A stretch of 39,765 bases of DNA from Pirellulales bacterium (GTDB taxonomy: Bacteria; Planctomycetota; Planctomycetia; Pirellulales; JACPPG01): assembly GCA_036490175.1 (NCBI GenBank), contig DASXEJ010000246.1, positions 1-39,765 on the forward strand. The letters are read 5' to 3'. The stretch's first letter is position 1, and the number at the start of each line of letters is the position of its first letter. Below, one piece after another: positions 1 to 39,765 of this stretch. Under the pieces are notes generated by a model. That model made no database searches, had not been told where the DNA came from, and worked only from the letters and a program-made list of their open reading frames with translations. Made by a program: the position numbers and the translations under genes.

Positions 1-2
1 AC

Positions 3-1472
3 TACATGGGGGTCGACGGCATTAGCTTCACGCTGGTCCTGTTGACGTCGTTCGTCACCATGTTGTCGATGGGGGCCAGTTGGAACATCACCAAGCACGT
101 CAAGGCCTACTGCATCCTGTTCCTGCTGTTGGAAACAGGCATGCTGGGCGTATTCCTGTCGTTGGACTTCTTTTTGTTCTATGTGTTCTGGGAAGTCATG
201 TTGCTGCCGATGTATTTCCTCATCGGTGTATGGGGTGGTCCGCGGCGCGAGTATGCCGCCATCAAGTTCTTCCTGTACACGCTGGTCGGCAGTGTGTTGA
301 TGTTGATCGCAATTCTGATGCTGTACTTCAACAGCGATTTGCGCGAGCTGACGCCGGCACAACAGCGCGATGCTCACGTGCATCAATCCGTCTTGGAAGG
401 GAAAGACGCCGACGAGCCCATTCACACGTTCAATTTGTTGGCGCTCGCCAAGATCGGACAGCTCGATCAATCTCCGTTCGACAAGCCGCTATGGCTGGGC
501 AAGTCGATCCAATGGTGGGCATTTATCCTGTTGTTCATCGGTTTTGCTATCAAAGTGCCGGCCGTGCCATTTCATACCTGGTTGCCCGATGCGCACGTCG
601 AGGCGCCTACACCGATATCCATGATCCTGGCCGGTGTGTTGTTGAAGATGGGCGGGTACGGCATTATTCGCATCTGTTACCCGATCTGTCCCGATGCCGG
701 GTATGAACTGGCTTGGGTCGTGTCTGGGATCGGCGTCTTCAGCATGGTTTATGGTGCGTTTGCCGCCATGGCGCAGAAGGATTTCAAACGCCTGGTGGCC
801 TACAGCTCGGTAAGCCATATGGGTTACGTGCTACTCGGCATTGGCGTGTGGAGCGCCTGGATGGGGACGGATTATAACCCCGACTACTGGGCCCTGGGGA
901 TGAATGGCGCCATGTTCCAGATGATCGCTCACGGCATCAGCTCGGCCGGCATGTTCTTTATGGTCGGCGTGATCTACGACCGCGTTCATCATCGCAACCT
1001 GGATGAATTCGGCGGACTGTTCGCCAAGATGCCGGTCTATAGCGGCTTGGCATTCGGCATCTTTTTCGCGGGCCTAGGACTGCCGGGGCTGTGCGGATTC
1101 ATCGGTGAAGTGTTTGTTACGTTGTCGGTATGGAGCTTTAGCAAGGCCCTAGCCGTGATCTCGGCGTCGGTCGTAATACTGACCGCCGGTTACATTTTGT
1201 GGACATTGCAACGCGTCTATCTGGGACCTGAGTACAAGGGACCGCACGCCGAGGGAATCTATCCGATTACGCCGCGCGAGTTGAGCATCGCCGTTCCCTT
1301 GCTGGCCTTTGCGATTCTGTTCGGCGTTTTTCCGTCGGCCGTGTTCCGATATTTGACGCCGAGCGTCAATAAAGAAGTCAGCGAACTGGCCGACTGGACC
1401 AGAGAAAAGAAGCAGCCCCGGCTGGATGCCGCCGATGAGGCGGCCGACATCGCCATGGCCAGCCAACGCTGA
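3..1472 (+). CDS. nuoM: NADH-quinone oxidoreductase subunit M (5' end cut by window edge)
   Basis: Membrane antiporter-like subunit of respiratory complex I, which couples NADH:quinone electron transfer to proton pumping. The frame is open from the window edge; the first visible residues (Y-M-GVDGIS) match the family's early YxxGVDGIS segment, so the first transmembrane helix and true start lie upstream and the ATG at 6 is internal. Visible family marks are the helix with the conserved Glu (FYVFWEVMLLPMYFLIG), the PFHTWLPDAHVEAPT loop, the Lys in LLKMGGYG and LVAYSSVSHMGYVLLG. About 14 hydrophobic segments fit the family. It is followed by nuoN after a 159-bp gap, longer than usual for this operon, containing a duplication of the gene's own 3' end. 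Confidence 0.96.
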   Translation, partial: YMGVDGISFTLVLLTSFVTMLSMGASWNITKHVKAYCILFLLLETGMLGVFLSLDFFLFYVFWEVMLLPMYFLIGVWGGPRREYAAIKFFLYTLVGSVLMLIAILMLYFNSDLRELTPAQQRDAHVHQSVLEGKDADEPIHTFNLLALAKIGQLDQSPFDKPLWLGKSIQWWAFILLFIGFAIKVPAVPFHTWLPDAHVEAPTPISMILAGVLLKMGGYGIIRICYPICPDAGYELAWVVSGIGVFSMVYGAFAAMAQKDFKRLVAYSSVSHMGYVLLGIGVWSAWMGTDYNPDYWALGMNGAMFQMIAHGISSAGMFFMVGVIYDRVHHRNLDEFGGLFAKMPVYSGLAFGIFFAGLGLPGLCGFIGEVFVTLSVWSFSKALAVISASVVILTAGYILWTLQRVYLGPEYKGPHAEGIYPITPRELSIAVPLLAFAILFGVFPSAVFRYLTPSVNKEVSELADWTREKKQPRLDAADEAADIAMASQR

Positions 1473-1497
1473 GAGCCATTGCCAGCCAACACTGAGA
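1452..1497 (+). repeat. 23-bp tandem duplication of the nuoM 3' end
   Basis: Two head-to-tail 23-bp units, 1452-1474 and 1475-1497, agree at 21 of 23 positions. The first contains the last codons and TGA stop of nuoM; the second is the same sequence repeated in the spacer, stop included. The two differences are G to T (unit position 6) and G to A (position 17). This looks like a slippage duplication. It leaves the protein unchanged because the first stop is intact. Confidence 0.85.
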
Positions 1498-1631
1498 CAA
1501 CGCGGCCGGCGCGAGATGGTTAAAAGTCATGCGATTCGAAATACAAATCGAGGATTCGTAACTAGAGTTGTCACGGCCCAGCGGCCGACTTTGCAAGCCG
1601 CCACGCACGTGCTCACAAGAAACGGTTAACC

Positions 1632-3395
1632 GTGAACTTTCAGGAACTTGTAAATAATCTGCGTCTCGACACTATCAATGTGTCGCTGCCGGGCTTTCAG
1701 CCGGAACTGGCGATTTGCGCCACGATCGTGGTGATGTTGCTCGGCCGTATCCCACGTTGGCGCCTGGACGCCTTCTACGTGGCCCTGGCGGGATCGATCG
1801 CTGCATTGGTGCTAGCCGCGCCCTGGCGGTATTTGGGCGTGGATGCACCGACGGCCAGCGGCACGTATCCGGCTGAGATTTTTACCGGCATGCTGCTATT
1901 CGACGGCATGACGGTTTATTTTCGTTCGGTCCTGCTGCTGTTCGCGGTGCTCTTTATCGTGATGACCCGCCTGTCGGGCATTCCGGATCGAGAGGACGGC
2001 GCGGATTTCTACACGCTCATTCTCGGCGGCATTCTGGGCATGTGCATCATGGCTTCGGCGAACCATCTGCTGATGGTCTTCGTGGGAGTCGAGATGGCTA
2101 GCGTTCCATCGTACGCATTGGCCGGCATGCTCAAGGGGCGCCGGAAGAGCAGCGAAGCAGCCTTGAAGTACTCCGTTTTCGGCGCCGGGACTGCGGGCGT
2201 GATGCTGTATGGCATTAGCCTGATCGCGGGAGCCACTGGCTCGGCCCATCTGCCGACGATCGTAACGCAGTTGGCCTCGATGCCGGCCGACGTGTTCGCC
2301 GAGAGGGAGTCCGTGCTAATGCTCGGAGGCCTGATGTTGGCCGTCGGACTGGCATTCAAGCTTTCGGCTGTGCCATTCCATTTCTGGTGCCCAGACGTGT
2401 TCGAGGGAGCCAGTGCTGAAGTAAACGCCTTCTTATCAGTGGCGTCGAAAGCGGGCGCCTTGGCCCTGTTGGTTCGTATAGGAATCGGTTTCACTCACGC
2501 ACCGGCTGCCGTCCCTACGGCTGAGCTCCCAATCGCCGAAAGGTCTGCGACGGCACAAGTCGTGTTGGTGTCGGCCGCTCAGCCGGGCCCAGCGCTAGAG
2601 CATGAAGCACCGGCCGCGACGGGCGTTGTCCCGGCAACGGAGCCGCCGAAGGACGAATTAAAGCATGTCATTACCGGCGAGCCGGCCAGTGAGGATACAA
2701 CGCTCGATCGGGTCCGCGACTATATCGCTGGCTTGATCGCCCTGCTGGCTGCTGTCACATGTACGTTCGGCAACCTGGCCGCCTACGCCCAGACGAATAT
2801 CAAGCGTCTGTTGGCTTATTCGACGATTGCCCATGCTGGCTACATGATGATGCCTGTGGCCGCTGCGGTGGCGCTGGTGGGGCATGATTCGGAACAGGCC
2901 GAACAGGCTGTGGCGGCTGTGGCGTTCTACGTGGGCGTGTACCTGTTCATGAACCTGGGTGCCTTTGCCATCGTGGCCTTCCTTCGCAACACGATGCGCA
3001 GCGAAGAGATCTCCGACTATGGCGGCTTGATCCGCCACTCGCCGGGGTTGGTGATTTGCTTTTCGATCATTTTGATTAGCCTAGTTGGGCTGCCCTTTTT
3101 CAGTGGGTTTATCGCCAAAGTTCTGGCGTTTTACGCGCTAATTCCCGCCGGACTGCTATGGCTGCTCGTTGTCGGCGGTTTGAACACGGCGATCAGTCTT
3201 TTCTATTACTTGCGGGTTGTGAAAGCGATGACGATGGATCCTGAGCCGGCGGATCGGCTGCCGGTTGATTTTTCGATGGTTTCGGCCGAGGGCGCTTTCG
3301 TCGCACTCATTACGTTGCCGGTGGTGGTCTTGGGTGTCGCCTGGGATCCACTCTATCGCTGGGCTATCGCCGCAAGTCATCAGCTGTTGAGTTGA
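1632..3395 (+). CDS. nuoN: NADH-quinone oxidoreductase subunit N
   Basis: Membrane antiporter-like subunit of complex I, normally the last gene of the nuo operon. The chosen start is GTG at 1632, giving MNFQELVNNL and 587 residues. Family marks: GVEMASVPSYALAG (conserved Glu), the Lys in FKLSAVPFHFWCPDVFEGAS, and NIKRLLAYSTIAHAGYMMMP. The protein is longer than a typical NuoN (about 480-500 residues) because of a hydrophilic insertion at about residues 287-355, rich in Ala, Pro and Glu, between two membrane segments. No further nuo gene follows within the window. Confidence 0.95.
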   Translation: MNFQELVNNLRLDTINVSLPGFQPELAICATIVVMLLGRIPRWRLDAFYVALAGSIAALVLAAPWRYLGVDAPTASGTYPAEIFTGMLLFDGMTVYFRSVLLLFAVLFIVMTRLSGIPDREDGADFYTLILGGILGMCIMASANHLLMVFVGVEMASVPSYALAGMLKGRRKSSEAALKYSVFGAGTAGVMLYGISLIAGATGSAHLPTIVTQLASMPADVFAERESVLMLGGLMLAVGLAFKLSAVPFHFWCPDVFEGASAEVNAFLSVASKAGALALLVRIGIGFTHAPAAVPTAELPIAERSATAQVVLVSAAQPGPALEHEAPAATGVVPATEPPKDELKHVITGEPASEDTTLDRVRDYIAGLIALLAAVTCTFGNLAAYAQTNIKRLLAYSTIAHAGYMMMPVAAAVALVGHDSEQAEQAVAAVAFYVGVYLFMNLGAFAIVAFLRNTMRSEEISDYGGLIRHSPGLVICFSIILISLVGLPFFSGFIAKVLAFYALIPAGLLWLLVVGGLNTAISLFYYLRVVKAMTMDPEPADRLPVDFSMVSAEGAFVALITLPVVVLGVAWDPLYRWAIAASHQLLS

Positions 3396-3481
3396 ACCCT
3401 GTTTAGATCGGCCGATTAGCACGCCAAGTCCTGGACGCGACGTGTTTCGATCGGCGAATTAGATAACACGAGAAGCTGCGC

Positions 3482-3910
3482 ATGGCACAGGTCGACTCCA
3501 TCGATCTCCTGAATCGGCTGTTCGAAATCGAACATCGGTCGCTGTTGACCTATTTGACCGACGCTTGTCCTTGGACGCACTCAGGCGAGGAGAAGGCCAC
3601 GACGGCGCTCGCCCACATCGCGGCCGATCAGCAAGCCATGACCGTCCGCATCGCGGAGCTCATTGACTCTCGGGGCGGGCGAATCGACTCCGGTTCTTTC
3701 CCAATGTATTTCACCGACACCAACCTGCTATCGCTTGATTTCATGCTGCGAGAGTTGGTGAAGCATCAAAAGCACGACATTGCGGAAATCGTGCGGATCG
3801 TCGCTATGTTGGGGGCTGATCGCGAGGCACGAGAACTGGCCGAGGAGATTCTGGGCAGCGAGCGAGCCCATCTCGAAGTCCTTGAAGATCTGGCCATTCA
3901 ACCGGCGTAG
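3482..3910 (+). CDS. Ferritin-like four-helix protein, function unknown
   Basis: A 142-residue, apparently cytoplasmic, almost wholly helical protein. Four amphipathic helices can be drawn at about residues 5-25, 38-62, 82-112 and 114-136. Helix 1 carries E15, E17 and H18; helix 3 carries H95 and H98; helix 4 has an E127-x-x-H130 pair. This resembles the ferritin-like di-iron fold, but helix 2 lacks a clear ExxH (it has H45 and D49), so metal binding is uncertain. The gene lies 86 bp after nuoN and 9 bp before the TatD gene, so it is probably co-transcribed with tatD. It could equally be a DinB- or DUF892-type bundle without catalytic metal. Confidence 0.7.
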   Translation: MAQVDSIDLLNRLFEIEHRSLLTYLTDACPWTHSGEEKATTALAHIAADQQAMTVRIAELIDSRGGRIDSGSFPMYFTDTNLLSLDFMLRELVKHQKHDIAEIVRIVAMLGADREARELAEEILGSERAHLEVLEDLAIQPA

Positions 3911-3919
3911 CGTGGCCCT

Positions 3920-4699
3920 ATGCGGCTGTTCGACTCTCACGCCCATTTGAACCAGAGCGATTTCGACGAAGATCGCCCGGCAGTGATCGAGCGCGCGCGC
4001 CAAGCAGGCGTGACATCGATCGTCACGGTCGGCTACAACGTTGCCTCTAGTGTGCAGAATGTCGAGATCGCGGCGACTTTTCCGGGCCTATTTGCCGCCG
4101 TGGGAATCCAACCCAACGATACGGTGCACGCCGGCGCGGATGACTGGCAGCGCATAGTAGACCTGGTCGCTGCGCCGCGCGTGGTGGCAATTGGCGAGAC
4201 CGGACTGGACCGATATTGGGATACCTCCCCGCTGGAGTTGCAGCAGGATTATTTCGATCGGCATCTACGGCTGTCGCAGCAGACTGGTCTGCCGTTCATC
4301 GTCCACACGCGCGAAAGCGACGCCGAAGTACTGGCGATGTTGCGCGGGGCGCGCACACGTGGCCCGCTGTCAGGAGTAATGCACTCCTTCACGGGCAGCG
4401 AAGAGACGGCCGCCGAGTGCGTTTCTCTGGGGCTATACATTAGCTTTGCCGGCATGGCGACGTTCAAAAAATCCGACGCCTTGCGCGCGATAGCAGTGAT
4501 GATTCCGGCCGATCGGATTTTGATCGAAACGGATTGTCCCTATCTCTCGCCGCATCCCTTGCGCGGCCGGCGGAATGAGCCTGCCCACCTGCTGCACACG
4601 GCCGAATGCCTGGCCGCGGTGCGCGGCGTCAGTCTCGAGGAGTTCGTCGCGCAGACAACGGAAAACGCATCCCGTTTGTTTCGTGTGACCTCAACATAA
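3920..4699 (+). CDS. tatD: TatD family metal-dependent hydrolase (DNase-like)
   Basis: A 259-residue TIM-barrel metallohydrolase of the TatD family, whose members act as metal-dependent 3'-5' exonucleases or deoxyribonucleases in DNA quality control. Metal-ligand motifs appear in order: DSHAHLN at the N terminus, GETGLD near residue 92 (bridging Glu), VHTRESD near 128, MHSFTG near 153 and ETDCPYLSPHPLRGRRNEP near 203. Length matches the family. The ATG at 3920 lies 9 bp after the ferritin-like gene. It converges with pheA, with 56 bp between stops. The symbol is used for the family; the exact E. coli counterpart (tatD, ycfH or yjjV type) is not resolved. Confidence 0.93.
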   Translation: MRLFDSHAHLNQSDFDEDRPAVIERARQAGVTSIVTVGYNVASSVQNVEIAATFPGLFAAVGIQPNDTVHAGADDWQRIVDLVAAPRVVAIGETGLDRYWDTSPLELQQDYFDRHLRLSQQTGLPFIVHTRESDAEVLAMLRGARTRGPLSGVMHSFTGSEETAAECVSLGLYISFAGMATFKKSDALRAIAVMIPADRILIETDCPYLSPHPLRGRRNEPAHLLHTAECLAAVRGVSLEEFVAQTTENASRLFRVTST

Positions 4700-4755
4700 G
4701 TCGCATCGCAGATTAGGCACACGTCGCGTTGGCGGCCAATCCGTGCCGTCGCTGG

Positions 4756-5871
4756 CTAGCCGACCGGCTCGGTGCGTGGGCACGATCCAAGAATCTCGAA
4801 CCGCAGGGTTTTCTTGGCCAAGGCCTGCAGCGCCCGGCGGACCTTCAGGTCGGACTCGTGGCCGTCCAACTCGATGAAGAACAGGTATTCGCCGTGGCTG
4901 ATCGGAAACGATTCGATCCAGGTAAGATTCAAGCGGTTCCTTTTGAAGATATTGATCGCCTCGGCCAGCGAACCGGGGCGGTGTTCAATCTGGAACATGG
5001 CGGCGGTCTTATCCCGGCCCGACCGTGCGGCGGCGTCGGCGCCAATGACTGCAAACCGGGTGATATTGTCTGGATTGTCCTCGATGCTTTCCGCGATGAT
5101 CTCTAGCCCGTACTGAGCGGCTGCCTGAACGCTGGCGATGGCCGCGGCACCGGGCTTGTCGAAGGCGATTTGCGCGGCCGCCGAGGTGCTGGTGACTTCA
5201 ATAGGGCGGGCCGTCGGTAAGTGTTTTGCCAACCAATTACGGCACTGCGACAGCGCCTGCGGCTTGCTGTAAACCTCGGACACTTCGCTACGCGGGCAAC
5301 GTCCCAACAACGCATGATGAATTCGCAACTGAACCTCGCCACAAATGCGCACGCGCAGCCGCATGAACGTATCGAGCGTGTCGGCAATCCGGCCATCGGT
5401 GGAATTCTCGATCGGCACCAGTCCGTAGTCCGCCTGTTTACGATGTACCTCCTCGAATACGGCCGCGATCGATCCGACGGGGATAAGCTCGACACTTTGG
5501 CCAAAACGGTGCAGAGTCGCGATATGGCTATAGGTGTATAGGGGGCCGAGAAATGCGACACGCAATCGTCGTTCGAGCTGCCGCGATCCACTGATAATCT
5601 CGCGAAACACGGCGCGCATGCTGTCAGGGGAAAGAGGGCCCTTGCTCAGTTCCACGACGCGGGCCAGGATCTCTTCCTCGCGCCCCGGGACAAACACTGG
5701 CTGATGGGCTGCCTCTTTCAGCTTGCCGATTTCCAGCACGAGGTTGGCCCGTACGTTGATCTGCGCAATCAATTGGCGGTCGATGCGGTCGACCGCGGCG
5801 CGCAGTTCGGCCACTGTTTGCCCTTGAGGGGAACGCGGCCGTGGATTGGGCTTGGTAACTTCTTTTCGCAC
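4756..5871 (-). CDS. pheA: Bifunctional chorismate mutase / prephenate dehydratase
   Basis: P-protein of phenylalanine synthesis: chorismate to prephenate, then prephenate to phenylpyruvate. Residues about 18-100 form an AroQ-type chorismate mutase helix bundle (LRAAVDRIDRQLIAQINVR, then GREEEILARV). Residues about 105-280 are the prephenate dehydratase domain (VAFLGPLYTYSHIA, VPIENSTDGRI, and DNITRF with the catalytic TRF). A C-terminal ACT domain (PGSLAEAINIFKRNRLNLTW) probably senses phenylalanine; the usual ESRP is read here as ESFP. The start is GTG at 5871; an internal GTG about 19 codons in, just before the mutase domain, is an alternative, as no strong ribosome binding site is visible at either. 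Confidence 0.94.
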   Translation of the reverse strand: MRKEVTKPNPRPRSPQGQTVAELRAAVDRIDRQLIAQINVRANLVLEIGKLKEAAHQPVFVPGREEEILARVVELSKGPLSPDSMRAVFREIISGSRQLERRLRVAFLGPLYTYSHIATLHRFGQSVELIPVGSIAAVFEEVHRKQADYGLVPIENSTDGRIADTLDTFMRLRVRICGEVQLRIHHALLGRCPRSEVSEVYSKPQALSQCRNWLAKHLPTARPIEVTSTSAAAQIAFDKPGAAAIASVQAAAQYGLEIIAESIEDNPDNITRFAVIGADAAARSGRDKTAAMFQIEHRPGSLAEAINIFKRNRLNLTWIESFPISHGEYLFFIELDGHESDLKVRRALQALAKKTLRFEILGSCPRTEPVG

Positions 5872-6155
5872 CGGGGGTTACTCGTGCTAGGATGCTGCTT
5901 TAGAATCACGCTGTTCGGTAAAAATGGAGCTTGGACCCTCTTGTAGCCGTCTGGCGAAGCAAGCGTCAAGAATCATGTTGTGGAACATACACGGCAGCGG
6001 AAAACGCGAAACCCATCCGCGCGATCGGATTCGCCGAATAACCAATACCAACGGCTGGGCTCATGCCGCCACAGACCCACATGGCAGACGGGACCACCTT
6101 GGCAGTATCTCGATCTCGTCGCGTCAATAATCAAGGTTAGGACCGAAATGGTCGC
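5872..6155. other. Non-coding part of the pheA-dnaK gap
   Basis: Together with 6211-6482 this makes a gap of about 610 bp between the divergent pheA and dnaK genes. Short frames on both strands have no convincing start, ribosome site or recognisable protein. No TTAGCACTC/GAGTGCTAA (CIRCE) pair was seen. The only structured element noticed is the palindrome group at 6156-6210. Confidence 0.5.
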
Positions 6156-6210
6156 CTGCCAGTTTGGCAGCATGGAAAACTGATCTTTGTGCAGGTTGTC
6201 AAACTGGCAG
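6156..6210 (+). promoter_or_regulatory. Paired palindromic operator-like sites upstream of dnaK
   Basis: Site 1 at 6156-6170 is a perfect palindrome, CTGCCA-GTT-TGGCAG. Site 2 at 6196-6210 (TTGTCAAACTGGCAG) is the same pattern in the opposite sense with one degenerate arm. As a result 6156-6166 and 6200-6210 are an exact 11-bp inverted repeat. Dimeric repressors often bind such sites, and no CIRCE element is present, so this is a candidate heat-shock operator. Alternatively the pair could form an RNA hairpin in a long 5' leader. The dnaK start is 272 bp downstream. Confidence 0.45.
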
Positions 6211-6482
6211 TTTTACGTGAGCTTCGCCTCGAAAGCCGAGCGATCGAGGGTCAGGGCGTGCGCCGTAACTTATTTGTCTGTATAGACCTGTGATTTCCAC
6301 TCCGGAGCATATCATCGGCACGATCTTTGCGTTGGGACTCCTCCGAGCAATATGCGCACGCAGCCAGTTATGGTCCCCGGCCCGGCCTGTGGCGCACCAA
6401 TCTAAACGACATTCCTCTCTAAACATGAATTGAGACGCGACGTACGCAAAGCGTTCGCGCAACACCATAAGGAGCAATTTCC

Positions 6483-8384
6483 ATGGCACAAGGCGAAAAG
6501 ATCATTGGTATCGATCTGGGAACGACCAACTCCGTGGTGGCGATCATGGAAGGGGGCGATCCCAAGGTCATTCCAAATCAAGAAGGCAACCGGCTCACTC
6601 CCAGCGTGGTCGCGTTTACCGATAAGGGAGACGTGCTGGTCGGCGAACCGGCGCGTCGTCAAGCCGTTACGAACCCAACCCGTACGGTCTACTCCATCAA
6701 GCGTTTTATGGGGCGCCGCCACGGCGAGGTGGCTGCCGAAGAGAAGTTGGTTCCCTACAGCGTTACCGGCGGGACGCAGGACTATGTCAACGTCAAGATC
6801 GGCGACAAGGAATACACCCCGCCCGAGATCTCGGCCAAGATTCTTCGCAAGCTGAAGGAGTCGGCCGAAGCGTACCTGGGTCACAAAGTCAATAAGGCCG
6901 TTATCACGGTGCCGGCCTACTTCAATGACGCTCAGCGGCAGGCCACCAAAGATGCCGGTCAAATTGCCGGCTTGGAAGTTGCCCGCATCATCAACGAGCC
7001 GACAGCCGCGTCGCTGGCCTATGGCTTGGACCGAAAAGAGTCCGAGAAGATTGTCGTGTTCGATCTAGGTGGCGGTACGTTCGACGTCTCGGCATTGGAA
7101 GTGGCTGAAGGTGTCTTTCGCGTCATTAGCACCAATGGCGACACGCACCTGGGTGGCGACGACTTTGACTTCATGCTGCTCAACTATGTCGCCGACGAGT
7201 TCAAGAAAGACCAAGGCATCGACCTGCGCAAAGATGCCATGGCCCTGCAGCGGCTGCAAGAAGCCTGCGAGAAGGCCAAGAAGGAGTTGAGCTCGGCCGC
7301 CTCGACCGATTTGAACCTGCCGTTCATTACCGCGGACGCCAACGGCCCAAAACATTTGCAGATGAGCATCACGCGTGCCAAATTCGAGCAGCTGGTCGAT
7401 CCACTGATTGAACGTTGCCGTGGTCCGGTGATGAAGGCGCTGGAAGACGCCAAGATGCAGCCCAAAGACATCGACGAAGTCGTGTTGGTGGGTGGCTCGA
7501 CGCGCATTCCCAAGGTCCAGGAGCTGGTCCAAAAGATCTTCGGCAAAGAGCCGCACAAGGGCGTTAACCCTGACGAGGTCGTGGCCATTGGTGCGGCGAT
7601 CCAAGGGGGTGTCTTGGCCGGCGAAGTCCAGGACGTATTGCTGCTCGACGTGACGCCGCTAGCGCTGGGGATTGAAACCTTAGGCGGCATCATGACCAAA
7701 TTGGTCGAACGAAACACGACCATCCCGACCGAGCGGAAGCAGACCTTTAGCACGGCGGACGATCAGCAGACGGCCGTCACGGTGCGTGTCTTCCAGGGCG
7801 AACGCGAGATGGCCGCCGACAATCGTTTGTTGGCGCAATTCAACCTGGAGGGGATCCCCCCGGCCCCGCGCGGCGTGCCGCAAATTGAAGTCAAGTTCGA
7901 TATCGACGCCAACGGCATCCTGAACGTCGCCGCGAAGGATCTCGGCACAGGCAAGGAACAGACGGTGCGCATCGAGAAGTCGAGCGGTCTGTCGAAGGAA
8001 GAGATCGACCGCATGGCCAAGGACGCCGAAGCTCATGCGGCCGACGATAAGAAGAAGCGCGAGTTGGCGGAGTCACGCAACCAGGCCGATTCGCTCTGCT
8101 TCCAGGTCGAAAAGCTGCTCAAGGAGAACGACACCAAGCTCAGCGGCAGCGACAAGAAGCCGCTCGAGGACGCCATCGCGAAAACGCGCGACGTGGCCAA
8201 GGGGCATAACGTCGATGCGATCAAATCCGCGATCAGCGAACTGGAGCAGGCTTTTCACGCGGTCGGCAAAGTTTTGCACGAAGCGGCCACCGCAGGCCGG
8301 ACGGCCGACGCCGGTGGCGACGGCGCGAAGAAGCCTGCCGGCGATGAAGAGGCGATTGACGCCGAGTTTGAAGTCAAGGAATGA
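6483..8384 (+). CDS. dnaK: Chaperone DnaK (Hsp70)
   Basis: Cytoplasmic ATP-dependent Hsp70 chaperone, 633 residues, full length. The nucleotide-binding domain shows [27 protein letters not shown] and [14 protein letters not shown]. The peptide-binding domain follows from about residue 390 ([14 protein letters not shown]), then the helical lid and the acidic tail [12 protein letters not shown] typical of bacterial DnaK. The start is fixed by an AAGGAG ribosome site at 6469-6474. clpB follows by 100 bp, so the two refolding partners are probably co-expressed; grpE and dnaJ are not in the window. Palindromes about 270 bp upstream may mediate stress control. Confidence 0.98.
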
Positions 8385-8414
8385 GATTCCCAATCATCCT
8401 GGGCGTAACACTGT

Positions 8415-8447
8415 CGGCCGGCGCGTTCCTTGATGAACGGCCGGCCG
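8415..8447 (+). other. Strong hairpin in the dnaK-clpB spacer
   Basis: Arms 8415-8422 and 8440-8447 pair perfectly (CGGCCGGC / GCCGGCCG). Directly inside, 8424-8428 pairs with 8435-8439 (CGTTC / GAACG), leaving one bulged G at 8423 and a six-base loop. The result is a 13-bp GC-rich stem in the 100-bp spacer. No T tract follows, so it is not a standard intrinsic terminator. It may mark mRNA processing, a stability boundary or partial attenuation between the two chaperone genes. Confidence 0.6.
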
Positions 8448-8484
8448 TCGGCGCGTCCGGAGGGAAGAAAGGGCATATATAACA

Positions 8485-11133
8485 ATGGCATTTCGTTTCG
8501 ACAAATTGACGATCAAGGCTCAAGAGGCAGTCCAGCGCGCCCAAGAGATCGCCGCCGATCGTGGCAATCCGCAAATCGAGCCCATTCATCTCTTGGCTGG
8601 CTTGGTGGCGGAGACCGAGGGGGTAATTCGCCCCGTGCTCGACAAGATTGGCGCGAATCGCGGGCAACTCGACAAGGTGATCGCGGCCGAGCTGAAGCAA
8701 CTACCGACCAGTTCGGGCGGCGCGCCGCCGCAGCCCTCGTCGGCGCTCGGGCAGGTTTTCGATGCCGCGGCCAAGCAGGCCGAGCTAATGAAGGACGAGT
8801 TCGTTTCAACCGAGCATCTGTTGCTGGGGCTGGCAAAAACCGATTCCAAAGCCAAACAGGTTCTGAAGCTAAACGCGATTGGCGAGACGGAAATCCTCAA
8901 GGCACTGCAAACGGTACGCGGCAGCGCCCGCGTCGAAGATCAAAACCCTGAAGCGAAATTCCAGGCGCTCGAGAAATACGGCATCGACCTGGTGGATCGC
9001 GCCAACCAGGGCAAGCTCGACCCTGTGATCGGTCGCGATCAGGAGATTCGGCGCGTGATCCAAGTCTTGTCGCGCCGCACCAAGAACAATCCGGTGCTGA
9101 TCGGCGAGCCAGGAGTAGGCAAGACCGCCATCGCCGAGGGGCTGGCCCTGCGGATCGTGCAAGGGGACGTACCGCAAAGCCTGAAGAACAAGCGTGTCAT
9201 CGCTCTGGACATGGGAGCATTGATCGCCGGCACCAAGTTTCGCGGTGAATTCGAAGAACGACTCAAGGCCGTACTCAAGGAAGTCCAATCGGCAGGTACA
9301 GTTATCCTGTTCATCGACGAATTGCACACGGTCGTTGGCGCGGGCGCGGCCGAAGGGGCCAATGACGCCGCTAACCTGCTCAAGCCAGCGCTCGCTCGCG
9401 GAGAGCTGCGCTGTATCGGCGCTACGACTCTCGACGAGTATCGCAAGTACATCGAGAAAGATGCGGCGCTCGAGCGCCGCTTTCAACCAGTGATGGTCGG
9501 CGAGCCTTCGGTCGAAGACACGATTGCCATACTGCGCGGCTTGAAGGGACGCTACGAGGCACATCACAAGGGTGTGAAGATCAAAGATTCCGCGTTGGTT
9601 GCCGCAGCGAACCTGTCGAATCGCTACATTCCTGATCGTTTCTTGCCCGATAAGGCCATCGACCTGATGGACGAAGCCACCAGCCGGCTGGCGATGGAGC
9701 TGGAAAGCGTGCCGACCGAAATCGACGAAGTGCAACGTCGCCTGATGCAATTGGAGTTGGCTGCCCGGCAGCTCTCGGAAGAAACCGAGGAGCATGCGCA
9801 AGACCGGCTGGAAGACATCGAAGCCGAAATGAAGTCTCTGCGCCTCAAGCTGCGAAACCTTCGCGAGCAATGGGAGGCGGAGAAGCACGGGGTCGGTGAC
9901 GTGCAGACAATTCGCAACGAGCTGGATAAGGTCGAGCTGGAATTCTCACAGCTCAGCACCTCGGTGAAAGAGCGACAATCGGCTGGCCTTCCCATCGAAG
10001 AGCGAGATTATCAACGTCTTTATGAGCTCGACAACCAGCGCAAGAAGCTGGCCACGCGGCTGGAAAGTGCCGGCACTCCGCCGCCGACCAGCGGACGGCG
10101 CCTATTGCGGCAGGAAGTTGGGCCGGACGAAATCGCCGAGGTCGTAAGCGCGTGGACCGGTATACCGGTTAGCCGCATGATGGAAACAGAAAAGGCCAAG
10201 CTGCTAGTCTTGGAAGAACGTCTGCATCAACGCGTTGTCGGACAGGACGAAGCCGTCGAGGCTGTCGCCAACGCGGTCCGCCGCAGTCGCTCGGGCTTGC
10301 AAGATCCAAATCGCCCCATCGGCTCGTTCATTTTCCTTGGCCCGACAGGCGTCGGAAAGACCGAGCTTTGCAAAGCGCTGGCTGAAGTTCTGTTTGACGA
10401 TGAAAATGCCATGGTGCGGCTCGATATGAGTGAGTTCATGGAGCGACACACCGTGAGCCGATTGATCGGCGCGCCGCCGGGGTACGTTGGCTACGACGAA
10501 GGGGGGCGACTCACCGAAGCCGTTCGGCGGCGTCCCTACTCGGTTGTACTGCTCGATGAAATTGAGAAGGCGCACCGCGACGTATTCAATGTGCTGCTGC
10601 AAGTTCTCGACGATGGGCGCCTGAGTGATAATCAGGGCCATACCGTCGACTTTACCAACACGCTGGTCGTGATGACGTCGAACATCGGCAGCCAGGAGAT
10701 CCAAGAGGTCACGCGCAGCGGTGGCGGTCAAGAGGCGATTCGCTCGGCGGTGCAAGAGCAGCTGGAATCACGCTTTCTGCCGGAGTTCCTCAACCGCATC
10801 GACGAGACGATCATCTTTCATCCGTTGGATGCCAAGCAGTTGCGAAAGATTGTCGATCTGCAAGTTGCTCGGCTCCGCCATCAGGTCGAGCAAACGGGCT
10901 TGGCGCTGGAAGTCACCGACGCGGCTCTGGATGCCGTGGCGCTGATCGGCTACGACCCGGTGTATGGGGCGCGACCGCTGAAGCGGGTGATCCAACAGAA
11001 GCTGCAGAATCCTCTGGCCACGGAGCTACTGAAGGGAACCTTCAGCGAGGGGAGCACCGTGAAGATCGACTACCAGGATGGCGATTTCACGTTCGAGCGC
11101 AGCGAGAAAGAGGAGCCGGCCGCTACCAAGTAG
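8485..11133 (+). CDS. clpB: ATP-dependent disaggregase ClpB (Hsp100)
   Basis: Hexameric AAA+ disaggregase of 882 residues that works with DnaK to extract polypeptides from aggregates. In order: an N-terminal double Clp repeat (residues 1-145), AAA+ module 1 with Walker [10 protein letters not shown] near 206 and Walker [11 protein letters not shown], the long coiled-coil middle domain (about 410-540) that separates ClpB from ClpA/ClpC, then AAA+ module 2 with GPTGVGKTE near 619 and [11 protein letters not shown]. The C-terminal D2-small domain includes [10 protein letters not shown]. The ATG at 8485 is preceded by a purine-rich GGAGGGAAG stretch. It lies downstream of dnaK and is probably in the same heat-shock unit. 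Confidence 0.98.
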
Positions 11134-11241
11134 CCGGCGAGTGCGATCCAACGCATTTGTAGAATGGCACTAGATAGCAGTCGCTATGGATGACCGCCGG
11201 ATCCTCAAGATCTCGGCGGCATTCGAGCGGATTTTTACGCT

Positions 11242-11436
11242 CTACCGATCCGACTTTGACAATTGCCAGTTGGCAATGACAACGTCGGCTCCGGGCGTGA
11301 GGCGCCGCAGCTTTTCGGCAATAACGGGCCGCTCAGAAACCTTGGCCGTCTTGAGCTTCTTGGCCAGAAGGTTCAACTTCTTGCGGCGGTGGCGCCGCCG
11401 TTTGATCTCTTTTCCGCGTTCGCTGATCCCACCCAC
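11242..11436 (-). CDS. Small basic DUF6800-type protein
   Basis: A 64-residue, very basic protein starting GISERGKEIKRRRHRRKK and continuing with a helical KLKTAKVSERPVIAEKLRRLTPGADVVIANW. I recognise this as resembling a small family of unknown function found in planctomycetes (DUF6800). The start is GTG at 11434-11436, supported by a good AAGGAG ribosome site eight bases upstream on the minus strand. The Arg/Lys-rich N terminus suggests nucleic-acid or ribosome contact; that is inference only. It converges on clpB with about 108 bp between their ends. A chance palindrome lies inside the coding sequence (11262-11277). Confidence 0.82.
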   Translation of the reverse strand: MGGISERGKEIKRRRHRRKKLNLLAKKLKTAKVSERPVIAEKLRRLTPGADVVIANWQLSKSDR

Positions 11437-12303
11437 CGTTGAAACTCCTTGGCCCGCTGACTGATACGTCGGATCATCAACCGTCGCCGCCCGAAAGCGT
11501 GTGGTTCGGTTTTATCCGGCTGAAGGGGCTGCGTCAATCGGCATTGCGGCTCCAGATGGCCGCCGTCGCGACGTACAGGGTGCCGATGAGGACAGCAGAT
11601 CGTGCCTAACGAGTCACAATTGGGGACTTATTTGTTGCGGAACCGGTTTGTAGCGGCACCGGTCCAGTCGCAGTTCAAATTCGAGGGTGTGCCGCACAGG
11701 GCAGGGTGGCAAATGCACATTCTGAGTGAAGTTTTGCGATTCACCCCTAAGAATGGCTGATGGCTTTTCGGGATGAAGACATCAGCCTACCGATTCATGG
11801 CAGCTGGTGAAACTTTGCACTAGCGCTCCGATATTGGATCGCAGGAATCGGACGGTGAGTGCCTGCGCTCCCGGAATGCTTCGCGATCGTGTTCTCAAAA
11901 TCTCGGCAAATGGCGGCCATTGCTTCGCCGATTGCAAGGCCTAAAATTGCGCCACCGCGGCGCGCGAAACGTGTCGCAGCAAGTGTCTTGCTGTATCAAC
12001 GCGGCGATGTGGTCTTTGAGCGTTACGAGGTCGCACGGTAAACAACCGGGCGCTGATTACAGTCTTGATCGTGCAATCGTTCATGAAGGTACCTGCGCTT
12101 CACCATTTGGCCCCTACGCAGAGCGAAGGACCTTTCATCGCAGCCTAGCTGGTTGCCTTGGTTGTGTTCGGCGCGTTGGCAGTGGCGGCGGCGCTTAAGT
12201 TTCGCGACGATTCTATCGAGGCAGTATCACGGGCCGCGAGTCGGTCTGCTGATGAGGCGGCTTTGCTGGGGCATGGTTTTGCCAGCAGAAGTTCCTTGAA
12301 GGC
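11437..12303. other. Long gap with no convincing gene
   Basis: About 870 bp without a supportable gene. The short frames present have no ribosome site and low-complexity or Arg-rich translations. One frame at 12149-12316 reads as a short hydrophobic helix followed by a polar tail (VALVVFGALAVAAALKFRDD), but it has only TTG/GTG starts and no ribosome site. The area may be decayed coding DNA. Confidence 0.4.
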
Positions 12304-12972
12304 ATGTGGGATTTAGCGATGTCTTTTTCCCTGACATCTTTCGACGTAGCGGGCATTCGAATTCCCGACAGCAAGCTCGCCAAGGCGGCGACCGAATTCG
12401 TTCGCGATTGTGAATCAGATTTGTTATTTGATCATTCCGTGAGGGTATTCCTGTGGGGAGCCCTGCGCGGAAAGCATCGAGGCTGGAAGTTCGACCCCGA
12501 GTTGCTTTTCTTAGGAGCGATGTTTCACGATGTGGGGCTAACCGCCAAACACCGCAGCGCCAGCAACCGTTTTGAAATCGATAGCGCCAACGCCGCGCGG
12601 GATTTTCTCTGCCAGCATGGAGTAGCAGCCGAGGTGATCGGCCTGGTGTGGGACGCCATTGCGCTACATACGACTCCCGAAATTCCGTGGCACAAGCAGA
12701 CTGAGGTGGCGCTCGTGACCGCGGGGGTCGAATTGGACGTCATGGGCATGGGTTTCGACGAGGTGCCGGACGACGTCAAATCGCTCGTGCTGGCAGCCCA
12801 CCCTCGCAAGGACTTCAAGACCCACATCATTCGGGCCTTTGCCGATGGCTTCCGGCACAAGCCCGAATCGACATTCGGCACAGTTAATGCTGACGTATTG
12901 GCCAAGACCGAGCCTGGCTTTGCGCGACAGGATTTCTGCGCTTTGATTGCGGGATCTCGTTTTCAGAACTGA
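12304..12972 (+). CDS. HD-domain hydrolase, cyanamide-hydratase-like
   Basis: A 222-residue HD-superfamily metalloprotein. The predicted ligands are H44 (LFDHSVRVF), the H75-D76 doublet (GAMFHDVGLT) and H122 (LHTTPEIP). The layout resembles the Ddi2/cyanamide-hydratase-like HD group rather than nucleotide phosphohydrolases such as RelA or EAL-linked HD-GYP (no GYP). The substrate is unknown. Start at 12304 or the ATG five codons later (12319, MSFSLTSFDV); neither has a clear ribosome site. The dihaem cytochrome gene follows by 26 bp in the same direction, so the two are probably co-transcribed, though no functional link is known to me. Confidence 0.8.
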   Translation: MWDLAMSFSLTSFDVAGIRIPDSKLAKAATEFVRDCESDLLFDHSVRVFLWGALRGKHRGWKFDPELLFLGAMFHDVGLTAKHRSASNRFEIDSANAARDFLCQHGVAAEVIGLVWDAIALHTTPEIPWHKQTEVALVTAGVELDVMGMGFDEVPDDVKSLVLAAHPRKDFKTHIIRAFADGFRHKPESTFGTVNADVLAKTEPGFARQDFCALIAGSRFQN

Positions 12973-12998
12973 TCAGATCCTTTTCTTAGGAAACCGTT

Positions 12999-14444
12999 AT
13001 GGCCAGTAAGAAGCACTCGTTAGACGCGGCACGCTGCGGCGCATTCTTTTTGGCAGCTTTTGCATGCTTGCTGGCGGTCGTTGTATTCTCGGCAACCAAG
13101 TCGGCCGCCGATGAACCGCCCAAAGCAGTTGCTTCGAGTTACGACCAAATAACCCCCACGCTGCTGGGGAAACAAAGCTTTACCGCCACAATGGCCAAAG
13201 ACAAAGCGGACAAGGCTGCCGTAATGGCGCGTCAGAAGAAGCTTCTGGAAGAGCGCTATGAGCTAACTCCGAAACTCGACAAGAAGTTGACCATGACACG
13301 CGGCAAAGCCATCGCGATTGGTCCGGCAACAAAGCTGGCCAATGGCCTCACCTGGGAAAAATTGGCCGACATGTCGAGCGACGTCATCCGCGATCAAGGG
13401 GTGTTTCCGAAAGGTTTCTTGCCGCTTCCTCATCCCAAGCACGACGTAGGGGGGATGGTTTTTCCCCAGGCCGAAATCAAGGCCGTCAAACGCCTGGAAC
13501 GGTTCGACATTGATTTCGATCTGCCGGAACCGTTTCTGCCCGAGTTTCCTCCGGCGATGTTCCTTACGTCGCGTCCCGATTTAGGGGATGTGTCGCAAGG
13601 CAAGATCGTCGCGGTGGATAATTTCCAAGAGCTGTTCGCCGGCATATTGAATAGCAAGGACCTGGAGGGCCTACGCCTGTTGGTCACGCAATTTCCTCAG
13701 CAGCAGTTTAATGCCACAGCTGATCGCAAGACAGAACAGACCCTTGGCATGCAAGGGGTGTCCTGCTTTGATTGTCACGTGAATGGCCACACTTCTGGCG
13801 CGACACACTTGGTCGGCGACATCCGACCGCAATCGCATCGACGGCGGATCGACACGACGAGTCTGCGCGGCGTCAATATTCAACGCCTGTTCGGATCGCA
13901 ACGTGCTCTGAAGACGATAGAAGATTTCACCGAGTTCGAACAGCGCGGCGCCTATTTCGATGGCGATCAGCTCTCGGCATCGGCCAAAGGGATCAATCCG
14001 CTCGAGCGCGGCAGCCAGGTCCATTTCATGGCCGAAGTGCAGGAGCTGCTCAATTTTCCGCCGGCGCCTAGTCTGGGCTGGGATGGAAAGCTGGATCCCA
14101 AAAAATTCGACGAAGCCTCGCCCGAAATGCAGGGACAAAAGCTGTTCTTCGGCAAGGCGCAATGCTCTACGTGTCACCCCGCACCGTACTATACCGACAA
14201 TTCGATGCACGACCTGATGGTCGAACGGTTTTACAAGACGCAGACCATCAACGGCTTGGTGGCGACGTCCCAGGGTCCCATCAAAACGTTTACTTTGCGT
14301 GGCATCAAGGAATCGCCGCCGTATTTTCATGACGGCCGCTTGCTAACCCTGGAGGATACGGTCGAGTTTTTCAACCTGGTATTGGAGTTGAAACTTACCG
14401 CTGGGGAAAAGCAGAATTTGGTCGGTTTCATGCGTCAGCTGTAG
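12999..14444 (+). CDS. Exported dihaem cytochrome c, peroxidase/MauG-like C-terminal half
   Basis: A 481-residue exported protein. The N terminus has a basic start, a hydrophobic core (AFFLAAFACLLAVVVF) and a likely signal cleavage near residue 36. Two haem-binding CXXCH motifs are visible: C256-F-D-C-H260 and C389-S-T-C-H393. The C-terminal part (FTLRGIKESPPYFHDGRLLTLEDTVEF) matches the end of the di-haem cytochrome c peroxidase/MauG superfamily. The first 200 residues are unlike classical CcpA. Likely role: periplasmic electron transfer or peroxide reduction. An ATG at 12999 lies after an AGGAAAC stretch. It follows the HD gene and precedes a decayed oxidoreductase gene. Confidence 0.85.
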   Translation: MASKKHSLDAARCGAFFLAAFACLLAVVVFSATKSAADEPPKAVASSYDQITPTLLGKQSFTATMAKDKADKAAVMARQKKLLEERYELTPKLDKKLTMTRGKAIAIGPATKLANGLTWEKLADMSSDVIRDQGVFPKGFLPLPHPKHDVGGMVFPQAEIKAVKRLERFDIDFDLPEPFLPEFPPAMFLTSRPDLGDVSQGKIVAVDNFQELFAGILNSKDLEGLRLLVTQFPQQQFNATADRKTEQTLGMQGVSCFDCHVNGHTSGATHLVGDIRPQSHRRRIDTTSLRGVNIQRLFGSQRALKTIEDFTEFEQRGAYFDGDQLSASAKGINPLERGSQVHFMAEVQELLNFPPAPSLGWDGKLDPKKFDEASPEMQGQKLFFGKAQCSTCHPAPYYTDNSMHDLMVERFYKTQTINGLVATSQGPIKTFTLRGIKESPPYFHDGRLLTLEDTVEFFNLVLELKLTAGEKQNLVGFMRQL

Positions 14445-14606
14445 TGGCTGCTGGAGAACTGGATTGACGAGACCGAGCGGCGTACCTGGTTTCTCTCGCA
14501 AAACGCCGGCGACTTGTAAGTCGATGCGCTACCAAGCTTGCGACGATCGTGTTGTTCGCCCGCCCATGAGCTTTTCAGTCAATCGACTTTTGGGTTTCTC
14601 CGCACT

Positions 14607-15048
14607 GGTCCGCAGTTCATGCACGTCAGTTTCGACGACGTTCGTGTCGTGCGCGACAATCTGGCAGGGAGCGCACGCACAACACGCATACCGAACTGCT
14701 TATTTACCGATGCCGAGTTGGCTCACGTCGCCATTAGTGATAGAGAGGCCAAATCACAAGGCCTGCGCTATCGGACGCTAAAGCTTCCGATGGCCGCTAT
14801 CATGCGCATTTGCACGCACAGTGATAACCGCGGCGTGATCAACGTCCTGATTGTCGACGATGATCTAAATCCTGGACTGCACAGCATTGGGTATGGGAGC
14901 GAACGAATTGACGGCGGCGGTGCAAGTTGCCGTGGTAGGCCACTTGTCCTACACGGTCTTTCGCGAAGGCATCTTTGCACACGCCACGACAGCCGACGGG
15001 CTGACAGCGCAATTCTCGGCGGCGCCGGCCGGACCTGACTCCCGTTAG
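14607..15048 (+). pseudogene. Remnant of a pyridine nucleotide-disulfide oxidoreductase (C-terminal domain, frameshifted)
   Basis: From 14607 the frame reads GPQFMHVSFDDVRVVRDNLA, then IPNCLFTDAELAHVAISDREA. This matches the dimerisation domain of mercuric-reductase-like FAD/NAD(P) disulfide oxidoreductases (compare the usual VPYCxFTDPELAxVGLSE). Homology then jumps frame near 14889-14891, where an extra G in a GGG run breaks it, and continues as GMGANELTAAVQVAVVGHLS to the TAG at 15046-15048. The FAD- and NAD-binding domains are absent: only about 160 nt separate it from the cytochrome stop and hold no match. It is therefore a truncated, frameshifted relic, not a sequencing slip alone. The first frame is open from 14538, but 14538-14606 shows no homology. 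Confidence 0.8.
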
Positions 15049-15174
15049 TCCGCAGGCGGCCCGATACATCCAATCCGGATCACAGGAACCGGCGTCTGAA
15101 TGGCGAAATGACCTCGAATACTGGTAAACTATCGAATCCTTGGCGAGACACGCTTTAACAAAGGAGACCTACCG

Positions 15175-15606
15175 ATGAGGATCAAGAGACGTGGATCGGC
15201 TGCCTGGCAAGGGGGCATAAAAGACGGCAAAGGCACAATCTCGATCGAGAGCGGTGCGCTGAACGCTTACCCCTACGGCTTTGCCAGCCGTTTTGAAGGG
15301 CAGCGCGGAAGCAACCCCGAGGAGCTGATCGGCGCCGCGCACGCGAGCTGCTTCACCATGGCCTTGTCGCTGATCCTCGGCGAAGCCAAGCTCATCGCCA
15401 CGCAGATGGACACGTCGGCCGAGGTTACATTGGATCAGGTCGAAGGGGGGTTTGCGATTACCGCCATTCATTTGACGTTGAAGGCCAAGATACCAGGGGC
15501 CGACCAGGCCACGTTCGAGCAACTCGCGGCGAAGGCCAAAGCCGGCTGCCCTGTCTCTAAGCTTTTCAAGGCGGACATCACGCTCGATGCGACCCTGCTT
15601 CCCTGA
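15175..15606 (+). CDS. OsmC/Ohr-family peroxiredoxin-like protein
   Basis: A 143-residue cytoplasmic protein of the OsmC family, which reduces organic hydroperoxides with a pair of cysteines. The two expected cysteines are present: C59 (NPEELIGAAHASCFTMAL) and C125 (AKAGCPVSKLF), and E50 precedes the first in the usual place. The spacing and length fit the OsmC subgroup (YhfA/SACOL1771 types are more distant). A strong ribosome site (AAAGGAGA, 15159-15166) sets the ATG at 15175. It appears monocistronic, flanked by a pseudogene and the minus-strand mini-genes. A promoter just upstream (TGGTAAACTATCGAAT region, about 15122) is possible but weak. Confidence 0.93.
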   Translation: MRIKRRGSAAWQGGIKDGKGTISIESGALNAYPYGFASRFEGQRGSNPEELIGAAHASCFTMALSLILGEAKLIATQMDTSAEVTLDQVEGGFAITAIHLTLKAKIPGADQATFEQLAAKAKAGCPVSKLFKADITLDATLLP

Positions 15607-15711
15607 TCCAACAGGCCTGGAATCATCGAGCCCTTGATTGAACGGCCATGAACCGTTCGGCGACAAGCGGCTTTAACGCCGATTGCCGGCTACGGTATAG
15701 TCCCGCCGTGA

Positions 15712-15837
15712 TCATGCGAGCAAAAAACGAAACATGATGGCGAGGATCAACAGTGTTGCCAGTGCGCTCGCCGGCGACCAGAATCGCGTAAGCAGACCAA
15801 ACAGGCCCGCACCGACAGCACATGAGATGATTATCAT
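15712..15837 (-). CDS. Predicted 41-residue membrane mini-protein
   Basis: Minus-strand frame from the ATG at 15837: MIIISCAVGAGLFGLLTRFW, then SPASALATLLILAIMFRFLLA and stop. It is almost entirely hydrophobic and can form two short transmembrane helices with an R-F-W turn. Its ATG overlaps the stop of the preceding mini-gene in an ATGA arrangement (15834-15837), the typical sign of translational coupling. I do not recognise the family. Coding status rests on the hydrophobic pattern and overlap; chance cannot be excluded. Confidence 0.45.
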   Translation of the reverse strand: MIIISCAVGAGLFGLLTRFWSPASALATLLILAIMFRFLLA

Positions 15838-16028
15838 CGCAGGACGGCTCCAACAGCACCGGGCAGTTTGCCCAAAAGATACTTCCGATTATTCGCAACC
15901 ATCCCATCCCGGAACCATTTGCCGATCGGCATACCGTCTTTGGGATAGGCCCTCGTCAAAGGGCTAGTCACCGGCCCGGCAGCAGGACGCCGCGGCCGGT
16001 ACCGTCGTAAAGCCGAGAAAATACTCAT
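15834..16028 (-). CDS. Predicted 64-residue basic protein, upstream partner of the mini-membrane protein
   Basis: Minus-strand frame with ATG at 16026-16028, reading MSIFSALRRYRPRRPAAGPV, then a segment containing YPKDGMPIGKWFRDGM and ending LPGAVGAVLR. It is basic with a central GKWFRDG motif and a Gly/Ala/Leu tail. The frame continues open upstream to 16250, but there it runs across the tRNA-Ser fragment on the opposite strand, so the internal ATG at 16028 is preferred. The stop overlaps the next ATG by ATGA. No family recognised and no strong ribosome site upstream. Confidence 0.5.
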   Translation of the reverse strand: MSIFSALRRYRPRRPAAGPVTSPLTRAYPKDGMPIGKWFRDGMVANNRKYLLGKLPGAVGAVLR

Positions 16029-16193
16029 GGAAAACCGGCGGAGACGTCCGGCCGGGTTGCTCTTGGTCTGTTTGCGTGTAGTCTTGAGAATGGCCGATTC
16101 GCGCTTGCCGTGGTTTGGCCAAGACAAGTGGCGCCGCTGATGAGCACTACCCGCGCCGCAGGACATCGTCGCAGGAAAAAGAGAGATTAGTTT

Positions 16194-16234
16194 GGATGGG
16201 TTGGCCGAGTGGTCGAAGGCGGCAGTCTTGAAAA
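16194..16234 (+). pseudogene. Detached 5' half of a tRNA-Ser gene
   Basis: 41 bases are identical to the first 40 bases of the intact tRNA-Ser(UGA) at 19571, apart from one extra T after the acceptor strand (GGGTTGGCC against GGGTGGCC). Identity covers the acceptor 5' strand, D arm, anticodon 5' strand and anticodon loop through GAAAA, then stops abruptly. The anticodon 3' strand, variable arm, T arm and 3' acceptor are missing, so it cannot make a tRNA. Both copies are preceded by TT and have the same orientation. It is a likely left attachment-site scar of an integrated element. Confidence 0.85.
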
Positions 16235-16396
16235 GCATTAGCCGTCCCAATCCACTAGCGCCAATTTGCCAGGAAACCCTCGCAAACCAGGCGTTTTCAT
16301 CACACTAGCCGCCGTCAGTAAATGCCTGTACAAACACATGTAAATGAGCGTTAGCAGGTATCATTGACACCTGCTCGGAAGGTCGGGGAGCCTACG

Positions 16397-16891
16397 ATGG
16401 ATGATTTTCAGAAAATGCTCGCGGAACTAGCCGAGAGCGTCGCGGCCTCGAACGCTGAACGTGAGGCGCGAAGGTTCGCCGCCGAATCGGCGCGAAATCA
16501 AAAAAACGCCCTAGCGGGGCAGGCCGCAGGCAACTTGCTCTCATCGGCGGCGGTGCCGATCATCGCGAGGATCATCGAGGCGCTCAAGATCGGCGGAGAA
16601 GCCGAAAGTGTGAAGATAGACAATATCGACTTCATCGTTACGCCGCCCGTCCAATCTGGCGATCTCAAAAAGTCGATCGGGGTCGGAGTCACATCGGCAG
16701 TTAGCCCTGAAGACGGCGAGACCTTCCTCATCGTCCACTGTGGCGTCGCAGTCTCCCAACAAAGATCGCAGATTGTACTTCGGTGTGGCTGTCACAATTC
16801 GTACGGACCCACGGCGGATCCTGCCATGGTTACAAAATGGCTTGAGGCGGCTATCGGCGACAAGGTGGCCGGGGCGTATCTTCGCGCGTAA
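16397..16891 (+). CDS. Hypothetical protein, coiled-coil N terminus
   Basis: 164 residues from the ATG at 16397 (MDDFQKMLAELAESV), chosen because a GGGGAG ribosome site sits six bases upstream; an in-frame ATG at 16364 adds 11 residues without such support. Residues 1-35 are charged and helical (AELAESVAASNAEREARRFA), followed by an apolar segment (GNLLSSAAVPIIARIIEALK) and a beta-rich C-terminal half with two nearby cysteines (LRCGCHN). No family recognised, no signal peptide evident. It is the first gene inside the tRNA-flanked interval, so it is probably cargo of the relic element. Confidence 0.6.
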   Translation: MDDFQKMLAELAESVAASNAEREARRFAAESARNQKNALAGQAAGNLLSSAAVPIIARIIEALKIGGEAESVKIDNIDFIVTPPVQSGDLKKSIGVGVTSAVSPEDGETFLIVHCGVAVSQQRSQIVLRCGCHNSYGPTADPAMVTKWLEAAIGDKVAGAYLRA

Positions 16892-17332
16892 ATCTCCGGC
16901 CCTAGTCGCGACCGTAACCGCCGGGCGCGCTCCCGCTACATGTGTCAAATTCTGTCCCCTCGCGCCCTGCTCGCTCATCACCTCACATTGCTGCGCGCGC
17001 GTCCCATTTGGTTGTTCCCGAACCACGTCCAACTGGGGGTTCGGGCTTATCGCTAAGGGTGACAACCACAGAGATACAAGTTTTACGTAGGTCTAAATCG
17101 GATGTGCGTCAATAGCGTGCCTTAACTCGTACAAATCCGCCCCGCGAGTCGCCGTGTGTTTCCATCTTTTCCTTGACGTTCTCGCGACTACTTGATAGCT
17201 TCAGGTCGCGCGAAGAGGGCTTCGCGATTTGCACAGACATGTTCTTCCTGTTGAGCGCCTAGTGAAAACCGAATAAGAGTCATTTTCGACACTCTTACTT
17301 CTCTTGGTTTTCATTTTCAAGGTTGGTGAAAC
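16892..17332. other. Gap between hypothetical gene and possible small gene
   Basis: About 440 bp with no supportable gene. The only structures noticed are a short inverted repeat around 17206-17227 (TCGCGCGAAG / CTTCGCGA) and the stem-loop at 17264-17312. Confidence 0.4.
17264..17312 (+). other. Two-part stem-loop upstream of a possible small gene
   Basis: Outer arms GAAAACC (17264-17270) and GGTTTTC (17306-17312), inner arms TAAGAGT (17274-17280) and ACTCTTA (17291-17297), with a ten-base loop and an asymmetric internal loop (3 and 8 bases). It ends 20 bases before the ATG at 17333. It may be a terminator for the upstream gene, though the following run is only ATTTTC, or a 5'-leader structure. 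Confidence 0.4.
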
Positions 17333-17563
17333 ATGTCTCCTGCTCTATCTTTGCCCATTGGCCGCAGCATCTCAGTCCGCACTTTTGACATTCTTGTCCG
17401 TGCCTGCGTGGCCACCTTCGAGGTATCGGCAGCGGTCGCGGCACTCGTTCGAGTCGATGATCTGGGACCGATCACACTGGCAACCCGCCCAACAAGGGCA
17501 GCCACCGCGCGCTTCGCGCCTCGCGCTCGTCGCGGCTTGATCGTACGTGCGGCCTCGGCCTGA
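17333..17563 (+). CDS. Possible small hypothetical protein
   Basis: A 76-residue frame starting MSPALSLPIGRSISVRTFDI. An AAGGTTGGTG stretch lies just upstream of the ATG and could serve as a weak ribosome site. The middle is Ala/Val-rich (ACVATFEVSAAVAALVRVDD) and the C terminus Arg-rich. No family recognised. The opposite strand is also open across this interval, so coding status is uncertain. Confidence 0.3.
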   Translation: MSPALSLPIGRSISVRTFDILVRACVATFEVSAAVAALVRVDDLGPITLATRPTRAATARFAPRARRGLIVRAASA

Positions 17564-17784
17564 TACTGTTGTCCCAAAATTCGCGGCGAGGGCCAGGCGA
17601 TTGAAGCGAAGTATGTGTGCAAGCTCGCTCGGTCTGGAGCTATGTCGGCTTAGGTCGGTTTCGCGGGCGAACCTCTGTTCGCTCGAAGCAGACGCTTTCC
17701 TATTTGGGTAGCAGGGCTGACAGCGACAACGCTTCTCTCGGCAGAAATGCCAGGACTGCGATTTTCACCTCGCCAATTGAGCAT

Positions 17785-18996
17785 ATGAAGATTCTGCTCA
17801 ACACCACTACACTCACGATTGGTGGCGCATTGCAACTGGCCACGTCGCTCATACGGGAAGCCCTGCGCCGTCCGTCAGACATCGAATGGCACTTGGCGAT
17901 GTCGCGCCCCGTATACGATCAGGTGCGGCAGTTTCATCCGTCCCCCATACCGCGCGCTACGGTATTCGAGCAAAGTCCAGCAAGAAGCTCCGACGCCCGA
18001 AAACGATTGCGAGAGCTTGAGGCGACGATTCGTCCGGATTGCATTTTCACGCCCTATGGACCGACCTATGTGCAATTTGCGGCACCACATCTGATGGGTG
18101 CAGCCAACCCTTGGGTGGCGCATGCGGACATCCACGCCTACCAGGTAATGGGGTTTCCTTTCGAGTGGCTGCAAACGTTCGTACTCAGCATCTATCGCGG
18201 ATATTGGTTTCGCAAAGCGGAAATGTTGACTGTGGAAACCGAATACGTTCGGCAAGGTTATCACCTCCGCGTAGGCACGCCTCTCCCGCGCATCGCGGTG
18301 GTCCCGAATACCTGCGGTCAGCATTATCTCCAGCATCAAGGTCTGCGCCCCTACCCAAAACCCGGCAAGCGGATTCGCATCCTTTGCTTTGCGGCTCCCT
18401 ATAAGCATAAGCGCGTCGATATCGCCTCGCACGTCGCCGCCGAGTTGACGGCCCGTCGACCGGAACTCGACTTTGAATTCGTCACGACAATCGCTGAGGG
18501 GGACCCCATGGTCAGCCGGATGAAAGAATCCGCTAAAGCCCTCGGCGTCGGGTCGCGGATTAACAACCTGGGAGTAGTGCCTGTCGTCGCCGGTCCGAGT
18601 CTCTACGAGAGTTGCGACATATGTTTCATGCCGACGGTGCTGGAGTGCTTTAGCGCTACCTATCCTGAGGCTATGGCAATGGGGCTTCCCATCGTTACCA
18701 CCGATCTAGGATTTCTACGTGATGTGTGCCAAGATGCGGCGCTGTACTTCCCGCCCAACAATAGCCGAATCGCTGCGGAAAGAATTCTTGAGTTGCTCGG
18801 CTCAGAGTCACTATGGAACCGCCTGATCATGGCCGGCAAACGTGTCTTGAGAGGCTTGCCCACAGCATCGGAAAGATTTCGAATGTACGTGCAGTTGCTC
18901 AAGCAAATGCGCAAGACCCCTGAACAGGCGTCCCCGCTAACGCACCTTCCGCATCACAATCGTTCCAGTGATTCTCGAATGGATGCCGGGATTTGA
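17785..18996 (+). CDS. Group-4-like glycosyltransferase
   Basis: A 403-residue cytoplasmic or membrane-associated GT-B fold enzyme that would transfer a sugar from a nucleotide sugar to an acceptor, probably in surface polysaccharide synthesis. Start chosen at ATG 17785 (MKILLNTTTLTIGGALQLAT), which begins with the usual strand and glycine-rich loop; the frame is open further upstream without family similarity. The C-terminal half has the Rossmann strand RIRILCFAAPYKHKR and the EX7E-type motif LECFSATYPEAMAMGLPIVT that defines GT4-like donor sites. No partner polysaccharide genes are adjacent; it sits as cargo in the tRNA-flanked interval. Confidence 0.82.
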   Translation: MKILLNTTTLTIGGALQLATSLIREALRRPSDIEWHLAMSRPVYDQVRQFHPSPIPRATVFEQSPARSSDARKRLRELEATIRPDCIFTPYGPTYVQFAAPHLMGAANPWVAHADIHAYQVMGFPFEWLQTFVLSIYRGYWFRKAEMLTVETEYVRQGYHLRVGTPLPRIAVVPNTCGQHYLQHQGLRPYPKPGKRIRILCFAAPYKHKRVDIASHVAAELTARRPELDFEFVTTIAEGDPMVSRMKESAKALGVGSRINNLGVVPVVAGPSLYESCDICFMPTVLECFSATYPEAMAMGLPIVTTDLGFLRDVCQDAALYFPPNNSRIAAERILELLGSESLWNRLIMAGKRVLRGLPTASERFRMYVQLLKQMRKTPEQASPLTHLPHHNRSSDSRMDAGI

Positions 18997-19053
18997 ATTC
19001 CCCGCCAGCGCCGGTCTAAACGGCTGTCGCTTTAGGTTCACTTCACCGCCAGC

Positions 19054-19468
19054 TCAACTCTGGGCCTCAGCCGCCGCCTCGGCAAGGATTAACTCTGCGT
19101 CATTGAGCGCATTTCGATTCCGATACCCAGCAGGATTCATCGCATTCGTGTTCAATGTGGCATGTTTCAACACAGCCCTGATGTCCTTCCGCGACACGGT
19201 GAGAAACGTATTGATGACGTCCGCAACGGGGGGCTACCCCGATCGGGGCTACGAACGGCTCGCCTTTATACAAATCAGCCTTATGCTCCTCGAACAAATC
19301 GTACGCAGCCCCGAAATTCTCCCACGGGCCAAAGTACACGTGCTTGCCATTTATATTTTCGCATCAAGGTCCGATTGCATGCGCGAACACCAGGAATCCC
19401 TTAAAGGGCTTCGCTGGCTTAGCCCTCCTTGTCTTGGTAATCTTGGGACTCGCCCTGGCGGACCCCTT
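19054..19468 (-). pseudogene. Broken tyrosine recombinase (integrase), N-terminal region
   Basis: Reading the minus strand from 19468: KITKTRRAKPAKPFKGF..FAHAIGP, an in-frame TGA (19364-19366), then CENINGKHVYFGPWENFGAA and YDLFEEHKADLYKGEPF. This resembles the N-terminal AP2-like/arm-binding segment of planctomycete phage-type integrases (pattern KPxxDFPLxxHxxGQWxKKIxGKxHYFGPW), where a Trp codon falls at the stop. Near 19228-19240 the frame shifts and continues VADVINTFLTVSRKDIRAVL to a stop at 19054. No catalytic R-H-x-R...Y region remains; the glycosyltransferase ends 57 bp away. The gene is dead: nonsense, frameshift, truncation and no start codon in the first frame. Confidence 0.7.
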
Positions 19469-19570
19469 TTAGAATCAACAAGCGTTTAAATGAGGGTGTC
19501 AGAGCCGCGGGTGTCGGAAATGAAAACAAGCCTTGCTGAAACGGTCAAAACGCCGTGAAAGCAGGGCGTT

Positions 19571-19657
19571 GGATGGGTGGCCGAGTGGTCGAAGGCGGCA
19601 GTCTTGAAAACTGCTGGGTGCGCAAGTGCCCCGGGGGTTCGAATCCCTCCCCATCCG
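19571..19657 (+). tRNA. tRNA-Ser (UGA)
   Basis: An 87-base class II tRNA. Acceptor strands GGATGGG (19571-19577) and CCCATCC (19650-19656) pair fully, with discriminator G at 19657. Anticodon stem GCAGT/ACTGC encloses the loop CTTGAAA, giving anticodon UGA, which reads UCA. A long variable arm (GGGTGCGCAAGTGCCC) and the T loop TTCGAAT are typical of tRNA-Ser. CCA is not encoded. Its 5' half is duplicated at 16194, and an integrase relic lies 102 bp upstream, so it was probably used as an integration site. Confidence 0.97.
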
Positions 19658-20136
19658 CTTTGCGCGTCGCGACGGGTACGGCCCGTTGGCCCGATTTCCG
19701 AGCGGAATCGGGCAAAAAAGGGGTTCCGTAGTCCCTGGCATGCGGCCGGCCTTCTGGTTGACAGGGGGGATGGGATGATTACTTTCGGAGTAATGATTAG
19801 TTGCCTCCGCATCCTGTCGTATGGGTCGAATCCGTCCTTTTTTCGTGACAGGTTGTGATTCGCGGCAGGCGCGCTCGATTGACCAGTGTCGATCACGCGT
19901 GGGTGCCGGAAATCGCCAGCGTGCTTCGGTTGTTCGGGCAACCATTCTCGCGGCGTAAAAGACACCGTGGCTGGTGAGCGGCGGTTAATTCGCGTTTTGC
20001 TGATGCGTGTCGTCGGTTACAACGCGGGTGACCCTATTGTCGCGCCGGCGCTCATCGGGCGTAGAATGCGTGGCGTTCATCGTCAGCCAGGGTACTTCGT
20101 CTCGTCCGTAGTCCGTCACCGAGCAGAAGGGCTCAC
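19658..20136. other. Gap after tRNA-Ser
   Basis: About 480 bp with no convincing gene. A hairpin at 19689-19713 (GCCCGATTT / AATCGGGC arms) is followed by an A run, not a T run, on the plus strand, so it is not a normal terminator. A short frame at 19886-20146 gives a Cys/Arg-rich peptide without a ribosome site and overlaps the next gene. Confidence 0.4.
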
Positions 20137-20952
20137 ATGCGGTTAATCAAGCTTCCCGGCGTAGATGCCCCGCAAGGACGATGGATCGGTTTGTCCTTGC
20201 CGCGCCGCTTCGTCTGCGACCTTATGCGTCATGCTCAGGCGGTACCCAGCGTTCCGTCACAACGACGCATGCACTTGGGCGAGGTCATCGCCGCGCGTCG
20301 CGCTCGGCCCGATCGTATTAGTTGGTGTGCGATTTTCATCAAGGCGTATGCGATCGTATCGGCGGACCGTCCTGAGCTGCGGCGCACCTATATGCCGTAT
20401 TTGTGGCCACATCTGTACGAGCATCCGTTCAACGTCGCAAATTTCAGCTTGGAGCGGCAGTATCGTGGTGAAGAGGGAGTCTTTTTTGCCCAGGTGCGTC
20501 AGCCCGAGTTGCTGAGTCTTGTCGAGCTGGATGCACTCGTGCGGCAACATCAAGTGGCGCCGATCGAAGAAGTTCCCAGCTTTCGTCGCACACTGCTGTT
20601 GAGCCGGTTACCGATGCCGCTGCGCCGCCTGGTCTGGTGGCTGGGGCTGTTCAGCGACGGCGGCTACCGTGCGCACTTCTTCGGAACATTCGGGATTAGT
20701 GTCGTGGCATCGCTGGGCGCCGCGGGCTTGCACATTCTGTCGCCCCTTACCACCACGCTGAACTACGGTATTTTCGAGCCCGACGGCGCCATTGATGTGC
20801 GATTGACCTACGATCACCGCGTGCTGGACGGAGCACCCGTGGCTCGGGCGCTGGCCGCTTTGGAGCATGTGCTGCGGACAGAGATCCTGGAAGAGCTGCG
20901 ACGTTTGCCGGCCGTCACTGCCAAGTCCGATGAAGTTGCCGTCATCACGTAA
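20137..20952 (+). CDS. Stand-alone 2-oxoacid dehydrogenase-type acyltransferase catalytic domain
   Basis: A 271-residue protein with the fold of the E2 catalytic domain of 2-oxoacid dehydrogenases (CoA-dependent acyltransferase, CAT-like). The active-site motif H227-R-V-L-D231-G232 is in LTYDHRVLDGAPVARALAAL, preceded by the FGTFGISVVASLGAAG strand region. No lipoyl domain, peripheral-subunit-binding domain or linker is present, and no E1 or E3 gene is adjacent, so it is unlikely to be part of a classical dehydrogenase complex. A thioesterase gene follows, hinting at acyl-CoA or acyl-carrier chemistry; substrate unknown. ATG at 20137 with an AAGGG site upstream. Confidence 0.8.
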   Translation: MRLIKLPGVDAPQGRWIGLSLPRRFVCDLMRHAQAVPSVPSQRRMHLGEVIAARRARPDRISWCAIFIKAYAIVSADRPELRRTYMPYLWPHLYEHPFNVANFSLERQYRGEEGVFFAQVRQPELLSLVELDALVRQHQVAPIEEVPSFRRTLLLSRLPMPLRRLVWWLGLFSDGGYRAHFFGTFGISVVASLGAAGLHILSPLTTTLNYGIFEPDGAIDVRLTYDHRVLDGAPVARALAALEHVLRTEILEELRRLPAVTAKSDEVAVIT

Positions 20953-21153
20953 GCTCACGATTTCAGGGTGTTCACCATCGCGGCGCCGCAGGCAATGGCC
21001 GTATGGCGGTTGGACAACATCCTATTGCCGTCGCCAAGGCTATTGGCGGCAGGTCGTCCGCGTACCGATTTTGTTACGTTACCAACAATGTTAGATGGGC
21101 ATGTATTGATCGGTTAATCTTGCCTTCTACAACGACGTCCAAGAACACAGCCC

Positions 21154-21606
21154 ATGCACGAACCTTTTCGTTATTGTTTGCGTGTGCGGTACGGCGAGTG
21201 CGACGCCCAAAAGGTCGTGTTCAATGTTCACTACGGACACTACGTCGACCTGGCCGTCCTGGAGTTCATCCGTGCGCTGGGGTTTGCCAATATCCTCGTA
21301 AATGGGCCAATCGACTACCAATTGGTCAAGCAGACCTTGGAGTGGAAGGCTCCGGCGCGGTTCGATCAGGTGCTAGAGATTTCCGTCCGCGCAAAACACC
21401 TGGGCAACACGTCATTTACCTTGTCGGCCGAGTTTCGCATTGCCGGCGAGGAGGCCGTGATCGCGACCGCGGAGACAGTCTATGTCCTGGTCGATGCGGT
21501 TTGTCTCACAAAAACTCCCTTGCCGGCAGACTTTCGCGCGGCGCTGGCACGCGGTGGCGAAAAACTTTGGATCGATCACTCCGATAGCACTCCCCGCTCG
21601 TCGTAG
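21154..21606 (+). CDS. Acyl-CoA thioesterase, hot-dog fold (YbgC/4HBT-like)
   Basis: A 150-residue thioesterase of the 4-hydroxybenzoyl-CoA thioesterase/YbgC group, which cleaves acyl-CoA or acyl-ACP thioesters. The N-terminal motif VRYGECDAQKVVFNVHYGHY, with D17 in the catalytic position, precedes the long hot-dog helix (DLAVLEFIRALG); the beta strands include LEWKAPARFDQVLEISVRA. Length is normal for the family. It lies 201 bp after the acyltransferase gene in the same orientation; a small inverted repeat (21032-21048) lies between them, so they may or may not be co-transcribed. Confidence 0.9.
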   Translation: MHEPFRYCLRVRYGECDAQKVVFNVHYGHYVDLAVLEFIRALGFANILVNGPIDYQLVKQTLEWKAPARFDQVLEISVRAKHLGNTSFTLSAEFRIAGEEAVIATAETVYVLVDAVCLTKTPLPADFRAALARGGEKLWIDHSDSTPRSS

Positions 21607-21818
21607 TGGCAACCTGAAGCCGTGTTAGGGGCTTGGCCGGGCTTCCGATGGCTGAAGTGATCTGGCACAAGCTGGTCTCGTCTGATTTGCAAGGACCAGA
21701 GTATATTGCCGCACCGCTCTCTAGGCATGATCGCTCGAACCATTGCGCCGTGCATGACGTACGACGGCAAATCTCGGCAAAAACGGCAATAAACCGTCAC
21801 AAGGAGTTGACATCCGCC

Positions 21819-23477
21819 ATGGTCAGATACGCCCAGCTGCTCTCACTTTGCGCTGCCGTTTTGATCGCTAGCACTGCTGTCTGCGGCGGACAGGCAACGC
21901 CGTCGGCGCCGGCCCAAGGCCCGATTTGTCCGTCGCCTGGCGACCTGAGTCCCCGCTCGGGCGAGCATCCCTTGGCGCCGCTGATTCGCTGGGGCAAAGC
22001 CGGTGTGGCGGCGCTACAGCGCGTCGACGCTTACACATGTCGATTGGCCAAGCGCGAACGCGTGGGGGGCAAGCTCAGCAACTATCAATGGATGTCGGTA
22101 AAAGTGCGACAAAATCCTTTCAGCGTGTACGCCGCCTTTGCCAATAAGCAAGAGCGGCCCTGGCAAGAAGTCGTTTATGTCGAGCATCGCGACGGCGGCA
22201 AGATGTTCGTACACTCGGACGAATTTCGCTTGATGGGCACGGTTTCGCTTTTTCCCGACTCGGATCGCGCGATGCGCGACAATCGCTACCCGCTGACGGA
22301 AGTCGGCGTGTTGAACCTCATTCAGCGACTGGTCGAACACGCGGAGAACGATTCCAAGTTCGAGGACTGCGAGGTCAAGATCTTCAAAGATGCCAAGATC
22401 GAATCGCGACCGTGCCTCTACATTCGCGTGACTCACAAGGCGCGCCGCCCGGAATTCAGCTTTCACATGGCGCGAATTTTTATCGACAACGAGCTGAATG
22501 TGCCTGTGCGCTACGAGGCTTACACCTGGCCGGACGAGCCGAATGGCAAGCCGTTGTTGATGGAGGAGTACACGTACCTCGATTTCAAGCTTAATTCGCA
22601 ATTCACGGATCGTGACTTCGACATCCACAACCCCGACTACTTCTTCCCGCCCGATTTTGGCGAGCCCGACGTCGACTTTGCCGACGTGAAGCCTGTCGCG
22701 CAGCTGCCGGGCACCAGCGGCAAAGACGGATCGAAGTCAGGCGACAGCGCTCAGCCATTGGCCGGCGTATTGGCCTTGGCGAAGGAGACGATGGCGCGAG
22801 TTAACCAGGCACGTGATTACACCTGTTTATTGAGTCATCGAGAACAGTCCGGCGCGGAACCTGGTAAGTACGAGAACCTGCTGCTCAAAATTCGGCACGA
22901 TCCGCTCGCCGTGTATGCCTTCTTCCTGGGCCCCAAAACGCCCAAAGGGCAAGAGGCGATTTACAAAAGTGGACCCACGGGCCAAAACGTCGTCGTGCAT
23001 TCCGTACCGGGCCAGGGACGTCCCACTGTCACGCGACAGGTGGCCGCCGATAGCGCCGAGTTGACCACGTCGACCGGCGAACCGATGAATAACCTGGGGA
23101 TGAGATCACAACTGGCCCGCTGGATTGCCATGTACGAGGCCGAACTGCCGCATGGCGAGGCCACGGTGAAATACTATCCCGAGGTCGAAGTTGATCAGCA
23201 TTTGGCAACGTGTATCGAGGTAACGCATCCCACCGCGCGACCCCATTTTCGCTTTGAGCGGACGCGGTGGTATATCGATGACGAATTGAAACTGCCCGTA
23301 CGATTCGAGGCTTACGGTTGGCCTGCTTCGCCGGGCGGCAAGCCGCCACTCGTCGAGGAAGTGAATTTTCGCAACGTCGAGATCAATCGCGGTTACACAG
23401 ACGAGGATTTCGATCCGTCGAATCCTAACTACGCCTTTGGCCGCCAAGGTCCCATGGTGCGCACGACCTCGCGATAG
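21819..23477 (+). CDS. Exported protein with two DUF1571 domains
   Basis: Start at ATG 21819 (MVRYAQLLSLCAAVLIASTA), because a signal peptide begins there and an AAGGAG site lies at 21801-21806; the open frame reaches back to 21633 without support. 552 residues. Two copies of a DUF1571-like domain follow: the first (about residues 45-290) has YTCRLAKRERVGGK, VRQNPFSVYAAF and FIDNELNVPVRYEAYTWPDE; the second (about 310-540) repeats the pattern as YTCLLSHREQSG, IRHDPLAVYAFF and YIDDELKLPVRFEAYGWPAS. The domain resembles LolA-like periplasmic lipid-binding folds in outline. Most relatives I know carry one copy. Function unknown. Confidence 0.8.
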   Translation: MVRYAQLLSLCAAVLIASTAVCGGQATPSAPAQGPICPSPGDLSPRSGEHPLAPLIRWGKAGVAALQRVDAYTCRLAKRERVGGKLSNYQWMSVKVRQNPFSVYAAFANKQERPWQEVVYVEHRDGGKMFVHSDEFRLMGTVSLFPDSDRAMRDNRYPLTEVGVLNLIQRLVEHAENDSKFEDCEVKIFKDAKIESRPCLYIRVTHKARRPEFSFHMARIFIDNELNVPVRYEAYTWPDEPNGKPLLMEEYTYLDFKLNSQFTDRDFDIHNPDYFFPPDFGEPDVDFADVKPVAQLPGTSGKDGSKSGDSAQPLAGVLALAKETMARVNQARDYTCLLSHREQSGAEPGKYENLLLKIRHDPLAVYAFFLGPKTPKGQEAIYKSGPTGQNVVVHSVPGQGRPTVTRQVAADSAELTTSTGEPMNNLGMRSQLARWIAMYEAELPHGEATVKYYPEVEVDQHLATCIEVTHPTARPHFRFERTRWYIDDELKLPVRFEAYGWPASPGGKPPLVEEVNFRNVEINRGYTDEDFDPSNPNYAFGRQGPMVRTTSR

Positions 23478-23542
23478 CAATGTCTCGGTCGAAGCAAGAC
23501 CCGAGTCCACTGAAAGGTGATAGCAGTTCGAAGATTCGCGTT

Positions 23543-25297
23543 TCAGGGGCCGCCGACTACCGTGTATTCGGCCGTCGACGATGCGTGTTTGCCGACGACC
23601 ACGCGAATGTCATTCGCCTGATGGAGGGATAGGTCGATCCGCAGGACGATCTTGTGCACTCCACGGTCGAGATTGGCCACGGCCAGCTTGTCGGGCCCCA
23701 GTTGTCGATCATCCACCCACACGGTTACGCCCTGAGGATTGTCAAGTTTGACTTCGACCTCACCCGCCTGGCTCACGGCTACTTCACCGTACAGATACAA
23801 CACCTTGCCGCCGTCCGTTACTAGATCTGCAAGCGGCAACGCGCCTCCGACACAGCCATAGGCTGGCTGCCACTCGTTCGGCTCGGCACCGAGCACCTGG
23901 GCTGTGAATATCCTGTCGTCGGGGATTTGGTTAACGAGCTCGCTGGGAGTCTCCTTGAGGTAACGCCAGCGCTGAATCGTCGGCAGCGAACGGACCGCAT
24001 ACGGACCCGGCTTGCCTAACTCGCCGACAAACCTAACCAAATCCAGAAATTCGGCGTGCGTCAAAAAGCTCGATAAACCCTTGGGCATCAGCGAGCGCCC
24101 TTCCGCTTCTTCATCGATGTCGGCGATGGGAATGGTCACTCGCTTGCCGGTTGCATCTTTGATGATCACGCGATTGTCGTCGCGGTCGGCGACAATACCC
24201 TGGTACACCAGCCCGTCGGTCGTGACGAAATTCCGTGTGAGAAAGCTTTCTTTGATGCTTAAATCGGGGTGCAAAATCGAAGTAATCACGTAGTCGACTG
24301 GCGAGGTGGCGCCCACGGCACTCAGGTCGGGGCCCACGTCGCCGCCTGCCCCACTGATCGAATGGCATTTCAAGCAGCCAAGATCGCCGCGACGAAATAT
24401 GGCCTCTCCGCGTTGCGGATCTCCCTTGGCAAGTACTTCGGCCGAAAGTTTGATCAGTTCATCGGGTGTCGGCGGTGCGCGTTCCACATCGATGCCTGCC
24501 GCTTTGCTTAGAACTTCCACTAGTTGCGCATCGCTCCGACCGGCCAAATACATATGCCGCAAGGCGAGTTTTGCCGTGTCGACGGGCACGGCAGCATTGG
24601 TCAACGCGACAGCCAGCTGATCGGCCCCGCCCTGGCGCGCGAGGAACGTGTCGAGCAGCAGCCCAATATTTGCTGCGTTTGCCGCAGCGGCGGTGAGCAA
24701 CCCGGCTGCCTTGATGGCCGCTTGTGGCACATCGTGTGTTGCACAGGCAGCCACGCCATAGGCGCGCAGTCGCGGGTTGTCCGCAGCCAACAACTTATCA
24801 CCCGTCTCCCGTGCCACGTCCCCGCCAATTGCCAGCAGCGCATCGAGCGCCAAATGACGCGACTCATCGCTGCTGCTGGGGTCGAGCACGCGGCTCGCCA
24901 GCGGCGGCGCAAGCGCGGGCGCCTTCCAGGCAGCGGCCAAGCGGATCGCGACGCCGGCGATTGCCGGATCGCGGTCGTCCAGCAGGCTCAGTAGTGCACC
25001 GGCCTCGACAGTGGGTATGACCTTGCGCGTCTGTGCCGCCACGGCTAGACCGTCGAGCGCCTGACGGCGCATCTCGCCGCTGAAACCGTCGGGCTTCACG
25101 ACTTGCTGAAAGATGAAGCCAAGATCCCCTGCATTCCCGCGCTGGCAGATCAGGTTTACCACGCTCGCTACGCGCTCGGGAGGTAGCCTTCCGCTTTTCA
25201 GCAAGCGCACCATCGGCGCGGCATCCCCCTGAGCAAGAGCCGCGAGGGGAGGGAACGCGCAAATGGTCAATATAATCGCAAGGGGAATGGGCTTCAT
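23543..25297 (-). CDS. Exported HEAT-repeat cytochrome with PVC-type haem-binding domain
   Basis: 584 residues. Signal peptide MKPIPLAIILTICAFPPLAA, then HEAT-like helical repeats (about 30-280), then a c-type haem domain with C308-L-K-C311-H312 in RGDLGCLKCHSISGAGGDVG and a likely Met ligand in LMPKGLSSFLT. This is the Pirellula/Verrucomicrobium-type haem-binding domain (TIGR02603 group). Residues 440-584 form a beta-rich tail. It would carry electrons in the periplasm, most plausibly from its neighbour: its ATG is only 5 bp after the stop of the beta-propeller dehydrogenase gene, so translation is probably coupled. Confidence 0.88.
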   Translation of the reverse strand: MKPIPLAIILTICAFPPLAALAQGDAAPMVRLLKSGRLPPERVASVVNLICQRGNAGDLGFIFQQVVKPDGFSGEMRRQALDGLAVAAQTRKVIPTVEAGALLSLLDDRDPAIAGVAIRLAAAWKAPALAPPLASRVLDPSSSDESRHLALDALLAIGGDVARETGDKLLAADNPRLRAYGVAACATHDVPQAAIKAAGLLTAAAANAANIGLLLDTFLARQGGADQLAVALTNAAVPVDTAKLALRHMYLAGRSDAQLVEVLSKAAGIDVERAPPTPDELIKLSAEVLAKGDPQRGEAIFRRGDLGCLKCHSISGAGGDVGPDLSAVGATSPVDYVITSILHPDLSIKESFLTRNFVTTDGLVYQGIVADRDDNRVIIKDATGKRVTIPIADIDEEAEGRSLMPKGLSSFLTHAEFLDLVRFVGELGKPGPYAVRSLPTIQRWRYLKETPSELVNQIPDDRIFTAQVLGAEPNEWQPAYGCVGGALPLADLVTDGGKVLYLYGEVAVSQAGEVEVKLDNPQGVTVWVDDRQLGPDKLAVANLDRGVHKIVLRIDLSLHQANDIRVVVGKHASSTAEYTVVGGP

Positions 25298-25302
25298 AAT
25301 TG

Positions 25303-27942
25303 TTATCGGCCCGCTTGCGGATTAGCCGACGCTGGCGGTGTTTCCTTGGCGCGACGCTCGAGCGTGTCGAGAGTTTCTTTCAGCGTGTATTCCAGATACG
25401 GGTCCTGCGGATGCGCCAATGACTCGAGCGCCACTTCGGTGGCCTGCGGGTCGTGGAAGAAACTCGCCGCACGCACCGCCTCCAGCCGCACGCGCGGATG
25501 CTCGTCGCCGGCCTGCACCTTCAATAGCGCCAGCGGTTCTTCGACACGATCGCGCCAGTAGCAGAGCACACGCGTTGCGGCCGCGCGAGCACGGAAGTCT
25601 GGCGAGCGCAGTACGCGCTTCAACAAGGTGGAATCGACCATATCGTGCTGCTGATGAACCCACAGAGCTTCGAGCAAATTATGCTGATACTCCGGGCTAC
25701 TCGCGTCGAGATTCGCCACCCATTTGTCGAGTTCTGCCATGACCTGGTCGCTTTCGCGGGTGCGCAACTCGCGTCGGACGCGATACAACGTGCGATCCTC
25801 ATAAGATTTCAGCAGGTCTAATAGTGAGCCAATCGAGGCGCCGGCAATTTGCGGCGGCTTAGCCAAGGGGCGGTTCTTGTACGTGATACGCCAAATCCGT
25901 CCGTGTGTTTTGTCGCGATTCGGGTCGCGAATCGAATGTTGCATGTGGCCGATCAACGGATTGAACCAATCGACGACGTACAACGCCCCGTCAGGACCGA
26001 ACTTCAGGTCAACTGGGCGGCAGTTTAGATCCTTCGACTGCAAGAGCGGCTGCACTGGTTCGGCGAAAAAACCGGATCCTTCTTCCCGCATCTTGTAGTT
26101 CAACGTGCCGTGGAACCCGATGCAGTTGTTCAAGATGTAGTTTCCCTGCACGTCGTCGGGAAAATGGCGGCTGGCCACGATTTCGCAGCCTGAGGTCGGG
26201 CGCCACTGCATCTTGAGGAATTGCTGCATGTTGCCATGCTTGTGCGGATGATCGACCTGGCCCGAGAAGGCGGTGCCGTAGTAATTGGCTCCGCCCGAGG
26301 CGTCGGCCACGAAATTCTGCCCCCAATGATCGAACACTTGTCCCCAAGGATTGGCAAACCCGTAGGAGATGAATATATCGACCTTGGCCGTTAGCGGCTC
26401 ATAACGAAACACCGCGGCGTTGGCGACGCGTTGCGGACCGTACGGGGTTTCGATCTGCGTTTGATGGAACGTCCCTTCCATCGAATAGAGCGCCCCGTCT
26501 GGCCCCCACGTGAAGGCGTTGTTCGCATGGTGCGAGTCTGCCGAGTCGAACCCGTGCAGCACGATCTCGCGATGGTCCGCCCGATCGTCGCCGTCGGTGT
26601 CTTTCAAAAACATCAGATTCGGCTGCTGGGCCACATAGGCGCCGCCATCGCCTAGTTCCAATCCGGTGGGCAGGTACAAGTGGTCCGCAAAGACCGTCTG
26701 CTTGTCTGCTTTGCCGTCCCCATTGGTGTCTTCAAGGATGAGCAGCTTGTCATTGACGGGCGTGCCCGGCAAATACATGGGGTACGACGCCATAGTGACG
26801 ACCCACAAGCGACCGCGGCTATCGAATTCGAATTGCACGGGTTTTTGCAGGTCCGGAAAATCGATCTCCGAGGCGAACAGGTTCGCGTCATAACCGTCGG
26901 GTAGTTGAAACTGCGCACGCTCGGCCTCGGGAGTCGACAGGACAATCGGCGCCGTATAGTTGGTCTCAACTTTGACAAAATCGCCGGTGTTGCTGTCGTC
27001 GATCGTTTCCGGAACCGATTGGCCCTTTGCTATCGCCCAAATGCGGGCATCGCGATTGGCAATCATCTTACGCAATTTGGCGAACTCGGCAGGAAAGTTG
27101 ACCACGCCGAACGGTTTTTTGCGGCCACCATAGATGTAAAAGCCATTGACGGCGCGATAGTCGTACCAGAATTGGAGGTTCTTTTCGTTGACTGCGGCGC
27201 GCAGCTTTGCCAGGTCGATCTTGCTGTCCTGCGGGCGAGCACCGAACAGCGCGCCGTCGATCAGCTTGGCAACTTCGCCGTCTCCATAAGAATTCAAATG
27301 CACGCCGTTGATCGTCCACGGTTCCTTGGAGCCTTGCATCTGGCTCGAGGTCGGCGTGAATAGATCAACGAACACCACGCCATGCTGTTGGGCGAGCTTG
27401 GCCATCGCCTCGGTGTACAGCTTTAGATTTTGATTGTTTTTCAATCCGTTGGGCAATGTCCGGCGGTGCAGGTTCTCGTGGGACATGGGCGAGACGAGGA
27501 CCAGACGCGGTGGCGCCACGCCGTCGTACTTCGTCGTGGTGCTTTCCTGAATAAACTTTTCCAGGTCTTGCTGAAATTTGGGCAGACCGGCCGATCCACC
27601 GAACGATTCGTTGAAGCCAAAGCAAGCGATCAGCACGCTTGGCTTTTCGTCGGCGAGGTTGTGTCCGTGGTCCTTGAAATCTTGCGACCGCATGCGAATG
27701 GTTAATTCATCGGCCGACCATCCCAGATCCCGCACCGCCAAGTCGAGATCCGGGAAACGGCTATAGAGCAGAGTCTCGAGATTGCCGAACTGCTGCATCC
27801 GCTCGGCCAATGTATTGCCGATGATGACGATGCGATCTCCCTTGTGGAGCGCAAGCGGTGGATCAGCGATCGCGCTGTTGGAGACAACAACCAGCAACGC
27901 ACAAGCAATCGTGACACGGGAAAATTGGCGAGCTATTGTCAT
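25303..27942 (-). CDS. Exported SGNH-like + PVC-type beta-propeller dehydrogenase with HEAT tail
   Basis: 879 residues from ATG 27942, chosen because MTIARQFSRVTIACALLVVV begins a signal peptide and an AAAGGAT site lies upstream; the frame stays open to 28104. Residues 30-260 form an SGNH/GDSL-like domain (GDRIVIIGNTLAER, ACFGFNESFGG, INGVHLNSYGDGE), but the usual catalytic Ser is Asn and the DxxH is NxxH. Residues 310-720 are a glucose/sorbosone-dehydrogenase-like propeller (FEFDSRGRLWVVTMASYP, EDTNGDGKADKQTVF, HHANNAFTWGPDGALYSMEG), the TIGR02604 group. The last 140 residues are HEAT-like. It is upstream in a two-gene operon with the PVC cytochrome, its likely electron acceptor; substrate unknown. 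Confidence 0.87.
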   Translation of the reverse strand: MTIARQFSRVTIACALLVVVSNSAIADPPLALHKGDRIVIIGNTLAERMQQFGNLETLLYSRFPDLDLAVRDLGWSADELTIRMRSQDFKDHGHNLADEKPSVLIACFGFNESFGGSAGLPKFQQDLEKFIQESTTTKYDGVAPPRLVLVSPMSHENLHRRTLPNGLKNNQNLKLYTEAMAKLAQQHGVVFVDLFTPTSSQMQGSKEPWTINGVHLNSYGDGEVAKLIDGALFGARPQDSKIDLAKLRAAVNEKNLQFWYDYRAVNGFYIYGGRKKPFGVVNFPAEFAKLRKMIANRDARIWAIAKGQSVPETIDDSNTGDFVKVETNYTAPIVLSTPEAERAQFQLPDGYDANLFASEIDFPDLQKPVQFEFDSRGRLWVVTMASYPMYLPGTPVNDKLLILEDTNGDGKADKQTVFADHLYLPTGLELGDGGAYVAQQPNLMFLKDTDGDDRADHREIVLHGFDSADSHHANNAFTWGPDGALYSMEGTFHQTQIETPYGPQRVANAAVFRYEPLTAKVDIFISYGFANPWGQVFDHWGQNFVADASGGANYYGTAFSGQVDHPHKHGNMQQFLKMQWRPTSGCEIVASRHFPDDVQGNYILNNCIGFHGTLNYKMREEGSGFFAEPVQPLLQSKDLNCRPVDLKFGPDGALYVVDWFNPLIGHMQHSIRDPNRDKTHGRIWRITYKNRPLAKPPQIAGASIGSLLDLLKSYEDRTLYRVRRELRTRESDQVMAELDKWVANLDASSPEYQHNLLEALWVHQQHDMVDSTLLKRVLRSPDFRARAAATRVLCYWRDRVEEPLALLKVQAGDEHPRVRLEAVRAASFFHDPQATEVALESLAHPQDPYLEYTLKETLDTLERRAKETPPASANPQAGR

Positions 27943-28215
27943 GTGATCCTTTCTGGGCAGATTACGTGCGGCATGAACGCGGGGGGCGTGGCTTTCGGTC
28001 GCATTCCTGACCAAGCTGACCGCTGGTCTGCGAACCGGGCAAACGCCGGGAATTCTGCGGGGAGGGTTGCCCTCTATATGACCATGCGACGGACCGGCGT
28101 TCAAGTCGGCGATAACTCAATGGACTTACGGGACTTGTGATGTAACTGGCGGCACGCGAAAATCGAACCCGGCCCGTCCCGTCCGCCGGACGCCTCATCA
28201 CGCCAGGAAACTAGC

Positions 28216-29832
28216 ATGCTCGCCTTCCGATTGCTACGTGCCCCGCTGGCAATGTTCCTCGTCATGGCTCCGTGGACCGCATCGTGCGGCGCATCAGCAG
28301 CCAGTGACGCGGTCTGGACGATCTCGCAACGCTCGAGGTCGGAGAAGGTGCCGGGCAGCGGAGAATACACAATAACCGAGACACCCGTCGACTGGGACCC
28401 GCGCCAGACAGCGGTCATCGTTTGCGATATGTGGGATCGGCACTGGTGCCAGGGAGCAACGGACCGGGTTGCCGAGATGGCGCCGCGAATGAACGAGGCC
28501 CTCAAGGCGGCGCGCCGGCTAGGAATGCTGGTTATTCATTGCCCCAGCGACACGATGAAATTCTACGCGGACATGCCGCAGCGAAAGCTCGCGCAACAGG
28601 CACTGCGCGTGCCGGTGCAGTCTATGCCTGCCGGCTGGTGTCCTTTGGGGGCTCACAAAGAACCGCCGCTGCCCTTCGACAACTCTCATGATCGTTGCGA
28701 CTGCACGCCGCAATGTCCACACGGCAATCCCTGGCGCCGACAGATTGCCACGCTGGAAATTGCCGATAACGACGCGATTACTGACAGCGAAGAGGCGTAT
28801 TTCCTGATGCGCGAGCGCGGGATCAAGAATGTCGTCGTCATGGGCGTACATACAAATATGTGCGTTCTTGGGCGGCCATTCTCCATTCGCCGCATGGCCG
28901 CACTGGGGCAGAATGTGGTACTCGTTCGCGACCTGACCGACTGCATGCACGATGCGCTGTCGGCGCCCGAAGGGCTCGACCATTTCCGCGCCACGGATCT
29001 GGTCGTTGAGCATATCGAAAAACATTGGTGCCCCACGATCACGAGCCATGATCTGCTCGAAGGCACAGCATTCGTCTTTCGCGAAGACCAGCGGCCGCAC
29101 GCGGTGTTCGTGATCGGCGAGGACGAATACGAGACCTGGAACACGCTGCCGGTTTTCGCTGAGAAAGAACTTGCGCCGCGCGGCCTGCGCGTGACGATCG
29201 TGCAGGCGAATCCGCGCGACAAGAATGATTTTCCAGGCCTCGAGGCACTCCCGTCAGCCGATGCCTTGCTGGTCAGCGTGCGGAGGAGAACTCCGCAACA
29301 ACAGCAGCTGGATTTGATCCGCCGGTTCGTGGCGGCTGGCAAACCAGTGGTGGGGATCCGCACGGCCAGCCATGCATTTTCGTTGCGTGACGACAAGCCG
29401 GCTTCAGCAGGGCACGATACCTGGCCCGAGTTCGACGCCCAGGTGTTGGGGGGCCACTACACGGGCCACCATGAGAACAATGACGACGGCACGCCGCGGA
29501 CCGAGATATGGTCTCTACCGGAGGCTCGATCGAACCCCATCCTGGCCGGCTTCCCCGACCAAGAGGTGCGCGTTATCTCGTCGCTTTACAAAACGAGTCC
29601 CTTGGCGGCGTCGGCAACGCCACTGGTCATGGGCCGCGGGGCGGGAGGAAAACTTGACGAACCGGTCGCATGGACGAACAAAACGGCTTTTGGCGGCAAG
29701 GTGTTTTACGTGGCACTGGGCGGTCCGACGGACTTCGAAGTTCCCGCGTTTCGCAACTTGCTTACGAAGGGTATTTTTTGGGCGCTGGGCAAGCCAGTCC
29801 CTGAGACTCCGGTAGCGGCTCGCCAACCCTGA
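28216..29832 (+). CDS. Exported isochorismatase-like hydrolase fused to a ThuA-like domain
   Basis: 538 residues. N-terminal signal-like segment (MLAFRLLRAPLAMFLVMAPW; a TASC lipobox-like site near residue 24 is possible). Residues 60-285: isochorismatase-like cysteine hydrolase with D71 (VIVCDMWDRHW) and the nucleophile C216 (VMGVHTNMCVLGRPF), plus a Cys-rich insertion (CDCTPQCPHGNP). Residues 290-530: ThuA-like, glutamine-amidotransferase-type fold with VVGIRTASHAF and FDAQVLGGHYTGHH. ThuA-like domains act on trehalose-derived sugars or remain uncharacterised. The gene is divergent from the PVC dehydrogenase operon (273 bp between starts) and may share regulation. AGGA lies before the ATG. 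Confidence 0.85.
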   Translation: MLAFRLLRAPLAMFLVMAPWTASCGASAASDAVWTISQRSRSEKVPGSGEYTITETPVDWDPRQTAVIVCDMWDRHWCQGATDRVAEMAPRMNEALKAARRLGMLVIHCPSDTMKFYADMPQRKLAQQALRVPVQSMPAGWCPLGAHKEPPLPFDNSHDRCDCTPQCPHGNPWRRQIATLEIADNDAITDSEEAYFLMRERGIKNVVVMGVHTNMCVLGRPFSIRRMAALGQNVVLVRDLTDCMHDALSAPEGLDHFRATDLVVEHIEKHWCPTITSHDLLEGTAFVFREDQRPHAVFVIGEDEYETWNTLPVFAEKELAPRGLRVTIVQANPRDKNDFPGLEALPSADALLVSVRRRTPQQQQLDLIRRFVAAGKPVVGIRTASHAFSLRDDKPASAGHDTWPEFDAQVLGGHYTGHHENNDDGTPRTEIWSLPEARSNPILAGFPDQEVRVISSLYKTSPLAASATPLVMGRGAGGKLDEPVAWTNKTAFGGKVFYVALGGPTDFEVPAFRNLLTKGIFWALGKPVPETPVAARQP

Positions 29833-30158
29833 CGAATTAACTGTCCACACTCGACCGGGATGGCGAAAAAATCACCCTGCTGGCGAGTTTTTGATCTGGA
29901 TTGGTTGAATTTGCTAATCCGCGGTCTAGTTTCACTCGGTATCGTGTGGGCAGCTCGCGGATGGGTGGCTGGGAACGCAATATGCTCATGGTGGCGGACA
30001 CTTACGACCCGCGACAATCTGAACGCCCACTAGGGCCACGCTCTGTACAGCGGCACACGCTAAAATAGAGTGAGTGAGTAGCCCGCAAATTTCTTTTAGG
30101 GGAATTTCCATCCCACGACCTGTGGGTGCGATACACGAAATATAAGGATCTTGAAGTA
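29833..30158. other. Gap upstream of the toroid-protein gene
   Basis: About 325 bp without a gene. A TAAAAT -10-like hexamer at 30061-30066 and a small hairpin CCCAC/GTGGG at 30112-30126 lie upstream of the next start; no good -35 was found. Otherwise nothing recognised. Confidence 0.35.
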
Positions 30159-31286
30159 ATGATGCGCAACGGCAAATCGCTTTTTGTCGCCTGTTTGATC
30201 GGGGCAACCGGGATCACCGTGGGCAGTTCCGCTACGACTGCTTCTGCGGCCTCGGCCGCTATCAACCAGGACCAAGCCATTAGTAAGGCGATCGATTTTC
30301 TACGCGTGAAAGGGCAGGCCGAAGATGGCTCGTTCAGCGCGGCGGCAGGGCCGGCGGTGACGGCGCTTGTGACGAAGGCGGTGCTCGAGAGCGGCCGCAC
30401 CGCGCAAGATCCCGTGGTGGCCAAAGCACTCAAATACTTGCAGGCTTTCGTTCAGTCTGATGGCGGCATCTATCAACCGGAGTCGCGACATCGCAACTAC
30501 GAGACATGCGTGGGGCTGATGTGCTTCGGTGCGGCCAACGCTGACGGCCGCTACAACGCCCTGGTGAAGAATGCCGAAGCCTTTTTGACCAAGGGGCAAT
30601 GGGACGAATCCGAAAACGTGCAGCCCGACAACATCGCCTACGGCGGCGCAGGATACGGACAAGCTGAGCGTCCCGATCTCTCCAATACGCACTTCCTGCT
30701 CGACGCCTTGAAGGCGGCCGGCGAGGGGGAGGACGACGAGGCTTTCAAGCGTGCCCTGGTGTTTGTCTCGCGCTGTCAAAACCTGGAGAGTGAATACAAC
30801 ACCACCGAGTTTCCGGCCAAGAACCCCGATGGCGGTTTTTATTACACGCCGGCCGGCGGCGGACGCAGCATGGCGGGCAATACCGACAACGGAGGCCTGC
30901 GCAGCTATGGCTCTATGACCTATGCCGGTCTAAAGAGCATGATCTATTGCGGCGCAAATGCCGACGATCCCCGCGTGAAAGCGGCCGTGGAATGGGCTCG
31001 CAAGCACTATACGCTCGAAGATAATCCTGGCATGGGGGACGCTGGCCTTTACTATTATTACACCTTGTTCGCCAAGGCATTGGCGGCCACCAAGCAACCC
31101 ACGATTACCGATGTGGAGGGCAAATCACACGATTGGCGCAAGGAACTGGTGGCCGCTCTGTTGGAACGGCAACAACCCGACGGGTCGTGGGTCAACAAGA
31201 ATGCCCGCTGGATGGAAGGGGACCCGAACCTGGTGACGGCATACGCGCTGTTGGCTCTTTCTTACGCACGCCCGGGCGCACCGTAA
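30159..31286 (+). CDS. Exported squalene-cyclase/prenyltransferase-like toroid protein
   Basis: 375 residues with a signal peptide (MMRNGKSLFVACLIGATGIT, cleavage near ASA-A). Several alpha-toroid repeats of the squalene-hopene cyclase/prenyltransferase type follow: KAIDFLRVKGQAEDGSF, KALKYLQAFVQSDGGIY, YGSMTYAGLKSMIYCGAN and LLERQQPDGSWVNKNARW. The terpene-cyclase DxDD motif is not visible and the protein is exported, so enzymatic cyclase activity is unlikely; it may be a binding or structural alpha/alpha-barrel. The ATG at 30159 follows an AAGGA about 12 bases upstream. It converges with the VOC gene after 18 bp. Confidence 0.78.
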   Translation: MMRNGKSLFVACLIGATGITVGSSATTASAASAAINQDQAISKAIDFLRVKGQAEDGSFSAAAGPAVTALVTKAVLESGRTAQDPVVAKALKYLQAFVQSDGGIYQPESRHRNYETCVGLMCFGAANADGRYNALVKNAEAFLTKGQWDESENVQPDNIAYGGAGYGQAERPDLSNTHFLLDALKAAGEGEDDEAFKRALVFVSRCQNLESEYNTTEFPAKNPDGGFYYTPAGGGRSMAGNTDNGGLRSYGSMTYAGLKSMIYCGANADDPRVKAAVEWARKHYTLEDNPGMGDAGLYYYYTLFAKALAATKQPTITDVEGKSHDWRKELVAALLERQQPDGSWVNKNARWMEGDPNLVTAYALLALSYARPGAP

Positions 31287-31304
31287 GGGGCGTGCATCGA
31301 GCCA

Positions 31305-32213
31305 TCAGTCCTCCCACACTCCCTCGGGGATTGGTTTGGCCTCGACGATCTCGATTGTGACCTTCTCAGGGGCGAGAACTGTAAAGCTCTTCGTCTTGAT
31401 GTCGTCGTGCATCGTGATTGGCTCGACGATCTCGACGCCCGCGGCTTTCATGCGCTCGAACACCGGCTCGATGTCGCGGTAAGAGAATGCAATGTGGTCG
31501 ATCGGTCGGCCCCGCGTAGGCTGGATTTCCTTGAGCGGTTCGTCGGGCCACCAGGGAGGGGCCGGCGTAACATCGGGTTTGCCGAAAAAGATCATCGTCA
31601 CGTTGTCGCACGGGATCACGTTGATCCAGATTCCAGCCAAGGTCGACATGTTCCCCTTCGGTTTCTCGACTTTGGGACGTAAAGGCTTCAATCCCAGATT
31701 CTTGGCATACCAGCCGACCGTCTCGTTCACGTCAGTGCAAAAAAAATGGACGTGGGCAAAACGGTGGTGCCCCATGGTGTTGATCTCGATCAATTCCTTG
31801 TCCGGCCCGTTGATATACATGTAGTAGTTGTCCGAGCCAGGTAACGGCGACAACGGTGTGTGAATATCAACGCCGTGATTCTTCCACCACTCGAACTCAT
31901 TCTTGACGTCCACGCCCCCCCAGCCGATGTGCCAGATCCCGGTATTGAGTTTCGTCTCGGGGGGAGTATCCACTTTGTTCAACAATAGAAACGACCGTTC
32001 GGTGAATAGCGCATCGGCCACGCCGCGGTACTTGGTGGGCGTGGCGCCGAACACGCGACTATAAAACTTGATCGAGCTCTTGGGATCGGTCACGTTCAGG
32101 TGTACGTGATGAAATCGAGCCGGCGCACTATCCTCGGCCCCGGCGGGCACTGTTCGCGATAAAACAATTCCTGCCAGAAGAAACAGATGTAACTGTGGGC
32201 GGCAGCGAAGCAT
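31305..32213 (-). CDS. Exported two-domain VOC (glyoxalase/dioxygenase-fold) protein
   Basis: 302 residues. Signal peptide MLRCRPQLHLFLLAGIVLSR, cleaved near GAE. Two vicinal-oxygen-chelate modules: residues 33-150 (FHHVHLNVTDPKSSIKFYSR to KELIEINTMGHH) and 155-295 (FAHVHFFCTDVNETVGWYAK to KVTIEIVEAKPIPE). Candidate metal ligands are the His of HHVHL and HVHFF and the Glu of LIEIN and TIEIV. Family members include glyoxalases, extradiol dioxygenases and resistance proteins; the export signal points to a periplasmic substrate. Specific reaction unknown. Stop lies 18 bp from the converging toroid gene. Confidence 0.85.
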   Translation of the reverse strand: MLRCRPQLHLFLLAGIVLSRTVPAGAEDSAPARFHHVHLNVTDPKSSIKFYSRVFGATPTKYRGVADALFTERSFLLLNKVDTPPETKLNTGIWHIGWGGVDVKNEFEWWKNHGVDIHTPLSPLPGSDNYYMYINGPDKELIEINTMGHHRFAHVHFFCTDVNETVGWYAKNLGLKPLRPKVEKPKGNMSTLAGIWINVIPCDNVTMIFFGKPDVTPAPPWWPDEPLKEIQPTRGRPIDHIAFSYRDIEPVFERMKAAGVEIVEPITMHDDIKTKSFTVLAPEKVTIEIVEAKPIPEGVWED

Positions 32214-32499
32214 GATGGCTCTCCAATCGTGCGGGCGCGTCGATGTTGGATGTCAATCAGAGCGCAACCGCTTCGTGACGGGCCGAAGCGTGTGCCCATC
32301 TTACCCTGTGGAGTACCAGCGATGAACGGCCCGGCGAGCGCAGTCGCATTCCGGTGATGGCCTTCGAATTTCAAAAGAAGTGGGGCCGACTTGGGGCCGG
32401 ATGACAATCCCTGGGTCGCTAGGATCGAGCGCATTTTGTTGCAAACCCGTCGCCAAATTGCCAGACTGTGGACAGATACCGTTCCTGGGAGACTCACAG

Positions 32500-33903
32500 A
32501 TGCAGCGCCGAGCCCTGCCTTTTTTCATGTTGGTCGCCCTCGTCTGGGGCATTGTTTTCAGTGTTCTGCCGGGCAGAACTGGGGCAGCCGAGCAACTTTT
32601 GGCGGGCGTCGCTGCGGTCGAAATTACGCCACCTCCCGGCCTGCTGATGTGGGGTTATTCCAATCGTCCCCAGCCGGCCACAGGCAAGCTCGACCCACTC
32701 ATGGCGCGGGCCTTGGTCCTATCCTGTGGCGGCACGCGTGCCGCGGTGGTGACCTTGGATTTGGGGCGCACGCCCGAGGACCAATTACTGGCCGCGCTGC
32801 GGGCCCGCACGTTGGCCAAGTACGGTGTCGGGGACTTGCTGGTGACGGCCAGTCACACGCACGCCGCACCATCGCTGGAATCGCTCGACGACGTACCCAA
32901 CAAATACGGTCCAACGGTTATCGAGGCCATAGACAAGGCGATCGGCGAGGCCGCGGGCCACCTTGTTTCCGTGCGATTAGGCGTCGGCCGTGGAACGGTT
33001 GATATCGCGCACAATCGTCGGCATTTCCTGCCCGATGGTCGCGTGGCCATGCAATGGCGCAACATGGAGCATGAGCCGACGTCGCCCGTGGACAAGGAGT
33101 TCGTGGTCGTGCGTCTTGATCGCGAGGACGCCACACCGTTGGCAATCTTGTTGCATTACGCTTGCCATCCCGTGGTCCTGGGACCAGATAATCTGGAGTA
33201 CAGCGCAGACTTTGTGGGTGTTGCCTGCCACGATGTCGAGCAGAAGTTGGGGGCACCGTGCCTGTATCTGCAAGGAGGTTGCGGGAACATCAACCCGTAC
33301 GCTGACAAGACGCCGCTGGCTAAGGGGGGCCTGGTGGAAATGCGAAAAGCGGGCGCGGCCCTGGCGGTCGCCGCAGCACAAACGGCGCGCGAGATCAAAC
33401 CCTTGGCCCAACAGCCTGGCATGCTCAAGTTCGAGGCGCATCCGGTGCCTGTGCGCGTCCGTTGGAACATTCAAGATCCCGACGTGAAAGCAGTGCTTAG
33501 TAAAGCCTACGGTCCGCGGTTCGACCGCTACCTGGCCGGCATGCTGAAATCGGGAGAAGTACGTCCCGAACTGACGACGCTAATAATCGGTGACGCTGTG
33601 GCGTTCGTGGGGATGCCAGGTGAGATGTTCGTAGAGTTTCAAACCATCCTCAAGACGCAATCGCCGGTGCCAACGACACTATTGGTCGGTTACGCCAATG
33701 GATACCACGCCTACTTTCCCACGATTCGCGACGCGGCCGCCGGAGGTTACGGCGGCAAGACCGCCACGTACGTGGCCCCCGGCGCGGGCGAACGCCTGAC
33801 CGACGAAGGCCTGATCACACTCTACAAATTGGTCGGCAAGCTGCATGACGTGCCGCGCGCCGAAGATTTCAAATTACTCGAATACGACGACGTGAAGAAA
33901 TAG
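32500..33903 (+). CDS. Exported neutral/alkaline ceramidase-like hydrolase
   Basis: 467 residues from ATG 32500, chosen for the signal peptide MQRRALPFFMLVALVWGIVF and a GGGAG site eight bases upstream; the open frame reaches to 32380. Resembles the N-terminal domain of neutral/alkaline non-lysosomal ceramidases (AGVAAVEITPPPGLLMWGYS). Zinc-ligand-like motifs are VTASHTHAAPSLES and LLHYACHPVVLGPDN, then the characteristic LQGGCGNINPY. Family members hydrolyse ceramide, but short bacterial relatives are usually untested. It is divergent from the VOC gene, with about 290 bp between the starts. Confidence 0.85.
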   Translation: MQRRALPFFMLVALVWGIVFSVLPGRTGAAEQLLAGVAAVEITPPPGLLMWGYSNRPQPATGKLDPLMARALVLSCGGTRAAVVTLDLGRTPEDQLLAALRARTLAKYGVGDLLVTASHTHAAPSLESLDDVPNKYGPTVIEAIDKAIGEAAGHLVSVRLGVGRGTVDIAHNRRHFLPDGRVAMQWRNMEHEPTSPVDKEFVVVRLDREDATPLAILLHYACHPVVLGPDNLEYSADFVGVACHDVEQKLGAPCLYLQGGCGNINPYADKTPLAKGGLVEMRKAGAALAVAAAQTAREIKPLAQQPGMLKFEAHPVPVRVRWNIQDPDVKAVLSKAYGPRFDRYLAGMLKSGEVRPELTTLIIGDAVAFVGMPGEMFVEFQTILKTQSPVPTTLLVGYANGYHAYFPTIRDAAAGGYGGKTATYVAPGAGERLTDEGLITLYKLVGKLHDVPRAEDFKLLEYDDVKK

Positions 33904-34045
33904 TCCGCCACAATTCTTCAGGCGGCTTGCGTCCCCCCTCTGCACACACGGCGTCGATCGCCCAGATTAGTGACGATTCTACGTGCGCCACCGGCCGTAT
34001 CAGTCGGGCGAGGCAAAGAGAATTCTTCGCGATCGGAATGACGTA

Positions 34046-34067
34046 ACTATTTTTATAGTAAACGTTT
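34046..34067 (+). promoter_or_regulatory. AT-rich palindromic patch upstream of the 34.2-38.2 kb genes
   Basis: ACTAT-TTTT-ATAGT (34046-34059) is a perfect palindrome and is followed directly by AAACGTTT (34060-34067), in a locally AT-rich stretch that contrasts with its GC-rich surroundings. It lies about 100 bp before the start at 34165 and could hold a promoter or operator. No clear -35/-10 pair was assigned. Confidence 0.3.
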
Positions 34068-34164
34068 ATGTGTATATGTGCATCCAAAAGACAGTGTCGG
34101 CGTTGTATTTTATCGAAACACCCCATGCCTTGCAGATTTCCTAGTCGTCACGCCATAATCGTTC

Positions 34165-36093
34165 ATGCGATTTTGTGGTGTAAAGAACGATATTTGTCCG
34201 GCGCGCCGGATGTGGGCTATCGGCCCGTATTATCTGGCACTCTTGCCAGCCGTGGTTTGGGCTTCGGCTCTGGCGTCCAACGTGGCGGCCGACGTCCCTT
34301 CAGTCGTCGCCGAGCATTTGCCGTCCGGTTCCTGTCTGACAGTTTTTGCGGGGGATCTGGCCGACCTTTGTCGTAGTTTCGAGCAAACGACCATTGGGCA
34401 AACCCTATGTGGCGATGTGTTCGAGCCCCTGGTCGCCGAGCTTCACCGTGGCAAACGGGCTGGCCCATTGAATCTTCAGCCGACGTTCGGCTTCGATTGG
34501 AGCGATCTCGCCAAGGTCAGCAGCCCTGGCGGCGTGGCAGTTTTTTCGCTTCCTGACGGCGTACAAGGTTCGGCCTGCCTGATCATCTCGGCGGCACCGC
34601 CAGGTTCCGACCCCCCCTGCCTGGCAACGGCGGCCCGGTATTTTCGTCAGCAGGGAATGACCGCCACCGAGATAAAACGGGCATCCGCGCGCGTCACGGT
34701 CTGGCAGACAGCCGCCACTGAGCAGGTCAAGGCAACCCGTGTCTTGTTCGTCGCCAACGCGTTTTATGGCGTTGCCAATTCCCTGGGCGCGGCCGACGCG
34801 ATCCTGCAAGTTAAGGCTAATCAATCACTCGCTCATGAGGTGGCCTTCACCTCATCCATCCAGCCGCTGACCGGGGGACCGACCACGATTTCTAGTGACG
34901 CGCTGTTTTTCCTGCGTCCCTTGGAACTGTGGGAGAGTATGCCCAAGGATGGCAATGGCAAGCCGCAGCCGGATAACAAAGAGTCAACGGCCAAGGACAA
35001 GGATACGGTCAAGCAGCCCGACCCCATCGAGACGTACCGCCGTCTGGGGTACGGCGGAATCAAGGCCATCGGCGGTCGCGTTCGATTCATGGCTGCGGAG
35101 CCATGCGAATGGGAAGTCCAAGCCCGCGTGATCATGCCCCGACCTTTTGCGCGGGCCATGCGATTACTGGACTTACATACGGGTCCGTTTGCGGACCCTC
35201 CGGCATGGATTTCTGCAAACGTCTCGAGCGTGTGGCGCTGGCGCTGGGACTTCGCCACTTCGATCAAGGGATATGGCAACCTGTTTGACGAAGCAAACGA
35301 GCCTGGCCCCGATGGCGAAGGCATGTTCGAGGACCTGCTGGACGGCATTCGCGACGATCCCGAAGGTGTGATGGTCGATTTGCGCAAAGATCTGTTCGGC
35401 AGCCTGGGGGCTGACATGCTGTCAGTCACCGATCACCTTGGCAAGCCGATTGAAGGGGAGCGGAATACCGAGCGCACGGTCTATTCAGCCACGGTTCGCG
35501 ACGCAACGACCATTACGGATGCTTTGGCGCGTTTCTACAAGGCCGACGAGCGCGTGGAACATGTGCGCAATCCTGATTACGACGTGTGGTCGGTGCCGGA
35601 AGGTGCGTCATTGTTCGTCGAAGGAGAGAGCGACTCCGTCGTCACCGTTCGCACCTTGGCCATCGGCGAAGAGCAACTATTGTTCGGCACTGATGTCGAT
35701 TTGCTCAACGTGGCCCTGAGCGCAAAATCGCCAAGCCAGCCGTTAACCGACGATCCGACCTGGAATCGATTGCTGAAATGGATAGAAACGCAAGGTGGGT
35801 CGCAGGTTGCATTTTGGGCGCTCTCGCGGCTCGACGTGACGCTCGGCGATGCCTATCGTTTGGCCGCTAAAGAGCCGGCCAAAGATGACGCATCCGACCT
35901 ATTCACCGGACTTTGGCGCGTGCTATTTTTTGGCACGACCGAGCCCTCGTCGCAGCTACCGTATGCAACCATCCCTCCCTACGAGTGTGCCCGCGCGATG
36001 TTGCCGCAGGCCGGCACGTTTTTGACTCCGACCGACGAAGGTTGGGAACTTCGCATCGGCGGCGCACGGGCTGGGCAAGAGAAGGCAAACTAG
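34165..36093 (+). CDS. Exported protein of unknown function
   Basis: 642 residues. A signal peptide is best seen from the internal ATG at 34210 (MWAIGPYYLALLPAVVWASA, cleaved near VAA-D); 34165 is the first ATG, and neither start has a clear ribosome site. The mature part begins VPSVVAEHLPSGSCLTVFAG and has alternating beta/alpha stretches, a Lys/Asp/Glu-rich low-complexity linker at about residues 257-290, and a segment with FATSIKGYGNLFDEANEPGP. Layout resembles large planctomycete secreted proteins of the DUF3352-like kind, but I cannot assign a family. The next gene starts 36 bp downstream, so they probably form an operon. Confidence 0.7.
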   Translation: MRFCGVKNDICPARRMWAIGPYYLALLPAVVWASALASNVAADVPSVVAEHLPSGSCLTVFAGDLADLCRSFEQTTIGQTLCGDVFEPLVAELHRGKRAGPLNLQPTFGFDWSDLAKVSSPGGVAVFSLPDGVQGSACLIISAAPPGSDPPCLATAARYFRQQGMTATEIKRASARVTVWQTAATEQVKATRVLFVANAFYGVANSLGAADAILQVKANQSLAHEVAFTSSIQPLTGGPTTISSDALFFLRPLELWESMPKDGNGKPQPDNKESTAKDKDTVKQPDPIETYRRLGYGGIKAIGGRVRFMAAEPCEWEVQARVIMPRPFARAMRLLDLHTGPFADPPAWISANVSSVWRWRWDFATSIKGYGNLFDEANEPGPDGEGMFEDLLDGIRDDPEGVMVDLRKDLFGSLGADMLSVTDHLGKPIEGERNTERTVYSATVRDATTITDALARFYKADERVEHVRNPDYDVWSVPEGASLFVEGESDSVVTVRTLAIGEEQLLFGTDVDLLNVALSAKSPSQPLTDDPTWNRLLKWIETQGGSQVAFWALSRLDVTLGDAYRLAAKEPAKDDASDLFTGLWRVLFFGTTEPSSQLPYATIPPYECARAMLPQAGTFLTPTDEGWELRIGGARAGQEKAN

Positions 36094-36129
36094 GCCCGAT
36101 AAATGATTTCCATCGGTGTACAAACTAGC

Positions 36130-38235
36130 ATGCGACCGTTTCGTTGCAGTCGACGCGAGGGCATTGCCCGCGTGGCCGCGCTGATTGTCGTGCTAGCCGG
36201 CGCGCAGCCAGGCTTTGCACAGACCGACTCGACGGCGGCACGCGAAGGACGCGCGGCACTGCGCGAGGTTCGGCAAACCTATCTCGTTCAGGGAACGTCG
36301 GCCACTTGGGCGCGACGGCTGTCACTCGATGACGTCGCGGCTGAATTGCGTGCCGGAACTCGTGCGGATCCCAAAGTTCTAAAGGGTTTCATCGGCGAAC
36401 TACGCCGCACGGATGTGCCACAATATCGCGAGAAGGCGTTTCAGCGGCTGTCCGCGGCACTCACGGCACGAACGAAAGAACTGGCAGACATTCCCGTCGA
36501 CGAGTGGCAATCTCACTGCGCCGAGATCGCGAAGAATAGTCCTCCCGCGACGCCGGCCGTAATTGATGCGCACCGCAAGCTGCTGGCGGAACGCTTGGAC
36601 TCCTTCGAGCGGCGGCTGCCCGAACTACGGCAGTCGACGAACCGTTGGAGTAAGTTTCTTTTTTGGCCAGAAACGCGTCAACTAGCGACCTCGAACGTCA
36701 GCGACCCTGACGTGCTCGATCGATTGGAGAGACGTTGGCAAAACGCGTTATCCGTCTGGCAGTCCGACGAACTTTTGGAAGTCTCGATGGCCGTGCAGAC
36801 ATACGTTCCTTTGTTACGCAGCTATCTTTGGCCGGAGACGGCCGAGGAGCGCGCCGCGGCCTGGGACCAGATAGCGGCCCTGCTTGATCCGAGCGCTCTC
36901 GCGGAAAAGGCGGGTCCTGCGGCGCTAGGGCAGGCTATCCACAATCGGGAACGCATCGGGCAGGCGCCGCAGCTTACGGCGTCGATCCGCCGTCATTTCT
37001 CCCATCCCAACGTCGTGTTGCAAGTCCGACCCTCTTGGTTGCAGGCCAAATTATCGCAACCGATCAACGAACCGTATCGCGTCAACGATGTGTTCGCAGG
37101 CGCGCGCACGGTGGGCTCGGGTCGGCTGGTCGGCAAGGCAACGTTCGAGGTATTGCCTTCTCAGGTTGTCGGCCGTTGGGTGATGCGCTTGGACGCGACG
37201 TCGACGGCGCGCACCACTGGCTACAGCGATCGAGTGCGCGTGCAGAGTCGCGCCAATACCAGTATCCGCGGAGAGAAGCAGTTTGTGCTCGACGAGGTTG
37301 GGCTAACCTCACGCCGCGCGACGGCCGATGCTTCGACGCGGATTGTGTACGACGGCATCGATGCCGAGGGATTGGCCCCGAGGCGTAACGAAGCGACCCG
37401 GCAAACGCAAGCCCGACGGCCACGTGCCGAGACCGATAGCTCTGCGCTGGCCGAGCGTACCACGATCGGGCAACTCGATACCGAGGGCCAAAAACTGGCG
37501 GCCAGCTTCAATGCCTCTTACCGTAAGGACTATCGTGATCCGTTGATTCTAGCGAATCGTTTAGTGCCTGCGACGCGAGTACGCGCCTCGCGCGAATCGG
37601 TGCGCTGGGAATGCGATTGGATTAGCCCCACGGGGTTCGCGCGCACACCCGCTTCGCCCCAGCTGGCTGATGCCGCGGTGGCGATTGGTCTGGCGTCCAC
37701 AGCGTTGGAAGAAGAGGCGACATCGTCGCTGGCGGGCCGTCGGTTGTCCGGCGATGAGTTGGTCAAAGCTGTTGGCGGTATGCTGGGCGCGTCGGATGCC
37801 CCCGGGCAGACGACACAAGACTTTGCCGTCACATTCGCCAATCCGCCGTGTGAAGTGCAAATTGCCAACGGTGTGGTCCATGTCAGGTTACAGATCACTT
37901 CGTTTCAAGCTGCCGAAGTTGAGTATCCGGCGATGTCGGTTGATGTTGACTACACGCCCAGCGAACGCGACGGTGGATTGACCCTAACCCGGCAGGGCGG
38001 TTTACGGGTCAAGTTCTTGGCGGCCGAAGGCGAGCAGCCCAAAGCCGTCAGTGGCAGACAGCAAACGCTGAAACTTGCTGTGCAGCGCCGACTGGGCCGA
38101 GTGCTGACCGAAGAGTTGCGTTGGCCCGCCATCGTGCTGCCGGATTGGATTGATCGCGGCGCCAAGTTGCGGGTCGACGCCGTCAGTGCCGACGCAGGCT
38201 GGTTGCAAATGGCGCTCAAGCCTGACCCAAGTTAG
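36130..38235 (+). CDS. Exported protein of unknown function
   Basis: 701 residues from ATG 36130 (MRPFRCSRREGIARVAALIV, signal peptide ending near GFAQ-T); an ATG at 36103 adds nine residues. The N-terminal 300 residues are helical and charged with repeated W/L/E patterns (FERRLPELRQSTNRWSKFLF). The middle and C-terminal parts are beta-rich (VLPSQVVGRWVMRLDATSTA, VEYPAMSVDVDYTPSERDGG). No metal or catalytic motif is evident. I recall similar large unannotated exported proteins in planctomycetes but no named domain. It sits between another exported unknown and an acyltransferase-like gene. Confidence 0.72.
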   Translation: MRPFRCSRREGIARVAALIVVLAGAQPGFAQTDSTAAREGRAALREVRQTYLVQGTSATWARRLSLDDVAAELRAGTRADPKVLKGFIGELRRTDVPQYREKAFQRLSAALTARTKELADIPVDEWQSHCAEIAKNSPPATPAVIDAHRKLLAERLDSFERRLPELRQSTNRWSKFLFWPETRQLATSNVSDPDVLDRLERRWQNALSVWQSDELLEVSMAVQTYVPLLRSYLWPETAEERAAAWDQIAALLDPSALAEKAGPAALGQAIHNRERIGQAPQLTASIRRHFSHPNVVLQVRPSWLQAKLSQPINEPYRVNDVFAGARTVGSGRLVGKATFEVLPSQVVGRWVMRLDATSTARTTGYSDRVRVQSRANTSIRGEKQFVLDEVGLTSRRATADASTRIVYDGIDAEGLAPRRNEATRQTQARRPRAETDSSALAERTTIGQLDTEGQKLAASFNASYRKDYRDPLILANRLVPATRVRASRESVRWECDWISPTGFARTPASPQLADAAVAIGLASTALEEEATSSLAGRRLSGDELVKAVGGMLGASDAPGQTTQDFAVTFANPPCEVQIANGVVHVRLQITSFQAAEVEYPAMSVDVDYTPSERDGGLTLTRQGGLRVKFLAAEGEQPKAVSGRQQTLKLAVQRRLGRVLTEELRWPAIVLPDWIDRGAKLRVDAVSADAGWLQMALKPDPS

Positions 38236-38267
38236 TCGCAGGCCGGAATTGTTCCTCAGAGTATCGG

Positions 38268-39689
38268 ATGGCTAGTGCTATGAGTGCCATTGGCTCGGCA
38301 GATGCAAAATCCGGGTTGACAAGCCAGGAGCGGCCCAGCGCCTTGTTTCCGCTGCCGTTCACGCCCTTTGAGTATTACTATTGGTCGGACGACAGCCCCG
38401 AATATCCCAAGGTATTTCCGGTCGACCTGCGCTTCTCGGGTAATCTCGACGAGACTGCCTTCCGGTCAGCCGTGCGCGCCGCGCAGTTGCGGCATCCGTT
38501 GCTAACGGCACTGGTTGACGACAGCGGTGCGCTACCGCGTTGGGTGAATGCGGACGATCTCCACCCACTAGTCGATTGGGCAGGCGAAACGGACCCAATT
38601 ACTCATCCTGATGGTGCGTTTATCGATCTGCGCCGCGAGGTGGGCCTGCGGGTGTGGGTGCGAACCAGCCCTGCTGCGACCCGCGTGGTTGTGCAGATTC
38701 ATCACGCCTGCTGCGACGGACTGGGCTGCTTGCAATTCTTGGAGGATCTTTTCCTGTGCTATGTGGCAGCTCTTGGCACGGATGCACAAGCGATACCGCT
38801 ACCCGAGCTCGACGCCGATCGACTGTGCAGGCGAGGCCACTTTGTCGCCACGGAAAATCCTCATCCGACCTTGCGCATCGCGCTGCGCGATATTTCGATC
38901 ATGACGTGGCAATGGTCCAGTATCCTGCTGCGTCGCGCGGCAGTGCTAGCCGCGCCGGGCGCTGGCGGGTGCGCTGAGAAAACGACGCGAGACCTCTTCG
39001 GCTTTGCCAGCTATGCACTCGACGGCGCCATGGTGCGACAACTCCGCTTGATTGCCTCCGGACAGGGCGCTACTCTGAATGACCTTTTGCTACGTGACAT
39101 GCTGTGCGTGCTGCGCGAGTGGAATAAGCGGCACGAGCGCAAGACACGAGGCCGAATCCGATTTAACGTGCCCGTTAGTCTGCGTGAAAAGGGAGACGAA
39201 GCCCTGCCGGTGACCAACCGGATAGGGTTTGCGTTCGTGACGGAGCCGCCGCAGAACTGCACGGACGCAGCTAAACAGCTCGACGCCGTACGGCAGGAAA
39301 TGGAACGCATCAAGCAATGGAAGCTCGGTTTGTACTTTTTAGGAGGGCTGGCACTGGCAACGGGCGTGCGCGGCGCCGTACCGTGGACTCTGCGCCGCAA
39401 TCAGTCGCTGGCGACCATGGTGCTGAGCAATGTAGGTCGTGCGTTCGCTGGTTGGCCACTCGCGCGGCGCGGGAATCACATTGTCGTCGGCAACGTGGTG
39501 CTGGAACGAATTGCGGCCGTGCCTCCCATGAGACGGCTGACACGTGGCGCCATGGTGATTCTGGATTACGCGGACGAACTTACGATTTCGTTGCAGTGTG
39601 ACCCGAAATTCTTCGACAAGCAGCAAACGCAGATGCTACTTGATGCCTATGCCCAGCAATTGTCGCAGACATGCGAGCGCGGCACCTGA
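38268..39689 (+). CDS. Condensation-domain/wax-ester-synthase-like acyltransferase
   Basis: 473 residues of the CoA-dependent acyltransferase superfamily (NRPS condensation domains, WS/DGAT, PapA5). The catalytic motif is H145-H146-A-C-C-D150-G151 in VVVQIHHACCDGLGCLQFLE, in the usual position near residue 145. A second-half motif (LPVTNRIGFAFV) and FNVPVSLREKGD also match. No carrier-protein or adenylation domain is attached, so it is more likely a stand-alone transferase joining an acyl group to an alcohol or amine. No signal peptide. It follows the exported unknown by 32 bp, so is probably the last gene of that operon; ATG at 38268 or 38280. Confidence 0.82.
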   Translation: MASAMSAIGSADAKSGLTSQERPSALFPLPFTPFEYYYWSDDSPEYPKVFPVDLRFSGNLDETAFRSAVRAAQLRHPLLTALVDDSGALPRWVNADDLHPLVDWAGETDPITHPDGAFIDLRREVGLRVWVRTSPAATRVVVQIHHACCDGLGCLQFLEDLFLCYVAALGTDAQAIPLPELDADRLCRRGHFVATENPHPTLRIALRDISIMTWQWSSILLRRAAVLAAPGAGGCAEKTTRDLFGFASYALDGAMVRQLRLIASGQGATLNDLLLRDMLCVLREWNKRHERKTRGRIRFNVPVSLREKGDEALPVTNRIGFAFVTEPPQNCTDAAKQLDAVRQEMERIKQWKLGLYFLGGLALATGVRGAVPWTLRRNQSLATMVLSNVGRAFAGWPLARRGNHIVVGNVVLERIAAVPPMRRLTRGAMVILDYADELTISLQCDPKFFDKQQTQMLLDAYAQQLSQTCERGT

Positions 39690-39765
39690 ATGATGCCCGG
39701 CTCGTGGACGGGAGTATGCGAAGTCCGCGCATGCCCGAGAGCAGCCAGTTTGGGCCAAAAAACGA

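Follow-up and report, generated by a model that had tools for sequence, protein, structure and literature searches.

Most characterised small membrane proteins act on a larger protein or complex of the membrane, to which they bind. MgtR acts upon a membrane protein (PMC6813294), and CydX is a 37-amino-acid subunit of cytochrome bd oxidase (PMC4325964). Here we describe a 41-amino-acid protein encoded in a 39,765-nucleotide stretch of DNA from a Pirellulales bacterium (contig DASXEJ010000246.1; hereafter the window). Like MgtR and CydX, it has fewer than 50 residues, is hydrophobic and is of a kind often missed by annotation; it differs from them in having two predicted helices, no adjoining partner gene, no family match and a known occurrence in one planctomycete genus only. 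It also recalls the type I toxins DinQ (PMC3567139) and Hok, with which it shares a small hydrophobic peptide and a patchy occurrence, here together with conserved leader DNA. However, DinQ has a single helix where two are predicted here, and the locus shows neither a leader fold common to both genomes nor an Rfam match. Lastly, a homologue from a related genome weakly resembles one membrane stretch (residues 95–132) of the MgtC family (PF02308, NF011912), but it is only 41 residues long and falls below every cut-off, and the window protein is without a match. A large survey could assign a domain to 6.1% of small-protein families (PMC11364881); as most of these families have no recognised domain, an unnamed one such as this is to be expected and is nothing exceptional.

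The preliminary description of this DNA had proposed a coupled pair of small minus-strand genes, sharing an ATGA overlap, in a stretch without a normal-sized gene. Both frames exist exactly so (Table 1), and the stretch from an OsmC-family gene (15175–15606; PF02566 match) to position 16397, where the next likely gene begins, is indeed without one. The overlap is no evidence by itself, being at chance level: the window contains 11 ATGA pairs in which both ORFs have at least 40 codons, as compared to a mean of 11.9 in 60 dinucleotide shuffles. The hydrophobicity of the 41-residue ORF is beyond chance and unusual for so small an ORF, with one ORF as hydrophobic in the surrounding 3.3 kb and none in 300 shuffles.

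Table 1. Features of the small-gene locus, with their positions in the window
Feature	Position	Strand	Basis
41-aa two-helix membrane protein gene, MIIISCAVGAGLFGLLTRFWSPASALATLLILAIMFRFLLA	15712..15837	-	G002 homologue, dN/dS, AlphaFold2
GGAG, likely Shine-Dalgarno of the 41-aa gene	15848..15851	-	GGAGCnGTC common to window and G002
Conserved block 2, GCGAATAATCG	15886..15896	-	11/11 identical in G002
Spacer, 18 nt	15897..15914	-	Equal length in G002, 4/18 identical (alignment count)
Conserved block 1, ACGGTATGCCGATCGGCAAATGG; probable transcription-factor site	15915..15937	-	21/23 identical in G002
64-aa basic frame, judged probably no gene	15834..16028	-	No homologue, codon score, not an ATG ORF in G002

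A search of 57 related genomes returned a sole strong match to the 41-residue protein (E = 1.2e-9), in a metagenome-assembled genome (MAG) of the same genus (G002; contig CAMFLN010000133.1, uncultured Planctomycetaceae). The matching ORF, MAALICASGIGLFALLTRFWSPAMSLAVLLILSIVLRAFAG, is exactly 41 codons long, with its start and stop where the window gene has them. The two proteins are 59% identical over their length, with a nearly invariant GLFxLLTRFWSPA core and two invariant arginines, R18 and R37. Their genes differ at 50 nucleotides, distributed 14/11/25 over codon positions 1/2/3, and the Nei-Gojobori estimates from these two sequences are dS ~1.8, dN ~0.39 and dN/dS ~0.21. When the same substitutions were permuted 20,000 times, the observed amino-acid similarity was never matched, and the sense frame scored z = 5.0 while the other five reached at most 2.2; the antisense frame on the plus strand (z = 2.2) was rejected as a real gene. 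The codon-position pattern, the dN/dS ratio, the permutation test and the sense-frame score show that the 41-residue frame is a real gene under purifying selection at the protein level. It thus passes the test of conservation with synonymous bias that the preliminary description had proposed. The product is ~80% hydrophobic (GRAVY 1.82), and AlphaFold2, run on the two-row alignment, places helices at residues 2–17 and 22–40 around a TRFWSP turn (mean pLDDT 77.5), in agreement with the earlier suggestion of a nearly all-hydrophobic frame with two potential membrane helices. These models predict membrane-spanning hydrophobic helices.

Upstream of the gene, both genomes carry a bipartite element, ACGGTATGCCGnTCGGCnAATGG-N18-GCGAATAATCG. 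Block 1 holds a 12-bp dyad, TGCCGATCGGCA, at 15920–15931 (the core in G002 is GCCGTTCGGC), and block 2 contains AATAAT at 15888–15893, a possible -10 box. From the end of the element to the start codon there are 48 nt in the window and 39 nt in G002. The blocks are near-identical although dS of the adjoining gene is near saturation, and their substitutions fall 8/7/5 by codon position with two frames scoring equally, so that no synonymous bias is seen. Two conserved boxes around a fixed-length random spacer are typical of a promoter or a bipartite protein-binding site, and a spacer of constant length and random content fits a DNA-binding site better than RNA. These two sequences therefore suggest that the element is a site of this kind. 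As a folded RNA it was rejected, the two leaders folding differently (z -1.8 versus +1.0) and finding no match in Rfam. Among 396 genomes of the order, the element occurs once in the window's own genome (G000) and once in G002; the 394 others contain no copy with up to three mismatches, and it is absent from the viral contigs searched. A regulon motif was likewise rejected: looser matches within the genus mostly overlap or adjoin long ORFs, with no small hydrophobic ORF downstream. The near-matches in G000 and G003 lie in long ORFs that look by eye like repeated dockerin-type sequence, which would explain the loose pattern matches in these two genomes.

The 64-residue frame fares differently. 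It has no credible homologue among the 57 relatives (best foreign match E = 0.006), no Shine-Dalgarno-like sequence was found upstream of its ATG, and its codon score is -0.067 per codon, as compared to 0.07 to 0.45 for the window's trusted genes (a doubtful ORF at 21003 likewise scores negative). Its counterpart in G002 is open for ~57 codons but lacks an ATG before the conserved block. The sole conserved part of the frame is the DNA element, which has no frame bias, and GKWFRDG, which had been singled out as a feature of a basic protein, is the translation of the conserved block and its spacer. The 64-residue frame is thus probably no gene. Because it fails, and only the DNA element in it is conserved, the locus reads as one small gene with an upstream element rather than as the coupled pair first described, of which the 41-residue frame alone is conserved. 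From the earlier likeness to membrane-effector or toxin-like pairs, the small membrane protein survives; the pair probably does not.

The 41-residue gene is present in two of five genus genomes and was not found in the other three, which are estimated to be 94–97% complete. No homologue was detected in the remainder of the 396 sampled genomes of the order, or in viral contigs and plasmid and phage collections, and a search of GTDB contigs matched the G002 contig only. Seven weak matches in a sample of the phylum were rejected as short, stop-broken or chance matches inside longer frames. As far as sampled, the gene thus appears to be restricted to one planctomycete genus, in a comparison of two sequences that both come from draft MAGs. 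Its neighbours in G002 are the divergent gene of an MFS transporter and the convergent gene of a 434-residue protein; the latter has orthologues 67–76% identical in the other four genomes, none of which has a copy of the small gene close by. There is no common neighbourhood around the OsmC gene, whose neighbours differ between genomes, nor around the 434-residue gene. Since the neighbourhoods of the two genomes share nothing else, the element and the gene form a unit of ~230 bp that has been retained in unrelated surroundings. Each of the two contigs appears to be native to the genus, as the neighbouring genes have close same-genus orthologues.

The plus strand upstream of position 16397 also carries a partial tRNA-Ser, consisting of the 5' half up to and including the anticodon loop (16192–16234), that is 98% identical to an intact tRNA-Ser(TGA) lying ~3.4 kb downstream in the same orientation (19571–19658). 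This half copy may be the scar of an integration event or what remains of a decayed tRNA. Between the two lie a glycosyltransferase and an orphan ORF of 164 residues (16397–16891, plus strand), whose codon usage is like that of a gene (0.147 per codon) but which matches nothing in Pfam significantly.

What the comparison of the two genomes demonstrates is an ORF under protein-level selection and an element conserved at fixed spacing. To account for both, we lean towards a gene that stands alone, encodes a small protein of the inner membrane and has its own regulated promoter, and whose product binds a larger membrane partner. Transcription would start from a promoter made up of the dyad-containing block, the 18-nt spacer and GCGAATAATCG, with block 2 as the -10 region and a 5' leader of ~44 nt. 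Taking AATAAT as the -10 box, block 1 would be centred near -44 and serve as the operator of an activator, and the absence of a conserved -35 box would follow from an activator in that position. In this promoter reading, which comes from one sequence pair, the two boxes together fit no known sigma-factor consensus. Translation would begin from the gene's own GGAG site. The product, a putative helical hairpin (helix 2–17, TRFWSP turn, helix 22–40), would use its helices to bind a larger protein or complex of the membrane and adjust the activity or stability of that partner on the regulator's signal. The 64-residue frame upstream would simply result from reading across the control element. By analogy with characterised small membrane proteins, the 41-residue protein probably either regulates a membrane complex or is one of its small subunits; no shared neighbour gene indicates a partner.

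A type I toxin-like locus is the foremost alternative. Here the peptide would damage its own cell's membrane when over-expressed and be restrained by an RNA, with the conserved leader as an RNA target or a ribosome-standby structure, as in DinQ or Hok. The small size and strong hydrophobicity of the peptide, its patchy distribution in unrelated contexts and a leader conserved at the nucleotide level without codon bias are all consistent with such a locus, as is one sigma70-like site on the plus strand (15673–15701) that points into the 41-residue gene. However, nothing equivalent to this promoter-like site lies next to the gene in G002, the protein has two helices and not one, and the unlike folds of the leaders, the lack of an Rfam match and the spacer, better suited to a DNA-binding site, likewise argue against RNA control. 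A toxin-like role is possible but unsupported, and we regard it as unlikely.

More doubtful still is the reading in which both frames are genes, an upstream leader or basic peptide being coupled to the membrane protein through the overlap in a mok/hok-like manner. In its favour, the frame through the conserved block ends on the start codon in both genomes (ATGA in G000, TGATG in G002), and the blocks and spacer stay in frame, giving readable short peptides (MPIGKW...ANNR and MPFGQW...ANNR). The substitutions in the blocks favour neither of two frames nor synonymous sites, the 64-residue ORF itself has not been retained in G002 and lacks a ribosome site, and ATGA pairs occur as often as by chance. 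We give equally little credence to a small membrane effector under RNA control, whether hok/mok-like or not, that would be new to planctomycetes and would have translation of the 41-residue protein controlled by the bipartite leader and its short peptide.

The preliminary description had recognised neither family, and Pfam, PHROGs and NCBIfam contain none above cut-off for the window protein or the G002 protein. The G002 protein does match residues 95–132 of the MgtC-family model PRK15385.1 of NCBIfam (E = 0.022), and MgtC genes were detected in three genus genomes, G000 included, which raises the idea of a protein related to the last two MgtC membrane helices, in reduced form, that acts on full-length MgtC. 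We consider this origin very improbable: the match scores 14.1 bits against a curated cut-off of 255, the window protein has no MgtC-family match in NCBIfam, Pfam gives none, an hhalign profile comparison with the local MgtCs was negative, and no MgtC was detected in G002 itself. That the hydrophobic frame is noise, matched in G002 by chance or through shared non-coding DNA, is hardly credible, for although there are two sequences only, the codon-position pattern, the identical length, the permutation test and the E value of the match all speak against it.

The wider consequence of the 41-residue gene is modest at present. Annotation easily skips a membrane protein gene this short, but two draft genomes were enough to recognise it by the pattern of its substitutions, and with it comes a control element that can be put to the test. 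Moreover, the gene adds a family without a match in the searched libraries to the small proteome of planctomycetes, which has been little studied.
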